Assembly (NCBI GenBank): GCA_003697105.1
Contig: RFFQ01000191.1
Coordinates: 1 to 62,522, forward strand
DNA length: 62,522 nt
Origin: Gemmatimonadota bacterium
GTDB taxonomy: Bacteria > 4572-55 > J002
Direction of reading: 5' to 3'
Below the pieces are notes generated by a model. That model saw only the letters and a program-made list of their open reading frames with translations, did no database searches and had not been told where the DNA came from. Each line of letters begins with the position of its first letter. Positions within the stretch are counted from its first letter, which is position 1. This document shows positions 1 to 62,522 of this stretch, piece after piece. A program made the translations under genes and the position numbers.

Positions 1-3000
1 CCTTGCCCGTAATAGTTCGCAAACAAGACTAAATCGGCAAATTGAATCTGACCATCAAACCCGATGCGGTCATAGAACCCATTTACCGCCAAATCACAGC
101 GCGGATTCCAATTGACATCACCCGCTTGCGCACCATAGGCGTACAGCAACGTGAGCAGGTCAACCGAAGTAACACATTGATCGTTACCGGTAAAATCCGC
201 CAAGACCCACAAATCGGTCAGATGAAGTGAATCGACCTCTCCGAGAGCTTCCAGTAATTCCGGTGACAATTCCGGTAAAATTGTTAGGTACAGTTGGCTA
301 TATAAGCCGCTTGGTCCGAGACTACTACCGGTAAAGTGAATCTCATCCGTCACCAACGTGACACCGCCCGCAGCAGGAATATCCGGGTGTGCCAGATCAA
401 CGCGAAAACAGATCTGCGCGGTGGAATCGATGACCGGGGGAACATCAATCGCGACCACATCGGAGAGCACTATCGCAGAATCCTGCGAGACAAAAATCAG
501 GGCATCCATCAGCGAATCCTCGACGGCAAAGTCTTGCACGAGGGAGGGTTCTCCGATGGTGGAAAGGGTAAAACAGCGCTCTACCTGATGACCGGCATCA
601 GGGGGTTGGACGATTTCGTAGCGCGATGCTAAATCCAGTTGGGCAAAGGAAGGCAGGGGCGTTTCGCCGTCGCTAACTGTCCACCAATCGGTGTTAAAGG
701 TCTCCGTATAGACGGTGATCGTCCGTGTGCCTGCCACGTTTTGCGGTTCGCTTTGCGGAAACCAGGTTGAACCCCGATCCAAACTCTTCAATGGGATCGC
801 GTTGGACAGATTCATCCCATTATCATCATTTTCAATCCAAGAAAGGGTCATCGTTCGCCCATCCAATGGCGGTAAGTCCGCGGTGATAATCCAGTGACGG
901 TTAATGGTTACGCTGTCAATTGCCCCACCGGCACCGGCGATACGACGTACCGTGACATTGCCAATATCGGTCTCTCCCGCACTGATATGGACCCCGATAC
1001 CCCCCATATTGGAAGCGTTTGTCCCAACTGCCGCCGTTTTAACCAGTTGTCCCATGATGTACCGGTTTGCCTGCTCACCCTCAACCGTTGCGGTCGTCGT
1101 GAGCGTCAATGTATGGTTGCCCATTTCCAGACTTCCTGCCAACAGTTGCACCGCTCCGGAGACCGTGACATCGTGCTGAAATTCAACCCCGTTGGGATTG
1201 TTAATTACTAAATTCTGGACGGTTGAGGGGAGTTCGTAGCCACCTATTTGGGCAGTTGTTCCGGCGTAGGTTAGATTACCATTGCCTTCAAAAATCACCG
1301 GGGCGGTTAATTCTCCATCGTAACGCTGAATCGTAATCCCATCCGCCAGTGTCAGATTCACCGCCGAATTATCGAGTGTTCCATAAAGTAGATTCAAATG
1401 TGAGTACAGGGTTAAATCCACGGGTAAGACCGTCCCATGGGGGTTATCTACCGTCAATGTTGCCAGTTCTGTGATGGTCTCTGGCAAGAGGATATTTTCG
1501 GCAATCCCCCGAATTTCTACTGCCGATTCGGCGGTTGTCTGGAGCGTACCTTCACCGATATTCAACGGCTGAACAAGGCTTACTTGATTCGCGTTCAGGT
1601 GAAATGCACCACTCACCAGTGACAATGTGCCATTCACCCAAATATCCCGGTCAAGGTGGAGCGGTGCGCCGGTTTCTATCGTCAACTGATTGAGGGCATC
1701 GCTTGTACGCGGCAGTTCTTCTCCGGTGGAGGTCTCGTGCGGGGTGCGATAAATGACATTTACTTGACCGGCAAAATTAGGTGTTCCCACCAATTGACCA
1801 TTTTCGCGATAGATGGTCACACCCCCGGCAAACGTTAGGGAGGCGGCAACGCGCAAATCATTTTGGCGGGCTTTCACCGCTGGGGAGGCACCGTTTGCCT
1901 CTTTTGCCGGCGCCAGTGCTTTTTCTTTGGTAACCTGCGTTGATTTCCCGGCAAGGGCGGCACCGCGCAAATGCGCTTTGGCGGAAGGTATTGGTGTTGC
2001 TTTGGTGACATAGATGCCGTCATCTGCTTCTTTTTCCAACACCGGCACCGGATCACCGGGGATTGTGCCAAAAGGTGTATTCTGAGACAAAGCGAACGTC
2101 CCGTTTTGTAGATGTAATTCTCCGTTTAGGGTGGCATCCTGAAGGAGAGTGACTCCGCCCGGATTGTTTATGGTCAGATTTCGTAACACGCCACTGCCCG
2201 TTGGAATCTCGTTACCGCTAGTGACTGCCGTTGATCCCCCGTAAACCAGATCAATCATTCCGGCAAAATGTATGGGCTGGGCGACATCCCCCGTTTCGCG
2301 ATAAATGGTGGCACCATCTGCTACCGTCAGGGTATGTGTTCCCGGATCGATCATGCCGCCGGTGAGTGTTAGGGTCTCATGGATTGTCAGATCGCCAAGA
2401 AGTACCAGTCCATGAGGGTTATTCAGTGCTAATTCCCGGAGTTGGGAAGCACCGTCCGGTAATTGAATCTGTTCTGCCTCGCCTGTGATGTGGATCGCCG
2501 AGGTCGCATCCGTGAGGAAGTTGGCTAGTGTTCCTGCCACCGGTTGGTGGAGGATCAATGTATGGGTCGCGACGGTAAATGTTCCGGTGTCTAAGGTCAA
2601 TGTGCCGTTGATGTCTGCATCTGCGCCCAGTGTAATGCCGCCACTGTTACGGATTGTTAAATTGTTTAACTGTGACGGAAGTTCCACACCGGTGGTAAGA
2701 GCCGTATGCCCATTGTAGATCAGATTGATCGAGTCTCCAAATTGGGGAGTGTTGGCAAGGCGCCCTTCTCCAATGACCAATGTCGCATGGTCTGCCAGTG
2801 ACAGTTGGAGTGGTTCCGCGTGCAGTGTGCCCGCATTGACTATCAACTGGGTGTGTATGGTTAGCGGGTGATTTACAAGGAGTCCATTGGGATTATGGAG
2901 TTCCAATTCACTTAATTCGCTGACGGTTGCCGGTATGGAAAATCCGTTGAGGTCACCCATAATCGCTATGGCAGAAGCATGGGTTGTCGCCAGTTCTCCC

Positions 3001-6000
3001 GCCGTTTGCTGAAGTGGATGGTATAGGGTCAGACGGTAGTTGTCGAGTTGCAATGTACCGGACAGCAACGCCAGCGTATCATTTACCGCCATATCTTGGG
3101 TGAGGGTCACTATCCCGGAACCGGCGAATGTTACCCGCTGGAGCGTCCCCGGATTTGCCGGCATTTCGTTGCTGGTGCTGATGTTATGGGGATTGGTGTA
3201 TCTCAGATGAACCTCACCGGCAAACTGGGGCATACTTGCCAATTGACCCGTATGCCGGGTGATGGTTACGCCATCGAATAACGTGAGCGTAAAGCCGCCG
3301 GCGTTTAGCGTACCTTGGGCTAAAATTAGTGCCTCATAAATGGCTACATTACCGGACAACGTGGTACCATTGGGGTTATCGAGTGCCAATAGGCGTAATT
3401 GAGTAATTGTTTCCGGTAGATTCAGACCGGTACTCGTGCCGGCAAGGGCAATTGAGCTGTGTTCATCTGCTACGAGCAATTGAGGTTGTCCCGCAATTGG
3501 ATTATGCAATGTTAATTGGTAGCGACTCACATCCAATTCGCCGCCGGTGAGCGTCAATTGGTTATAAATTGCCAAATCTGCCATCAAGGTGATGGGGTTG
3601 GGGTTTTCAATGGTGAGGTTTGCCAGTTCCGTGATGCTGGCGGGAATCCCGATACCCGGGCTCGTTCCGGTAATGACCAGTGATGCCGTGGTTCCTCCTT
3701 GTAATAAGGTAGCGTTCCCCCGGATGGCATGGGTCAACGTGAGTTGGTACGCATCCAATGCCAACGCCCCCGCCAGTTCTAACACCTGATTGACCCGCAA
3801 GTCCTGCCCAAGGGTGATGCCTGCCGTATTGTTGATGGTCACATTTTGTACCACGGTGGGATCGGCGGGTATTTCGTTAGCGGTGGTGATTGCACTTTCG
3901 CCATCGTAAATCAGGTTTATGCGTGTGGTGAAGTACGGTGCTTGGGACATCGTGCCGGTGTAGCGGTGGATAGTGGTGTTTTCTGCCATCGTGAAATTAT
4001 GGTCTTGATTGGCTAGCACGCCTTGTTTCAGGGTTAATGTGCCGTTGATGGTTGTACTTTTATCCAGCGTCACCGTGGTGGGATTATTGATGGTCAAGTT
4101 ACGGAGGACATCATCTTCTGCGGGGAGTTCAAAACCGGTCGTTTGGGGTTCTGTGCCTTCATATGCCAAATCAATGACCCCCAAATACTGGATATTATCC
4201 ACTGTCCCATTTCCAATGGTGAGCGTAGCTCCTGCCGCCAGAATTACATTAAATCCATTATTATTGAGCCGCCCGTTGCGAAGCTCCAGCGATTCATGTA
4301 CAAGGAGATTGCCTTGCAACACCGTTCCGGCAGGGTTATCCAGAATAAATGAGCCGATGTGTGTTAAGGTATCGATGGTAGAGGGAGGGAGATAGATACC
4401 GCTATCGATTCCGGCAATGTAAAAACCGGAATGCTCGTTAAAGACCAGACCATCGGGGTTACCATTGACCGGATGTTCCAACCGTAACGTATGGGCTCCG
4501 ACCGTCACCGGACCATTATCGAGCGTTAATTCGCCGTAGATGTGAAGGTCATTTTGGAGATGCACACCACTGGGGCTATCGATGATTAAATTTCCGATGT
4601 TCGTGATGGTAGCGGGGAGTTGGTCTGAATTGCTGTTATGGATGATCACCGTGGAGGTACTATCAGTATAGATTCCGGCAACTTCGGTAGTGTCTTCAAC
4701 CGTACCGCGTAATACCTTGCCGCTTTCTTTTGTTACGATAGTTTGCAGGTGCTTTTCTCGCGGCGGGGTAGCGGCAGGGATAATCAACCCTAAGCCACTT
4801 AATCCGGTATAGCGTAGGGTGTTTGTACCGACGTACAACCGCCCATTATTGCTGAAGATGAGCGAATCTTGCACACTCAAATCGGTCTGCATATAAACGC
4901 CTGCCGGATTACCAATGTGGACGGTCTTGATCGTATCGGCGAGGGTTTCCGACCCCGTATTTACAGCGGAATTACCACGATAGGTCAGTAATACAGCGCC
5001 TTTAAATGTGGGGTCACCGAGCAGTTCGCCCGCTTCCCGGACAATCGTTGCCCCGATTTCAATCCAGAGCGTATCCGGGCCGGGGGACGGGTTGTAGCAA
5101 CTATCCGGGTTGTCCGGGCGGACATCAAAAATCCCTTGTAACAGATACAACGTTCGGTTGACTTCAGCCCGGGAATTGAGCATCACATAACTGGGGTTAT
5201 CGATGATCAAGTCCCGCAGGGAAAACGGGTCACTTGGGAGTTCTAAACCGGTACAGCGCGGGTTGGCGGTTTCATAGCGTACATCTATCGCCCCGCGGAA
5301 GATTGGTGGACGGGCAAGTGTACCACGGACTTGATCAATGCCGGCAAAGGGATTGATAATGAGCGGTTGGTTCTCGTTATTGAGTAACCCCTCATCTAAA
5401 TTCAAGATGCCATTGACCGTCGTGCTGTCGCTTAGAGTAACGGTGGTTTGGTTGGCGACCGTGAGATTGTTGAGTGTACCGGATTCCTGTGGAATTTCTG
5501 GTCCAGATGCCAAGGGGTTATCTCCTTGATACACCACATTGACTTGTCCATCAAATTCCACGTCCACATTTAATTGACCTTCTTCCCGAACAATGGTGGA
5601 TTGGTCACCAAAGGTCATCTGTCCAGACCGTCCCGAACCTAAGGTGATACTCCCTTCAATCAACTCCAAAATCTGTTGGATTAGTACATCATTGTCGATC
5701 TGAACGCCATCCGCGTTTAGGATACGCAACCCGTTGAAATTTTCGCCCTCTGAGGTGTTAATCACCTGATATGTGTTGCCGTTGAAGACGACCATTCCCG
5801 TACCGGGATCGAATGTGCCATGGTTCGTCCAATCCCCCTGAACGTAAATCGTGCCGCTGTCCTGAACGGTCATGTTGCCTTCAATATTGACATTACCGCC
5901 CACATTCAGGTTACCATCACCCAGATTTACATTGCCTTCGCCCACGTTCATCTGAATTTGAGCATCCGCCAGCGAAAAGCCGCCCAACTGGATGAGCAGA

Positions 6001-6053
6001 ATCAGGGCTATCCCTCTCAAAAATGCGTTGGTGTTTTTTATTTGACTTCGCAT
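1..6053 (-). CDS. Giant secreted repeat protein with dockerin-like C-terminal region (3' end outside window)
   Basis: The reading frame is open from an ATG at 6053 to the left edge, so at least 2017 residues are visible and the stop lies outside the window. AAAGGAG stands 7 bases before the ATG. An N-terminal signal peptide (about residues 1-31, ending FSLADA) is followed by roughly 20 alternating beta-rich half-repeats. One type contains LTINNPxGVTL and NGTLTL, then ATIxRETG and LVYxG..ELP. The other contains SAIxIxG, then LPxxITxLxxL and LDNPxGT. This looks like a long beta-solenoid stalk. An Ala/Lys-rich stretch (residues about 1330-1395) interrupts the array. Beyond about residue 1800 is a beta-rich region, then a dockerin/EF-hand-like pair (LADFTGND, SVDLLTLLYAYG, CDLAVNG, FADLVLFANYYG). 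It starts 36 bp after the S74 gene and is probably cotranscribed with it. The likely location is the cell surface or outside the cell; the ligand is unknown. Confidence 0.8.
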   Translation of the reverse strand, partial: MRSQIKNTNAFLRGIALILLIQLGGFSLADAQIQMNVGEGNVNLGDGNLNVGGNVNIEGNMTVQDSGTIYVQGDWTNHGTFDPGTGMVVFNGNTYQVINTSEGENFNGLRILNADGVQIDNDVLIQQILELIEGSITLGSGRSGQMTFGDQSTIVREEGQLNVDVEFDGQVNVVYQGDNPLASGPEIPQESGTLNNLTVANQTTVTLSDSTTVNGILNLDEGLLNNENQPLIINPFAGIDQVRGTLARPPIFRGAIDVRYETANPRCTGLELPSDPFSLRDLIIDNPSYVMLNSRAEVNRTLYLLQGIFDVRPDNPDSCYNPSPGPDTLWIEIGATIVREAGELLGDPTFKGAVLLTYRGNSAVNTGSETLADTIKTVHIGNPAGVYMQTDLSVQDSLIFSNNGRLYVGTNTLRYTGLSGLGLIIPAATPPREKHLQTIVTKESGKVLRGTVEDTTEVAGIYTDSTSTVIIHNSNSDQLPATITNIGNLIIDSPSGVHLQNDLHIYGELTLDNGPVTVGAHTLRLEHPVNGNPDGLVFNEHSGFYIAGIDSGIYLPPSTIDTLTHIGSFILDNPAGTVLQGNLLVHESLELRNGRLNNNGFNVILAAGATLTIGNGTVDNIQYLGVIDLAYEGTEPQTTGFELPAEDDVLRNLTINNPTTVTLDKSTTINGTLTLKQGVLANQDHNFTMAENTTIHRYTGTMSQAPYFTTRINLIYDGESAITTANEIPADPTVVQNVTINNTAGITLGQDLRVNQVLELAGALALDAYQLTLTHAIRGNATLLQGGTTASLVITGTSPGIGIPASITELANLTIENPNPITLMADLAIYNQLTLTGGELDVSRYQLTLHNPIAGQPQLLVADEHSSIALAGTSTGLNLPETITQLRLLALDNPNGTTLSGNVAIYEALILAQGTLNAGGFTLTLFDGVTITRHTGQLASMPQFAGEVHLRYTNPHNISTSNEMPANPGTLQRVTFAGSGIVTLTQDMAVNDTLALLSGTLQLDNYRLTLYHPLQQTAGELATTHASAIAIMGDLNGFSIPATVSELSELELHNPNGLLVNHPLTIHTQLIVNAGTLHAEPLQLSLADHATLVIGEGRLANTPQFGDSINLIYNGHTALTTGVELPSQLNNLTIRNSGGITLGADADINGTLTLDTGTFTVATHTLILHQPVAGTLANFLTDATSAIHITGEAEQIQLPDGASQLRELALNNPHGLVLLGDLTIHETLTLTGGMIDPGTHTLTVADGATIYRETGDVAQPIHFAGMIDLVYGGSTAVTSGNEIPTGSGVLRNLTINNPGGVTLLQDATLNGELHLQNGTFALSQNTPFGTIPGDPVPVLEKEADDGIYVTKATPIPSAKAHLRGAALAGKSTQVTKEKALAPAKEANGASPAVKARQNDLRVAASLTFAGGVTIYRENGQLVGTPNFAGQVNVIYRTPHETSTGEELPRTSDALNQLTIETGAPLHLDRDIWVNGTLSLVSGAFHLNANQVSLVQPLNIGEGTLQTTAESAVEIRGIAENILLPETITELATLTVDNPHGTVLPVDLTLYSHLNLLYGTLDNSAVNLTLADGITIQRYDGELTAPVIFEGNGNLTYAGTTAQIGGYELPSTVQNLVINNPNGVEFQHDVTVSGAVQLLAGSLEMGNHTLTLTTTATVEGEQANRYIMGQLVKTAAVGTNASNMGGIGVHISAGETDIGNVTVRRIAGAGGAIDSVTINRHWIITADLPPLDGRTMTLSWIENDDNGMNLSNAIPLKSLDRGSTWFPQSEPQNVAGTRTITVYTETFNTDWWTVSDGETPLPSFAQLDLASRYEIVQPPDAGHQVERCFTLSTIGEPSLVQDFAVEDSLMDALIFVSQDSAIVLSDVVAIDVPPVIDSTAQICFRVDLAHPDIPAAGGVTLVTDEIHFTGSSLGPSGLYSQLYLTILPELSPELLEALGEVDSLHLTDLWVLADFTGNDQCVTSVDLLTLLYAYGAQAGDVNWNPRCDLAVNGFYDRIGFDGQIQFADLVLFANYYGQ

Positions 6054-6089
6054 GAAACGACTCCTTTCCGAAGAATGAACCTCACCTGA

Positions 6090-9000
6090 CTACCGCTGCG
6101 TGGTTTGGATTCCGGTTGTCGATTGAGGCATTCCCAAAAAGGCTCGAATTTCTTCAATTTGACGTTGATTTTGCGCTTGTGCGGCACGGAGCGCTTCATT
6201 TTCCGCGCGCAGTTGGTCAATTTCGCGTTGTTGATCTTTCATTCCTTCGATGAGCAGTGCCACCAAGTGACTGTAATTGATGGTCTTATATCCGTTGCGG
6301 TCGGTTTGTACCACTTCTGGAATGACCTTTTCCACCTCTTGGGCGATTAAGCCCATTTGTACCCCTTGGGGGAAGTCCTTTTCGGGGAATTTATCACGCA
6401 ACCACTCGTAATTGACCCCGCGCAACTGGAGCACTTTTTCCAGCGCATCTTGAAGTTGGGTGATATTCCCTTTCCACCGCTGGTCGGACAGTTCTTCTAT
6501 TCCAGAGGATTTAAGGGTGCCGTTTACTTCAAATTTGGTGGTGGGGGTGGTTGTACCAATACCAACGGCATCATTTGCCGCATCCACAAAAATGAGATTG
6601 GGGTCAGTGTCGCCTTCGACCCGAAAATCATTTGTACCACCACTTTCATTCACCGTAAATTGCCCTTGCACCACGACATCTAAAGCGGTGACGGTGCCGT
6701 TGACGTCAAGTTCTGTCGTCGGGTTTAAAGTGCCAATACCGACATTGCCATTGGGAAACAGTACTTCCGAGATCGCTATTCCGCTTCGAGAGACCGAAAA
6801 CACCTCGGTAGATGTACTATAATCGTCACTGATCGCTTGAAGCCCCAGCGAGTACCCATCAGAAAGCCATTGCCAAACCCGGCTGTTTGAACTGGCACCG
6901 CCTACATAGGTGATGTCCTTTACCATCATACCTGTTGTCACGGCACGCTTAACGGTGACAGAATCCACACCTTGTAGATTCAGGGTATGAACCGTTGATG
7001 TTGTTCCGGCAGAAAGGTTACCTGTTGTCACAATAGATTGGCTGCCGAAGTCCGGGTTGATCTTTGTACCGCTGATGGTGCTGAGGTCGCTATCGGTGAT
7101 GGTGCCATCCAGAATTTTGTCTCCGGTGACGGCATTCGCGCTCAAGTCGGCATTGGATATACCGCCATCGATGACATGGGTACTATCGATGGTGTTCGTG
7201 GCGATGGATGTTGCTTGTACGTTGGTCAGTTGCGAACCATCCCCGCTAAAGGCGGTGGCGTAGATGGTATCCGCGCTGGCATTACCGGTGGTGGTGATGT
7301 TCTGGCTGCCGAAGTCCGGGTTGATCTTTGTACCGCTGATAGTGCTGAGGTCGCTATCGGTGATAGTGCCGTCTTCGATCTTGGAGCCATCGATCAGGTT
7401 ATTCGCAAGGTCGTTGCGACTAATACTTCCGTCGATGATTTTGGTGCTGTCGATGGTGTTTGTGGCGATGGAAACTGCTGGAACATTGGTTAGCAGAGAG
7501 CCATCCCCGGCAAAACGAGTGGCGCTCACGGAATCAGCACTGATTGCGCCGCTGGTGATAATGTTTTGGTTGCCAAAGTTGGGTGTTATTTTCGTTCCAT
7601 CAATTGCCGCGGTGGCACTTACATCTTCATTGAGGATGGCACCGTTGAGAATTTTATCACTGGTTACCACATTATCGCGCAAGTCTGCATTGGAAACCGT
7701 ACCATTGATGATGTGAGTACTATCAATGGTATTGGTCGAAATGGATGTTGCCGGCACATTGAGCAAGCCAGAGCCATCGCCAATGATTCGGTCGGCATTG
7801 ACTATATCCGCTTGAATATCATCTACGCTTAAATCACCTGTGGTAATAATGGTTTGGGCACCAAAATTCGGTGTGATTTTGCTCCCGGCAATGGTACTAA
7901 CATCGTCAGTACCAATACTACCATCTTGGATATGGCTTCCGTTGATCGCGTTGGGGCGAATATCACTGCCGCTAATACCTCCGTTAATGATGTGGGTGCT
8001 GTCAACCCTATCCGGTTCAATGGAAATCCCGCTCAAATTCGATCCATCCCCCACGAAGGAGGCATAGACGGTGTCGGCTTCGATATTTCCAGCCACATCT
8101 AATTCGCGGGTGGGGATGTTGGTGCCAATTCCGACAAAGTTTCCATCTTTGGGGGCGTATAGGAGTCCATTGTTGATACCGATATTTTCGGAGACCATCA
8201 GATTATTGTAGGTGCCGCTAACTTCCCCGCCAAAGGTAGAATCCACGGTCAAATCGTTGGAGCTATCCATATCCCAATTGGTGAAGGCGGTTCCACTCAC
8301 GCCCCCGTTGATGGTCAATTCCGAGTTGGCATCGTCCCACAATAAATTTGGGGTATTGGAGAGGGTGGTAGGTCCCGTCCAGAATGCCAACCGTCCGGCT
8401 TCACCGACACCGGTTAAACCGCTTCCTTCCAGAGTCACCGGTGTTTCCGTACCGGCTTGATTCATATAATAGAGGCGTCCATCACTACTTTTTACATACA
8501 ATTTGCCATAGCCTAACGAGGGGGTTGGGGTGGTGGTACCGCCGAGGCTAAGTACACCTTCTACCGTTAGCCGCTCGTTCGGTTGAGCTGTACCGATTCC
8601 CACGTTACCATTTGTGCGAACAACAAACAGCGAATCGGTTTCACGCAAATTGGTTTGTCCTAGGATGGCAAATTCTCCGATGGCATCACGCAACACATCC
8701 GAGCCTAAATCAAAATAGGCGCTTCCACCGGAAACGTGAAGTCTGCCGGCGGGGTTATCTGTACCGATTCCGACGTTTCCATCATTGTGGACAACAAGAA
8801 GGGTATCGGTTTCGCGCAAATTGGTTTGCCCTAAGATGGCAAATTCTCCGATGGCATCGCGCAACACATCCGAGCCTAAATCAAAATAGGCGCTTCCACC
8901 GGAAACGTGAAGTCTGCCGCCGGGATCATCTGTGCCGATTCCGACGTTTCCATCATTTTGGACAACAAAGAGGGTATCGGTTTCGCGCAAATTGGTTTGC

Positions 9001-10073
9001 CCTAAGATGGCAAATTCTCCAATGGCATCCCGGCTAGAAGTTCCTGTTAGATCGATAGTTGTCCCGCCAGCAACAAAAAAATTATCGGTCGGGTTGCCAG
9101 TCCCCACCCCCACATTACCATCACTTCGGACGACAAAGAGGGTATCGGTTTCGCGCAAATTGGTTTGCCCTAAGATGGCAAATTCTCCGATGGCATCACG
9201 CAACACATCCGAACCCAGATCAAAGTAGGAATTACCACCGGAGACATGCAATATGCCTTCGGGATGATCGATGCCAATTCCGACGTTACCATCATTTTGC
9301 ACGACGAATAAGGTATCGGTTTCACGTAAGTTAGTTTGTCCTAAGATGGCAAACTCCCCGATAGCATCGCGACCGGCGCCGCCGTTCAAATCGATACGCG
9401 AGCCGCCCTTCACGTGAAGTGTGGCTTCTGGGGAACCGGTACCCACACCGATATTGCCGGAATTTTGGACGACGAATACGGTGTCCGTTTCCCCTTCGCG
9501 CAAATTCGATTGTCCTAAAATCATAAACTCGCCGATGGCATCACGCAATGTAGGGCTCATTAAATTGAACAGTCCGCCCCCTTCCACATGGAGTGTATTT
9601 GCCGGGTCATCCGTACCGATCCCGACATTGCCCTCATTCGTTGCTTTGAGGACCGGGGAATTTCCGTCACGGAGGTTGGATTGTCCCAAAATCGTAAATT
9701 CACCGATGGCGTCTCGATTGCCACCACCGCTCAAATCGAATGTCGAACTCCCGCCCGTGACATAAAATTTCGCGTCGGGATTATCCGTCCCAACACCGAC
9801 ATTTCCATCCGATTGAACGGTAAACCAAATTGACGGTTCACGCAAATTGGATTGTCCCAGAATCATAAATTCCCCAATCGCATCCCGCCCGGGCTGAGTT
9901 CCCAAATCGATTCGGACACCTTGATTACCGACAGTAAACAGGGTATCATTATTGGTGTTGGTAATGCTCAAGGTCTCATCATCCTGAGCTTGAGCATGGA
10001 AGGGGAGCAGACAAACCATTATGAATAATCCCCGAATCAACAACCGGCGAAAATTGAAGTGAGTTGCGTACAT
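6090..10073 (-). CDS. Secreted tail-fibre-like repeat protein with C-terminal peptidase S74 chaperone domain
   Basis: 1327 residues. A signal peptide (residues about 10-30, ending FHAQAQ) is followed by about nine copies of a 55-57-residue unit containing RDAIGEFAILGQTNLRE and GNVGIGTDDP. A second array of about five 85-residue units follows, with NTIDSTHIIDG, GTKINPDFGSQ and FSGDGSQLTNV. The C-terminal 139 residues form a peptidase S74 domain: SDQRWKGNI from residue 1196, MGLIAQEVEKVIPEVV, and YSHLVALLIEGMKDQ. A coiled coil follows (QREIDQLRAENEALRAAQ). In phage tail spikes this domain trimerises the fibre and then cuts itself off at the Ser of the SDxRxK motif, which is present here. The GIGTxxP units are common in bacterial 'tail fiber domain' surface proteins. 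AAAGGA precedes the ATG. No phage genes are nearby, so I read it as a chromosomally encoded trimeric surface fibre. Confidence 0.85.
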   Translation of the reverse strand: MYATHFNFRRLLIRGLFIMVCLLPFHAQAQDDETLSITNTNNDTLFTVGNQGVRIDLGTQPGRDAIGEFMILGQSNLREPSIWFTVQSDGNVGVGTDNPDAKFYVTGGSSTFDLSGGGNRDAIGEFTILGQSNLRDGNSPVLKATNEGNVGIGTDDPANTLHVEGGGLFNLMSPTLRDAIGEFMILGQSNLREGETDTVFVVQNSGNIGVGTGSPEATLHVKGGSRIDLNGGAGRDAIGEFAILGQTNLRETDTLFVVQNDGNVGIGIDHPEGILHVSGGNSYFDLGSDVLRDAIGEFAILGQTNLRETDTLFVVRSDGNVGVGTGNPTDNFFVAGGTTIDLTGTSSRDAIGEFAILGQTNLRETDTLFVVQNDGNVGIGTDDPGGRLHVSGGSAYFDLGSDVLRDAIGEFAILGQTNLRETDTLLVVHNDGNVGIGTDNPAGRLHVSGGSAYFDLGSDVLRDAIGEFAILGQTNLRETDSLFVVRTNGNVGIGTAQPNERLTVEGVLSLGGTTTPTPSLGYGKLYVKSSDGRLYYMNQAGTETPVTLEGSGLTGVGEAGRLAFWTGPTTLSNTPNLLWDDANSELTINGGVSGTAFTNWDMDSSNDLTVDSTFGGEVSGTYNNLMVSENIGINNGLLYAPKDGNFVGIGTNIPTRELDVAGNIEADTVYASFVGDGSNLSGISIEPDRVDSTHIINGGISGSDIRPNAINGSHIQDGSIGTDDVSTIAGSKITPNFGAQTIITTGDLSVDDIQADIVNADRIIGDGSGLLNVPATSISTNTIDSTHIINGTVSNADLRDNVVTSDKILNGAILNEDVSATAAIDGTKITPNFGNQNIITSGAISADSVSATRFAGDGSLLTNVPAVSIATNTIDSTKIIDGSISRNDLANNLIDGSKIEDGTITDSDLSTISGTKINPDFGSQNITTTGNASADTIYATAFSGDGSQLTNVQATSIATNTIDSTHVIDGGISNADLSANAVTGDKILDGTITDSDLSTISGTKINPDFGSQSIVTTGNLSAGTTSTVHTLNLQGVDSVTVKRAVTTGMMVKDITYVGGASSNSRVWQWLSDGYSLGLQAISDDYSTSTEVFSVSRSGIAISEVLFPNGNVGIGTLNPTTELDVNGTVTALDVVVQGQFTVNESGGTNDFRVEGDTDPNLIFVDAANDAVGIGTTTPTTKFEVNGTLKSSGIEELSDQRWKGNITQLQDALEKVLQLRGVNYEWLRDKFPEKDFPQGVQMGLIAQEVEKVIPEVVQTDRNGYKTINYSHLVALLIEGMKDQQREIDQLRAENEALRAAQAQNQRQIEEIRAFLGMPQSTTGIQTTQR
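8638..9360 (-). repeat. Near-identical coding tandem repeats, period about 168-171 bp
   Basis: Within the S74 gene, units containing the same DNA stretches recur with very few base changes. These stretches encode IGEFAILGQTNLRETDT and the VSGGSAYFDLGSDVLRD segment. For example, 'caaaatagg' recurs at 8711 and 8882, 171 bp apart. The DNA-level identity, not only the protein-level identity, suggests recent duplication or ongoing gene conversion. These are contiguous coding repeats with no unique spacers. Confidence 0.8.
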
Positions 10074-10410
10074 AGTGCCATCCTTTTTAATTGAGATGAA
10101 AAAAGGGAGTGGTTCAATGATTTAATACAATACCAGAAGTCTTCACCCATGACTTCAACTCCCACTGAAATGCATGGGTGCGTTTTAACCATGAGGTGCA
10201 TTGGGGAATGTAATAAAATGAAATTGCGCGACTCGAAAATTGAAGGGTATAATAATGAAACGCCCTAAAGGGTTTTCTGGGGATTATGGTAAAATTGCGA
10301 TTATGATTTTGAATAGAGGAATGTATAATAGTACTATCAAATGCAAAAAAGTAGCCAAGATCAGCACATGTGGGAAGTTAGCGTGGGATGGCTGTTAGTA
10401 CATATACTGG
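10074..10410. other. Noncoding gap between the cyclase and S74 genes
   Basis: This is 337 bp without a convincing gene. It holds most of a minus-strand promoter, an inverted repeat and a short CCCTAAAGGG palindrome, and otherwise AT-rich sequence. If the promoter at 10401-10430 is used, nearly all of this stretch is the 5' leader (about 320 nt) of the S74 gene. Confidence 0.6.
10144..10180 (-). promoter_or_regulatory. Inverted repeat in the S74-gene leader
   Basis: CACCCATG at 10144-10151 is the exact reverse complement of CATGGGTG at 10173-10180, with 21 bases between. It could fold as a hairpin in the leader RNA or be a protein-binding site. There is no U tract, so it is not a standard terminator. 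Confidence 0.45.
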
Positions 10411-10430
10411 TTAAAGCCGGTTTGTGTCAA
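10401..10430 (-). promoter_or_regulatory. Probable sigma-70-type promoter for the S74/giant repeat unit
   Basis: On the minus strand, TTGACA (10430-10425) is followed after 18 bp by TATATG (10406-10401). The -35 box lies inside the last codons of the cyclase gene. The predicted start is near 10394, which leaves a leader of about 320 nt. Confidence 0.5.
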
Positions 10431-13400
10431 TATTTTTATCCGACATGAGTGTCTTTATTTTAACATGGTAATCATATTTGGGGGTTTTTTCGTACAAGTG
10501 TTGGTATAATTGTAGTGCGGTTTGGCGATCCATGTCGGTTTGTTTCAAGCGCCAAAGTTCATAATGCAGGCGGGCTTTTTGATCTTCAGGTTGGGGTTCT
10601 GCCAACAACTGCTGGAGTTGCTCCAGGGCGTGTTCGGTTTGACCTTCCGCATGTGTAATTTGTGCCGCTAATACTTGACTTTGAAAGATGCGATCCCGCC
10701 GCCGGACTTCCTGAGAGATTTGAAGACCTTTTATGTTTAATTCTTTTGCTGCGGAATATTGCCCCATCAAAAAGAGCAGTTCTGCTTTTTCGACTAAAAA
10801 CGAGGAGAGATAGTATTTAACCCCCAATTTTGTACCTAAATCAATTGCTCGATCATAGGCATTAAGGGCATCGTCATAGCGGTGCTGGGCTTTATAGACA
10901 TCGCCCATCCAGCCGATACCGGTGAATATACCCATCTGATTGCCCAGTTCTTCACTGAGCATCATGTACTGTTCAAAGCAACTGGCGGCGTTGGGATAGT
11001 CACCCTTATCTTTATAAATATTGCCCATATTGGCGAGTGCGATAGCGATACCGAATTTGTCCCCCAGCTCTTCACCCAGTTTGCGGCGGCGTTCGTAGTT
11101 GAGCATGGCTTGTTCGTAGTCTCCTCGCTTGTAATGTACCGTACCGATATTGACATACGCTTTGGCAATGCCTTCCTTAAAGCCGATGCGTTCACTCAGT
11201 TGGAGTTGCTGGTTGTAATAATCCATGGCTTTTTTATAATCGCCCATTTGCCAGTAGATGAGTCCCAAATTACCGATAACGGATGCCAGTTCTTTTTGGT
11301 CACCCTCTTCTTGGTACAACTGGATTGCCTTCTCAAAATTGGCAATCGCCTCATCCGTTTTGTTTTGGTAGGAATAGACGGCGGCAATCATCCCCACGAC
11401 ACTGGCGATTGTTGTTGTATCCGTTTCGGGGTCTAAGTAGCTCAATGCGGTTTCAAACTGGTTCAGGGCGCCTTCAAAATTTCCTTTTAGATATTCCAGT
11501 TTGCCCACTTGGGCAATGGAACGTCCAATCAACGTCGGGTTATTCAATTTTTGCGCGAGTTCCAGCGATTTTTGGTAGGTGGCTTCTTCAGCTTGCCGGT
11601 TTCCGATGCGTTGCAGGATTTTCCCTTTGCGCAAAAGGATTTCGATATACCTTTTAATCTCACCGGCGTCACGGGCTTCTTCCGGTTGTTCATCCCAGAT
11701 GCTCAGTAATTTGTCAAAGAATTCAAGGGCGCGTTGATTTTCATAGGTTTGATCGGCATAATTTCCGGCTTTATGCAGGTATTCAATGGTTTTGTCGCGG
11801 ACATCCGCCTTTTCATAATGGAAGGCAAGCTCGCCATAATATCGGGAATCATTGGGAAATAATGTTTCAATGGCTTCGGCAACCAGTTTGTGCAACGATC
11901 TCAACTGGTTTTTCAACTGCATCCGATATACGGTATCTTGCAACAGGGAATGCGAAAAGATATATTTCAATTCCGATAACACAGACCAAATATTCTCTTT
12001 TTCTCCTTCTTTTAGCTGGTATTCAATTTCCTGATTTCGGAGAACCGCCGAAAGCAATGTGACTTCAAATTCACGTCCCAAGACCGCCGCGGTTTGCACC
12101 ACTTCTTTCAATTTATCCGACAACCGATCAATGCGGGCAACGAGTAGATCGTTTATGGTGGAAGGGATGCTTTCTCCCGCTTTGACCATCTCCCATATTT
12201 GGCGCTGTGAGTCCATCTGAATAATTTCTGCTTCCCGAAAGTAGAGCAAGGTTTGTTCAATAAAAAACGGGTTGCCTTGTGTTTGGGAATGCAAATTCTC
12301 AATTAGTGTTTCGGAAAGTTGACCCTGCAAAATATCGGCGGCAAGTTCGCTTATACCTTCCCGCGAGAGCGTGTTTAGGTCAATTTCACTGGATTTCGCG
12401 TCTAGGGGGAGTTTGGGGGGTGTACCGTCATCCTGATAGCGGCTAACGATCAGCAAAAAGATGGGGAATGCCTCAATATTGCGGCACAACACCTGAAGTG
12501 CCTTTGTCGAATCCGAGTCTATCCATTGGGAATCTTCCAACTCTAGCACCACCGGTTGGATCAAGCTCATCGCTTTGAAAATTTCTTTAAAGGCATAGAG
12601 GGTATTTTCGTAGCGTAATTTTGGCTCCAGTTGTTCGTAGAGTGAGCCGGGATACGTAATTCCCAAAAATCCGGCGATTACAGACCGTAGGCGGATTAGC
12701 TCCTTTTGTACTGCTTGTCGCATTTGATATGATACATGAGGTTTGCCCCCGGCGGTTTGTTCATCCAAACTCGTGATTAACTGGTGGTAGATTTGTTCAA
12801 AATGGGAGCGTTTTTGCTCAAGGGGATGTTCTGGATTCTGTTGAAAATATTCCATGAACAAATGAGAAAAAGGATTGAATGGCTTTTTAAGGATGCCGTC
12901 GCATGGTAAATAGAGCCATTTGAATGTGTCATAGCGATGTTTGAGTTCCCACACAAACCGGGATTTCCCCACACCGGCTTCCCCATAAATGTAACCGGCG
13001 CCGCCGAATTTTTGGTGAAACAACGGTTGGAACATCGTATTTGCTTGTTCCATTTCCTGCTGGCGACCGACAAATTTACCCGTGAACGTGCGAGAGACAT
13101 ACCGTTGTTTGGATTTCAACCGATAAACCGGTAATGCTTCGGATTTGCCTTTAAATGTATAGGTACCGGCGGGTTCCAGTTCATGGGTGCCTGCCGTCAT
13201 GTGGTAAATAGCTTCAGACACCCAAATTTCGCCGAAGGGGGCTTTCATCATCAGGCGGGCAGAAAGGTTGACCATGTCTCCAATAATGGTATATTCGCAC
13301 CGTTTTTCGCCACCAATAATGCCGGCATAGACCGTCCCGTAAGTGATCCCAAATCGTATGTTAAGCCCCTTCAATTTATCATGGTGGGTCACGTCGGTTT

Positions 13401-14334
13401 TAAGGGACAGGGCAAAATCCAAAGCGCGTTCTATGTTTTTTTCGTAAGCCACCGGCGCCCCAAACACGCAAAGGGCAACACTTCCTTTATCCCCAAAATC
13501 AATTTTATTGAAATAACCGGCGAAGGTTTGCGTGTAATGCAACAACATGGCGATAAAGGTTTCTAATTCGGGGTGGGTAGAGATGCCTTCAAAGGAGATA
13601 AAGACGGAGATGGCATTGCGGAACTCACCCATTTGATTCAAATCCAGCACGGAATCGGGTAAAAAGAGGGAGAGGACGTCGCGGGTAACGGGGGGCAGGG
13701 GTGTGGGAGGTGGTTTTTCCGCGGGATGCGCTACCGCCAACAAGCGGTAATGCGTGTTTCCGACGGATTCCGTTTCAACTTTTTGCGGGTCACACCAACG
13801 TATGGCAAATGGCTCATCTACGACGATTTCTCCCGTATAAGCCTGATGTTCAGAAGCGGCACAGTCGTCAATTGCCTCTCCCCGGAAGAAGTAGGCTTTT
13901 AGGTCTGTCCCGATGATGCCCCATTCCACCTGTCCAAACGAAAGCCCAACTTTCGCCTTGAGATGAAACGTTCCGAATTTGGTTTTTCGCTGTCCATGAT
14001 CCCGGAAGATGTGCTGAATCTGTTCTGCACAACCCAGCACGTGAATACCGTATTGGTTTTCCGCGCCAGCAATAGGAAAAATTGCCGTGAAAGCGTCACC
14101 GGCAAAAGTGGCAATAAAGCCGCCGGTGTCGTATATCGCATCGACCATCGGATTGAAGATTGTATTCAAAATCGAAGATAAGATTTCAGCTCCTTCATCC
14201 CCGCCTTGCATTAATTCCTCGGTCATCTGGGTAAAGCCCGAGATGTCCACAAACATGGTGACCGCAGGGAATGCGCCGTTATCTTGATGGTCTTTTGCTT
14301 TTTCGTAGATGAAATGTGGGATCAGGTTTTTCAT
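10411..14334 (-). CDS. Soluble adenylyl cyclase-like protein: two class III cyclase domains, AAA-type ATPase, TPR array
   Basis: 1307 residues, no signal peptide, so cytoplasmic. The first cyclase homology domain (residues about 20-190) keeps both metal-binding aspartates, in VDISGFT and FAGDAFTAIFP. The second (about 240-390) has lost the first one (VFISFEGIS) but keeps IIGDMVNLSARL. One composite catalytic site between the two domains is therefore likely, as in human ADCY10, which has the same domain order. An AAA/NTPase module follows, with FVGRQQEME, Walker A GEAGVGKS and Walker B VVLELEDSQW. From about residue 850 there are at least nine TPRs (NLGLIYWQMGDYKKAMDYY, ANMGNIYKDKGDYPNAA). It probably makes cAMP (or cGMP) under control of an NTPase/TPR signal-input part. 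It has its own promoter just after mnmE. The nucleotide product is not proved by sequence. Confidence 0.88.
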   Translation of the reverse strand: MKNLIPHFIYEKAKDHQDNGAFPAVTMFVDISGFTQMTEELMQGGDEGAEILSSILNTIFNPMVDAIYDTGGFIATFAGDAFTAIFPIAGAENQYGIHVLGCAEQIQHIFRDHGQRKTKFGTFHLKAKVGLSFGQVEWGIIGTDLKAYFFRGEAIDDCAASEHQAYTGEIVVDEPFAIRWCDPQKVETESVGNTHYRLLAVAHPAEKPPPTPLPPVTRDVLSLFLPDSVLDLNQMGEFRNAISVFISFEGISTHPELETFIAMLLHYTQTFAGYFNKIDFGDKGSVALCVFGAPVAYEKNIERALDFALSLKTDVTHHDKLKGLNIRFGITYGTVYAGIIGGEKRCEYTIIGDMVNLSARLMMKAPFGEIWVSEAIYHMTAGTHELEPAGTYTFKGKSEALPVYRLKSKQRYVSRTFTGKFVGRQQEMEQANTMFQPLFHQKFGGAGYIYGEAGVGKSRFVWELKHRYDTFKWLYLPCDGILKKPFNPFSHLFMEYFQQNPEHPLEQKRSHFEQIYHQLITSLDEQTAGGKPHVSYQMRQAVQKELIRLRSVIAGFLGITYPGSLYEQLEPKLRYENTLYAFKEIFKAMSLIQPVVLELEDSQWIDSDSTKALQVLCRNIEAFPIFLLIVSRYQDDGTPPKLPLDAKSSEIDLNTLSREGISELAADILQGQLSETLIENLHSQTQGNPFFIEQTLLYFREAEIIQMDSQRQIWEMVKAGESIPSTINDLLVARIDRLSDKLKEVVQTAAVLGREFEVTLLSAVLRNQEIEYQLKEGEKENIWSVLSELKYIFSHSLLQDTVYRMQLKNQLRSLHKLVAEAIETLFPNDSRYYGELAFHYEKADVRDKTIEYLHKAGNYADQTYENQRALEFFDKLLSIWDEQPEEARDAGEIKRYIEILLRKGKILQRIGNRQAEEATYQKSLELAQKLNNPTLIGRSIAQVGKLEYLKGNFEGALNQFETALSYLDPETDTTTIASVVGMIAAVYSYQNKTDEAIANFEKAIQLYQEEGDQKELASVIGNLGLIYWQMGDYKKAMDYYNQQLQLSERIGFKEGIAKAYVNIGTVHYKRGDYEQAMLNYERRRKLGEELGDKFGIAIALANMGNIYKDKGDYPNAASCFEQYMMLSEELGNQMGIFTGIGWMGDVYKAQHRYDDALNAYDRAIDLGTKLGVKYYLSSFLVEKAELLFLMGQYSAAKELNIKGLQISQEVRRRDRIFQSQVLAAQITHAEGQTEHALEQLQQLLAEPQPEDQKARLHYELWRLKQTDMDRQTALQLYQHLYEKTPKYDYHVKIKTLMSDKNIDTNRL

Positions 14335-14394
14335 TGGGAGAGTCCTGAGTCGCTTTGAAAAATCACTGTTGGTAATAGAAGAGTTCGGATGACC

Positions 14395-14423
14395 ATCTTA
14401 TCTTTATTTATCTGAAATGTCAA
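14395..14423 (-). promoter_or_regulatory. Sigma-70-type promoter for the cyclase gene
   Basis: On the minus strand, TTGACA (14423-14418), a 17-bp spacer and TAAGAT (14400-14395). It sits 22 bp below the mnmE stop codon, so the cyclase can be transcribed separately from mnmE. Confidence 0.7.
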
Positions 14424-14445
14424 GTTTTGATTCCGTTTTTGCGAA

Positions 14446-15837
14446 TTACTTGCCAATGCAAAATTCCGAGAAAATTTTACCTAAGATGTCATCCGAAGTC
14501 ACCTCCCCAATAATCTCTCCGATAGCTTGAAGTGCGCCATTCACATCTACGGCAATCAGCTCGGCAGGCATACCGGTTTGGAGGGATTGTTGCGCGTGTT
14601 CCAGGGCGGTTTTCGCCCGTTGGAGGGCTTCTCGATGGCGTGCCCGGGTGATGACGGCATGTTCAGTGAGGCTTCGGGGTGAATCCAATACGCCCCGGAT
14701 GATTTTGTGGGCTAATCCGGCAATTCCCGTGGCTTGCAAAGCTGAAATTGGGCAAACGTTTTCATCCTGAATAGAAATTTGCTGTAAATACTGATGAATG
14801 GGGCGTTTATCATGGGGTTGGTCGACTTTGTTCAACACCACAATTATCTTTTTTTTCATTTGGATTTGCTGCCAAATGGTGCGGTCTGCTTCGTCGATGT
14901 TATCCGTGACATCTAGCACCCACAAGACCATATCTGCCTGATCGATATATTTTTGGCTGCGTCGCACGCCTTCTTGTTCGATAAGATCGGTGGTTTCCCG
15001 GATACCGGCAGTATCTACCAACCGTGTGAGGACACCTTCTAAATCGACGGTTTCAGCAATGGTATCGCGGGTAGTACCGGGGATGTGACTGACAATGGCG
15101 CGCTCCTCCTGTAAAAAAGCATTGAGTAGGCTCGATTTGCCTACGTTGGGCTTCCCCACAATGGCAACGGTAATTCCTTCGCGGTAAATCCGACCCTCTT
15201 CCGCTGTTGCCAGTAACTGATCCAGATGCTGCTGTAAATGGGTCAAGCGAGCTTGAGTTTGTTCTGCGGATTCAAACTCGATATCTTCCTCGCTAAAATC
15301 GATGGAAACTTCCAGCATTGCCAGCAGCGAGATAACCTCATTTTGGAGGGTTTCAATTTCGTGGGCTAACTGGCCTTCTAATTGGTGTATCGCAGACTGC
15401 AGAGCACTTTCAGTTTGAGCATGAATCAGGTCGGCGACAGCTTCGGCACGGGTCAAGTCAATTCGTCCGTTGAGAAATGCCCGCTGGGTGAATTCCCCCG
15501 GTTGAGCTAACCGGGCGCCGTGTTGGAGGAGTATCTCCAATACGCGTCGCAGGATGTATATCCCGCCGTGGCAGTTGATCTCGATCATATCCTCGGTGGT
15601 AAAGGTACGGGGTGCGCGCATAACCATTACTAGCACTTCATCGATATCATCTCCAGTTTGGGGGTCTACAATATGCCCGTACTGGATGGTATGACTGGGG
15701 CAATGGACTAAGGGGGTTTTACCTCGATATACCTGATCTGCAATGGAGCACGCCTGTTCTCCGCTTAGCCGGACAATGCCGATGGCGCTTTCACCGATTG
15801 GGGTTGCAATTGCGGCAATGGTGTCTTCTAAATTCAT
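14446..15837 (-). CDS. mnmE: tRNA uridine-5-carboxymethylaminomethyl(34) GTPase MnmE
   Basis: 463 residues from the ATG at 15837. MnmE works with MnmG to put the (carboxymethyl)aminomethyl group on C5 of U34 in certain tRNAs. The start [17 protein letters not shown] is the family's normal N-terminus. A tetrahydrofolate-binding domain is followed by the inserted G domain (Walker [18 protein letters not shown]) and the typical end CIGK, whose Cys is the conserved C-terminal cysteine. An in-frame ATG 27 bases upstream lies inside the stem of a terminator hairpin, while GAGGAAACC stands directly before the chosen ATG, so the shorter start is preferred. Another U34-modifying enzyme, mnmA, is encoded at 41.4 kb. 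Length is as expected. Confidence 0.96.
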
Positions 15838-15850
15838 GGTTTCCTCAAAT

Positions 15851-15897
15851 AATAAACATGCCAAGTGCCTTCAACCTAAGCACTTGGCATGTTTATT
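15851..15897 (-). terminator. Strong hairpin between the barrel-protein gene and mnmE
   Basis: A perfect 18-bp inverted repeat (15851-15868 with 15880-15897) around an 11-base loop, ending in T-rich sequence on the minus strand. It follows the stop of the gene at 15917 and ends 13 bp before the mnmE start. The T tract is interrupted (TTTATTATTT), so termination may be partial. Confidence 0.7.
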
Positions 15898-15916
15898 TTA
15901 GGTCTTGAAGGGTTGG

Positions 15917-17254
15917 TTATAGCTTATACCGTACTCCCACAAAAATTTTATTTTCGGAGCTATCTTCCGTCAAATAGGTAATGGTCTCGGGGGGGGTGGC
16001 GGTTTCGTTTCGTTTCCAAGTGGAAAAGACATAACTGAAATCAATGGTGGTGGCTTGATCCAGTTCCATGCCCAGACCCAAACTTATGCCGTACCGTTGG
16101 GTTTGGATTTCATCCAGCGCATACGCCAGCGGGTCAATGAAAACGCCGCTACGCAGGCTCAACGGATAATCGGATAAAGTGTATTCTGCACCGAGACGCA
16201 CTTGAGTCGCGCTACGATAAGATTCCTGACCGTTATAGACGTGGATGGGTGTCTCATCGCCGTCTGCCATGAGTTCATTGATGCGGGAGTCGGCATATTT
16301 CATCTGCGTCCAGTCGGTCAACCAGATATCGAAACCGACGTTGGTATGGGGGAAATGAGCGCCAATCCCAAATCCGAATGACCACGGGATCATCACATCG
16401 TCATCAAACCGCACCGTATAATAATAGTCTTCCGAACCATCAACGATATCGCGTTGGGTTTCCCGCCCGTTAAATTCTAACCATGCGGGGGAGTTCACTA
16501 CAAATCCAAAACGGATCGCCGGGTTCAACTGGGAGTGCATTCCGAACGTGATACCAAACCCTAGAATATCGGCATCCGATTCTTCAAATTGACGGACCGT
16601 ATTGAAGTTGTAATGCTGTTGTGAGTCTTCAATATCATAAATCCATGTTTGTTTGTAACTCCCGGCGTGAATCAAGGCGGAAACCCCCAGCGACGTTTGG
16701 GGGGAGATGTCGATTCCACCACCGATAGCCCAAGTAGTAATTCCACCACTTTCTGTGATTTTTTCACCTTCATACCGGTCTCCCCGATACACCTCATTGG
16801 CGGGCAAGCTGTTATAACCCGCAAACGCCAGCTCATTTTCAAAACTGTGATTGCGAAATGCGCCCACACCGATAACCAAACTCCCGCGATAGGTCGGCAC
16901 TTGATACACAAATGCCAAGGCGTTTAATTGGGTATGGGAAATATCACTTTCTTGGCTGGAACCAAAATAATCGACAGAATGGTTGACCATTTGGTGTGTC
17001 AAGACACCGGAAAGTTCGGTATGTGTGAGCCGTGCCAAACGTGCGGGATTCCAAAAGAGGGCGCTGCCATCATTGACAAGCGCTATTTGAGCTCCCCCCA
17101 TGCCCATGCCCCGGGCGCCGATTCCGTAAGAGTTGACCCAGGGTAATTCGTTCGCATGGGAAGGGATTGGCTCTGCTGCGAGTGGCGGGATAAGACTTCC
17201 GAAAGTGACGCTGATAGTTATGAATGTGATGATCATCCCTTGAGGTAACTTCAT
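15917..17254 (-). CDS. Outer membrane beta-barrel protein, OmpP1/FadL/PorV-like
   Basis: 445 residues. A signal peptide (about residues 1-27, ending PPLAA) precedes YGIGARGMGMGGAQIALVND and SALFWNPARLARL, the N-terminal signature of FadL/OMPP1 and PorV/UPF0164 proteins in FCB-group bacteria. The rest is alternating amphipathic beta strands, ending in IFVGVRYKL. The family forms 14-stranded barrels that either pass hydrophobic molecules or serve as shuttle factors in type IX secretion; sequence alone does not decide which. It begins 17 bp after the aromatic-rich lipoprotein gene and is probably cotranscribed with it. AAGGAG precedes the ATG. The strong hairpin after its stop ends the unit. Confidence 0.8.
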   Translation of the reverse strand: MKLPQGMIITFITISVTFGSLIPPLAAEPIPSHANELPWVNSYGIGARGMGMGGAQIALVNDGSALFWNPARLARLTHTELSGVLTHQMVNHSVDYFGSSQESDISHTQLNALAFVYQVPTYRGSLVIGVGAFRNHSFENELAFAGYNSLPANEVYRGDRYEGEKITESGGITTWAIGGGIDISPQTSLGVSALIHAGSYKQTWIYDIEDSQQHYNFNTVRQFEESDADILGFGITFGMHSQLNPAIRFGFVVNSPAWLEFNGRETQRDIVDGSEDYYYTVRFDDDVMIPWSFGFGIGAHFPHTNVGFDIWLTDWTQMKYADSRINELMADGDETPIHVYNGQESYRSATQVRLGAEYTLSDYPLSLRSGVFIDPLAYALDEIQTQRYGISLGLGMELDQATTIDFSYVFSTWKRNETATPPETITYLTEDSSENKIFVGVRYKL

Positions 17255-17271
17255 GGTTTCGGGCTCCTTAC

Positions 17272-18000
17272 TTAGAAACGGCGGCGGCGCTGTCCGGTTC
17301 CACCGGATGGGCGACTTTCCTGATCGGGCTGAATTGAACCTGAACCGTTATTGTCCGAGTTTGAATTGCCTTTAGTGGCTGGAGGGGTATTTGCTGGTTT
17401 TTCACGGGGTGGCGGGGCTGTTTTGGTTGCGGTACCGCCATTTGCCGGCTTCTCTGGAAGGGCAGTTGGTGGCTCGTTGCCGCTACTACCATTGGCATCA
17501 TTGCCGTTACCGCCGCCAGTGTAGCTACCCGAACTAATGCCGATGGGTCCGGAGGGTGGTACCGGGGGTAAGGTATTTCCCGGGGAAATATCCCCCGGAT
17601 AGCGCCGGTTATCCCCGATGTGGACACCCCCTTCTACCCGGTTTGAATATGCACCCTCTTTGTAATAGCGGCGCGGCTTGTGGTGATGATTCCAGTAATA
17701 CCAGTCATCATACCAGTAATAATCGCGCCACCACCGGGGTTGGTAATGGAAGTACACATACGGGTCACTGTAATAATTCCAATAGGAATAATGGAAGTAA
17801 TCATAATAGGTGTGGCAATCGATGCAACGGCTGCGCGGATAGTAGTTGTGGAAATCGTCCGAGTAATTACTGTCATACGGATTGTCACCATTGATCACCG
17901 GAGTGAGGGCGATCGGTTTCAGTTGAGTGTAACACCCGGCGATAACCCCCATCACCAAAACTAAAAAGAGCAATAACAGTGTGGCTTTGAATGTGGACAT
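17272..18000 (-). CDS. Tyr/Trp/His-rich lipoprotein with a single CxxCH motif
   Basis: 242 residues, no family recognised. The N-terminus is a lipoprotein signal with lipobox VIAGC (Cys about 23). Residues about 50-110 are extraordinarily rich in Tyr, Trp, His and Asp, with segments such as YWNYYSDPYVYFHY and WWRDYYWYDDWYYWNHH. Just before them is CIDCH, which matches the c-type haem attachment motif and contains the only cysteines after the lipobox. The C-terminal half is low-complexity Pro/Gly/Asn/Ser (repeated KPAN), resembling a flexible surface linker. It is cotranscribed with the barrel-protein gene. It could be a haem- or metal-binding surface lipoprotein, or CIDCH could be a chance match; I cannot tell. 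Confidence 0.7.
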   Translation of the reverse strand: MSTFKATLLLLFLVLVMGVIAGCYTQLKPIALTPVINGDNPYDSNYSDDFHNYYPRSRCIDCHTYYDYFHYSYWNYYSDPYVYFHYQPRWWRDYYWYDDWYYWNHHHKPRRYYKEGAYSNRVEGGVHIGDNRRYPGDISPGNTLPPVPPSGPIGISSGSYTGGGNGNDANGSSGNEPPTALPEKPANGGTATKTAPPPREKPANTPPATKGNSNSDNNGSGSIQPDQESRPSGGTGQRRRRF

Positions 18001-18204
18001 TTTATGTCACCCCTTTCTGAACAACGGAACTTTCCGGTTCGAATTTAACGAATGGAGCTTGCAAAATGCTTTCCATGATGTTACGGTGCCGCTTTTTCCA
18101 TTCGGTGCGGGTTTTCTATGGTTTTGTCTGGAAAGTTAGTCTAATCGCAGTTTGTCACAAAAAAAGAACAAAAGTGTCTATTTTGCAACCCCGTGACCTA
18201 CGTT

Positions 18205-18666
18205 TTAATAAAAATTGACGGAATGATCGATCAGGACACCCTCATGATACGTAAATTTGCCGGAGAAAAACGGGGGCTGGTCGAGCCATTTCAAGAAGAT
18301 GCGATCCCCTTCCCACAGGTTGAGATTCAATAATTGAGAGTCATCGATCCACGCTAAATGTCCTTCCGGGCTATTTTCAATGAGTTCGCCTTCAAATTCA
18401 TCAATGATAAAGACAAACACATACCAATCGTGTGTTCCATCAAACTGCGGGAATGTTAAAAACCCCTTTAATATCAGGCGGGTGGCGATCAATCCAGATT
18501 CTTCTTCTACTTCGCGACGGGCGCACATTTCTGGTGTTTCTCCGGGGTTGAATTTTCCCCCGAGGCCGTTCCACTTGCCTTCATGCATATCATTTTTCTT
18601 TTTGATGCGGTGCATCATCAGGGTTTTACCCCCCGATTTTACATAGCAAAGTGTGGCTAATTTCAT
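18205..18666 (-). CDS. Nudix hydrolase, MutT/MutX-like
   Basis: 153 residues, cytoplasmic. The Nudix box GX5EX7REUXEEXGU is complete (GGKFNPGETPEMCARREVEE, then ESGL). The start MKLATLCYVKSGGKTLMMHR and WNGLGGK resemble the 8-oxo-dGTP diphosphatases of the MutT/MutX type, so clearing oxidised nucleotides is the likely role. Substrates in this family are poorly predicted from sequence. The gene diverges from the TonB-receptor unit and precedes the aromatic-rich lipoprotein gene on the same strand, with about 200 bp between. Confidence 0.88.
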   Translation of the reverse strand: MKLATLCYVKSGGKTLMMHRIKKKNDMHEGKWNGLGGKFNPGETPEMCARREVEEESGLIATRLILKGFLTFPQFDGTHDWYVFVFIIDEFEGELIENSPEGHLAWIDDSQLLNLNLWEGDRIFLKWLDQPPFFSGKFTYHEGVLIDHSVNFY

Positions 18667-18761
18667 AGTTGTTTTGCTTTCTCAAGCGTGATTCGGGGCA
18701 CTGTTTTGCCCTAACTTAACGGGTCAACTTGCTTTTTACCATCAAAAAGAAAAAAAAGTAG

Positions 18762-18791
18762 TTGACAAGGGCAAATAGTTTATGATAGAGT
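18762..18791 (+). promoter_or_regulatory. Promoter for the TonB-receptor unit
   Basis: TTGACA (18762-18767), an 18-bp spacer and TAGAGT (18786-18791) on the plus strand, preceded by an A-rich tract resembling an UP element. The predicted start near 18798 would give a leader of about 330 nt before the ATG at 19127. The rest of the 460-bp gap (18667-19126) holds the structured leader and no gene. Confidence 0.6.
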
Positions 18792-18882
18792 ATGTGCCGT
18801 TTGAGGGATTCTAGCATGTTATTTCTAGTTTATTTGCCTACCTATTGCTCCACAAGCATAACATAATATCGTGATCGATAAT

Positions 18883-19005
18883 GGGTCAACCCTAAACCGG
18901 CGCGTGCCGGAGCGGCGCTTTGTTGACCCTGCCAATGTTGGCACCGAATTTATAGGAACTTGCATGTCGTTTTAGGGGAAGGAGGGAATTTCTCCGATTT
19001 GCAAG
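18883..19005 (+). promoter_or_regulatory. Structured 5' leader (candidate RNA regulatory element)
   Basis: Several stems can be drawn in order. GGGTCAAC (18883-18890) pairs with GTTGACCC (18922-18929), enclosing CCGGC/GCCGG (18897-18901 with 18906-18910). TGCCA/TGGCA follows (18930-18934 with 18939-18943). CTTGC/GCAAG (18959-18963 with 19001-19005) encloses GGAG/CTCC (18981-18984 with 18992-18995). This density of nested, GC-rich pairings is unlike the surrounding spacer. It does not match the core motifs I know for B12, SAM or c-di-GMP riboswitches. Function unknown; it may control the TonB receptor. Confidence 0.5.
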
Positions 19006-19126
19006 ACAATGTATTCCAACGGTTTTCAATTCATTAGCAGGTACATTGACCGTGTTTGTCACTGGCTGTGACAGGGGAGGATGTACCTTTTTCCATCCAT
19101 TCACTCTTCTTTTAAGGAGGTTGTGT

Positions 19127-22075
19127 ATGTTCAGGTTCGTTTCTACATGTTTCATAGTCGTGCTTTTGGCAGTATCGATGGTTTATGCCGGTACGACCGG
19201 GAACATCTCAGGCTCTGTGCACGATTCTGAGACTGGCGATCCTCTTGAAGGGGCGACTGTGTCGCTTCTAGGTACTTCTGTGGGCAGCTTTTGCGATGCA
19301 GAAGGGAATTTTCAACTCTACAACGTGCCCGCCGGGGAATATACGCTGATGATTTCCCTGATTGGATACCAGCAGTTGCAGATTGAGAATTTCCACGTGG
19401 TGCCGGACTTCACCAAGCAGGTTAATGTGGAGTTAAAGCCGCAATCCATCGCAATGGGGGAAGTTGTTGTTAGCGGTGAGCGTGCCCTAATTCAGCGAGA
19501 TGAGACCGCCACCGTTCGTGTCACTACATCCGAAGAAATGCAAAATATGGCACTTCGTACCGCGACTGATGTAGTTGGGCTACAAGCGGGTGTGGTGCGG
19601 GATGCCGGAGGTGCCTTCAAAACCTTGCGGGGATCTGAAACTGCTGAAAATGAAAGTGGCTCCAGCGGGCTTTATATTCGTGGGGGCCGGGGAAATGAAG
19701 TTGCTTTTATCGTTGATGGAGTCAACCAACAAGACCCCATTTCGGGTGCAACCACGACCGCAATCAACAATAACGCCATTGAACAAGTGGTGTTAACGAC
19801 CGGTGGTTTCAATGCCGAATATGGTCGGATTATGTCCGGTGTGGTTAATGTGACCACGAAAGGCGGTGGCAAAGAATATCATGGCTCGGCGGAAATGCTG
19901 ACGGATGCGGTTGCCCCCGGTTTTGGCGCAGATACGTACGAACAAAATGTCTATAGTCTATCTTTAGGCGGTCCGTTGGTTCCGGGCAATGAAAACTTCC
20001 GTTTCTTCGTTTCCGGGGAAATCCGTGATATGGGTGACCGCGAACCCCGTAACGCCGTGATCGAACCGTTTGAAGTTCGCACGGTCAATGGCGAAAAGGT
20101 CAAGTTTACCAACGATGGAAGGTTACCCCATAACTCTTTGGAAGGGTACTCCTTACAAGGTAAGTTGAATCTGGATATTTCGCCGGTGATGGATTTGGAA
20201 TTGTCTGCTTTGGGGTCAGAAAATGACTTTGAGCAGTACATCCATGCGTATAAATACAATATGAAACACGCACCGGAAGTAAATGAAGATAACCTTTCTT
20301 TGGCGGCACGTTTCCGCCACACCCTCGACCCGAAGACGTTTTACACCCTTTCGGCAAATTACTTCTCGACCGAACGTTTCCGTGGTGATGGTGTTCATGG
20401 GCAAAATCTACGTGATTACGGGCGGCTCTCTAACCCGGGCTATAACGACAATTACGATTTGTTCTTGAACGGCGATATTGATACCACGGAAATCAGTCGG
20501 GATGAATTTGGCAATGTCAGTGGGGATGAAGGTCACGTTTTTGCCGACTACGTTAAGCGCGAGTCCTCCTATATTGGATTCAAAGCCGATATGGTAACCC
20601 AGCGGATCAACAATAATGAGATTAAATTTGGGGTTGAATACCAACGCCACACCTTGCGTCGTTATCACGATTTGTATCCTGAGCAAACCGCGGTGATCGG
20701 TTATGATGAAAATGGTGAAGTGCAGTGGCGTCGTTCTTACTACAATCCCGACAACCCAACCACATTTCAAGATGTAAATTCTTACGGGATCGAGTTGAAT
20801 CCGGATAAATTGAAGCAAGGGATCATTGAATTCCAAGATGTGGATGATGGTCCCAATGGCGCCAAGCACCCGATCACGATGTCGGCGTATTTGCAAAACA
20901 AATTAGAATATGAAGGGATTGTGGTCAATTTTGGTCTGCGATATGACTATCTGGATGCTGCAACGGATGCACTTCGCAATGAAGAACGTCCGTTTGCGTT
21001 TGGGGATTCTACCAAGTTTGACGATGCCGATTTGACGGACAGCAAAGCCTACCATAAACTTAGTCCGCGTTTGGGTATCTCCTTCCCGATTACCGAACGG
21101 ATGATGTTCCGCTTTAGCTACGGGAAGTTTTTCCAGCAACCCAATCTTGAAAACCTGTACGTCAATTACGATTTCTTGAGCTATAAGCTTGAGCAGGGTG
21201 GGTACTACTTCCCGATTGGGAATCCGAACCTCAAGCCGGAAGAAACCACCGCTTACGAAATCGGGTTGACTCGCCAAATTGGTGAAAATCTCCGTTTTGA
21301 CGTGACCGCATACTACAAAGATATTAGCGGTTTGGTACAGGTGAAGAACCAACCGGCAAAACCGCGTAGTTTCGCCAGCTATCGCAACAGTGACTTTGGC
21401 TCGGTGAAGGGTTTTGATTTTGCCCTGAAAATGCGCCGGATTAACCATATTGCGCTGGATTTAGCGTACACGCTCTCCCAAGCGAATGGTACAGGCTCCA
21501 ATACCCAATCTCAACGGAACAACGCTTGGACGGGTGAAGAACCGGCAAAATCGGTTTCCCCGTTAGATTTCGACCAACGGCATGACATTAAAGCCACGGT
21601 TGATGTTCGCTTTGGCGAAGATGAAGGTCCTGTTTGGGGCGGTATCCAACCTTTTGAAAACTTTGGTGCTAACTTCATTTTTACGGCGGCAAGCGGTACG
21701 CCATACACCCCGGTTATCGTTCATAACGAAGTCACGTTGGCCTCGGTTTCTACTGTGCCGGATGGTCCGATCAACTCCCGCCGCAAACCGTGGAGTTTTA
21801 ATGTAGATGCTAAATTCACCCGTGATTTTCCGATGCCGATGGGTGATTTTCAAGTTTACCTCTGGATCGAAAACCTGTTTGATGCTCGCAACGTTGTTCG
21901 TGTGTATGAGTCTTCCGGTGACGGCGAAACGACGACATTCCTAAGTACGGAAAACGGTGAACAATTCGCAACCCGAGGACCGGATGCCGTTGAAGTTTAT
22001 CAAGATAAAGAGCGGAACCCGAACAATTTTTCCAAGCCCCGTATGGTACGGTTAGGGTTGGTTTATCAATTCTAA
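19127..22075 (+). CDS. TonB-dependent receptor with N-terminal carboxypeptidase-regulatory-like domain
   Basis: 982 residues from the ATG at 19127, which has AAGGAGG seven bases upstream and opens a good signal peptide (FIVVLLAVSMVYA). A longer in-frame start at 19046 would bury that signal and is rejected. A CarboxypepD_reg-like beta-sandwich comes first (GSVHDSETGDPLEGATVSL, YTLMISLIGYQ). Then the plug (GLYIRGGRGNEVAFIVDGV, IEQVVLTTGGFNAEYGRIMS) and a 22-stranded type barrel with SPRLGISFPITERMMFRFSY, and the terminal strand RLGLVYQF ending in Phe. It sits in the outer membrane and imports or exports a large substrate using TonB energy; the substrate is unknown. It is followed by a large secreted protein and a PorV-like protein, a recurrent arrangement in FCB-group genomes. 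Confidence 0.93.
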   Translation: MFRFVSTCFIVVLLAVSMVYAGTTGNISGSVHDSETGDPLEGATVSLLGTSVGSFCDAEGNFQLYNVPAGEYTLMISLIGYQQLQIENFHVVPDFTKQVNVELKPQSIAMGEVVVSGERALIQRDETATVRVTTSEEMQNMALRTATDVVGLQAGVVRDAGGAFKTLRGSETAENESGSSGLYIRGGRGNEVAFIVDGVNQQDPISGATTTAINNNAIEQVVLTTGGFNAEYGRIMSGVVNVTTKGGGKEYHGSAEMLTDAVAPGFGADTYEQNVYSLSLGGPLVPGNENFRFFVSGEIRDMGDREPRNAVIEPFEVRTVNGEKVKFTNDGRLPHNSLEGYSLQGKLNLDISPVMDLELSALGSENDFEQYIHAYKYNMKHAPEVNEDNLSLAARFRHTLDPKTFYTLSANYFSTERFRGDGVHGQNLRDYGRLSNPGYNDNYDLFLNGDIDTTEISRDEFGNVSGDEGHVFADYVKRESSYIGFKADMVTQRINNNEIKFGVEYQRHTLRRYHDLYPEQTAVIGYDENGEVQWRRSYYNPDNPTTFQDVNSYGIELNPDKLKQGIIEFQDVDDGPNGAKHPITMSAYLQNKLEYEGIVVNFGLRYDYLDAATDALRNEERPFAFGDSTKFDDADLTDSKAYHKLSPRLGISFPITERMMFRFSYGKFFQQPNLENLYVNYDFLSYKLEQGGYYFPIGNPNLKPEETTAYEIGLTRQIGENLRFDVTAYYKDISGLVQVKNQPAKPRSFASYRNSDFGSVKGFDFALKMRRINHIALDLAYTLSQANGTGSNTQSQRNNAWTGEEPAKSVSPLDFDQRHDIKATVDVRFGEDEGPVWGGIQPFENFGANFIFTAASGTPYTPVIVHNEVTLASVSTVPDGPINSRRKPWSFNVDAKFTRDFPMPMGDFQVYLWIENLFDARNVVRVYESSGDGETTTFLSTENGEQFATRGPDAVEVYQDKERNPNNFSKPRMVRLGLVYQF

Positions 22076-22146
22076 TACGGTCTTCAAGTTAGCTTGAAAA
22101 CTATCACTCAAATTAAAAACTTGAAACCTCAAGTAGGAGAGTAAAC

Positions 22147-25100
22147 ATGAGAAAAACCATTGCGTTACTTCTCGTTTTAGCATTTGCTTTTAGCGGAATG
22201 AGTTATGCCGCGCCGAATGCTGGTAAAGGGATGGGTTCTCAGACCTACGCCATTGATACCGGCGGGCGCTTGAATGTTAACAATGTGGATATGTTTGTCA
22301 CCAACATCGGTTCCTTCGCCTGGGATATTGAAACCGGTGATCCGGGTCTTTACTTCCCTAATGGTACGGATCGTACCGCTGTCTTTGCCTCTGGAATTTG
22401 GATTGGAGGCTTGGTGAATGGGGAAATTGAAGTCCGTGTGGCGGAATATTCTCAGGATTATACGCCGGGACACATCAGCAACGGTAATTTCGTGGAAGAT
22501 AATCCGGCGTTTAAAATTTACAGCATCACCAGCGATTCGAAACCGGGTGACCCGGATTGGGAAGAATGGGTTAATGCCGCCAATACCCTCGAAGTAGGTC
22601 CCCCATTGAATGAGGATGGTACCCCCGCGCTGATCGGTGACCAAACCCTCTGGTGCGTTTACAACCTGATGGATATGAGTTTTGTGACCAATGATGCCAG
22701 TGCCCCGGCACGGACACCTTTACCGATTGAAATCCACCAAACCGCCTTTGCCTACAACCGTTCCGGTGCGTTGGGGAACGTGGTTTTCTTGAAATTACAG
22801 CTTTACAACAAAGGAGATGTGACAATCGATGATTGCTATATCTCCCTTTGGTCAGACCCCGATTTGGGTGGTGCAAGTGATGACTATGTCGGATGCGATG
22901 TGGATAAAAGCTTAGGTTATTGCTATAATGCCACAAATACGGATAACATCTATGGCTCTGAGCCTCCGTGTGTGGGTTATGACTTCTTCCAAGGTCCGTT
23001 GGTGTATATTGCCGGCGAAACCTACGAAGATGTGAATGGAAACGGTGTTTTTGATGAAGGAGATACCCCGCTCACTGAAGGGAAAGCCTTTGGTGAAGTG
23101 CATCCCGGTGCGAAAAATTTGGGTATGAGTTCCTTTAACAAATACATCAATGGTACAGACCCGCATAGTGCGCAAGAAACCTACTGGTACATGCAAGGTT
23201 TGGATGCGTCTAATAACGGTGCGCCGGTGGTGAATCCGATTACCGGTGAAGTTACCCCTTATAACTTTGAAGGTGGTGACCCGGTAACCGGTACCGGCTG
23301 GCTGGACTCTGACCCTGCCGACCGCCGTTTCATGCAAAGTACCGGTCCGTTCACCTTTGCACCGGGTGACCGTCAAGAGATCGTGGCGGCAATTGTGTTG
23401 GGTCAAGGGAAAGACCGCTTGACCAGTATTACCGCTATGCGCTACAACGACCTTTTCGCCCAGAGCGCGTTTGATGCCGATTTTGACCTCCCTTCCCCTC
23501 CCACCCGTCCGAATGTAACCGTTACGGAACTGGATCAGGAAATATTGTTAACCTGGGATAATATTTCTGAAGACCAAAATGGAGATTATCCGTTTGAAGG
23601 TTACAATATTTACCAAGGAGAAACGGTTGCCGGTCCGTGGAAACGAATTGCAACGTTTGACCTCAACAATAGTGTGGGGATTATCTTTGATAATGTGTTT
23701 GATGTGGAAACCGGGGTGGTGATCAATAAACCGGTTCAATTTGGTTCGGATTCCGGTCTGCGCCATCGCTTTTCAATTACCCAAGATTACATTCGCGGGG
23801 GTTCCTTGAAGAATTACTCTTCGTATTATTTTGCGGTGACCGCATACGCTTATGACCCGGATGTAACCCCGAAGACGTTGGAAAATTCGCCGCAAAGTGT
23901 GAAGTTTGGCACCAACTTAAATGGCGATTATGTGCCGGTAGCGGTTATACCTCATCCACAGCGTGCTGGTAATGATTTAGACCCTGCAATACCTGAAGAC
24001 CCCACTGGTAGTATTGAGGTGACTTATGATCGGGTTGATGACAATCAAGCTCCAACGACAGATATCGTTGAGGTTTATGTTGTTGACCCTGTGCAAACGA
24101 CAGGACATGATTATAAAATCTCATGGGAGCCTGTTGAGACCCCTCAACCTGTACCAACAAATCCAGCATATAATTATGCCTTTACTTGGAAAGTAGAAGA
24201 CCTGATAACTGGCCAGACCGTCCTTCAAAACCAATGGAATAAAGATGGTGATGAAAACTATGAAGTGGTCGATGGCGTGATGGTTAAAGTTATCGGTGCC
24301 TATAAGCCCGAATTGCAAACCGTTAACTATGTCGATGTTGCGGGTGACAACGGGCGCGCTATTAGTTGGGTTAACTGGGGGGGTGCTTTCTTTGGAGGTG
24401 CTATCGATTATGGTATGAACTTCTTTGGTTCTGATTTAGACCCTGAAGTGAACCCAGAAGCTTTTGGTACGGTGCAATTGGTTTGGAAAAATGATATTGG
24501 ACCCGGCGGTGAAGTTATTGGTGAGCCGGCAGGTCAGAAAATATACCGCTATGACCGTCCGGGCTATAGTTTTTCGGGTATGGCAGATTCACCTGTTGAA
24601 GCTTGGTTGACCGTTGGTGGTGAGCGTGTCCAACAGCTCAACCTTTGTATGGTAGAGTGGGTTGATAGTGGTATCTATGACGGTGTTTTCCAATTTGATT
24701 GTAGTAGTGTGGGGGGACGTGAGTACCTGTTTGTTATGGCGTCTCCATATGATGGTGATGTTGGTGGGACGTATAACGATGACAATTTTGGTTTAGAGGC
24801 GGATGTTCTGTACGCAGGATGGCTCCGTATGCGGGGTTGTTCTCGTACTATCGAAGCGGGAGATTATTTGGAATTTGTTTGGGCAAAACCGGGCAATACC
24901 AATGATACCTATCTGTTTAGCACCTCCGCGCCTGTACAAGATGACCCGGCGGTAATTAAAACCGCTCTGGATAATGTCAAAGTGGTGCCGAATCCGTATT
25001 ATGCTCACTCCTCTTACGAGTTGGATACCATTACACAAGGTCGTGTGGTGAAGTTCACCAATCTGCCGCACTCGTGTAAGATTCGGATTTTTAATCTGGC

Positions 25101-25305
25101 GGGTGACTTGGTGCGTACCTTGGAAAAATCCGATGAAAATTCCCACTTGGATTGGAATCTATTGACCGAACGCAGCATTCCGGTCGCCAGTGGAATGTAT
25201 ATTTACCACGTTGAAGCCTACGAACGCGGAACACAAAAAGTGGTAGATTCCAAAGTCGGTAAGATGGCGGTCTTCATCGAAGCTGAAAAGTTGAACACCT
25301 ATTAA
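22147..25305 (+). CDS. Large secreted protein with FN3-like and FlgD-like C-terminal module
   Basis: 1052 residues. A signal peptide (residues 1-21, ending SGMSYA) leads into a domain with FPNGTDRTAVFASGIWIGG, often seen at the start of large secreted FCB proteins. A calcium-loop-like DVNGNGVFDEGD lies near residue 300. An FN3-like segment begins near residue 455 (PPTRPNVTVTELDQEILLTW). The C-terminal 110 residues form a FlgD-Ig-like module (KVVPNPYYAHSSYE, KIRIFNLAGDLVRTLEK, SGMYIYHVEA), of the kind used as type IX secretion tails or surface anchors. The gene follows the TonB receptor by 71 bp with an AGGAGA site. Residues about 599-911 use codons unlike the rest of the gene. Function unknown; a surface partner of the TonB receptor is an inference from gene order. 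Confidence 0.78.
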   Translation: MRKTIALLLVLAFAFSGMSYAAPNAGKGMGSQTYAIDTGGRLNVNNVDMFVTNIGSFAWDIETGDPGLYFPNGTDRTAVFASGIWIGGLVNGEIEVRVAEYSQDYTPGHISNGNFVEDNPAFKIYSITSDSKPGDPDWEEWVNAANTLEVGPPLNEDGTPALIGDQTLWCVYNLMDMSFVTNDASAPARTPLPIEIHQTAFAYNRSGALGNVVFLKLQLYNKGDVTIDDCYISLWSDPDLGGASDDYVGCDVDKSLGYCYNATNTDNIYGSEPPCVGYDFFQGPLVYIAGETYEDVNGNGVFDEGDTPLTEGKAFGEVHPGAKNLGMSSFNKYINGTDPHSAQETYWYMQGLDASNNGAPVVNPITGEVTPYNFEGGDPVTGTGWLDSDPADRRFMQSTGPFTFAPGDRQEIVAAIVLGQGKDRLTSITAMRYNDLFAQSAFDADFDLPSPPTRPNVTVTELDQEILLTWDNISEDQNGDYPFEGYNIYQGETVAGPWKRIATFDLNNSVGIIFDNVFDVETGVVINKPVQFGSDSGLRHRFSITQDYIRGGSLKNYSSYYFAVTAYAYDPDVTPKTLENSPQSVKFGTNLNGDYVPVAVIPHPQRAGNDLDPAIPEDPTGSIEVTYDRVDDNQAPTTDIVEVYVVDPVQTTGHDYKISWEPVETPQPVPTNPAYNYAFTWKVEDLITGQTVLQNQWNKDGDENYEVVDGVMVKVIGAYKPELQTVNYVDVAGDNGRAISWVNWGGAFFGGAIDYGMNFFGSDLDPEVNPEAFGTVQLVWKNDIGPGGEVIGEPAGQKIYRYDRPGYSFSGMADSPVEAWLTVGGERVQQLNLCMVEWVDSGIYDGVFQFDCSSVGGREYLFVMASPYDGDVGGTYNDDNFGLEADVLYAGWLRMRGCSRTIEAGDYLEFVWAKPGNTNDTYLFSTSAPVQDDPAVIKTALDNVKVVPNPYYAHSSYELDTITQGRVVKFTNLPHSCKIRIFNLAGDLVRTLEKSDENSHLDWNLLTERSIPVASGMYIYHVEAYERGTQKVVDSKVGKMAVFIEAEKLNTY

Positions 25306-25403
25306 GAATGTTCAAAGTCTAAAGTTCAAAGTTCTGATGTTTGTAAAGTGCTTTGCACTGGAAACCTTGAACCTGAAACTCAAATAATTAGGAGAAGAAA
25401 AAC

Positions 25404-26423
25404 ATGAGACCTACAAAAGTCTTGACTCTAATATTGATTGTTGGGTTGGCACTTGGTCTGACCGCAACAGATGCGCTTGCTGGCGCAGACCGTTTGGGTA
25501 CCGCAGGTGTTCAACAATTGCGTATTCCCCCGACCGCTCGAGGGGCGTCTTTGGGGGGTTCGGTTGTCAGTGATGCCGCCGGTCTGGAGGCTATCTATTG
25601 GAATCCCGCCGGTTTGGCGGCCATAGAGCGCTCCGAAGCTATGCTCTCCTATTCGTCTTATATCGCGGATATGAGCTTTTACATGTTTGGCGCCGGTTTT
25701 AACACTGATTATGGTACCTTTGGATTTTCTTTTCGAGGGTTGGATGTGGGGGAAGAGATTGAAGTGACCACCGAAGCCCAACCCGATGGTACCGGGCAAA
25801 ACTTTAACCCCTTTTTGATGATTGCTGGTGTGACCTATGCGAACCAGTTTACGGAACAAATTTCGGTGGGAGCGTCGGCAAGTGTGGTACATGATGAAAT
25901 TCATGAAGTCTCCGGCTCGACCCTCTCCTTTGATTTTGGTATTCAATATAAAACCCCTTTTCAAGGCTTGGGTTTAGGGATTGTCTTTAAGAATTTCGGA
26001 CCCGGCATGAATTATGACGGTGCCGGTCTGGAAGTTAAAGAAAAGATCACAGGTGATGACCCCGGTGCGCAGCCCCGTCCGGTGCGCTTTCAGGTGGCTA
26101 CCGCTGACCAACCGACCTATGTACAATTCGGTGTCTCCTATGATGCGTGGAGTAACGATATGCACTTGGTCAAAGTCCAACCCACCTACCGGAGCAATGG
26201 CTATTCTGCCGACGAATTTACCATGGGTCTGGAGTACAGCTTTCAAAATCAATTGTTTGTCCGTACCGGCTTGATGACCGCCGATCAGGATGAATATATG
26301 AATGATTTCTCTTTTGGTGCCGGGCTAAAGCTGGGTGATTTCACCTTTGATTACGCCTACGGAAATGATGCCAATGATTTTCTGGGCACGAAAAACTGGT
26401 ACACCCTGAAGTTCGCCTTCTAA
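25404..26423 (+). CDS. PorV/PorQ-family outer membrane protein
   Basis: 339 residues. A signal peptide (about residues 1-26, ending ATDALA) is followed by the family signature GTAGVQQLRIPPTARGASLG, SVVSDAAGLEAIYWNPAGLA and, later, LGLGIVFKNFGPGM. The rest is beta-barrel, ending WYTLKFAF with a terminal Phe. PorV is the outer-membrane shuttle that takes type IX cargo from the translocon to the attachment complex; PorQ is related. Whether this organism has type IX secretion cannot be judged from the window. It follows the secreted protein gene with a 98-bp gap and an AGGAG site, and probably belongs to the same unit as the TonB receptor. Confidence 0.87.
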   Translation: MRPTKVLTLILIVGLALGLTATDALAGADRLGTAGVQQLRIPPTARGASLGGSVVSDAAGLEAIYWNPAGLAAIERSEAMLSYSSYIADMSFYMFGAGFNTDYGTFGFSFRGLDVGEEIEVTTEAQPDGTGQNFNPFLMIAGVTYANQFTEQISVGASASVVHDEIHEVSGSTLSFDFGIQYKTPFQGLGLGIVFKNFGPGMNYDGAGLEVKEKITGDDPGAQPRPVRFQVATADQPTYVQFGVSYDAWSNDMHLVKVQPTYRSNGYSADEFTMGLEYSFQNQLFVRTGLMTADQDEYMNDFSFGAGLKLGDFTFDYAYGNDANDFLGTKNWYTLKFAF

Positions 26424-26453
26424 TCTTCCGGGTGAATTCCGTTCTGTTTTTGG

Positions 26454-26496
26454 GTTAAGACTTCCGGAATTATGGATCGGTTTCGGGAGTCTTAAC
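26454..26496 (+). terminator. Hairpin between the PorV-like and P460 genes (possible attenuator)
   Basis: GTTAAGACT (26454-26462) pairs with AGTCTTAAC (26488-26496), and the stem extends inward by three pairs (26463-26465 with 26485-26487, one a G-T wobble). No T run follows, so it may be a weak terminator, an attenuator or an mRNA-stabilising structure separating the two genes. Confidence 0.4.
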
Positions 26497-26577
26497 TCTA
26501 TAAGAATATATGATTTGATGAATGGGTTTATTATTCATCTTTCATTTATTTTTCACTCTTGTTAAGGAGGTTTATGT

Positions 26578-28494
26578 ATGTTATCAAATAAAACCGTTAT
26601 GTTCATGCTTGTGATCCTCTCGGCAAGCCTGCTTGCCATGACATTATTGAATGGGTGTGGGGATGATCTGAATGATTCCATTACCACATTTACCGCGCGA
26701 TCTATCACAGTAGATCAGAGCAGTGCCACTTTAGTACCGGGCGATGAGTTTGAACTGCGTGCACATGCTTTTGATCAAAATGGCGACGAAATGATCTATG
26801 CCACATTCAATTGGGTTTCCAGTGACCCGAATGTAGTCACGGTAGTGGGCGAGACCGATGGTACACCGGTAGCCGGTAGTGGTGCCGTCTTGACCGCCGT
26901 TGCCGTGGGCAATGCCACGATCACCATCAGTGTAGACCCAGATTATCAGGGTGCCGCTCCGGTAACCGTTAATGTGAGTGTTGTACCCGGCATGGTAACA
27001 AATGTGGCGGTCGATACCGACCCAACCCTAGATTATGTGGATGTCAGTTGGGATGCTGTCCCCAGCACGGTCGATATTACCTATGATGTCTTCCGCTCAA
27101 CGGTTGAAGGTGAGACCGGTACAGCGGTTGCCACTGGTTTAACAGAAACCAGTTACCGGGATGTTGTACCGGAAACCGGTGTGGATTATTACTACTCGGT
27201 TCAGGCAACAGGTAATGGAGCAACCGGTGATATGTCGGATGCCGCCGCCGCCAGTGCGGTCGGTGCAATTCCCGCGGATTGGTTTGATTCCTTTTATGAA
27301 GAACATGAGGCGTGGGATAATGCCTATGGTCCCGATCCCTTATTGGGCGCAGCGCATGGCTCCAATGACCCCTATGTTCGTACGGTGTATGGCACCGGCA
27401 CTTATGATGATGGGTATCCCGTGGGTACCGTCATTGTGAAACGCTTGACGGACATCAATACCGGTGAAATGCCAGAAGTTGCCGGAGCGATTACCGCCAT
27501 GCGAAAGCGGAGTGATGGATACTATCCCGATAATGGCAACTGGGAATGGTTCATGCGCGCAGAAGATGGCTCCTACATGAGCGGTGGTAACTTAGGCGAT
27601 GGCATGTGTAACAACTGTCACGCCGGCGCCGGTGAAAGCTATGTTTTTGATCATTCATCGGGTGTTGAAGAATTCTTCGCCAGTAATCTGGATTTTGCCG
27701 GTTATGATAGCTGGACCAAAATCGATTATACCGTTTATCCCACGGCTTTTGCGGAATTGGGTGGTTTTGCGCACTCCCCTGACAGCAACCATGTGCGTGG
27801 CGTGTACACCAATGAGGTGGAAGGATTAGGTCAATTAGTCGTGAAAGAAGTCTTTTCGTGGGATGCAGACAACAACAAAGTTGTCAATGGCATCACCGCA
27901 ATGGCAAAACGAGGTGGCGACTTCAATGCGAGTAATAGCAACTGGGAATGGTTCTTCTTGGATGCTACTGACGGTACGATTATGCAACGAATGGGTGAAG
28001 AGGCTGGTTGTAACGGCTGTCATGCCGCCGCACCCAATGATTACATTTTTGACCACCCCGCAGAATATGTTGTCGATGACCCGATGGCGATGTTTGAAGA
28101 TGCGCATACCCATCTGCCGCTCTGGGCGAGCAATATCGGTACAGACCCCTTCTTGCAAGGCGCTCATGGGGATAGTACGGAATATCAACGCGATATTTAT
28201 AAATGGCAACCGGCGGCTCTTCCGGAAGATGGTGCTTATCCGATTGGAACGATCATTGTTAAGCGGTTAACCCATCCCGATACGGGTGATATGCCCGATA
28301 GTCCCGGTGCGATTACTGCCATGGTCAAACGAGGCGATGATTTTAATTCCGAGAATGGCAATTGGGAATGGTTCATGCGCGGTGCTGACGGTACGTATGT
28401 TCGTGGTGGCGCAGAAATGGGCTGTAATGGCTGCCACGCCAATGCTACCGGTGAAAATGGTACCGATTACGTTTTTACGCAGCCGGGTGAATAA
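26578..28494 (+). CDS. Triheme lipoprotein with Ig-like, FN3 and three tandem cytochrome P460 domains
   Basis: 638 residues. A lipoprotein signal (lipobox LLNGC) is followed by a BIG2-like domain (SITVDQSSATLVPGDEFELR), an FN3-like domain (near 140-235) and three copies of a 135-residue domain. Each copy has G-x-x-x-VK (Lys 288, 423, 562), GAITAM.KR or similar, NWEWF, a CxxCH (344-348, 478-482, 616-620) and a closing DYVF-type motif. These are features of cytochrome P460, a c-type haem protein in which a lysine is cross-linked to the haem and which oxidises hydroxylamine in ammonia oxidisers. All three copies keep the candidate Lys at a constant 54-56 residues before the CxxCH. AAGGAGG precedes the ATG. 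Expected to be tethered to a membrane on the periplasmic or outer face. Activity is not proved; electron transfer or NO/hydroxylamine detoxification is possible. Confidence 0.85.
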   Translation: MLSNKTVMFMLVILSASLLAMTLLNGCGDDLNDSITTFTARSITVDQSSATLVPGDEFELRAHAFDQNGDEMIYATFNWVSSDPNVVTVVGETDGTPVAGSGAVLTAVAVGNATITISVDPDYQGAAPVTVNVSVVPGMVTNVAVDTDPTLDYVDVSWDAVPSTVDITYDVFRSTVEGETGTAVATGLTETSYRDVVPETGVDYYYSVQATGNGATGDMSDAAAASAVGAIPADWFDSFYEEHEAWDNAYGPDPLLGAAHGSNDPYVRTVYGTGTYDDGYPVGTVIVKRLTDINTGEMPEVAGAITAMRKRSDGYYPDNGNWEWFMRAEDGSYMSGGNLGDGMCNNCHAGAGESYVFDHSSGVEEFFASNLDFAGYDSWTKIDYTVYPTAFAELGGFAHSPDSNHVRGVYTNEVEGLGQLVVKEVFSWDADNNKVVNGITAMAKRGGDFNASNSNWEWFFLDATDGTIMQRMGEEAGCNGCHAAAPNDYIFDHPAEYVVDDPMAMFEDAHTHLPLWASNIGTDPFLQGAHGDSTEYQRDIYKWQPAALPEDGAYPIGTIIVKRLTHPDTGDMPDSPGAITAMVKRGDDFNSENGNWEWFMRGADGTYVRGGAEMGCNGCHANATGENGTDYVFTQPGE

Positions 28495-28525
28495 ATCCGA
28501 TACCATCCTAACCGGATGAGTTACA

Positions 28526-28562
28526 AAAAACCCCATCATCACAATATGATGATGGGGTTTTT
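28526..28562. terminator. Bidirectional rho-independent terminator
   Basis: A perfect 16-bp stem (28526-28541 with 28547-28562) and a five-base loop. The A tract on one side and T tract on the other serve both the P460 gene (plus) and the kinase gene (minus), which converge here. Confidence 0.92.
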
Positions 28563-28581
28563 CGCTGCCGGTGGGGCAGGT

Positions 28582-30276
28582 TCATGATGAGGTCACTGAA
28601 CCCGGTGGATTCACCGGTAGTGTGAAAAAAAAGACCGACCCTTTACCAACTTCACTTTCAACCCAGATTTTGCCATGATGCGCCTCTATGGCAAGTTTGC
28701 AAAAGGTGAGCCCTAACCCAGAGGAATATTTTTCGCCTTGAGTGCGTTGGGTTTTTAATTGTCCGAATTTCTCGAAAATCGTACTAAAATATTCTTTGGG
28801 GATTCCCCGACCTTGATCCGCTACCGAGACACAAATCTCATTTTCTTCAAATAATTGCGCCCGGATGATTACCGTGGAGTTTTCTTCCGAAAATTTGATC
28901 GCATTGCCGATTAAATTAACCAGTGTGCGCATAATCTTTTCATGGTCCATCGGAATTGCCGGTAAATGGGGATTGACATGGACCTGAATCTCAATCTGGG
29001 CATTACGGGCAGTGCCAATCACTTGAGCGACGGCGGCATCGATGACATCACCGATGAAATTGGTCTCCACGTCTAATGTCATTTTGCCTTCTTCAAACTT
29101 GGTTACATCCAGCAAATCATTGATCATCTTGAGGAGCCATTGGCTGCTTTCCACAGCGCGATCAAGGCAATCTCGCGCATCATCCGAAATATCACCTGCC
29201 ATCCCCGAAAGGACAATGTCCAGATAGCCGAGAACCGATGTTAGCGGGGTGCGGAGATCATGGACGACCATATTGACCAAATCGTCTTTCATTTTATCCA
29301 GCCGTTTTAACTGTTGATTTTTGCTCTTTAGGCTGGTAAATAGGGTGGCATTATCAATAGCGATTGCACTTTGGTTGGCAATCACCTGACAGAATTCAAT
29401 ATCATCTTTTTCAAACGGGGTACCGGTGCGCCGCCCTTTGAGCGTGATGACACCAATATTCTGTTGGCGCACTCTTAGCGGCAATACGAGGGTGGTTTCG
29501 TTGGAATCCACTTCTTCTTCATACCGTTCGCCATCCGCCACAATATTGATTTTATTGGTCTTATGAATGACCACCGGTTTGTGAGTTTTTAGTGCCTCCA
29601 CAAGCTCCGGATATTGGTCCAACGAGATAATAGACCCCAAATAACGCGGGTTTCGTTTTTGCTTATTGTAAGCCGCACGGATATGACCACGAGTTTGACT
29701 CCGATCCACTGAAATCAATGTGGCTTGTTCCACCCGCATCAATTCCACTAATTTGGAGATGGTGATCTGGAGTACCTGATTTAAATCCAATGTGGAACTA
29801 ATGGTTGTTGAAATTTCATTGATGGTCTCTAATTTTTCAATTTTGCGGTCAGAATATGTTTTTGCCGCCACAAGTGTGCGTTTTTCTTCATCTAACCGGC
29901 GGTGGACTTCCCGGCTCCGTATCAGATTTTCCACCCGTGCAACCAATTCCTTTGTATCTATCGGTTTTGTCAGATAATCATCTGCGCCGGTTGAGAGTCC
30001 GGCAATTTTATCCTGTACGCTTGTTTTTTTCGCTGTCAGTATCGCCACGGGGATGTGTTGCGTTTCGGGGTTTTCTTTCAGCTTTTTTGTGGCTTCAATC
30101 CCATCCATGCGCGGCATCATTACATCCATCAAAATGACATCCACGTCGGGTGTGACACGCTCCAAGGCTTCGATTCCATCGGTCGCCGTCAAAACCGTGT
30201 GCCCCCCTTGTTCCAGCAAATAGGTCAATAGACTAATGTTTGTTGGTGTGTCATCTACAACAAGTATTTTTGCCAT
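28582..30276 (-). CDS. Response regulator receiver-GAF-histidine kinase protein
   Basis: 564 residues, no membrane segment, cytoplasmic. The receiver domain comes first (residues 1-120: DD at 8-9, phospho-acceptor Asp51 in ILMDVMMPRMDG, Lys in LTKPI). A short coiled coil and a GAF domain (about 150-310) follow. HisKA has the phospho-acceptor His in MVVHDLRTPLTSVLGYLD. The HATPase domain shows the N box NLIGNAIKFS, G1 VADQGRGIP and G2 GLGLTFCKLAIEAHHG. A receiver placed before the kinase suggests that an upstream kinase, or the receiver's own state, gates kinase activity. The output regulator is not next to it. It has its own promoter. The GAF ligand is unknown. Confidence 0.92.
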   Translation of the reverse strand: MAKILVVDDTPTNISLLTYLLEQGGHTVLTATDGIEALERVTPDVDVILMDVMMPRMDGIEATKKLKENPETQHIPVAILTAKKTSVQDKIAGLSTGADDYLTKPIDTKELVARVENLIRSREVHRRLDEEKRTLVAAKTYSDRKIEKLETINEISTTISSTLDLNQVLQITISKLVELMRVEQATLISVDRSQTRGHIRAAYNKQKRNPRYLGSIISLDQYPELVEALKTHKPVVIHKTNKINIVADGERYEEEVDSNETTLVLPLRVRQQNIGVITLKGRRTGTPFEKDDIEFCQVIANQSAIAIDNATLFTSLKSKNQQLKRLDKMKDDLVNMVVHDLRTPLTSVLGYLDIVLSGMAGDISDDARDCLDRAVESSQWLLKMINDLLDVTKFEEGKMTLDVETNFIGDVIDAAVAQVIGTARNAQIEIQVHVNPHLPAIPMDHEKIMRTLVNLIGNAIKFSEENSTVIIRAQLFEENEICVSVADQGRGIPKEYFSTIFEKFGQLKTQRTQGEKYSSGLGLTFCKLAIEAHHGKIWVESEVGKGSVFFFTLPVNPPGSVTSS

Positions 30277-30325
30277 ATTACTTCTTTATTATGAATCGGT
30301 TAGAGAGATAATTGCGTGTGAGATT

Positions 30326-30354
30326 ATCTTAACCGAAAACACCGGTAATGTCAA
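30326..30354 (-). promoter_or_regulatory. Sigma-70-type promoter for the kinase gene
   Basis: On the minus strand, TTGACA (30354-30349), a 17-bp spacer and TAAGAT (30331-30326). Box sequences and spacing are the same as in the promoter of the cyclase gene at 14395-14423. The 327-bp gap 30277-30603 otherwise holds the nrdR promoter on the other strand and no gene. Confidence 0.75.
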
Positions 30355-30531
30355 CAGGATTTATGACATCTCATATTCATATTATAAATAGGTTAATAAA
30401 ATGTGGCTCTTCCATGATTTTGGTGGGGGTTGCTCTTGCCCCGTGTTTAATGTAAGGCTCAAAAAAAATTTAACTCTCTGATATACCAACAACTAGGGGT
30501 TATTACTTCACCTGATACTAAAATTTTGAAA

Positions 30532-30560
30532 TTGACGTACTATATATGGTATGTTATAAT
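30532..30560 (+). promoter_or_regulatory. Sigma-70-type promoter for nrdR-nrdJ
   Basis: TTGACG (30532-30537), a 17-bp spacer and a perfect TATAAT (30555-30560). The predicted start is near 30567, about 37 nt before the nrdR ATG, which has GGAGGAG upstream. Confidence 0.85.
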
Positions 30561-30584
30561 CGATCCCACTACAATATCATGTTA
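30537..30584 (+). promoter_or_regulatory. Pair of NrdR-box-like operators
   Basis: Two 16-bp sites, at 30537-30552 (core ACTATATATGGT) and 30569-30584 (core ACAATATCATGT), resemble the NrdR box ACAC-w-ATAT-AT-w-GTGT at about 12 and 10 of 16 positions. They start exactly 32 bp apart, the three-helical-turn spacing known for paired NrdR boxes. The first lies between the -35 and -10 boxes, so binding would block transcription of nrdR and nrdJ. Confidence 0.6.
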
Positions 30585-30603
30585 ATGATGGAGGAGCTAT
30601 CGT

Positions 30604-31089
30604 ATGAAATGTCCCTTCTGCGGCGGTACTGAAAATCGGGTTGTGGACTCCCGATCTAGCAAAGATGACATGGCCGTTCGTCGCCGGCGTGAATGCACCC
30701 ATTGTAGCCAACGCTTTACCACATACGAATATATTGAGGATACCCCTCTCAAGTTGATCAAGCGGGATGGACGCCGCGAACCCTTTGATCGACAAAAGTT
30801 GTTGCGGGCAATTTCCATCGCCTGTGGTAAACGACCGGTGGCAACCGCGGACATTGAACGGTTGGTAGAGTCGATTGAAAATGACCTGAAGCAACTTGAC
30901 CGGGGAGAAATCCCCTCAACCCACGTAGGCGAAGCCGTGATGAACCGCTTAAAAGAGTTAGATGAAGTCGCGTATATCCGGTTTGCGTCTGTTTACCGCT
31001 CGTTTCGGGATACCAAGGAATTCTTCAATGAATTAGAAAAGCTACTTTCCCAGCAAAAAACACGACATGCTCCGGAATTTCAAGAATAA
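30604..31089 (+). CDS. nrdR: Transcriptional repressor NrdR
   Basis: 161 residues. It begins with the zinc ribbon (CPFCGGTENRVVDSR, then CTHCSQRFTTYE) and continues with the ATP-cone domain (LIKRDGRREPFDRQKLLRAI) that senses ATP/dATP. NrdR represses ribonucleotide reductase genes when dATP is high. It sits directly upstream of nrdJ, and NrdR-box-like sites overlap its own promoter, so autoregulation is likely. Length is normal for the family. Confidence 0.97.
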   Translation: MKCPFCGGTENRVVDSRSSKDDMAVRRRRECTHCSQRFTTYEYIEDTPLKLIKRDGRREPFDRQKLLRAISIACGKRPVATADIERLVESIENDLKQLDRGEIPSTHVGEAVMNRLKELDEVAYIRFASVYRSFRDTKEFFNELEKLLSQQKTRHAPEFQE

Positions 31090-31142
31090 GTTAATTTACC
31101 ATGTTAACCCGGTCACTTTTCACGTTTAGGAGGTTCATTGGA

Positions 31143-33644
31143 ATGACAGTGCCCATGGATACCTGTAACACCGCAAATGTGCGAAATGTACTCAATGAAG
31201 TGGGGGAAAAAATTTTTTTAGACCGCTACGCCTTGAAAGATGTTGCGAAGCGCACCCTTCAAGTGGATGATACCGTCATTGTTTGTACGGATTTGAAAAC
31301 CCGGCAACGGGAAATCGGAGTAGCTCGCGGCTTGAATAACGGTCATGTGGAAGTTGAACTCCGAGATGGCTCCCGAGTAACCGTTCAACGGGAGCATGTG
31401 GATAAACCGCTGGAACTCAACCCCGCCGAGATGATCCAACGCGTTGCCCGCGGAATTGCCGCCATCGAAAAAACGGCAGATCAGCGGGAGGAGTGGCAGC
31501 AAAAGTTTGAATGGTTAATGACGGATTGGAAATTTGTGCCCGGTGGACGCATTTTAGCGGCGGCGGGCAGTGACCAACAGCTTACGTTCTATAATTGTTA
31601 CGTGATTCCTAGCCCGAAGGACTCCCGGCATGGCATTATTGAAACCCTAGAACACATGGCGGAAATTATGAGCCGGGGAGGTGGTGTGGGGATTAACGTC
31701 TCCAGCCTGCGCCCGCGCCATGCGTATGTAAAAGGTGTTAACGGGCGTTCCAGTGGCGCCGTCAGTTGGGGGGGCTTGTATAGCTTTGTGACCGGTTTGA
31801 TCGAGCAAGGCGGCTCGCGGCGCGGTGCCTTGATGCTCATCTGCAATGTTTGGCACCCCGATGTGATCGAATTCATTCATAGTAAAAAGAAGATGGGCCA
31901 GATTACAAACGCCAATATCTCCGTCGGCATTACGGATGATTTTATGGAAGCCGTTAAACAAGATGCCGATTGGGATTTGATCTTCCCCGACACCAGTGAC
32001 CCCGATTATGATGACCAGTGGGATGGTAATCTGGAGGCGTGGCGGTGTGCCGGAAAACCCGTTATTACCTACAAAACCGTAAAAGCCCGGGAATTGTGGC
32101 ACCAAATTATTGAAAGTGCTTGGGCAAGTGCTGAACCGGGTGTCTTCTTTGTTGAACGCTATAATAAAATGAGTAATTCATGGTATTTTGCGCCGATCCT
32201 TTGTACCAACCCGTGTGGCGAGCAGGGATTGCCCGCCTGGGGGGTCTGCAATTTAGGTGCGATTAACTTGGCAAAAATGGTCAAAAATGGTCAGGTGGAT
32301 TGGGATACCTTGGGCAAGTGTGTCCACTACGCGGTTCATTTTTTAGATAATGTCATTGATGCGACACCCTATTTCTTTGAGCAAAACAAAAATCAACAAC
32401 TGGGTGAGCGTCGAATCGGTATGGGGACGATGGGTCTCGGCGAGATGCTGATCCGGTTAGGAATTCGCTACGGGAGCGATGAGTCCGTGCAATTTTTGGA
32501 TACGTTGTACGAGTTCATCGCGTCTGAAGCATATCTGACCTCGGTCGAGTTGGCAAAGGAAAAAGGTGCTTTTCCAAAATTTGAGGCAGAAAAGTTCCTG
32601 CAATCCGGTTACATGCAACACATGTCAGAACGGGTGCGCCAAGCGGTTCGGGAACACGGCATTCGCAATGTTACGCTGTTAACCCAAGCGCCCAATGGCA
32701 CCACCGGTACAATGGTCAACACCAGTACCGGCATTGAACCCTACTATTACTGGACTTACTACCGGAAGAGTCGCTTAGGCTTGCATGAAGAAACGGTGAG
32801 TGTCCTGAAAGAATGGCAGGAGGAACATCCGGGGGAAAACCTGCCCGATTATTTTGTTACCGCAATGGATTTGACCCCAGAAGACCATGTGAAGGTGCAA
32901 GCCGCGATTCAGCGCTGGGTTGACTCCTCCATCTCCAAAACCTGCAACGTACCGAATTCCTACACCGTCGAGCAGACGGGAAAATTGTACGAACTGATGT
33001 ACAACCTTGGTTGTAAAGGGGGCACCATCTACCGCGATGGCTCGCGGGATGAGCAAGTACTAAATCTCAAAGAAGATGACAAAAAGAAGGTGAGTGACGT
33101 GCCGGAGGATGCGACTTCATCGGAACCCCGCCGTAAATTACGACCGGCTCCCCGCATGCGGCGTGGCGTAACCATGAGCAAACATACCCCCGCCGGTACG
33201 GCACATATCACAATGAATGATGATGATCAGGGTGAACCTTTTGAAGTGTTTGTCGAAATTGGCAAAGGCGGGAGCGACCTCAAAGCGATGTCCGAAGCGC
33301 TCGGGCGGATGATTTCGCTTGCTCTCCGCATTGAATCCGGATTGACGCCGATTGAACGTGTGGAAGAGGTTGTCAACCAATTGAAGGGTATTGGGGGCGC
33401 CAGTTCAGTCGGGTTTGGTAAAAATCGGGTTCTCTCTCTACCGGATGCCGTGGCGAAAGCACTCGAAACTCGCTACCACCTCACGGATGGCGACCATGAC
33501 GCGGAAGAAACGGCAGTACAAACCTATCTGCCGCTCAATGGCAAAAAGCCTCCAGCGGATATTTGCCCCTCTTGCGGTCAAACCTCATTGATCCGGGAGG
33601 AAGGTTGTTGCCACTGTCATTCGTGCGGCTATTCTCAGTGTTAA
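31143..33644 (+). CDS. nrdJ: Adenosylcobalamin-dependent (class II) ribonucleotide reductase
   Basis: 833 residues from the ATG at 31143, which has AGGAGG nine bases upstream; an in-frame ATG at 31101 lacks a site and is rejected. The enzyme reduces ribonucleotides to deoxyribonucleotides in the cytoplasm using a B12-derived radical. Visible are YNCYVIPSPKDSRHGIIETL, GGGVGINVSSLRPR, the active-site motif NPCGEQ and TQAPNGTTGTM. The C-terminus has paired cysteines (CPSCGQTSLI, CCHCHSCGYSQC), expected for the redox-shuttling tail. Class II reductase works with or without oxygen. No B12 riboswitch is evident upstream; control seems to be by NrdR instead. Cotranscribed with nrdR. Confidence 0.96.
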   Translation: MTVPMDTCNTANVRNVLNEVGEKIFLDRYALKDVAKRTLQVDDTVIVCTDLKTRQREIGVARGLNNGHVEVELRDGSRVTVQREHVDKPLELNPAEMIQRVARGIAAIEKTADQREEWQQKFEWLMTDWKFVPGGRILAAAGSDQQLTFYNCYVIPSPKDSRHGIIETLEHMAEIMSRGGGVGINVSSLRPRHAYVKGVNGRSSGAVSWGGLYSFVTGLIEQGGSRRGALMLICNVWHPDVIEFIHSKKKMGQITNANISVGITDDFMEAVKQDADWDLIFPDTSDPDYDDQWDGNLEAWRCAGKPVITYKTVKARELWHQIIESAWASAEPGVFFVERYNKMSNSWYFAPILCTNPCGEQGLPAWGVCNLGAINLAKMVKNGQVDWDTLGKCVHYAVHFLDNVIDATPYFFEQNKNQQLGERRIGMGTMGLGEMLIRLGIRYGSDESVQFLDTLYEFIASEAYLTSVELAKEKGAFPKFEAEKFLQSGYMQHMSERVRQAVREHGIRNVTLLTQAPNGTTGTMVNTSTGIEPYYYWTYYRKSRLGLHEETVSVLKEWQEEHPGENLPDYFVTAMDLTPEDHVKVQAAIQRWVDSSISKTCNVPNSYTVEQTGKLYELMYNLGCKGGTIYRDGSRDEQVLNLKEDDKKKVSDVPEDATSSEPRRKLRPAPRMRRGVTMSKHTPAGTAHITMNDDDQGEPFEVFVEIGKGGSDLKAMSEALGRMISLALRIESGLTPIERVEEVVNQLKGIGGASSVGFGKNRVLSLPDAVAKALETRYHLTDGDHDAEETAVQTYLPLNGKKPPADICPSCGQTSLIREEGCCHCHSCGYSQC

Positions 33645-33670
33645 ATCGATTCACGATATGGAAAACACAA

Positions 33671-33705
33671 AAGCGAGAGGTTCTTTTCTGCCTCTCGCTT
33701 TTTTT
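33671..33705 (+). terminator. Rho-independent terminator after nrdJ
   Basis: AAGCGAGAGG (33671-33680) pairs with CCTCTCGCTT (33691-33700), ten-base loop, followed by a T run. Flanking A and T bases extend the stem, so it may also serve ispG on the opposite strand. Confidence 0.9.
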
Positions 33706-33738
33706 GTGGAATCATGACGGGTTAATGGGATGTACAGG

Positions 33739-35832
33739 TTACGGGTCTTGCCACATCCCGTGCGCTTTAATCAGATCGATCAACGCCTGATCGGCTTGTT
33801 CGGTGGGGATATTGGTTTTGACCTTTTCTTTACCCACATAAAGGTCAATCTTGCCCACGCCCGATCCCACATAGCCAAAATCCGCGTCCGCCATCTCACC
33901 GGGACCGTTCACAATACAGCCCATAATGGCAATCTTGACTCCCTTAAGATGGCTGGTCTGGCTTTTGATTCGGGCAGTGGTCTCTTGCAAGTCAAAAAGC
34001 GTGCGCCCGCAAGAGGGGCAGGAGATAAATTCCGTCTTGCTGATGCGCACCCGTGCTGCTTGTAAAATTGTAAACGCTACCTGAGTGTAGGTTTTTGCGC
34101 TCCACGTGTCACATTCCATCATAATCGCATCGCCAATACCGTCACACAGCAGTGACCCGAACTCGGTTGCCGCCTGACTGACCGGCTCTAAATTCGTATT
34201 GCGATGCCGGAAACAGAGAACGAGCGGTGCATCTAGGGGCAACTGTGCCAGTGCCCGGTAATTCCCCACTTGATAATCAAACGGCTGGGTGCCATCTTCG
34301 GGATAAATGGAGACCACATGCGGCAGACCATATTCCCGGCAAAACGCATGGAGTACCTGAATTTGATCCAACAATAGGCGAAGATCACGACCTTCTACAA
34401 AGGGAAATGCCAGATGGAGTGCCGTATGGTAATCTTCAAAATCCGCTTGCATCCCCAACAGTGCCGCTTCAATTGCCTCCGTATCGTACACCACATGATA
34501 CAGTTCCGCCACTTCTGGGATGATGTGCGTCCAATCATCAAAATGGGTGGTTTTGGCAGATAGGGGTAGGTCAATACCCTCCTCATGCAACCAATCGACC
34601 AATTTTGGCAACTGATCTACATTCTCGCGTGTCACGTCTAACCGGAGTATATCGGCGTGGGGGGCGCCCTCTGTTCCGCTGGATTGCCCGATCACGTTAA
34701 GACCGGTCACTCCGGTAATTTCTCGAATTTGCCGTTTTGCCGCCTTGAGATCATCCAGTGAAATGAGCGGGGAATAGACCCGTACCAACTGCTCCCCACC
34801 GAGCGTAAATTTGCCGGTAGAGACCCCAACGGTTGGGCGGCGTTCATACTGGTAAGGGTTGAATTGCCATGTGCCGGGGGTTTGCTGGACTTCGATTGGC
34901 GGGGGAGCGGTCTGTCTGTTGGTTTGTGCCATCAACTGGTTGTACTTGGCAGCAATCTCCCGCGCCGGTTGGATTTCAAATTCGGGTTCTTCCGTCAGGC
35001 TGACACGGATGGTATCGCCGATCCCATCTTCCAGCAAAGAACCGATCCCCACTGCCGATTTGATGCGCCCATCCATGCCATCACCGGCTTCCGTTACGCC
35101 CAGATGAAACGGATAATCCATGTTTTCTGCCCGCATTCGGGCGGCAAGGAGCCGGTATGCTTGAATCATTACTTGCGGATTGCTGGACTTCATGGATAAA
35201 ATCAGATCGTGGTAATCATTTTTGATGCAAATTCGCACAAATTCTAGGGCAGATTCCACCATGCCGAGTGGCGTATCACCATACCGGTTCATGATCCGGT
35301 CTGAGAGTGAGCCATGATTGGTGCCGATACGCATGGCTCGTCCCAATCGCTTGCATTTTTCCACCAAGGGGGTAAATTTATCTTCGATGCGGGCGAGTTC
35401 GGCGTCATATTCCGCATCCGTATATTCCCGCACGGCAAACTTCTTTTTATCGGCGTAATTACCGGGGTTGATGCGGACTTTTTCCACAAAATCGGCAGCA
35501 ATCATCGCCGCTTTCGGGGTAAAATGGATGTCCGCCACCAAAGGGACGTTACAACCGCGCCGGATGAGTTCATTTTTGATAGACTCCAGATTTTGAGCGT
35601 CTTTGTTGCTGGGCGCGGTGATGCGCACAATCTGGCAACCGGCTTCCACCAGCCGTAAGGTTTGTTCGACCGTGCCCTTCGTATCCATCGTGTTGGTGGT
35701 GGTCATGGATTGGATTACAATCGGGTGATCGCCGCCAACGGGCACATCCCCGACCCTCACCACACGGGTTTTGCGCCGGATTGGACGGTACCGGTTTAAA
35801 GTATAATCTTCTGGATAAAGCGTTGGGTTCAT
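33739..35832 (-). CDS. ispG: 4-hydroxy-3-methylbut-2-en-1-yl diphosphate synthase, long form
   Basis: 697 residues. IspG (GcpE) is the [4Fe-4S] enzyme that converts MEcPP to HMBPP in the MEP isoprenoid pathway. The N-terminal TIM barrel is clear (VIQSMTTTNTMDTKGTVEQT, ADIHFTPKAAMIAADFVEKV, RINPGNY). The C-terminal cluster domain has CPSCGRTLFDLQ and GCIVNGPGEMADADFGYVG, giving the three Cys and one Glu ligands. It is almost twice the length of E. coli IspG because of an inserted domain of about 270 residues between barrel and cluster domain. This is the form found in Chlamydiae, Bacteroidota and plants, so the length is not a fusion artefact. It is convergent with nrdJ. Confidence 0.96.
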   Translation of the reverse strand: MNPTLYPEDYTLNRYRPIRRKTRVVRVGDVPVGGDHPIVIQSMTTTNTMDTKGTVEQTLRLVEAGCQIVRITAPSNKDAQNLESIKNELIRRGCNVPLVADIHFTPKAAMIAADFVEKVRINPGNYADKKKFAVREYTDAEYDAELARIEDKFTPLVEKCKRLGRAMRIGTNHGSLSDRIMNRYGDTPLGMVESALEFVRICIKNDYHDLILSMKSSNPQVMIQAYRLLAARMRAENMDYPFHLGVTEAGDGMDGRIKSAVGIGSLLEDGIGDTIRVSLTEEPEFEIQPAREIAAKYNQLMAQTNRQTAPPPIEVQQTPGTWQFNPYQYERRPTVGVSTGKFTLGGEQLVRVYSPLISLDDLKAAKRQIREITGVTGLNVIGQSSGTEGAPHADILRLDVTRENVDQLPKLVDWLHEEGIDLPLSAKTTHFDDWTHIIPEVAELYHVVYDTEAIEAALLGMQADFEDYHTALHLAFPFVEGRDLRLLLDQIQVLHAFCREYGLPHVVSIYPEDGTQPFDYQVGNYRALAQLPLDAPLVLCFRHRNTNLEPVSQAATEFGSLLCDGIGDAIMMECDTWSAKTYTQVAFTILQAARVRISKTEFISCPSCGRTLFDLQETTARIKSQTSHLKGVKIAIMGCIVNGPGEMADADFGYVGSGVGKIDLYVGKEKVKTNIPTEQADQALIDLIKAHGMWQDP

Positions 35833-35927
35833 GGTGTTGTTATCCTGATCTGAAAGCGGTAAAAGAGGGATGCCATTTAATTAAGCAAATCTTTCATGGA
35901 ACGGTGCTAGCGTGATGGTGGTGCGCA

Positions 35928-37286
35928 TCATGATGGGTGCTCTATTTCACTCAAAATGCGCTCCAGTGCCATGCTACGGGATGCCTTCAGCAAAATCAAA
36001 TCCTCTGGTGTGGCGATGTCAACCAAAATTTTTGCCGCTTCGGTAGCGGTACCAACGCAGAATACATGTTGGGAGGGTATGCCCGCCGCTAACGCACCTT
36101 GGGCGATCTGCCGGGCGAGTGCACCGACACCCACCAACCGGTCGATCTTCAGTTGTGCTACCTGTTCCCCGACCTCATAGTGAAAGCGAGGGGCGGCATC
36201 TCCCAGTTCCAACATATCTCCCAAAACGGCGATACGCTTACCCCGCACTGGTGTGATATGGAGCATCGCTAGTGAAACTCGCATGGAATCCGGGTTGGCG
36301 TTATAAGCATCGTTGATGAAGTTCAGCCCGCCGGCATGCTCCGGTTGAAAACGCATCTTTGCGGGCTGAAATTGGGAAAATCCGGCTTGAATGTGTTCGG
36401 GTGACAGCCCAAATTGGAGACCTACCGCCGCGGCGACTAAGGCATTGTAAATCATGTGCAATCCACCTTGGTTGATCTCAAATGACGCGCAAAGAGGGGA
36501 CAACCCTTTTGAGCGATACTCCACCCGAAACGTACTTTTTTCCGGTTTAAGTTGGTACTCCACAACTCGTACATCTGCCCGGGTGGTAATTCCAAATGTG
36601 ATAATTTTAGCCTTTGTTTTCCCTATTTTGCCCATCACTTCGGGATCGTCGCTATTCAACAGTGCCAGATGCTCCGGTTTAAGGGCTTGAATTACCTCAC
36701 TTTTCGCCTCGGCAATGCGTTCTTTTGTCCCGAAGAATTCGATATGCGCCGTTCCGACATTGGTGATGATGCCCACGGTGGGTTGGGCGATGGTACAGAG
36801 TTCAGCCAGTTCCCCGAAGTGGTTCATGCCCATTTCGATAACGGCGATTTCGTGTGTCGGACGGAGCTTGAGCAGGGTCAGGGGGACTCCAAAATGGTTA
36901 TTGAGGTTGCCCTCATTTTTCAGAACACGGTATTGTTGGCTCAGCACTGCCGCGATCAGGTCTTTGGTGGTCGTTTTGCCATTGGACCCGGTGATTGCGA
37001 TCACCGGAATATTGAATTGTTCGCGGTGGAGTCGTGCTAGGTCTTGCAAGCTGCGCCGGGTATCTTCAACAATGATCCGCGGTACCTCCGGGGTGGTGTG
37101 TTGATTCGCCCATGTTTGATCCACCAAAACTGCTTTTGCCCCAGCCGCTAACGCTTGCGGTATAAAATCGTGCCCGTCAAATTGCTCACCGCGAATGGCG
37201 ATGAACAGATCGCCCGGTTGCACCTGGCGCGAATCAATGGTCACCTGATTTATTCGCTTGAGTAACTCCCGAAATTCATCTTTCAT
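35928..37286 (-). CDS. murF: UDP-N-acetylmuramoyl-tripeptide--D-alanyl-D-alanine ligase
   Basis: 452 residues. MurF adds D-Ala-D-Ala to UDP-MurNAc-tripeptide, the last cytoplasmic step of peptidoglycan precursor synthesis. The N-terminal Mur domain has TIDSRQVQPGDLFIAIRGE and FDGHDFIPQALAAGA. The central ATP-binding domain has ITGSNGKTTTKDL, EMGMNHFGE and NVGTAHIEFFG. The C-terminal domain has NDAYNANPDSM and VLGDMLELG. Its ATG overlaps the alr stop by four bases (ATGA), so translation is probably coupled. It makes sense beside alr, which supplies D-Ala. Confidence 0.97.
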   Translation of the reverse strand: MKDEFRELLKRINQVTIDSRQVQPGDLFIAIRGEQFDGHDFIPQALAAGAKAVLVDQTWANQHTTPEVPRIIVEDTRRSLQDLARLHREQFNIPVIAITGSNGKTTTKDLIAAVLSQQYRVLKNEGNLNNHFGVPLTLLKLRPTHEIAVIEMGMNHFGELAELCTIAQPTVGIITNVGTAHIEFFGTKERIAEAKSEVIQALKPEHLALLNSDDPEVMGKIGKTKAKIITFGITTRADVRVVEYQLKPEKSTFRVEYRSKGLSPLCASFEINQGGLHMIYNALVAAAVGLQFGLSPEHIQAGFSQFQPAKMRFQPEHAGGLNFINDAYNANPDSMRVSLAMLHITPVRGKRIAVLGDMLELGDAAPRFHYEVGEQVAQLKIDRLVGVGALARQIAQGALAAGIPSQHVFCVGTATEAAKILVDIATPEDLILLKASRSMALERILSEIEHPS

Positions 37287-39211
37287 GCTTCATCTTTCCA
37301 TACAAACAGTACCCCGCTATTGGGGAAAATCCACTCATTCGGCGGTAATTCCACCCGAAAACAGCCCGGCGCATCGTGTTTGTGGGGGTATTTATCTTTA
37401 CCGGCAAAAAAACTAAATGCCTGCATTTCTTTTCGCTCGGATGCGGGATAGCGTAGCGTCAGGGACATGCCCTGAACCGGGTGTACCAGATAAACCGGAA
37501 AATAGACGCAGGGCTGATGGTAATCGAGTTCGGTTTCAATACAAAATTCTACCCGCTGTCCTATTTTTTCTGCCAATTGCGGGTGGGTGTAGGTCACCAT
37601 TTTGGTTTGAGGGGTAACCTCTTCCCGTATGGCTTCAAGTTGAAGGTTATCGATTTGCACTCGTAAAATCCGAAAATCATCCGGTGAGAGCACCTTACCG
37701 GTTTGGGGAAGTAACTCCCGGTATTCGCAATCTGGCAGTTCAAATAACCGGGTCAGGCTTGGCGTATCTGTGGCGCAAGCGATGCTGAAAGACGGATGAT
37801 TTAGCACTTTTTGATATTCAATGCGGGTGCGGATGGGATATACCGGATCCGCGGCGGGCGGCAAGGTGATTTCATAGCGAAAATTTGTCCGGAAGTCAAG
37901 GGGTGTTGTGGCTTGTCCGAACAAGACCTGTAATAAGCTTTGATAGATGGCAGACCCCAATTCCTCATTCAGACGAACTTGCAACACATTTTCCAGCATG
38001 TGGTTCAGTTCGGTTGTCGAAAAAAGCTGGTGTACTTGGTCTGCCGGACGGTTTTTCAGATGAGCGACGGTTTCGACCGTTTGATCTGTCCGGTAAACAC
38101 GCGGCGCACGCCGTCCCACCGCACACAAGACCTCATAATTGATGGAATGGGTTGCATTGGCAAGCTCTTCAACAGGGATGTTCTGGTTGCCTTGTTGTCC
38201 GATCAACACCACTTCATCCCCCACCTGCACCTGTGGTATATGAGAAATATCCACCAGCATCATATCCATTGTGACCCGTCCCACAATGGGTGCCCGTTGT
38301 CCTCGGACCAATACCTCACCCCGGTTGGAGAGTTGGATAGGGTAGCCGTCGCCATATCCAACCGGCAATACGGCAATTGGGGTTGCCTTTTTGACGGTGT
38401 ACGTGCGGCTATAGCTGATGGTCTCCCCTGCGGGAATGGTCTTGATCTGCACGATTTGCGTTTTAAATGTCATTACCGGTTCTACCGAAATGGCTGATTT
38501 CAGGGCTTCCCCGGGATAATGCCCGTAGCTGAGCAACCCTGACCGGACAAGATTAAAATGAGCCGAAGGATAAAACACGATGCCGCCGCTATTTGCCATG
38601 TGAATCCGTGAAAAATGGATGTTATCCTGCCGGAGTTGATCGAGTAATTGGGAAAATCGATCAATTTGGTGGTAGCAAAACGGGTCATCGGGGATTTCAG
38701 AGGTGGGAAAATGGGTAAAGATACCATCAAAAATCAGATGGCGGTACGTTGACATCTGCTGAATTGCCTGCCGTGCTTCCGTGAACATAACCCCAGAGCG
38801 CCCCATGCCGGTATCCACCTCAATATGGATGGGGCATCTTTTGCCTGCCTGCTTTGCCGCATCGTTGAGTTTTCCGGCAAAATCCACATCCGAAACAGAG
38901 GCAATGAACCCGTACTCGACAATGAGGGGGATTTCCGGTTCGGCGGCGGGTCCCATCAGGAGAAGGGGTACCCGGATACCGTGCCGGTATAAATGAAGGG
39001 CTTCATCCACATTGGCGATGCCAAGTAGAGAAGCCCCATTTTGGATGGCGACTTTAGCGATTTCCGCCGCGCCATGCCCGTAAGCATCTGCTTTAACCAC
39101 TTGCAACAGTTCCACGCCGGGTTTCAGCTTTGCCCGAATCGCGTTCAAATTTTGAGCAAACGTTTTCAGGTGAATTTCCGCCCAACTGCGATGAAACGGT
39201 ACGCGGTTCAT
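37283..39211 (-). CDS. alr: Alanine racemase with an unusual C-terminal domain
   Basis: 642 residues, against about 370 for ordinary alanine racemases. Residues 1 to about 375 form a complete PLP-dependent Alr. The PLP lysine is in VVKADAYGHGAAEIAK, the catalytic tyrosine region is SYSRTYTVKKATPIAVLP, and GYGDGYP and GRVTMDMMLVDIS are present. It interconverts L- and D-alanine for peptidoglycan. After DQTVETVAHL comes about 260 residues of unrecognised sequence in the same frame. This begins with a helical, dimer-like segment (ELNHMLENVLQVRLNEELG) and becomes beta-rich (VYFPVYLVHPVQGMSLTLRY, ending PNSGVLFVWKDEA). Both ends overlap neighbouring genes by ATGA, so the extra domain is not a read-through of a lost stop. 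The role of the added domain is unknown. Confidence 0.93.
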   Translation of the reverse strand: MNRVPFHRSWAEIHLKTFAQNLNAIRAKLKPGVELLQVVKADAYGHGAAEIAKVAIQNGASLLGIANVDEALHLYRHGIRVPLLLMGPAAEPEIPLIVEYGFIASVSDVDFAGKLNDAAKQAGKRCPIHIEVDTGMGRSGVMFTEARQAIQQMSTYRHLIFDGIFTHFPTSEIPDDPFCYHQIDRFSQLLDQLRQDNIHFSRIHMANSGGIVFYPSAHFNLVRSGLLSYGHYPGEALKSAISVEPVMTFKTQIVQIKTIPAGETISYSRTYTVKKATPIAVLPVGYGDGYPIQLSNRGEVLVRGQRAPIVGRVTMDMMLVDISHIPQVQVGDEVVLIGQQGNQNIPVEELANATHSINYEVLCAVGRRAPRVYRTDQTVETVAHLKNRPADQVHQLFSTTELNHMLENVLQVRLNEELGSAIYQSLLQVLFGQATTPLDFRTNFRYEITLPPAADPVYPIRTRIEYQKVLNHPSFSIACATDTPSLTRLFELPDCEYRELLPQTGKVLSPDDFRILRVQIDNLQLEAIREEVTPQTKMVTYTHPQLAEKIGQRVEFCIETELDYHQPCVYFPVYLVHPVQGMSLTLRYPASERKEMQAFSFFAGKDKYPHKHDAPGCFRVELPPNEWIFPNSGVLFVWKDEA

Positions 39212-40293
39212 TGTGGATCATCATTTGAATCAGAAGCGGGGTCGCTTTCCAGACCGAAAATCTGATTGAACTCGATCACGTATTCATCATATTTTTGGGC
39301 GTAATCTTTCCAATCGATCTGTTTCATTTTGTCGGATTGCGGTACCTTGTCGTACGGAATCTTACCATCTAAGGATGGCACGGATTTCCGTGCGGAGTAT
39401 GCGCCGACAATCGCTTGGAACAACGTTTGACCTTCCAGAGAGAGCATATAATCCATGAATAATTTGGCACAATTGGGGTGAGGGGCTTGGGCCGTGATGG
39501 CAATCGGGCAAGGTTGCATCGGCACACCATCTTCGGGCCACACACCGCGCAAGCCTTCTCCTTTTTTGATGGTTTGATCCCATACGTTATAGCCCAAACT
39601 GGTGGCATCCAACAAAATTTTGCCACTGAGCAACATTTTCACCCGGTCGCCGGCTTTACCGACCACAATCGGGTTTAGCTCGGCGATTTTTTCCCAGAAT
39701 TGGTACTCTTCGCCGTATAAATTCCGAAGATAGTAATATTGGGCGTAAGCGGTGCCGGCTTTGCTGATGTCGCCGATGGCAATTTTACCTTTCCAGCGTT
39801 CCCCGTCTTCGATTAAATCCAACCAGCGTTTGGGGGCGTCTTCGGAGGCAATTTCCTGTGTCGGGTAGGCAATACAAATCGAAATGGTACGTAAACTACA
39901 CCAATAGCCGGTATCCTTTTCGCCGGGAGGGAAATAGGCGTATTCTGGGGAGTTGTAGTACATCAGATAATCTTTATCGCGGAATTCCAAAAACATGGCA
40001 AATTCTGCGGTGTGGAGAACGTCCACTTTGACATCACCGGCTTCAACTTCCTCCAGAAATTTTTCTTTCACACTCAGCGAACCCGTGCGGTACAACTCCG
40101 TTTGGATAAACGGGTATTTTTCTTCAAATTCGTATAACATCCGTTGGGAGGCATCTTTGGGGCTGGAGGTGTACCAGACCAACTTCCCTTCTTGCTTTGC
40201 TGCTTCAATAATCGCCTGATGATCTTGAGCATACCCCCCCTGCCAAATTCCCCCGATTAATATAAAGCCGATGATCCACCAACGATAATTCAT
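39208..40293 (-). CDS. ABC transporter extracellular substrate-binding protein, FbpA-like
   Basis: 361 residues from the ATG at 40293, preceded by AGGAG. A longer frame from 40443 reaches into mnmA and would bury the signal peptide. The signal peptide (about residues 1-23, ending QGGYAQ) has no lipobox. The mature protein starts AIIEAAKQEGKLVWYTSSP, typical of binding proteins of the ferric-iron/thiamine/polyamine cluster, with WCSLRTISICIAYP and GKIAIGDISKAGTAYAQYYY further on. It should capture a small solute in the periplasm for the ATPase encoded at 41.4 kb, from which it is separated by mnmA. No permease gene is in the window. The solute cannot be told from sequence; iron(III) is one option. 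Confidence 0.88.
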   Translation of the reverse strand: MNYRWWIIGFILIGGIWQGGYAQDHQAIIEAAKQEGKLVWYTSSPKDASQRMLYEFEEKYPFIQTELYRTGSLSVKEKFLEEVEAGDVKVDVLHTAEFAMFLEFRDKDYLMYYNSPEYAYFPPGEKDTGYWCSLRTISICIAYPTQEIASEDAPKRWLDLIEDGERWKGKIAIGDISKAGTAYAQYYYLRNLYGEEYQFWEKIAELNPIVVGKAGDRVKMLLSGKILLDATSLGYNVWDQTIKKGEGLRGVWPEDGVPMQPCPIAITAQAPHPNCAKLFMDYMLSLEGQTLFQAIVGAYSARKSVPSLDGKIPYDKVPQSDKMKQIDWKDYAQKYDEYVIEFNQIFGLESDPASDSNDDPQ

Positions 40294-40309
40294 CGATGTT
40301 CTCCTAATT

Positions 40310-41404
40310 TCAGTTGTGTAAATAAGGTTCAGATGCGATGAGTCCTCCACCGATAACAACATCCGCTTGATAAAACACGGCGGATTGTCCCGGGGTGATT
40401 GCCCGTTGCGGTGTCTCAAACACGACGCGGGCGCGATGTGCATCTAATGGGTATAGTGTTGCCTGATCACCGTGATGGCGGTACCGAATTTTAGCGGTCA
40501 CTGTCAGGGGCTTTTCAAGGGTCTTGATGCTGATCCAATTTGTGCGTTCTACAACCAGTTCTTTCTGATAAAGGGCATCATCATCGGCGACGACAACCAC
40601 GTTGTTTTGGGGGTCGATCCGTTTGACATACACCGGACGACCCACCGCCAATTTCAAGCCTTTACGTTGCCCGATGGTATAAAGCGGTGTGCCTTCGTGC
40701 ATACCGAGTACGTTGCCGGCTTCATCCTGAATTTCTCCCGGTTGAAGTCGATCCCCTAACTGCCGTTTCAGAAAGCCACGGGTATCATTGTCTGGGATGA
40801 AGCAAATTTCCTGACTTTCCGGTTTGGTTGCCGTCCGAAAGCCATATTTGCGGGCAAGGTGGCGTACTTCCGGTTTGGTTAATTCTCCAAGGGGCAACAC
40901 GGTGTGGGCCAACTGTTCTTGGGAGGTATCCCACAAAAAGTAGGTTTGGTCCTTGTGTTCGTCTCGCCCTTTGAGGAGTTCCCAACGTCCACTGACCTCA
41001 TTATAACGAATCCGGGCATAATGTCCGGTAGCCACCTTGTCATAGCCGGCTTGTCGGGCGCGGATCAGCAAATCCCAGAATTTGAGCTGGCTGTTACAGA
41101 TCACACAAGGGTTGGGCGTTCGCCCCGCAGCATATTCATTCACAAAATTATCGATCACGGTGCTTTGGAAGGTTTCTACTTCATCAATCACATGATGCCG
41201 GATGCCCAATTGGCGGCAAACCGACTTGGCGTCATTGATGGAGTCAATCGAGCAACAACTCTTCTCGGTCGTTTCGATGCTACCGTAGCAGAAGGTCTTC
41301 ATGGTCATGCCGAGGACATCATAGCCTTGTTCAACGAGCAAAGCTGCTGCCACGCAACTATCAACCCCGCCGCTCATCGCGACGACAATACTTCGTTTTG
41401 TCAT
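40310..41404 (-). CDS. mnmA: tRNA-specific 2-thiouridylase MnmA
   Basis: 364 residues, cytoplasmic. MnmA adenylates and then thiolates C2 of U34 in tRNAs for Lys, Glu and Gln. The PP-loop motif is VAMSGGVDSCVAA. The catalytic cysteines lie in NPCVICN and SQEICFIPDNDT. The tRNA-binding region includes GQRKGLKLAVGRPVYV. It lies between an ABC ATPase gene (8-bp gap) and the binding-protein gene (16-bp gap) in one run of minus-strand genes. Together with mnmE at 14.4 kb it covers both C5 and C2 modification of U34. Confidence 0.97.
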   Translation of the reverse strand: MTKRSIVVAMSGGVDSCVAAALLVEQGYDVLGMTMKTFCYGSIETTEKSCCSIDSINDAKSVCRQLGIRHHVIDEVETFQSTVIDNFVNEYAAGRTPNPCVICNSQLKFWDLLIRARQAGYDKVATGHYARIRYNEVSGRWELLKGRDEHKDQTYFLWDTSQEQLAHTVLPLGELTKPEVRHLARKYGFRTATKPESQEICFIPDNDTRGFLKRQLGDRLQPGEIQDEAGNVLGMHEGTPLYTIGQRKGLKLAVGRPVYVKRIDPQNNVVVVADDDALYQKELVVERTNWISIKTLEKPLTVTAKIRYRHHGDQATLYPLDAHRARVVFETPQRAITPGQSAVFYQADVVIGGGLIASEPYLHN

Positions 41405-41412
41405 GGTTTTCC

Positions 41413-42546
41413 TTAAAAATAGGCGTCTTCCGTTTCTTTATCAAATAGATGAATTTTGGCGAGATCGATGACCACCTCAATTTGATCATCTGGGTTGACT
41501 TGACAATCGCCGTTGACTTGAGCTAAAAAGCGACGCTCCCCGGCGAATAAGTCCAGAAATTTATCGGAACCAATCGGTTCCACAATATCGACGGTGACCG
41601 AAATCGGGTTGCTGAGGTTGGGGTTTTGCCCCAGCCGGCGGTTCGCCAGCCCGTGCTCCAACTCATTTTTTTCAAAAATATTTTCGGGACGTAACCCTAA
41701 AATTACCGGCTTCCCAACCGCTTTTTCCGGTATTTTTTGTTGCATTTCTGCATTAAACTCGATGCGGAAATCGGTCATATCCAAAACGAGTTTCCCGTCG
41801 TCCTGTACCACCGTTGTTTCCACAAAATTCATGGGTGGGCTGCCAATAAAACCGCCTACGAATTTATTTTGGGGGTGATGATAGACCTCATCGGGCGACC
41901 CCACCTGCTGAATGACGCCCCGATTTAAAATGACCACCTTTGTGCTGAGCGTCATGGCTTCGATCTGGTCATGGGTGACATAAATCATGGTTGCTTTGAC
42001 CCGCTTATGAATCCGTTTGAGTTCCGTGCGCATTTGTAAGCGGAGCTTGGCATCCAAATTGGAAAGCGGTTCGTCCATCAAATAGACTTGCGGTTGTAGT
42101 GCCAGTGCCCGTGCCACGGCGACCCGCTGCCGCTGGCCGCCGGAGAGTGCTGCCGGAGAGCGATCTTTTAGGGATTCCATTTGCACCATGGCGAGTGCTT
42201 CATCCACCCGAGCCGCGATTTCATGCTTGGGGTATTTTTGGATTTCCAGACCAAATGCCACATTTTTCCAGACATTCATGTGCGGGAAAAGGGCATAATC
42301 CTGAAACACCATCGCGATACCTCTCCGCTGGGGGTCTAAACGGGTGACATCTTTCCCCCCAATCCGAATCGTGCCGGAAGTGGGTTCAGAAAGCCCGGCA
42401 ATCATGCGCAAAATGGTGGTTTTCCCGCAACCAGAAGGTCCCACCAAGGTCACAAAATCGCCATCATCAATCTCTAGCGAAACATCGTTGGTGGCTCGAA
42501 CGTCATCAAATTCTTTGACTAAATGGTGTAACGATACACTTGCCAT
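41413..42546 (-). CDS. ABC transporter ATP-binding protein, MalK/PotA-like
   Basis: 377 residues. The ATPase domain has Walker A GPSGCGKTT, Q-loop VFQDYALFPHMNVWKNVAFG, signature LSGGQRQRVAVARALA, Walker B QVYLMDEPLSNLDAKLR and the H-loop in YVTHDQIEAMT. From about residue 240 a TOBE/MOP-type regulatory domain follows (FIGSPPMNFVET, ILGLRPENIF). This is the importer class that powers sugar, polyamine or iron uptake. It is the first gene of the unit after a clear promoter. The partner binding protein is two genes downstream, and no permease is visible, so the transporter is incomplete here. Confidence 0.95.
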   Translation of the reverse strand: MASVSLHHLVKEFDDVRATNDVSLEIDDGDFVTLVGPSGCGKTTILRMIAGLSEPTSGTIRIGGKDVTRLDPQRRGIAMVFQDYALFPHMNVWKNVAFGLEIQKYPKHEIAARVDEALAMVQMESLKDRSPAALSGGQRQRVAVARALALQPQVYLMDEPLSNLDAKLRLQMRTELKRIHKRVKATMIYVTHDQIEAMTLSTKVVILNRGVIQQVGSPDEVYHHPQNKFVGGFIGSPPMNFVETTVVQDDGKLVLDMTDFRIEFNAEMQQKIPEKAVGKPVILGLRPENIFEKNELEHGLANRRLGQNPNLSNPISVTVDIVEPIGSDKFLDLFAGERRFLAQVNGDCQVNPDDQIEVVIDLAKIHLFDKETEDAYF

Positions 42547-42601
42547 GTGTGCCTTCCCCGGCGAAATGTTAAAATTAAGCTAAGTTATTCACTTTAGCTG
42601 A

Positions 42602-42630
42602 AGTATATCAGATAGAAGATGGAAAATCAA
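42602..42630 (-). promoter_or_regulatory. Sigma-70-type promoter for the ABC ATPase-mnmA-SBP-alr-murF unit
   Basis: On the minus strand, TTGATT (42630-42625), a 17-bp spacer and TATACT (42607-42602), in the gap after the radical SAM gene. The predicted start is near 42595, about 50 nt before the ATG. Confidence 0.7.
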
Positions 42631-42660
42631 GATTTAACTGTACGGAAAATCCGGCGGTTA

Positions 42661-44097
42661 CTACGTGTGAGAGAATGCCGGACGGGCAACTTTGTTCCCG
42701 CTCCCTTTCCGGTTGAAGATTTTTGCCCCGCTGATCTCAAACCCGGCGCGATAGTACATTCTTTTTGCTTGATTGAGCCAAAACGGTAATGACTTTTGAT
42801 CTGCTTGTTTCTGTCGTGCCAGATCAACTTCCTTCCAGATCAGTTTTTCTGCAAATTTGTAAAATGTAGCGTTGTAACGTCCTTCAAATGAATAGCGGGT
42901 ATCGCCCGGTGCAGGCTCGATCAGTCGGTCTTTGACATCCTCGTAAAATGGCGTGCCTTTGATGGGGTAGGCGAGGCTGATAAAGATTTTATCCGGCATG
43001 GTGCGGCGCAACATGTGGATGGTTGCCAACACATCTTCTTTTTCTTCGCCGAGATAGCCCAGCATAATGAAGGTGCTAAATTTAACCCCATGACGGCGTA
43101 GCACCTCAACCGCACGATACACCTGCTCCAATTTATAATCACGCATCATGGCTTTAATGACCTTTTCCGAACCACTTTCCGCTCCTAGGTGAATTTGATC
43201 ACAGCCGATAGATTTCATGGCTTCGATTAGCTCGTCATCGATGTTATTGACCCGTCCAATGCACTCAAATGGGAAGTAGAGGTTGTTTTGGTGCATCTGT
43301 TCGACAAATTGGAGTACCCATTTTTTGTTGATAGTGAACACATCATCCACAAACCATAAGCGATCCGGGTTGAACGTCTGTTTGACCTGTTTAATTTCCT
43401 CTACGACATTTTCCGGCGAGCGATGCCGGAACGTGCGCCCGAAGACATTCTTTGCACACCACCGGCAGCGGTACGGGCAGCCTCGCGCGGTGGAAACGGA
43501 AATCACGGTGTACCCATGATGTTTTTTCCACGTATCCAGATAGGCTTGCATGTCCAGCCGGTCTCGCTTGGGGTAGGGCAGGGTATCCACATCTTCAATT
43601 TGTGCCCGTGGCGGGTTGGTGATGATCTGACCCTCTCGTTGGAAGATCACACCGTCAATCTGGTCTAAGGGTTTGGCATGAGGCGCCCCCCGGAAATGAT
43701 CCATCAGTTCGAGACACGTGATTTCGCCCTCGCCTTCCACCACCGCATCCGTGCCGGCGGCAAAGTAATGAGCGGCATATTGCGCAGGGTCGGGTCCTCC
43801 GGCGATCACAACGCAACCCAATTCTTTTGCTTTTTTGGCGATATTTAAGGCGGTCTTACGGGTAGTGGTATGCCCGTAAATCCCAATTACTTTTGGTTTA
43901 AGTCGTTCTATTGTGCGGTAGCAATCGGTTTCATCCTCGTAGAACGTACCATCAAAAATATCGACGCGATAATTGCTTTCCCGTTCCAGATAAGCGGCGA
44001 TATACTGCAACCCCAAGGGCGGGTAAGGGCGCATGATATGGCGTTCATGGGGGTCTTGCTTGAGAAAATAGGTGTGTATCAACAGTAAATCTAACAT
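42661..44097 (-). CDS. B12-binding-domain radical SAM protein
   Basis: 478 residues, cytoplasmic. The N-terminal part is a cobalamin-binding Rossmann-like domain (RPYPPLGLQYIAAYLERE, KVIGIYGHTTTRKTALNIAK, VVIAGGPDPAQYAAHYF), without the DxHxxG motif. The radical SAM domain starts near residue 190 with CPYRCRWC, the CxxxCxxC motif that binds the [4Fe-4S] cluster, and has FVDDVFTINKKWV and DQIHLGAESGSEKVIKAM. It resembles the large BchE/HpnP-like group, whose members methylate or cyclise diverse substrates; I cannot name this one's. It lies between rpiB and the ABC operon, separated from each by 50-115 bp. Confidence 0.88.
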   Translation of the reverse strand: MLDLLLIHTYFLKQDPHERHIMRPYPPLGLQYIAAYLERESNYRVDIFDGTFYEDETDCYRTIERLKPKVIGIYGHTTTRKTALNIAKKAKELGCVVIAGGPDPAQYAAHYFAAGTDAVVEGEGEITCLELMDHFRGAPHAKPLDQIDGVIFQREGQIITNPPRAQIEDVDTLPYPKRDRLDMQAYLDTWKKHHGYTVISVSTARGCPYRCRWCAKNVFGRTFRHRSPENVVEEIKQVKQTFNPDRLWFVDDVFTINKKWVLQFVEQMHQNNLYFPFECIGRVNNIDDELIEAMKSIGCDQIHLGAESGSEKVIKAMMRDYKLEQVYRAVEVLRRHGVKFSTFIMLGYLGEEKEDVLATIHMLRRTMPDKIFISLAYPIKGTPFYEDVKDRLIEPAPGDTRYSFEGRYNATFYKFAEKLIWKEVDLARQKQADQKSLPFWLNQAKRMYYRAGFEISGAKIFNRKGSGNKVARPAFSHT

Positions 44098-44125
44098 GGA
44101 TGTGACGTTCTCCAGCGGTTTGGGG

Positions 44126-44146
44126 TTATCCCACGCGGTGGGGTAA
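44126..44146 (-). terminator. Short hairpin between rpiB and the radical SAM gene
   Basis: A nine-pair stem (44126-44134 with 44138-44146, including one G-T pair) and a three-base loop, without a T run on the minus strand. Possible weak terminator or processing site. Confidence 0.3.
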
Positions 44147-44148
44147 TT

Positions 44149-44592
44149 TTAGGGGTTGGTTTCATACGCCATCATTTTGTTGACCCGGCGTTCATGCCGT
44201 CCCCCTTCAAACTCTGCCGTAAACCACGCTTCCACAATATCGAGTGCGACATGTTTCTCTAAAATGCGTTCCCCGAGGCACAGTACATTGGCATTGTTAT
44301 GTTGGCGGGAAAGTTCTGCCATCTGGCGGCTAGTACACAATGCCGCCCGGATACCCCGCACCTTGTTCGCCATGATCGACATTCCAATCCCGGTGCCGCA
44401 GATCAAAATGCCGCGATCATGGTTGCCATCGCGGACACTTTCGGCCACTTGGCGGGCGTAATCGGGATAATCCGTACTTTCGGTGCTATGTGTCCCAAAA
44501 TCGGTGACGTCAATGTTTCGTTCGACCAACATGGCTTTGATCGTTTCTTTCAGGTGATACCCGCCGTGATCGCTCCCAATCGCCACTTTCAT
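44149..44592 (-). CDS. rpiB: Ribose-5-phosphate isomerase B
   Basis: 147 residues, cytoplasmic. RpiB interconverts ribose 5-phosphate and ribulose 5-phosphate in the pentose phosphate pathway. Signature parts are MKVAIGSDHGGYHLKE, the catalytic Cys in LICGTGIGMSIMANKV, and RQHNNANVLCLGERI. Length is normal. Its ATG overlaps the stop of the HTH gene by four bases, so it is translationally coupled to it and part of the long unit that starts at pepP. Confidence 0.96.
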   Translation of the reverse strand: MKVAIGSDHGGYHLKETIKAMLVERNIDVTDFGTHSTESTDYPDYARQVAESVRDGNHDRGILICGTGIGMSIMANKVRGIRAALCTSRQMAELSRQHNNANVLCLGERILEKHVALDIVEAWFTAEFEGGRHERRVNKMMAYETNP

Positions 44593-45002
44593 GCGCTATC
44601 TCCATTGTGAGGGCTACCATTTCCATTCGTATGACCATTTTTGTTTAATTTACGTTCATATTCCTTAAAAATCTGACGAACCCGTTCGCGCGTCAGACCA
44701 AACATATCTCCGACCGCTTGAAGCGTGTAATTTCCGCTCCGCATCCGTTCGTAAATTTCACGATCCCGAGCTTGGCGGCGCTTTCCGGCTAATCGAAAAT
44801 GGATATTATATTTTTCCCGATTTTTTTGAATGGTGCCGGCATGGACACCCAGTAATTCCGCGATTTCGGCGTCGGTCATGTAGTTTTGCTCCCGTTTTTC
44901 GCGTAAAAATGATTCTAAGTCTGTACCAAATTTTTCCCGAACAAGCCGTTCGGTTCGGGACCCTTTACGTACATATCGCTTTTTCTTACCGTTGCTTTTC
45001 AT
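44589..45002 (-). CDS. Small helix-turn-helix DNA-binding protein
   Basis: 137 residues, very basic at both ends. Two HTH-like segments are visible: MTDAEIAELLGVHAGTIQKN (near 42-61) and LQAVGDMFGLTRERVRQIFK (near 93-112). The second closely resembles sigma-70 region 4.2, which recognises -35 boxes. The tail is Asn/Gly-rich. It lacks other sigma domains, so it is more likely a transcription factor than a sigma factor. GGAGG precedes the ATG, and the stop overlaps rpiB. Targets unknown. Confidence 0.75.
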   Translation of the reverse strand: MKSNGKKKRYVRKGSRTERLVREKFGTDLESFLREKREQNYMTDAEIAELLGVHAGTIQKNREKYNIHFRLAGKRRQARDREIYERMRSGNYTLQAVGDMFGLTRERVRQIFKEYERKLNKNGHTNGNGSPHNGDSA

Positions 45003-45023
45003 ACTACAAACAACCTCCTTGAA

Positions 45024-45974
45024 TCAATTTTGTAAACGACTAATTTTTTCAAGTTGAGACCGGACAAATGGATTTGTTTCCATTTGCTCCAGTGTATTTA
45101 AGTGCGCTTTCACGGATGGATCCTCCGTGTATGGTGCCAGCGCATCGACAGCGAATCCCCGGATAAAGGGGTCTTCGGCTTCTAAAAAATGAAAAATAAC
45201 CAGCAGGTGATCTGGCAGGCCGGTCGCTTTCAGGACTTCAATTAAATAAGAGCGGGTGACGGGGTCTGATGCCGGGTTTTGTAATGCCTGAAGCACCGGT
45301 TCCACGGCGAGAGAATCCATTTTGATCAGGGCTTGGGCGGCGGGATAACGCACCCCGAAAAAAGGATCATTCAGATGATCGATCAATACGGGAATTGCTG
45401 TTGGATCCCGTAATTCTCGCAAGCCGAAGGCGGCGGCTTTGCGCACAAGTTCTTTTTCGTCGTTCATGCCCTGCATCACAAACGCGGTTGCCCGGTGGTC
45501 GCCAATTCGTCCGAGTGCGGTGTAGGTGTTGCTCCGCAAGCTGGATTTCTGATTCCATTGGGGATGGTGTACCATCGCGAGTAAGGGTTGCACCGCGGTA
45601 CTATCTTTGATGCGTCCTAAGACCTCGATCCCCAATATTACCGCCCGCAAGCTGTCTCCCTGAAGAGCCTCGATCAAGGCTGGAACCGCCGGTTTGCCGA
45701 TTCGGGGGAATAGATTCCGTAAGGCGTGGTACTCGCGCGGGTGTTCGGTTCCCAAAATAGAAACCAAATAGTCGATTGTCGCCCGGGCGGAAGCGGTGTC
45801 AGTGGAATCCTGCGCCATTTCAACCAATTTCAGGCGTGCCGGTTCGACATCCTCTTGAAAGTAAATCGATCCTTCTGAGGCTTGAATAAACAAGCTATCC
45901 GGTGTGCTGGCAAGGTAACCGGCATATACCGGGGGCATACTCAGTAACACAACAAAAATGATGGCAGACCTCAT
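45024..45974 (-). CDS. Secreted HEAT-repeat protein
   Basis: 316 residues. A signal peptide (residues 1-18, ending PPVYA) is followed from about residue 80 by six or so HEAT/PBS-lyase-type helical repeats (GKPAVPALIEALQGDS, STAVQPLLAMVHHP, DPTAIPVLIDHLNDP, FFGVRYPAAQALIKM). Such alpha-solenoids bind other proteins. Its ATG overlaps the stop of the upstream secreted repeat protein gene (ATGA), which suggests the two are made together and may interact in the periplasm or outside. No enzyme motif is visible. Confidence 0.82.
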   Translation of the reverse strand: MRSAIIFVVLLSMPPVYAGYLASTPDSLFIQASEGSIYFQEDVEPARLKLVEMAQDSTDTASARATIDYLVSILGTEHPREYHALRNLFPRIGKPAVPALIEALQGDSLRAVILGIEVLGRIKDSTAVQPLLAMVHHPQWNQKSSLRSNTYTALGRIGDHRATAFVMQGMNDEKELVRKAAAFGLRELRDPTAIPVLIDHLNDPFFGVRYPAAQALIKMDSLAVEPVLQALQNPASDPVTRSYLIEVLKATGLPDHLLVIFHFLEAEDPFIRGFAVDALAPYTEDPSVKAHLNTLEQMETNPFVRSQLEKISRLQN

Positions 45975-47881
45975 TTTTTCTCCTGACTCTCAAAATCGGC
46001 TTTAACTCCCCAGGTGCTTTTTATCCAAAATGGCGCGTTACGGGCCTCCCCGGTGTATTCGTCTTGCCCATGCAAATCGATTAACATGCCAATACTGCCA
46101 AATTCGCGCCGGGCATTGCCATAGCCATGACAGTTCTGCCAATGTTTCGCAACATAACTATCCGCGCCGGCTTCATCAACCAAAATTCCCAACCCGTTGG
46201 CGTTTCCGGCACCTTGCGAGAGTCCCTCACATGCGTATGTGTCATCGCCGGTCAAATCCAGCAAATAGCCGCAGCCGTAATCATGTCCGCATCCCTGTGA
46301 CACGCCATTGGAGATGTACTGATCGCGTCCGGCGTCATCTTTCAATATCCCCACGGCAATATGGATTCCGGCACCCTGAGCGTATTGGTAAGATTTGTAG
46401 GTATCATTTCCGGTTCGGTCCACAATGCCACCCAGCGCGAACCAATATGCCGACCCTTGACCGTAAATATCGGAGACATACACATCATTGCCTCCGGCTT
46501 CGGCGATCAGACCAATTCCACCGGAGTGATCGGGACGCCAGCCGATGGAAAATCCCTGAGAAAGGGTTAAACTGTGGTCTTTGTAGCGCAGACGATCCGT
46601 ATATTTCGCCTGCGTGTTGTAGAGGTCATTTCCGGCGCGTTCATCAATGCCACCAAAGCCCCAGACACCGGCAAATCCTTGTGCCTGAAAATTGGCTTGA
46701 TACATATCATTTCCGCTATCATCCCGGAGCAGACCCACGCCCAAGATTGCCGCCGCCTGCACCCCAGAGTCTCCCAAATAAGAGTCGCTACCGGATTTAT
46801 CCCAGAGGACTCCGGTACCGAGCAACCCGCATCCTAAGGCGGCATTGCCCACCTGATAGAGATCGTCGCCGGCGGCATCCACCAGCACCCCGGCGCCAAA
46901 ACTGCCCGCCCCCACCGAAAATCGTGTTTTGGCAAGATACCGGTCATCTCCGGCGAGATCAAGGCAGACACTGGTTGTCAAGAGTGAATCCGCCCCACCT
47001 GCCCGGCTGTTATAGATGTCATCACCCCCCAGATCGATGATGATGGCAAAATCACCGGTGTAGATTGTTTGTCCGCTACCACCGATCACCACGCGTCCCC
47101 ATTCGGTCTCAGTGCAATCGATCACATCTCCGTGAGCACCCGCACAGGCAACCGTATCCGAGAGGGAATCGATTTCTGCTTCCGAAAGCAGTTGATCCGC
47201 TTTTACGACCGCTTCCAGCAAGGTCACACCTGCGTCCGCAATCGCCTGACGATCCACGCGCTTCATCAAGTTCCAATAGCGTTTCCAAAATTGGGTGGCG
47301 GCTTTTTCTTCTGCGTCCAGTTCCCAAACCGTTTTATTCTCCCACGCCGCATCTTCTTCTTGCTCAAACAGTTGAACGGCATGGTGGCGGAGCATCATTT
47401 GTTCTTCAGGTGTTAAATCACCGTATATCCGGTTCAATGATCCTTGTGCGGCACGAATCCCTTGCCACAACACTTGTACTGCTTCCTGCACCGGCACGGG
47501 GATTTTCGGAAGTTGTGGGAATGGAGATACGGTGTGGGGTGCGGTTTGCGGCACCGGGGGGTAATCCAGTTGGTGATACATGAATTGTACTTGTTCCGCT
47601 AGGGTGATGCCACTATCCGCGAAGACGGTCGCCAGCGAATCCACATAAGCGGGGCTTTCCAATGGGTGTTCCAACAGATGGTTGACCATCGACAAGCGAA
47701 ATGTGTCCGGTTCGACTATATCCCGCCAAAAATGGGCGTCGTTGGGGGTCATTTTGATGAGTTTTAGGGCATAGGCAATGGCGTCGTCACGTGTTCTAAG
47801 GGTGTCGCTTTCTTGAGCGAGTAGAACCCACGGTACCCCGATCAGTACTAAAACCGTTATTAACATCAGATATTTACGCAT
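45971..47881 (-). CDS. Secreted protein with 'GNDxY' beta-solenoid-like repeats
   Basis: 636 residues, no named family recognised. A signal peptide (residues 1-22, ending WVLLAQ) and an alpha-helical region of about 230 residues come first. Then about a dozen repeats of 25-45 residues run to the C-terminus, each with a core like GVLVDAAGDDLYQ, GIVDRTGNDTYKS or GILVDEAGADSYV followed by QGxG-type turns (YAQGAGIHIAVG, LSQGAGNANGLG). The regular Gly-Asp-Asp-x-Tyr ladder suggests a stacked beta-solenoid with aligned acidic and aromatic faces, perhaps calcium-binding; that is inference. The gene is translationally coupled to the HEAT protein gene and follows nadB by 53 bp. Confidence 0.75.
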   Translation of the reverse strand: MRKYLMLITVLVLIGVPWVLLAQESDTLRTRDDAIAYALKLIKMTPNDAHFWRDIVEPDTFRLSMVNHLLEHPLESPAYVDSLATVFADSGITLAEQVQFMYHQLDYPPVPQTAPHTVSPFPQLPKIPVPVQEAVQVLWQGIRAAQGSLNRIYGDLTPEEQMMLRHHAVQLFEQEEDAAWENKTVWELDAEEKAATQFWKRYWNLMKRVDRQAIADAGVTLLEAVVKADQLLSEAEIDSLSDTVACAGAHGDVIDCTETEWGRVVIGGSGQTIYTGDFAIIIDLGGDDIYNSRAGGADSLLTTSVCLDLAGDDRYLAKTRFSVGAGSFGAGVLVDAAGDDLYQVGNAALGCGLLGTGVLWDKSGSDSYLGDSGVQAAAILGVGLLRDDSGNDMYQANFQAQGFAGVWGFGGIDERAGNDLYNTQAKYTDRLRYKDHSLTLSQGFSIGWRPDHSGGIGLIAEAGGNDVYVSDIYGQGSAYWFALGGIVDRTGNDTYKSYQYAQGAGIHIAVGILKDDAGRDQYISNGVSQGCGHDYGCGYLLDLTGDDTYACEGLSQGAGNANGLGILVDEAGADSYVAKHWQNCHGYGNARREFGSIGMLIDLHGQDEYTGEARNAPFWIKSTWGVKADFESQEKK

Positions 47882-47934
47882 TTTTTATCCTGACAACATC
47901 ACTGGGTTGCTATCGTTTCGTGGATGGGGATGGT

Positions 47935-49503
47935 TTATTCCCGGTAGTGGCATCCCATGCTGGACTTATTCTCCCACGCGGAAATCGTGACAATCAAAGC
48001 GGAACGAACCGCATTCCGGAGCCCGATCAAGCTATCTGTCAGTTTAACTGCGCGGTAGAAGCGTTCGATTTCATATTCCAGATGGCGTAATTCACGTAAC
48101 GCGCGCTGTAAGCGGTAATTGGTACGCACCAAGCCGACGTAATTCCACATGACATGTTTAATTGAACTCATATCCTGTGCGATCAACGCGGGGTCTGGTT
48201 CAAATTCACCGGTATCATGCCAGGTGGGGATTTGATCCGCGGGGAATAAGGGGTGTTGGTCGAGGGAGTGCTGAATGTGGCGTGCCGCCCGTTCTGCCCA
48301 CACCAATCCTTCCAGTAGGGACGTACTTGCCAGCCGGTTGGCGCCGTGTACGCCGGTGCAGGCAATTTCCCCCACCGCGTAGAGATGGTTGATGGAGGTC
48401 AAACCCCACGTATCGACCCAAATACCCCCGCAAAAATAGTGCGCGGCGGGTACAACGGGGACTAAATCTGTGGTGATGTCCACGCCGTATTGGCGGCACT
48501 TTTCCTGAATCGAGGGGAAATGTGCGCGGATTCGATCTGGTTCGATGTAGGATCGCAAATCGAGATAGACGTTGGTCACATCACAGCGGAGTATTTCAGT
48601 ATGAATACTGCGGGCAACGACATCCCGGGGGGCTAAATCTTTCCATTCGGCATCATAATTTTGCATGAACGGTTCGCCATTTTCATGGACGAGCCGGGCG
48701 CCCTCGCCCCGCACCGCCTCCGAAATAAGAAAACAGGGAGCATTGCGGTGATAAAACGCCGTCGGATGGAATTGTACAAACTCACAATTCAGCACCCGCG
48801 CCCCTGCCCGGTATGCCATCGCTAACCCGTCCCCGCGTGAGCCTACCGGATTGGTGGTGCGCAGGAAAATCTGACCCAAGCCGCCGGTCGCTAAGATCGT
48901 GTTTTTTGCCACACAGCGGATCACCTTGCCTGTCATCTGGTTGAGTAAATACGCTCCCACACATGATCGTTCTTCATAGACATGCAAGCGATCCCGGGCA
49001 TGATGGGACGGGGTGAGTAAATCCACGGCGGTGTGTTGGGTAAGCAACGTGACTTTGGGGTGTCCCACCAGTTCCGCCATGATTGCCCGTTCAATGGCTT
49101 TACCGGTGGCATCGGCGGCATGAAGAATACGTGGCACGGAATGACTTCCCTCGCGCACCAAGGATAGCTCCCCTTGTGCGGTGCGGTCAAACGGAACTTG
49201 CAATTTATCAACAAGTAATTTTTTGACGAGCGGGGGTCCCTCTGTCGCCAGAATCTGTACCGCTGGGGGGTAGCAGTAGTGATCTCCGGCGCGTTGAATA
49301 TCTTCTGCCAGCAATTCCGGCGAATCTTCCCGTCCCTGATAAATGATCCCACCTTGAGCGTAATAGGTATTGGACTCTTTAGGTTTTTCGGTACGGGTTA
49401 CCACAACGACCGGTACTCCGGCATCCGCCAGTTGTAAGGCGGCAATTCCGCCGGCAATGCCACAGCCGATAATCAGGACATCGGTTTGAATAAGGTCAGT
49501 CAT
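47935..49503 (-). CDS. nadB: L-aspartate oxidase
   Basis: 522 residues from the ATG at 49503. NadB oxidises L-aspartate to iminoaspartate, the first step of bacterial NAD synthesis, using FAD. The FAD-binding motif is VLIIGCGIAGGIAALQLADAG-like at the N-terminus, with SNTYYAQGGI, GGLGQIF and CGGIWVDTWGLTSINHLYAVG further on. A TTG seven codons upstream, inside nadA, would be an alternative start; the ATG is preferred because it begins the usual N-terminus. It follows nadA directly, and NadA uses its product. Confidence 0.96.
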   Translation of the reverse strand: MTDLIQTDVLIIGCGIAGGIAALQLADAGVPVVVVTRTEKPKESNTYYAQGGIIYQGREDSPELLAEDIQRAGDHYCYPPAVQILATEGPPLVKKLLVDKLQVPFDRTAQGELSLVREGSHSVPRILHAADATGKAIERAIMAELVGHPKVTLLTQHTAVDLLTPSHHARDRLHVYEERSCVGAYLLNQMTGKVIRCVAKNTILATGGLGQIFLRTTNPVGSRGDGLAMAYRAGARVLNCEFVQFHPTAFYHRNAPCFLISEAVRGEGARLVHENGEPFMQNYDAEWKDLAPRDVVARSIHTEILRCDVTNVYLDLRSYIEPDRIRAHFPSIQEKCRQYGVDITTDLVPVVPAAHYFCGGIWVDTWGLTSINHLYAVGEIACTGVHGANRLASTSLLEGLVWAERAARHIQHSLDQHPLFPADQIPTWHDTGEFEPDPALIAQDMSSIKHVMWNYVGLVRTNYRLQRALRELRHLEYEIERFYRAVKLTDSLIGLRNAVRSALIVTISAWENKSSMGCHYRE

Positions 49504-49510
49504 GTCGGTT

Positions 49511-50536
49511 TTATCCAATCTCAATCATCCGCTGTACCGACCGCGCGGCTTTCACCCGAATCTCTTCGGGGACTTCGATTACATATTGTGTTTTTTGGAG
49601 TGCCGCCAGCGTATCTTCTAAGGTAATCTGATTCATGTGGGGGCAGCGGACGCTACACAAGCGAAGCATCTCTTTATCCGGGTTTGCTGCCATGATGTTA
49701 TCTCCCATGGAACATTCGGTCAGGAGCAGGTAGTGGGGGGCGTTGGTTTCCTGAACATAATTCATCATGGCGGTGGTACTGGCGGAGAAGTCTGAGGCTT
49801 CGACAACTTCCGGGCTACATTCGGGATGCGCCAAAATTAACACATCTGGGAATTGTTTCCGTACCTGTTCAATATCTTCTACCGTAAATTTTTCATGGAC
49901 TTCACATTTGCCGTGCCAACCGATCATTTGATAATCTTGAGGTTCGGTTTCACCCGTGCGGGAAGGGATGATGATCTTTTTGCCGGTTTCCCGGGCGACA
50001 TTTTTGGCGAGATATTCATCCGGCAGGAAAATGATCACGTCTGACTGGAGGGATTCCACCACCTTAACCGCGTTGCCGGATGTACAGCAAATATCACACT
50101 CCGCTTTGACATCGGCATAGGTGTTGACGTAGGTCACTACGGGCACACCGGGGAAACGTTCTTTAAGTTGGCGCACATCTTCCGCCGTGATGCTTTCTGC
50201 CAGAGAGCAACCCGCTTTTTCTGCCGGTAAAAGGACGGTTTTATCCGGGCTGAGGATTTTTGCCGTTTCTGCCATGAATTCCACGCCGCAAAAAACGATG
50301 ATGTCCTGATCGGTTTCGGCGGCTTTACGGCTCAGGGCGAGTGAATCTCCCACAAAATCCGGGATGGAATGAAACAATGCCGGCTCCATGTAGTTATGTC
50401 CCAAAATGATGGCGTTTCGCTCCTTTTTTAATTGATTGATTTCATAGGCAAGCTCGGCTTTATAGCGGATTTCGCCATCCGGCATGAGCTTATCCAGCTT
50501 GGGTCGCATCATTTGATACGTTTCTTCCAGTGTCAT
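49511..50536 (-). CDS. nadA: Quinolinate synthase
   Basis: 341 residues. NadA condenses iminoaspartate with dihydroxyacetone phosphate to quinolinate. Three cysteines bind its [4Fe-4S] cluster and are visible in IIVFCGVEFMAETAKIL, CDICCTSGNAVKV and SVRCPHMNQIT. NAIILGHNYMEPALF and LILAHPECSPEVVE are further family motifs. The gene lies between the carbonic anhydrase gene and nadB, with a 14-bp gap to the former, in the pepP-nadC-can-nadA-nadB unit. Confidence 0.97.
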   Translation of the reverse strand: MTLEETYQMMRPKLDKLMPDGEIRYKAELAYEINQLKKERNAIILGHNYMEPALFHSIPDFVGDSLALSRKAAETDQDIIVFCGVEFMAETAKILSPDKTVLLPAEKAGCSLAESITAEDVRQLKERFPGVPVVTYVNTYADVKAECDICCTSGNAVKVVESLQSDVIIFLPDEYLAKNVARETGKKIIIPSRTGETEPQDYQMIGWHGKCEVHEKFTVEDIEQVRKQFPDVLILAHPECSPEVVEASDFSASTTAMMNYVQETNAPHYLLLTECSMGDNIMAANPDKEMLRLCSVRCPHMNQITLEDTLAALQKTQYVIEVPEEIRVKAARSVQRMIEIG

Positions 50537-50550
50537 GGGTGTCTCCTTCC

Positions 50551-51204
50551 CTATATTGAGGATATGACATGGGATACCGCTTTTTCAAGCATGGGATTAA
50601 GTTCGGAAAGGTGGGTGATGCAAACATTTAAGTCTTGTAACAAGCCATTGTGAAGACCGTAAATCCACCCGTGTACTGTTAGGGATTGTCCCCGCTGCCA
50701 GGCATCCTGCACAATAGTGGTATGGCAGACGTTCATTACCTGCTCGATCACGTTCAGTTCGCACAACAGATCACATTGGCGGTGGGGGTCATCGAGCTTG
50801 CGGAACGCCGTTTGGTATTTTTTGTGGACATCCTGAAGGTGGCGCAACCAATTATCTACCAAACCGTGCCGTTCATTTTGGAGGGCGGCTTTTACCCCGC
50901 CGCACTGGTAGTGCCCGCATACAATGATATGGCGGACATGGAGCACATCCACCGCAAATTGAATAACCGAGAGACAGTTTAAATCCGTGTGGATGACCTG
51001 ATTGGCAACATTACGGTGGACGAATAACTCCCCTGGGAGCAATCCAACGATTTGGTTGGCAGGTACCCGGCTATCGGCACACCCAATCCAAAGATATTGG
51101 GGGGTTTGTTGTTCGGAAAGGTGCTTGAAAAATTGCGGCTCCTTTGCGGTGATGGCTTCTGCCCACTGTTGGTTATTTTCAAAGAGATGTTTTAAGATAC
51201 GCAT
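50551..51204 (-). CDS. Beta-class carbonic anhydrase
   Basis: 217 residues, no signal peptide, cytoplasmic. It hydrates CO2 to bicarbonate reversibly. The zinc ligands are in WIGCADSRVPANQI (Cys, with the Asp-Arg pair) and IIVCGHYQCGGVKA (His and Cys). VHRNVANQV is also typical. It resembles E. coli Can. Its start overlaps nadC by 13 bp, and it lies between nadC and nadA. NadC releases CO2, so a link through CO2/bicarbonate handling is conceivable but unproven. Confidence 0.95.
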   Translation of the reverse strand: MRILKHLFENNQQWAEAITAKEPQFFKHLSEQQTPQYLWIGCADSRVPANQIVGLLPGELFVHRNVANQVIHTDLNCLSVIQFAVDVLHVRHIIVCGHYQCGGVKAALQNERHGLVDNWLRHLQDVHKKYQTAFRKLDDPHRQCDLLCELNVIEQVMNVCHTTIVQDAWQRGQSLTVHGWIYGLHNGLLQDLNVCITHLSELNPMLEKAVSHVISSI

Positions 51205-52046
51205 GGGTTCACGTCCAATAATAAACTAATATCCAGGGCGTTCACTGAGTGGGTCAATGCGCCCACCGAGATCAAATCCACACCGGTTTCGGCGATAGCT
51301 TGTACCGTATTGAGATGAACATTGCCGGAGGCTTCCAGTAATACGCGCCCGTTCACGATTTGCACGGCTTGGCGCATGGTATCCAGACTCATGTTGTCCA
51401 ACATAATCTGGTCCACGTGGAGCGATAGCGCTTCGTGCAGTTCTTCCAGATTTTTAACTTCGACTTCGATTTTAAATTTTTGGTGGTAATGTTCTCGAAC
51501 GCGATGGACGGCGGCGGTAATACCTCCCGCAGCGGTGATATGATTATCTTTAATCATCACCATATCAAATAACCCCATCCGGTGATTGTGCCCACCCCCC
51601 AACTGAACCGCCCATTTGTCGAGTAACCGTAACCCGGGGGCTGTCTTGCGGGTGTCAAGAATTTTTGCCGGTGTATGCCGAATGCGATCCACAAATTGGC
51701 GAGTCAAGGTCGCAATGCCGGACATGCGTTGCAAAAAATTGAGGGCGGTGCGTTCGCCGGTTAAAATGGCTCGCCCATTCCCTTCAACGGTTGCGATGAG
51801 GTCACCGGTTTGTACCGGGTCACCCTCCTGAACGTGGGGGGTCACTCTAATTTCGGGGTCTATTTGGGCGAATGTTAACTGTACCACCGTTAATCCGGCG
51901 ATGATTCCCGGTGCTTTGGCGATAAACTGCCCTTTTGCCCGCATATTGGCGGGTACGGTGCTATTGGTGGTGATGTCACCGGTCTGGATGTCTTCGTCCA
52001 GTGCGCGTTGGATAATCTGTTGGAGTTCCGGGATGTGATGTGTCAT
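51192..52046 (-). CDS. nadC: Nicotinate-nucleotide pyrophosphorylase (quinolinate phosphoribosyltransferase)
   Basis: 284 residues. NadC joins quinolinate and PRPP to give nicotinate mononucleotide, CO2 and pyrophosphate. Motifs visible are LDEDIQTGDITTN, GERTALNFLQRMSGIAT, LDTRKTAPGLRLLDKWAV, GGGHNHRMGLFDMVMIKDNH and IEVEVKNLEEL. Length matches the family. It starts 5 bp after pepP and overlaps the carbonic anhydrase gene at its end, so expression is tightly linked. Confidence 0.97.
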   Translation of the reverse strand: MTHHIPELQQIIQRALDEDIQTGDITTNSTVPANMRAKGQFIAKAPGIIAGLTVVQLTFAQIDPEIRVTPHVQEGDPVQTGDLIATVEGNGRAILTGERTALNFLQRMSGIATLTRQFVDRIRHTPAKILDTRKTAPGLRLLDKWAVQLGGGHNHRMGLFDMVMIKDNHITAAGGITAAVHRVREHYHQKFKIEVEVKNLEELHEALSLHVDQIMLDNMSLDTMRQAVQIVNGRVLLEASGNVHLNTVQAIAETGVDLISVGALTHSVNALDISLLLDVNPCVS

Positions 52047-52051
52047 TAGTT

Positions 52052-53389
52052 TTATGCCTTGAACAAGGCTTCTATATCATCGATTTCTTTGGGGATCATT
52101 TGCGATAAATTTTCATATCCGGTTTCTGTGATTAAAATGTCATCTTCAATACGGACACCGATACCTTCTTCTTCGAGGTATAATCCTGGTTCGACGGTTA
52201 GCACATTACCGGCGCTAAAAACCCATTCATCCCGGGGGAGGCTGACATCATGGACATCCAAACCCAGAGAGTGCCCGATGCCGTGTTTCCAGTATGTGCG
52301 GTATTGTTGGGCTTCGACCAGTTCGGGGTCTTCTTCCGGTGGGGTCTTTTTTTCTGGGGTTGGGGACCCGGTGTGTTTGTTTTCCGGGGGTTTCAAACCT
52401 AAATCTTTAGCTGCCGCGGTGATCAATTTTTGATAGGCTTCATCAAAGGTTTTGTATTTCAAGCCCGGTTTGATCATTTCAATGAGCTGTTTTTGGACAT
52501 CCAAAACGGCTTGGTAAACGGCTCGCTGGCGGTCGGTAAATCGGCCGGATACGGGGAAACAGCGGGTAATATCCGCGGCGTAATAGCCATATTCTGCCCC
52601 GCTATCGACTAAAACGAGGTCCTGCTCGCCAAATTGAGTCCGATTATGTTCGTAATGCAAAATGGTGGCATTTTTTCCGGCACCCACAATTGTGCCGAAG
52701 GCATTGCGTTCCGATCCGCGTTTGCGATAGTTGTATTCCAAGAGGGCTTGAAATTGATATTCATACATACCGGCTTCGACCGCTTGTATGGCTTCTTGCA
52801 TGCTGTCGCCGGTGATCTGAATCGCTTTGCGCATCCGTTCCAATTCGGGCGCTGATTTTTGCAAACGCAGTTGAGTTAAAATCGGTTTAGCGTTTTGGAA
52901 GGTTAGAAACGGGAAGCGTTCCCGGATTTGATTAATAAGGCTCAATTCCCGGTTGGGTGGCTCATTTAGGGCATGAGGTTTTGCATTGACCCATACTACA
53001 TTTGCCGCACCGGCAAACGCCGCGACCCGGCTGGGAAAACTGCTCACAAATTCCACCTGTTCAATGCCCGAAATTGCCTGAGCTTCTTCTTTATCGAGCG
53101 CTTTACCTTCCCATTCCACACGGCGCGGATCTTGCTGTTCGATGAACAACATCTCTTTGATGCGATCGCCATCGGGATATAAAATCAGGACACTGTGCGG
53201 GAACTCAATACCGGTCAGGTATAAAAAGGTACTTTCCTGACGGTACATGTGAGGTACATCCCCATTGCGAACCACCGTGGGGTTACTAAAAAAAACTGCC
53301 ATTCGCTTTCCGGCTACGTCTGGCAGTGCTTTGATAAATTGCTCCCGATTATGAATGAAAAATTCTTTGTCAGGTAAATTGGGTTTCAT
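52052..53389 (-). CDS. pepP: Xaa-Pro aminopeptidase (M24B)
   Basis: 445 residues, cytoplasmic. It removes the N-terminal residue before a proline. The creatinase N-terminal domain (residues about 1-170) is followed by the pita-bread metallopeptidase domain, with two-metal ligands in VDSGAEYGYYAADITR (two Asp), HGIGHSLGLDVHD (His), VEPGLYLEEEG (Glu) and VRIEDDILIT (Glu). A Pro/Glu/Lys-rich loop (ENKHTGSPTPEKKTPPEEDP) is inserted before the His motif; similar loops occur in other long PepP enzymes. It is the first gene of a long unit under a clear promoter. Confidence 0.95.
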   Translation of the reverse strand: MKPNLPDKEFFIHNREQFIKALPDVAGKRMAVFFSNPTVVRNGDVPHMYRQESTFLYLTGIEFPHSVLILYPDGDRIKEMLFIEQQDPRRVEWEGKALDKEEAQAISGIEQVEFVSSFPSRVAAFAGAANVVWVNAKPHALNEPPNRELSLINQIRERFPFLTFQNAKPILTQLRLQKSAPELERMRKAIQITGDSMQEAIQAVEAGMYEYQFQALLEYNYRKRGSERNAFGTIVGAGKNATILHYEHNRTQFGEQDLVLVDSGAEYGYYAADITRCFPVSGRFTDRQRAVYQAVLDVQKQLIEMIKPGLKYKTFDEAYQKLITAAAKDLGLKPPENKHTGSPTPEKKTPPEEDPELVEAQQYRTYWKHGIGHSLGLDVHDVSLPRDEWVFSAGNVLTVEPGLYLEEEGIGVRIEDDILITETGYENLSQMIPKEIDDIEALFKA

Positions 53390-53446
53390 ATTAGTATCTT
53401 CCTGATTTTGCTAATGTTATGGTTTCTGGCTGATTTTGGACTAGAG

Positions 53447-53475
53447 AACATATAGAATTCTAGAAGCTTTGTCAA
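53447..53475 (-). promoter_or_regulatory. Sigma-70-type promoter for the pepP-nad unit
   Basis: On the minus strand, TTGACA (53475-53470), a 17-bp spacer and TATGTT (53452-53447). The predicted start is near 53440, about 50 nt before the pepP ATG. Confidence 0.7.
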
Positions 53476-53598
53476 CAAAAATGCCACTTTTTTAGACGAA
53501 TTTGTCCGTTGCGAACCCACTTGATTTTGATTACTTTTACCGGGGTGCATTCCGCACATGTCAACCTCTGTTCTTCCTTCATTTAATCAAGCACGACG

Positions 53599-53946
53599 AT
53601 GGCTTCCCCGTTTTATGCTCAGGTTTATGCGCTGGTTCGCCAAATTCCCCCGGGTAAAGTGATGACCTACGGTCAAATCGCTTGGCTGTTAGATAAGCCC
53701 CAAGGTGCGCGAGCCGTAGGTTGGGCACTTCACCAGTTGACCCCTGAAATGGATGTGCCTTGGCAACGTGTCATCAATGCCCAAGGGAAATGCAGCACCT
53801 TTTTGCAACTTAGTAGTGATTATACTCAGCAAGAACGGCTCGAACGCGAGGGCGTTTTGTTCGATGAAAAGGGGGTAACCGACTTGCAACAGTACCAATG
53901 GCATCCCCCCAATGCGCTGATTGATGCCATCTTAAATAATGTTTGA
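53599..53946 (+). CDS. Alkyltransferase-like (ATL) DNA repair protein
   Basis: 115 residues. It has the helix-turn-helix DNA-binding domain of O6-methylguanine methyltransferases (QIPPGKVMTYGQIAWLL, ARAVGWALHQ). The active-site PCHR is replaced by PWQRV, so the methyl-accepting cysteine is missing. ATL proteins bind O6-alkylguanine and hand the lesion to nucleotide excision repair. Trp in place of Cys is the standard ATL change, not decay. No clear ribosome-binding site precedes the ATG. The promoter of the next gene overlaps its stop codon. Confidence 0.92.
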   Translation: MASPFYAQVYALVRQIPPGKVMTYGQIAWLLDKPQGARAVGWALHQLTPEMDVPWQRVINAQGKCSTFLQLSSDYTQQERLEREGVLFDEKGVTDLQQYQWHPPNALIDAILNNV

Positions 53947-53971
53947 CTTTGAATTTCAAATATGCTATAAC
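53943..53971 (+). promoter_or_regulatory. Promoter for the OmpA/TSP3-protein gene
   Basis: TTGACT (53943-53948), a 17-bp spacer and TATAAC (53966-53971). The -35 box overlaps the TGA stop of the ATL gene. The predicted start is near 53978, about 50 nt before the ATG at 54030. Confidence 0.7.
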
Positions 53972-54029
53972 AGTCTCAGGATTCGATATATGTCGTTGGT
54001 TTTGTCTTTAACAACATGGAGGGGATCGT

Positions 54030-55664
54030 ATGGATTCTATATCTCGATTTGTTGTATATTGCGCCTTGATGTTCGTTGTGTTGAGTTTGATGGTTGTTCC
54101 TGCCCACGCTATTAATCTACTGGAAAACGCCGGTATCATTGATGGTTCGATGGCGCGGGGGTCTTTTTTAGCAGTTACGGACGGCGGTTACGCCATGTTT
54201 AACAATCCGGCGGTACTTGCCCGCGTCGGTGAAGATCGCACCGGTGGGGGTCGGGCAGGACTCGTACTGGGCGGGCTTAGTTTTTCTACGGACATTATGG
54301 AAGGATATGGTAGTGTGGCACAAGCCCGTGACCTTTTTGGTTGGGGTATTGGGTTGCACTATTATGCGGTGGGAAGCAAATTTGGAGATGATTTTAAGCC
54401 CAGTGACGTCCCCAGTGGGCACGACTTTTGGCTTCAGGATTATCAGCGAATTACCGTGACCGGCTCCTTTGGTAAAAAAGCCTTTATTTATACCGATGAT
54501 AAAGGCAATAAGTACAGCTTTTCGGCGGGGGTACAAACCAAATTGGGTTTTGTGACCTCTGAACGGGATACTTTTGATTTTTCGGGGAACTTTTTCGCGG
54601 CTGACTTGGGGATGATTGGAAGTATCACCTTGCAAGAAGCCCCGTATATTAAAGATTTTCGTGCTGGCTTGGTTTTAGAGAATTTCCCGTCCTTCCTGTT
54701 TGGGGATGATGTTGAGAGTGATGACCAACTGCCGTCTTATTTTCGGATTAATGCCTCCCTGATGTATAAAGATATGATTCAACCGTCTGTGGATTTGCGG
54801 ATTCACGCATTAAGTGCCGGTGTCGCTTACTGGTATCAAGATGATAGCAGTGCCCGTGTTGAATTTACACTTCCTTCCGATGGTGGCGCCGTTATCGGTG
54901 CCGGAATCAACAAACGCTTTGGCAACAGCCTGATCGATGCGGCTTTTAAGACTCAGGAAGATGTCGGCTTTGCTATCAATTTGGCGTTAAAAGCGTTTTG
55001 GGGCAAAACCGATGCCTGCCCGGGAGAACCGGAAGATTACGACGGTTATATGGATGACGATGGCTGCCCCGACCTCGATAATGATGGCGATGGGGTGTTA
55101 GACGAAAACGATGCATGCCCGAATGACTCTGAAGATTTTGACGATTTTCAGGATAAAGATGGGTGTCCCGATCTGGATAATGATAATGATGGTATTGCGG
55201 ATTACGATGATTCTTGCCCGAATGATGCCGAAGACCGGAACGGTTATGCCGATGATGATGGCTGCCCCGACGATAAAGATGGAGACGGGGTGTTCAATGA
55301 GAATGACCAGTGTGCGGATCAAGCCGAAACCCGGAATTTCTACAAAGATGATGACGGTTGTCCCGATGAATTTTTGGAAGATTACACCGCCATTCGCTTT
55401 GAACGAAATCAGGCGACCATTAGCAGTAACAGTTATAGCTTGATTTACGAAATTGGTAACTTCCTCGCGCAGAACCCCAGCATCCGGGTGGAAATCGGGG
55501 TGTTTGATAATAATCAGCGTTTAGCACGAGAGCGCGCCAACGAAATACGCGATTTCTTATTAAAGAATTACGACGAATTGAATCCCGATCACATCACCGC
55601 CCGGGCGTTATCACAACGTGAAGGGTTGCGGGATGTCTTCTTCCGGTTTCAAGGCAATAATTAA
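54030..55664 (+). CDS. Outer membrane barrel protein with thrombospondin-3 repeats and OmpA-like C-terminus
   Basis: 544 residues. A signal peptide (residues about 1-27, ending VPAHA) precedes a beta-barrel with a PorV/FadL-like opening (GSFLAVTDGGYAMFNNPAVL). Residues about 328-450 hold calcium-binding TSP3 repeats (DACPGEPEDYDGYMDDDGCP, DNDGDGVLDENDACP, DKDGDGVFNENDQC). The C-terminal 90 residues resemble an OmpA peptidoglycan-binding domain (AIRFERNQATISSNSYSLI, RLARERANEIRDFLLKNY) but are degenerate: the usual Asp/Arg pair that holds diaminopimelate is not obvious. A likely role is structural, tying the outer membrane to the wall, possibly weakly. GGAGG lies upstream of the ATG. The next gene starts within a few bases of its stop. 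Confidence 0.88.
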   Translation: MDSISRFVVYCALMFVVLSLMVVPAHAINLLENAGIIDGSMARGSFLAVTDGGYAMFNNPAVLARVGEDRTGGGRAGLVLGGLSFSTDIMEGYGSVAQARDLFGWGIGLHYYAVGSKFGDDFKPSDVPSGHDFWLQDYQRITVTGSFGKKAFIYTDDKGNKYSFSAGVQTKLGFVTSERDTFDFSGNFFAADLGMIGSITLQEAPYIKDFRAGLVLENFPSFLFGDDVESDDQLPSYFRINASLMYKDMIQPSVDLRIHALSAGVAYWYQDDSSARVEFTLPSDGGAVIGAGINKRFGNSLIDAAFKTQEDVGFAINLALKAFWGKTDACPGEPEDYDGYMDDDGCPDLDNDGDGVLDENDACPNDSEDFDDFQDKDGCPDLDNDNDGIADYDDSCPNDAEDRNGYADDDGCPDDKDGDGVFNENDQCADQAETRNFYKDDDGCPDEFLEDYTAIRFERNQATISSNSYSLIYEIGNFLAQNPSIRVEIGVFDNNQRLARERANEIRDFLLKNYDELNPDHITARALSQREGLRDVFFRFQGNN

Positions 55665-55667
55665 TTG

Positions 55668-56183
55668 ATGACGTTTCCACGTTTTATTGCACTTATTCTG
55701 CTGTGGGGATTGTCTTTCACAACTGCTGCAGGTACGGAAAGACAATCCCTTTCCCAGACGATTGAATCCTATTTTCAACAGCACAATCCCCCTTTGCATT
55801 ACCGTACCCGCCATCTCAATGGGTGGGAACTGCGTTTTGAACCAAACCAAAGCCATACCGATATTGTGCTGTGGGTCCGGGTCGCCGCGGATAGCGCCGG
55901 TAATCAATTTATTGCCTTTTGGAGTGTGATTGAAACGATTCCGCCGGAAATTAAATCCGACCCCCATCGATTGAATGCCTTGTACAAAGCCTTACTCGAT
56001 ATTGGGCGGGATTATTATATCGTGAAAGCCATTGTCGATCCGGAGGATGAAATTGGGATTCAAGCAGAAATTCATGCCGGGGGTATGACTGCGGAACAAT
56101 TCTATAAAACTCTCTGGATGGTGGTGGACTTGACCGATCAAGAAGCGGATCGATTGCGGGAATACGTAAAGCGTGCTGAATAG
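55668..56183 (+). CDS. Secreted YbjN-like (type III secretion chaperone-like fold) protein
   Basis: 171 residues from the ATG at 55668, three bases after the stop of the OmpA/TSP3 gene; a TTG just before could be an alternative start. A signal peptide (ending TTAAG) precedes an alpha/beta domain (QTIESYFQQHNPPLHYR, IVLWVRVAADSAGNQFIAFW, LNALYKALLDIGRDYYIVKA, YKTLWMVVDLTDQEADRLRE) like that of YbjN-family proteins. Function unknown. The tight spacing suggests a partner of the OmpA-like protein. Confidence 0.75.
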   Translation: MTFPRFIALILLWGLSFTTAAGTERQSLSQTIESYFQQHNPPLHYRTRHLNGWELRFEPNQSHTDIVLWVRVAADSAGNQFIAFWSVIETIPPEIKSDPHRLNALYKALLDIGRDYYIVKAIVDPEDEIGIQAEIHAGGMTAEQFYKTLWMVVDLTDQEADRLREYVKRAE

Positions 56184-56210
56184 CGTTTCCATTTTTGTCT
56201 GGACCCAACC

Positions 56211-56248
56211 AAAAAACCTCATGTACCTTTCAGGACATGAGGTTTTTT
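56211..56248. terminator. Bidirectional rho-independent terminator
   Basis: A perfect 14-bp stem (56211-56224 with 56235-56248), ten-base loop, A tract on one side and T tract on the other. It separates the convergent YbjN-like gene (plus) and aminopeptidase gene (minus). Confidence 0.92.
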
Positions 56249-56274
56249 CTGTTGAAGGTAGGTCTGGCCTGGCT

Positions 56275-58323
56275 TTATAGTGCCTCCAGTGGTGCATTGA
56301 GTACCTCTGTACCGGGCAGTACAAATCGCCCATCCCGTAAAATATCGATTCGTTCCCCCTGAGGCGTGACGGCGGCGATCACCCCAATCGATTCAAACGG
56401 AAGTGTCATATCCGTATGGCAAAATGTGTACGCTTGGTTGGGATCGGTCGTTCGCAATGCCGATTTTTCATTTTCGCGGGCAATGACCTCTTTATGATCC
56501 AGCCGGTTTATTACGGATTGGTCTTCCTGCATCATAAAACAGGTGTCGCCAAGGGCAAAATGCGGTCCCATTTTTTCAATAATTAAAATCGGGAGCAGAT
56601 GAATAATATTATATTTTTTTGCCATGACATATGCTTGGGTGTTTGTTCCAATGGCAAACTCACCCAACGGTAGGGTCTTGTGTGGAAACAACAGATTTTT
56701 CTCAATATAGTTGCGCCCTTCGGCGGGATCATCAAAATTGGAACAGCTATATGTGTCCACAAAGCCATCTTTGAGGGTCAAGCGGAGGTTTTCAAAGCGT
56801 AACCCACGTAAATGCACCTCTTCATAATGCAAAACGCCGTTGGTGCCGTTGAGTTGGGGTGATGTAAAGACCTCGCCCACCGGAATGTTGACATCCGCCC
56901 CACAATTAAGAAAATTGGTTTGCCGGCTACGATCTTTTAAGGGGTGCAGTTTAATGTAAATATCCGTTTCGTTCGGTGCTTTCCCTTTCACATGCACCCG
57001 GTCCGCTTGATCGAGTACATCAATAATCTGTTGTTGAATTTTCTCGTAATGGTCGGTATTAAGCATGTTGATTTCAAACATTTCATCAAATATGGCGTTA
57101 AAGTGCTCGCCAATTTCCGGGGAGGGGAAGGAGATAATGGTAAAACTGGTTTCCGTGCGGGGTACGTATTTTAGTTGAATTTTGGCAGATTGTTGTTGGA
57201 ATTGTTGGTACAAGCCAAGCTGCTCGGAGCTGAGTTGCAAGGCTTCTTTTTTTTGTACCGGAGAGAATGAAACCTCCCCAAAATTGGTAAACACCACGTG
57301 ACCCGAAAGTTGGGTGAGGAGGGATTTACACTGCTCTACTGCCGCTTGATGATCGGCAATTCGGCTCTGCACAAACGCTTCATCCAAAAAGAGGGCGAGA
57401 TCAAATTTATGATCATATTGATATTGCTTATTGAGGACTTTACTTGTTGTCTCGCTCAATACAGGTTCCAGACCTACGTCTCGAAAACGCTGTAACAGGG
57501 GGCGAATAATGCGCTCATAGCCAATCGGGTAGAAAATCGAAACGGTGGATTTTTTCTGAATATCTTTTTGGTTTTGCTCAAATCCGGCGAGATAGGCTTT
57601 CACGATTTGTTCGGATAATTGGCGAATTTTATCCGGTGAATACCGCGCCAAAAAGTGCGCAATCCGAATTTCATAATCACTGATATAATTGTGATAGCGG
57701 AAAAGGTAGCGTGGGTCATCTAAATCCGCCTGTTCTACAATGTCTAACAAATAACGGTACTGGGGATCATGCCGTTGGATAATGGAATCTACGATATGGC
57801 TAACTTGTGATTCCCGCTCCAGCCGGGTAACGTGTGCGATAAGTTCCGGTGGATCGATCTCCGAATTCGCATCGACGTATTGAAAGGTGTGGATCAGTAC
57901 CCGGTGGCACGCTACCATCCGGAACCGCTGGTGCTGGGCGGCGGCACGACGATAACGGGCGCATAGGGTGGAAAAAAAATAAGACCAGATCGCGCCAAAT
58001 TTTTCCCCGAATTGTTGCACCGCATATGCCGGATTCGCAAAACTGGTCTCATAATTGTCGGGGTGAATTTCATCCCGAACGTGATGGTTTTCGTGTAATA
58101 GTTCGTCAAATGAGCGGGTTTGGAAGTACGCCGGGCGTAGGCGAGCTTCATATTGGGCGGCGTTCAGAACAAATGAGGTCAACGTATGAAACAACGAATC
58201 CTTGGGAGAGGGGTTGGGGTGTTGGGTCTGGCGGTGAATCTCGCGAACGGTTTGTAAGGTGGTTTGGTAATCGGCATCAATTTCCGCATTTCGATCTGCA
58301 TAATACGTATTTAAATCAAACAT
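56275..58323 (-). CDS. M29-family aminopeptidase with a long N-terminal extension
   Basis: 682 residues from the ATG at 58323, which has GGAGG five bases upstream; a longer frame from 58431 runs through the promoter and is rejected. The C-terminal 400 residues match aminopeptidase T/AmpS (M29): GADVNIPVGEVFTSP, VLHYEEVHLRG, LGEFAIGTNTQAYVM, GPHFALGDTCFMM and TFCHTDMTLPF. These supply the Glu, Glu, His and His-x-Asp metal ligands. M29 enzymes are usually 370-410 residues; here about 280 mostly helical N-terminal residues are added (FDLNTYYADRNAEIDADYQT onward). No signal peptide, so cytoplasmic. It cleaves N-terminal residues from peptides; the extension's role is unknown. Confidence 0.88.
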   Translation of the reverse strand: MFDLNTYYADRNAEIDADYQTTLQTVREIHRQTQHPNPSPKDSLFHTLTSFVLNAAQYEARLRPAYFQTRSFDELLHENHHVRDEIHPDNYETSFANPAYAVQQFGEKFGAIWSYFFSTLCARYRRAAAQHQRFRMVACHRVLIHTFQYVDANSEIDPPELIAHVTRLERESQVSHIVDSIIQRHDPQYRYLLDIVEQADLDDPRYLFRYHNYISDYEIRIAHFLARYSPDKIRQLSEQIVKAYLAGFEQNQKDIQKKSTVSIFYPIGYERIIRPLLQRFRDVGLEPVLSETTSKVLNKQYQYDHKFDLALFLDEAFVQSRIADHQAAVEQCKSLLTQLSGHVVFTNFGEVSFSPVQKKEALQLSSEQLGLYQQFQQQSAKIQLKYVPRTETSFTIISFPSPEIGEHFNAIFDEMFEINMLNTDHYEKIQQQIIDVLDQADRVHVKGKAPNETDIYIKLHPLKDRSRQTNFLNCGADVNIPVGEVFTSPQLNGTNGVLHYEEVHLRGLRFENLRLTLKDGFVDTYSCSNFDDPAEGRNYIEKNLLFPHKTLPLGEFAIGTNTQAYVMAKKYNIIHLLPILIIEKMGPHFALGDTCFMMQEDQSVINRLDHKEVIARENEKSALRTTDPNQAYTFCHTDMTLPFESIGVIAAVTPQGERIDILRDGRFVLPGTEVLNAPLEAL

Positions 58324-58359
58324 AAAATCCTCCATAAAGATGAGCCAGATGGTAGATGT

Positions 58360-58388
58360 ATTATAGCATGAGATAAGGATATTGCCAA
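58360..58388 (-). promoter_or_regulatory. Sigma-70-type promoter for the M29 aminopeptidase gene
   Basis: On the minus strand, TTGGCA (58388-58383), a 17-bp spacer and a perfect TATAAT (58365-58360). The predicted start is near 58353, about 30 nt before the ATG. Confidence 0.85.
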
Positions 58389-58401
58389 TATAATTATTCG
58401 C

Positions 58402-58436
58402 AAAAAAAGACGGAGTGAGGGTGAGCATCACTCCGT
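58402..58436 (-). terminator. Rho-independent terminator after the small unknown gene
   Basis: ACGGAGTGA (58410-58418) pairs with TCACTCCGT (58428-58436), nine-base loop, followed on the minus strand by seven Ts. It ends transcription of the small gene, and possibly of smc read-through, just before the aminopeptidase promoter. Confidence 0.88.
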
Positions 58437-58469
58437 TCCTTTTCGCTTTTGTGCGCAGTCTTCTGGTGT

Positions 58470-58814
58470 TTAAAACCGGGATTTTAGATAGGGGTAAAAT
58501 TCCGGTTGGCGATTACTGTAGAATATCCGGTACAAAGAGCCCGGCCGGCGAGAGTAAGGCTCGGCATAGGCGGAGATGAAGTTGCGACCGGTACGCTCAG
58601 CAAATTGTTTTAAGGTGTGATACGCAACAGAACTCCGGGCGGCATTCCATCCTAAGTGCAAATAGGTGCGCCCCTCATGTTGAAAGAGGTGGTACGCGGT
58701 GTAGTGCCCGCACTGAATCTGGTTGGCTTCGTATTGTCCCAAAGACCGCATCACATCCTGGGGTGTTTCTAAATCGGGAAAAATTTCTAATCCCTGCATA
58801 TCCCAACGTGCCAT
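58470..58814 (-). CDS. Small conserved-looking protein of unknown function
   Basis: 114 residues from the ATG at 58814, which has GGGAGG five bases upstream; a GTG two codons earlier overlaps that site and is rejected. No signal peptide, membrane segment or family recognised. It is rich in aromatic and basic residues (CGHYTAYHLFQHEGRTYLHL, SAYAEPYSRRPGSLYRIFY). A good ribosome-binding site and its own terminator make it a real gene. It lies between smc and the aminopeptidase gene. Confidence 0.65.
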   Translation of the reverse strand: MARWDMQGLEIFPDLETPQDVMRSLGQYEANQIQCGHYTAYHLFQHEGRTYLHLGWNAARSSVAYHTLKQFAERTGRNFISAYAEPYSRRPGSLYRIFYSNRQPEFYPYLKSRF

Positions 58815-58941
58815 GAACACCTCCCGTAATCAATATGAACGATATTTTGTCAGTTTACTGGTGTACTTTTACTTTTTTACAAAAAATATGCCAATAAACT
58901 ACTCGAATACTCCTATCGTAAATACCGTGCTAAATCCCAGA

Positions 58942-58969
58942 GGGAGGGGGGGGGAGGGTTCTTAACCCT
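58942..58969 (+). repeat. G-rich tract with a nine-G run and adjoining short hairpin
   Basis: GGGAGGGGGGGGGAGGG spans 58942-58958, with an uninterrupted run of nine G at 58946-58954, in the gap downstream of smc. A short inverted repeat AGGGTT/AACCCT (58955-58960 with 58964-58969) follows. The plus strand could form a G-quadruplex; on the transcribed smc strand the RNA would be C-rich. Confidence 0.55.
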
Positions 58970-59006
58970 GCCAAACTTCTGCCAACCGTTTTTGCGGAGT
59001 ATCTCT

Positions 59007-62000
59007 CTAATTCTTCAGCTCCACGGAAATCATCTTGGAAACTCCGGCTTCCTCCATTGTTACGCCGAAAAGCCGGTCGCAGACCATCATCGTTTCTTTA
59101 TTGTGGGTGATGATGATAAACTGGGTTTCTTGCGCAAAGTCTTTGAGCATCGCCGTAAACCGGTGGATATTGGCATCGTCAAGGGGGGCATCGACTTCAT
59201 CCAAAATGCAAAAGGGACTGGGTTTAACCAAATAGATGGCAAATAGCAGGGCAATGGCAGTCATGGCGCGTTCCCCACCGGATAGGAGAGTCATCTCTTG
59301 CAAGCGTTTGCCAAATGGGCGCGCGAAAATTTGCACGTCAGCTTCCAACGGGTCAACACCGGCTTCAAGTTGTAAATTTGCTTCACCGCCGGGGAATAAC
59401 TGGGCAAATACCTGTTGGAACTTGGCGTTGACGTCCGCAAATGTGGCGGTAAACATCTCTTGGGCTTTCCGGTTGATTTGGTTGACTGTATCATCCAATT
59501 GTTGGCGCGCATCGAGCAAATCTTGCCGTTGGGTGGTCAAAAATTCAAGCCGTTTATGTTCTTCCTCATATTCTTGGGGCGCGGTTTCATTGACCGCACC
59601 CATTTTAGCCAATTTTTCCTGTGCCGCGGCAATCTCTTGCTCAAGGGCTGCCGGGTCAAACGCCGGCTCCATCTCGCCCGCCATCTCTTTTAATTCAAGG
59701 CGATATGTGCGCCAGATATAGTCAATTGCCGCGTCCATTTTGGCTTTGTATTGGGTCTGCTCAATATCAAGGGCATGATCCTGCTGTTGCACTTCGCTTG
59801 CTTCACGTCGCCAGGCACTCAGTTGTTGCTCCATCGTCTTGACCTGACCTTGCGCACTGGCTACCTGTTCTTGCAGTTGATTGACCTCCGCCGTGGCTAA
59901 GGCATGTTGGCGCATTCGTTGGGAAATCTGTTCGGTTAATTCCCGAATCGCGATGTGCAACTGTTTGGTTTTTTGCCCGGCCTCTTCGATCTCGCGTTGG
60001 TACCGGTTGATCTTCTCGCGGGTCTCTTTTTTTGCCCGTTGCAAGCGGTGCAAATCTTTCTCAAGTACGTGCCGGTGGGATTCTGCCCGGACATGTTGCA
60101 CTTCGAGCTGGTTCAGTGCCGCCAAGCGCTCGTCGCGCTCGGTGCGGATTGTTTGAAATTGCGCTTCTGCTTCGATCACTTCTGCCTCGACCTCCGCAAA
60201 GTGGCTGGCAAAGTGGGTCAGTGCCGTTTCCAGTTGTTCCAGCTTGAGTTGGAGTTCCGCCCGTTGGGTATCGATTTGCTGCTGCTGCTGAATCCAATTT
60301 TCCTGTCGATGGTGAATTTTACTCAATTCCAATTCCCATTTGGACTCCTCGCCACGGGCAGTGGCGATCTGCCGTTCGACCTGCCGGCTATCGTTTTGGG
60401 TTTGTTCTCGCTCTAACCGCAGGTTCTCGACGGTTTCCGCCTGCTGTTCTTCGTCGATTTCCAATTGGTACAGTTGGTCTTCCAATTCGGTGATCTGGGT
60501 GTTCAAGCGGCGCAACTGGCGATTTCGTTGTAGAATACCGCCATCCGTTTGATTTCCGAATCCACCGGAGACACGGCCGGTGCTATCCGCCATTTCCCCG
60601 CTTTGGGCGATGTATTTCCAGCCGTTACGGGTGGTTTCCGCCTGTTGGAGCGCCTCCGCCAAATTTACGGTAAAGACCACCTCTCCCAATAGCAGGGTCA
60701 AGACATCCTGAAACCGCGGATCGATGGTCTGTGCCACGCCGGCGGCGATGGTTAAACCGGTATCCGGCGGGGGAGGCTGGTGCTGGGCAAAACGGCGTGC
60801 CCGCTCCAACGAGATGAACATGACTCGCCCGCATTGGCGGCGGTTCAAATAGTGCAATGCCGCTTCCATGGCGGCGTCGGTCTCGGTGACTACCACTTGC
60901 AACAGGTCTGCAAGGGCGACTTCCCACGCGTGCTCGTATGCCGGATCGACGGTAAGTACATCGCCCACCGTGCCGATAATGCCGCTAATACCGTGATCCT
61001 CTGTCAACAGGGATTTCACTCCCGGTTGGTATCCTTCGTAGTTGTCCTTCAGATTTTGCAAAATTTCGTGGCGGCTATGAGCTGTTTTCCATTCCGTATA
61101 AACCTCGTTTTTGTGTTGTCGCAGGGCATTTAACCGGTTTTTTGCGGTTTGCAGGTCATGGTTCAACCGGTTTAATTTTTCCTGAATGTGTTCGTATTCT
61201 GCTTCGAGGTGTTCTCGCCTGTCACGATGGTTTTTCAAGCAGTTTGTACATTCTATTTTGTCATGCTCTAGCCGCTCAATTTCAGTGGATAAGCGTGATC
61301 GCTCTGCTTTTAACCGTTCCAGTTGCTTTTGCAAGTTTTGGTGTTCGTTTTGGTGTTGGGCTTGGCGGTGTACCGCTTGGAGCTGTTGCGCTTTCGCCTG
61401 CTCAACCCGTTGCTTTGCCTGTGCCACGGCAGTTTCAAGCTCTGTTTTTTCGGTCTGATGGGTGGTAATTTCTTTTTTTATCTGATCCAGTTCCTGCGTT
61501 GCCTGATTCAGGTCTGCTAGTAGTTGGGTTTTACGGGTTTCGATGGAGGTTAATTTGGATTCAAGAGCGGCAATTTCGCGCTGGTCCTGTTCGGTGCGAT
61601 CGGTAAAATGCGTTAAGCGTTCCCGGTCTAGGGCTTGTTGCCGCTCCAGTTGGTTGATTTCATGAGCCCGTTTGTCGCGGGATGTTTGCGCTTGGGAGAG
61701 CTGGTGGCGAAGTTCCAGCAAGTGGGCGTGTTGCTGTTCCAGACGGGCTTCCAGTTGGGTTTGCTGGGTTTGGAGGGTTGCCAATTTTTGGTCTAATTTA
61801 ATTTTTTGTTGGTGGGCTTCCGCGTATGCGTGCGCATCGCGTAAAAAGCGTTGGTGTGCTAGGCGGATTTCAGCTTCTTTCACCGTTGTTTTCAGGCGCA
61901 AAAACCGGCGTGCTTTCCCCACCTGCCGCTTGAGGGCATTGACCCGCTTTTCGACTTCAGCGATGAGATCGTTAATGCGTACGAGATGGTCTTCGGTGAT

Positions 62001-62522
62001 GGTCAGTTTTTGGAGCGCGTTTTTTTTACGCACCTTATACTTTTGAATTCCGGCGGCTTCATCGAACAACCGGCGACGTTCCCCGGTATCGGCGGAGAGA
62101 ATCGCCCCGATCATGCCTTGTTCGATCAGGCTGTAGGCGCGCGATCCAATCCCGGTATCCAGAAACAACTCCACAATATCGCGTAACCGGCAGGGATTTT
62201 TGTTGATCAGATATTCACTTTCCCCGGAGCGATACAAGCGCCGGCTGATAACCACCTCATTATAATCAATGGGCAGACGCTTATCGCTGTTATCCACGTA
62301 GAGTGAAACCTCCGCTAATGAAAGCGGATGGCGGTGTTGGGTGCCGCTAAAGATGACATCCTGCATCTGCTTGCCGCGCAGCGATTTTGCCCCTTGCTCG
62401 CCCAACACCCACTTGACCGCATCCACAATGTTACTTTTACCACAGCCATTGGGCCCGACGATTGCCGTAACCCCGGGACTAAATTGTACTTCGGTCTTAT
62501 CCGCAAAGGATTTGAAGCCGAA
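59007..62522 (-). CDS. smc: Chromosome segregation protein SMC (5' end outside window)
   Basis: 1171 residues are visible; only the first few (normally about eight) are missing beyond the right edge. SMC dimers with ScpAB condense and align chromosomes. At the N-terminus FGFKSFADKT and Walker A GPNGCGKSNI are followed by KWVLGEQGAKSLRGKQMQDV. Two long coiled coils flank the hinge (near residues 500-660: GISGIIGTVGDVLTVDPAYE). The C-terminal head has the signature LLSGGERAMTAIALLFAIY and Walker B FCILDEVDAPLDD, then QFIIITHNKETM. The visible frame continues without a stop to 62522, so a start at 62426 (a GTG inside the Walker A region) would be wrong. Confidence 0.97.
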   Translation of the reverse strand, partial: FGFKSFADKTEVQFSPGVTAIVGPNGCGKSNIVDAVKWVLGEQGAKSLRGKQMQDVIFSGTQHRHPLSLAEVSLYVDNSDKRLPIDYNEVVISRRLYRSGESEYLINKNPCRLRDIVELFLDTGIGSRAYSLIEQGMIGAILSADTGERRRLFDEAAGIQKYKVRKKNALQKLTITEDHLVRINDLIAEVEKRVNALKRQVGKARRFLRLKTTVKEAEIRLAHQRFLRDAHAYAEAHQQKIKLDQKLATLQTQQTQLEARLEQQHAHLLELRHQLSQAQTSRDKRAHEINQLERQQALDRERLTHFTDRTEQDQREIAALESKLTSIETRKTQLLADLNQATQELDQIKKEITTHQTEKTELETAVAQAKQRVEQAKAQQLQAVHRQAQHQNEHQNLQKQLERLKAERSRLSTEIERLEHDKIECTNCLKNHRDRREHLEAEYEHIQEKLNRLNHDLQTAKNRLNALRQHKNEVYTEWKTAHSRHEILQNLKDNYEGYQPGVKSLLTEDHGISGIIGTVGDVLTVDPAYEHAWEVALADLLQVVVTETDAAMEAALHYLNRRQCGRVMFISLERARRFAQHQPPPPDTGLTIAAGVAQTIDPRFQDVLTLLLGEVVFTVNLAEALQQAETTRNGWKYIAQSGEMADSTGRVSGGFGNQTDGGILQRNRQLRRLNTQITELEDQLYQLEIDEEQQAETVENLRLEREQTQNDSRQVERQIATARGEESKWELELSKIHHRQENWIQQQQQIDTQRAELQLKLEQLETALTHFASHFAEVEAEVIEAEAQFQTIRTERDERLAALNQLEVQHVRAESHRHVLEKDLHRLQRAKKETREKINRYQREIEEAGQKTKQLHIAIRELTEQISQRMRQHALATAEVNQLQEQVASAQGQVKTMEQQLSAWRREASEVQQQDHALDIEQTQYKAKMDAAIDYIWRTYRLELKEMAGEMEPAFDPAALEQEIAAAQEKLAKMGAVNETAPQEYEEEHKRLEFLTTQRQDLLDARQQLDDTVNQINRKAQEMFTATFADVNAKFQQVFAQLFPGGEANLQLEAGVDPLEADVQIFARPFGKRLQEMTLLSGGERAMTAIALLFAIYLVKPSPFCILDEVDAPLDDANIHRFTAMLKDFAQETQFIIITHNKETMMVCDRLFGVTMEEAGVSKMISVELKN

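Follow-up and report, generated by a model that had tools for sequence, protein, structure and literature searches.

The window, the complete 62,522-nucleotide stretch of Gemmatimonadota DNA analysed here, carries on its forward strand a gene for a lipoprotein in which three cytochrome P460 units lie behind two Ig-like domains. Each unit contains one CXXCH motif (starting at residues 344, 478 and 616) and a lysine 56, 55 and 54 residues upstream (Lys288, Lys423 and Lys562) in a VKR, VKE and VKR context, as the initial annotation had reported for all three copies. The features are as follows.

19046-22075, +: TonB-dependent receptor gene, upstream of the P460 gene
22147-25305, +: gene for a secreted protein of 1052 aa whose C-terminus gives weak T9SS-type matches, lying between the TonB receptor and PorV/PorQ genes
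25404-26423, +: PorV/PorQ-family protein gene, directly upstream of the P460 gene
26578..28494, +: lipoprotein gene (open reading frame, 638 aa), three P460 units C-terminal to Big_2 and Fn3-like domains
26578..26658, +: signal peptide ending in LLNGC, Cys27 presumed lipidated (sequence, lipobox pattern, relatives)
26698..26937, +: Big_2 Ig-like domain, residues 41-120 (PF02368, 24.6 bits against a cut-off of 22.8)
26986..27225, +: Fn3-like domain, residues 137-216 (phmmer match to PDB 3mpc, E 8.5e-08)
27286..27660, +: P460 unit 1 (type B'), with His260, Arg268, Lys288, Thr306 and CNNCH at 344
27439..27441, +: Lys288 codon, matching the cross-linking Lys70 of N. europaea P460 (alignments)
27670..28065, +: P460 unit 2 (type A), with His399, Arg407, Lys423, Thr440 and CNGCH at 478
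27844..27846, +: Lys423 codon, Lys70 column (alignments)
28087..28491, +: P460 unit 3 (type B), with His530, Arg538, Lys562, Thr580 and CNGCH at 616
28261..28263, +: Lys562 codon, Lys70 column (alignments)
28526..28562, no strand assigned: hairpin with a perfect 16-bp stem, a loop of 5 bases, and an A-run and a T-run in the two arms (read from the sequence)
28582-30276: receiver-GAF-histidine kinase sensor gene, converging on the P460 gene

Domain architecture and genomic setting

The reading of this gene as a lipoprotein with three tandem P460 domains was borne out by profile searches, in which the Pfam profile PF16694 (Cytochrome_P460) matched the whole protein in three stretches with 81.3 bits, and the isolated units 1, 2 and 3 with 30.1, 26.2 and 36.6 bits (cut-off 27), unit 2 alone falling slightly below. 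Scores this large are not chance. The BIG2- and FN3-like domains described in front of the units were recovered as well, Big_2 above its cut-off and the Fn3-like domain through 3mpc. Membrane tethering is also supported, by a lipobox at Cys27 that is imperfect in carrying an atypical Asn at -2 (identified by pattern search only); the loose lipobox pattern is found in 12 of 13 inspected relatives, whose lipoboxes are clearer than that of the window protein.

Surface display had been proposed from a neighbouring TonB receptor and PorV-like protein. The PorV/PorQ gene does adjoin the P460 gene, but the TonB receptor gene is not adjacent, the 1052-aa gene lying between them, and a profile search gave no match to a C-terminal T9SS sorting domain in the triple-P460 protein. 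Across five tandem loci no conserved neighbour was found; since such genes are flanked elsewhere by unrelated ones, the neighbourhood yields no functional lead, and surface display is left without support beyond the lipoprotein signal. The hairpin downstream, absent from the pattern-scan results, is a probable terminator between the P460 gene and the converging sensor gene. Elsewhere in the window, positions 10411-14334 (-) encode a 1307-aa protein that joins a guanylate-cyclase domain, an AAA ATPase and many TPR repeats, and positions 6090-10073 (-), in a chromosomal setting, a protein of 1327 aa that carries a Peptidase_S74 (endosialidase chaperone) domain close to its C-terminus; Peptidase_S74 is often a phage tail feature.

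The source genome encodes one COX1 (haem-copper oxidase subunit I), and NrfA was not found in it. No nitrogen-cycle gene occurs among the neighbours scanned, in a search that did not extend to ammonia/methane monooxygenase and HAO. One haem-copper oxidase and no NrfA fit an aerobe and name no substrate.

Family placement and the distal pocket

A profile built from eight units (from the window and loci L007, L008 and L009) recovered N. europaea P460 first in the PDB (E 1.6e-11), followed by Nitrosomonas sp. AL212 P460, M. capsulatus P460 and the c'-beta proteins; the first residue of L007 unit 1 in this alignment is D for G, which leaves the columns discussed here unaffected. These profile matches place the protein in the P460/c'-beta superfamily as a c-type cytochrome and lipoprotein. 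The lysine column of the three units aligns with Lys70, Lys106 and Lys78 of known P460s, confirming the haem-crosslinking position expected by the initial annotation, and in the first alignment with Phe61 of Thermus c'-beta, as Table 2 of PMC11928373 requires. Profile match and lysine alignment together mean that the earlier P460 identification stands. By column identity each lysine is a candidate for the haem cross-link, and all three units look competent for cross-linked haems.

AlphaFold2 models, computed from alignments 8-11 sequences deep (window and related-locus sequences), were of low confidence both for the three-domain chain (pLDDT 64, pTM 0.49) and for unit 3 (pLDDT 69, pTM 0.67), too uncertain to place haems or lysines or to yield distances between the haems. 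All Foldseek matches of the low-confidence unit-3 model with probability >0.85 were P460/c'-beta proteins (E 1.5e-03 or worse, TM 0.37-0.52, and 0.44-0.52 to P460s), the best being 2je2 (probability 1.00, E 1.5e-03, TM 0.44), and all probability-1.00 matches of the low-confidence three-domain model were P460s. Within the limits of the poor models, these matches agree with the five-stranded antiparallel beta fold of P460/c'-beta proteins.

The distal carboxylate column, occupied by Glu96, Asp102, Ala131 and Gly82 in known proteins, is Thr306, Thr440 and Thr580 here. This column and the lysine column are unambiguous in three profile-profile alignments and consistent with Table 2 of PMC11928373; an alanine at the acid column in a phmmer alignment, which was one residue off, was replaced by threonine in the profile alignments. 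Among 37 close units, the lysine is kept in 35/36, the arginine of the Arg44 column in 36/36 and a histidine of the capping loop in 35/35, and an aspartate or glutamate at the carboxylate column occurs in 0/37. At the Arg44 column, AL212 P460 and the c'-beta proteins of M. capsulatus and Thermus have a histidine. The N. europaea P460 sequence has the spacing F-x-x-x-R, and the Phe41/Arg44 numbering of PMC11928373 is off by one.

All structurally characterised P460/c'-beta proteins cap the pocket with Phe or Arg (PMC11928373). The cap Phe of solved Phe-cap proteins lies four residues before the Arg/His column, whereas the histidine of the window subfamily lies eight residues before the arginine, and because of this difference in spacing we call it a capping-loop histidine. 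By sequence it is probably homologous to the cap position. As a proven cap it was ruled out, since its loop to the arginine exceeds that of the solved proteins by four residues and the histidine falls beside the Phe column of N. europaea P460 in the profile alignment rather than on it. By analogy with M. capsulatus P460, which is capped by Arg, the arginine could serve as cap in the window units. Histidine at the exact cap-Phe spacing is found in a single-domain group of Desulfuromonadia. This group, comprising L060-L083 and similar loci, is large, carries the motif xPHG, keeps the lysine and has Thr at the acid column; its pocket looks like a common, uncharacterised one, in counts that are biased by a search seeded with the window subfamily.

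The closest characterised state, judged from these columns, is that of AL212 P460 (NsP460, 6amg), which shares the family, the CXXCH motif, the cross-link lysine and the lack of a distal carboxylate (Ala131 in place of the window's Thr). It differs in being a single domain with a Phe76 cap and His80 where the window units carry His and Arg, and the descriptions covered here report no lipid anchor or Ig-like stalk for it. The P460s of N. europaea (2je2/2je3) and M. capsulatus (6hiu) share the family and the lysine (Lys70 and Lys78), and N. europaea P460 also the arginine at the Arg44 column; both differ in having their own Glu96 and Asp102, in oxidising NH2OH and in being single-domain. The cytochromes c'-beta (6hih, 7ead, 7s5o) are of the same family and lack the carboxylate, but have Phe or Met at the lysine column and no cross-link, whereas the window units keep the lysine in 3/3.

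Tandem relatives and the origin of the three-unit form

A sample of about 1000 genomes, searched with the window subfamily as seed, contained nine two-unit P460 proteins. Four are from Calditrichota genomes, which account for every positive among 39; the others are from a Desulfuromonadales MAG (L007), from L087 and L088, which belong to one family, from L037, and from L090, where a contig end truncates the protein. The class of the Ignavibacteria MAG contains close relatives with a single unit. No relatives were found in a scan of viral contigs, and the window gene is the only P460 gene found in the source genome, where two further matches have E above 5. The search for tandem copies elsewhere that the initial annotation had proposed thus succeeded, and its view of a tandem arrangement as unusual needs dividing: the stalked three-unit form was found only in the window within this subfamily-seeded sample, but two-copy relatives exist in several phyla. 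P460 proteins in the literature covered are single-domain; no account of P460 domains in tandem emerged from this partial coverage, made up mostly of titles and abstracts, and the words tandem, fused and multi-domain are absent from the 2025 review (PMC11928373).

The two-copy lipoproteins of Calditrichota and the Desulfuromonadales MAG (L008, L022-L024 and L007) resemble the window protein in unit subfamily, tandem layout and lipobox; they differ in having two units and a length too short for a Big_2/Fn3-like stalk, and the L007 protein also in an extra class I-type cytochrome. P460 units and a class I-type cytochrome c share one chain in two relatives, L007 and a gene at L087. The latter (L087:2200-3027, -) is lipoprotein-like, adjoins the two-copy P460 gene L087:1060-2196, and encodes one P460 unit plus a planctomycete/class I-type cytochrome (PF07635, PF13442), with a cysteine in the cross-link lysine column (LVCETF). 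In a Calditrichota MAG, a 410-aa multi-CXXCH cytochrome (L008:3735-4967, +) is encoded upstream of the two-copy P460 gene.

In the unit tree, window units 1 and 3 are sisters (98/92) among second copies, and unit 2 groups weakly with first copies (89/61). Because of this grouping, the simplest history is a two-copy A-B lipoprotein ancestor whose B unit was probably duplicated to the front, giving B'-A-B. In the two-unit proteins the carboxylate column is Leu or Met in 8/9 first copies and Thr in 8/8 second copies, from which their two haems are probably differentiated; the combined pattern is seen at L008, L007, L022, L023, L024, L087, L088 and L090. Unit 2 of the window breaks the first-copy pattern, with Thr instead of Leu/Met.

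Proposed function and alternatives

The explanation that we favour, and to which as a whole we give an even chance, is a stalked P460/c'-beta lipoprotein with three ligand-reactive haems that would not be an efficient classical NH2OH oxidase and that would derive from an A-B ancestor. The Big_2/Fn3-like stalk would hold three P460-fold domains off the membrane, with a single c-haem bound at the CXXCH of each, and each haem would be lysine-cross-linked in air, as the haem-copper oxidase of the genome suggests. The haems would be five-coordinate sites at the cell envelope, either binding NO or reacting with peroxide or with species derived from NO. They would also exchange electrons with a cytochrome c, soluble or membrane-bound, as suggested by the two relatives in which P460 units and a class I-type cytochrome c are fused. 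We infer the substrate of the haem sites from no more than a few pocket columns. The invariant histidine could take the proton-relay role of the absent carboxylate, and since loss of the lysine gives N. europaea P460 peroxidase-like activity, a lysine-retaining pocket speaks mildly against a peroxidase.

One alternative is that these are three classical NH2OH-oxidising sites, making up a tripled detoxification enzyme with the histidine as proton acceptor. The lysine kept in all units and a polar distal loop with invariant His and Arg would suit such an enzyme, but every close unit lacks Asp or Glu at the Glu96/Asp102 column, and AL212 P460, a 'halfway house' that is cross-linked and without carboxylate (Ala), does not oxidise NH2OH until a Glu placed at that position brings activity back, so that the lysine cross-link alone is insufficient (PMC11928373). 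By this precedent, the threonine that replaces the carboxylate in each unit weakens the initial suggestion of three hydroxylamine-reactive sites of the known kind. The genome also lacks NrfA, and the scanned neighbours include no nitrogen-cycle gene; we regard this reading as unlikely. A non-catalytic NO-binding buffer resembling cytochrome c'-beta would share the fold family and the absent carboxylate, but c'-beta has Phe or Met for the lysine, and hydrophobic pockets in two of three solved proteins, where the window units keep the lysine and polar residues; we consider it very improbable.

Three separate haem domains in one anchored chain, the fusion of relatives to class I-type cytochromes and the invariant distal-loop histidine, a possible sixth ligand, would also suit an electron-transfer protein, in which tethered monohaem domains with low-spin haems pass electrons by diffusion or short hops. 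The tethered triheme PgcA of Geobacter sulfurreducens (PMC11520253) offers a precedent, likewise with three separate monohaem domains per chain, but it carries electrons to minerals and has PT-repeat linkers that are absent from the window protein, and the likeness is one of analogy only. Solved P460-fold proteins are, however, ligand-binding or catalytic, and a retained cross-link lysine, together with P460 potentials as low as those reported (about -340 to -424 mV; PMC11928373), has no evident purpose in a wire; an electron-transfer role is thus improbable in our judgement.

Tentatively, and with somewhat less than an even chance of being correct, the units may belong to a widespread, uncharacterised class of P460 pockets with its own chemistry, in which the lysine is kept, the acid is replaced by Thr or Leu/Met and a histidine stands at the Phe cap; tandem proteins would pair two distinct haem types, marked by Leu/Met in most first copies and by Thr in second copies, and the B'-A-B protein of the window would be a three-haem elaboration.

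In summary, the stalked three-copy protein is a real variant within the known P460 family, and its histidine-containing, carboxylate-free and lysine-keeping pocket recurs in several phyla, also in tandem. The function of 'halfway house' P460 proteins is named as unresolved in the 2025 review (PMC11928373), and such a pocket would make it possible to test directly which purpose the haem-lysine cross-link serves where NH2OH oxidation is not the job.
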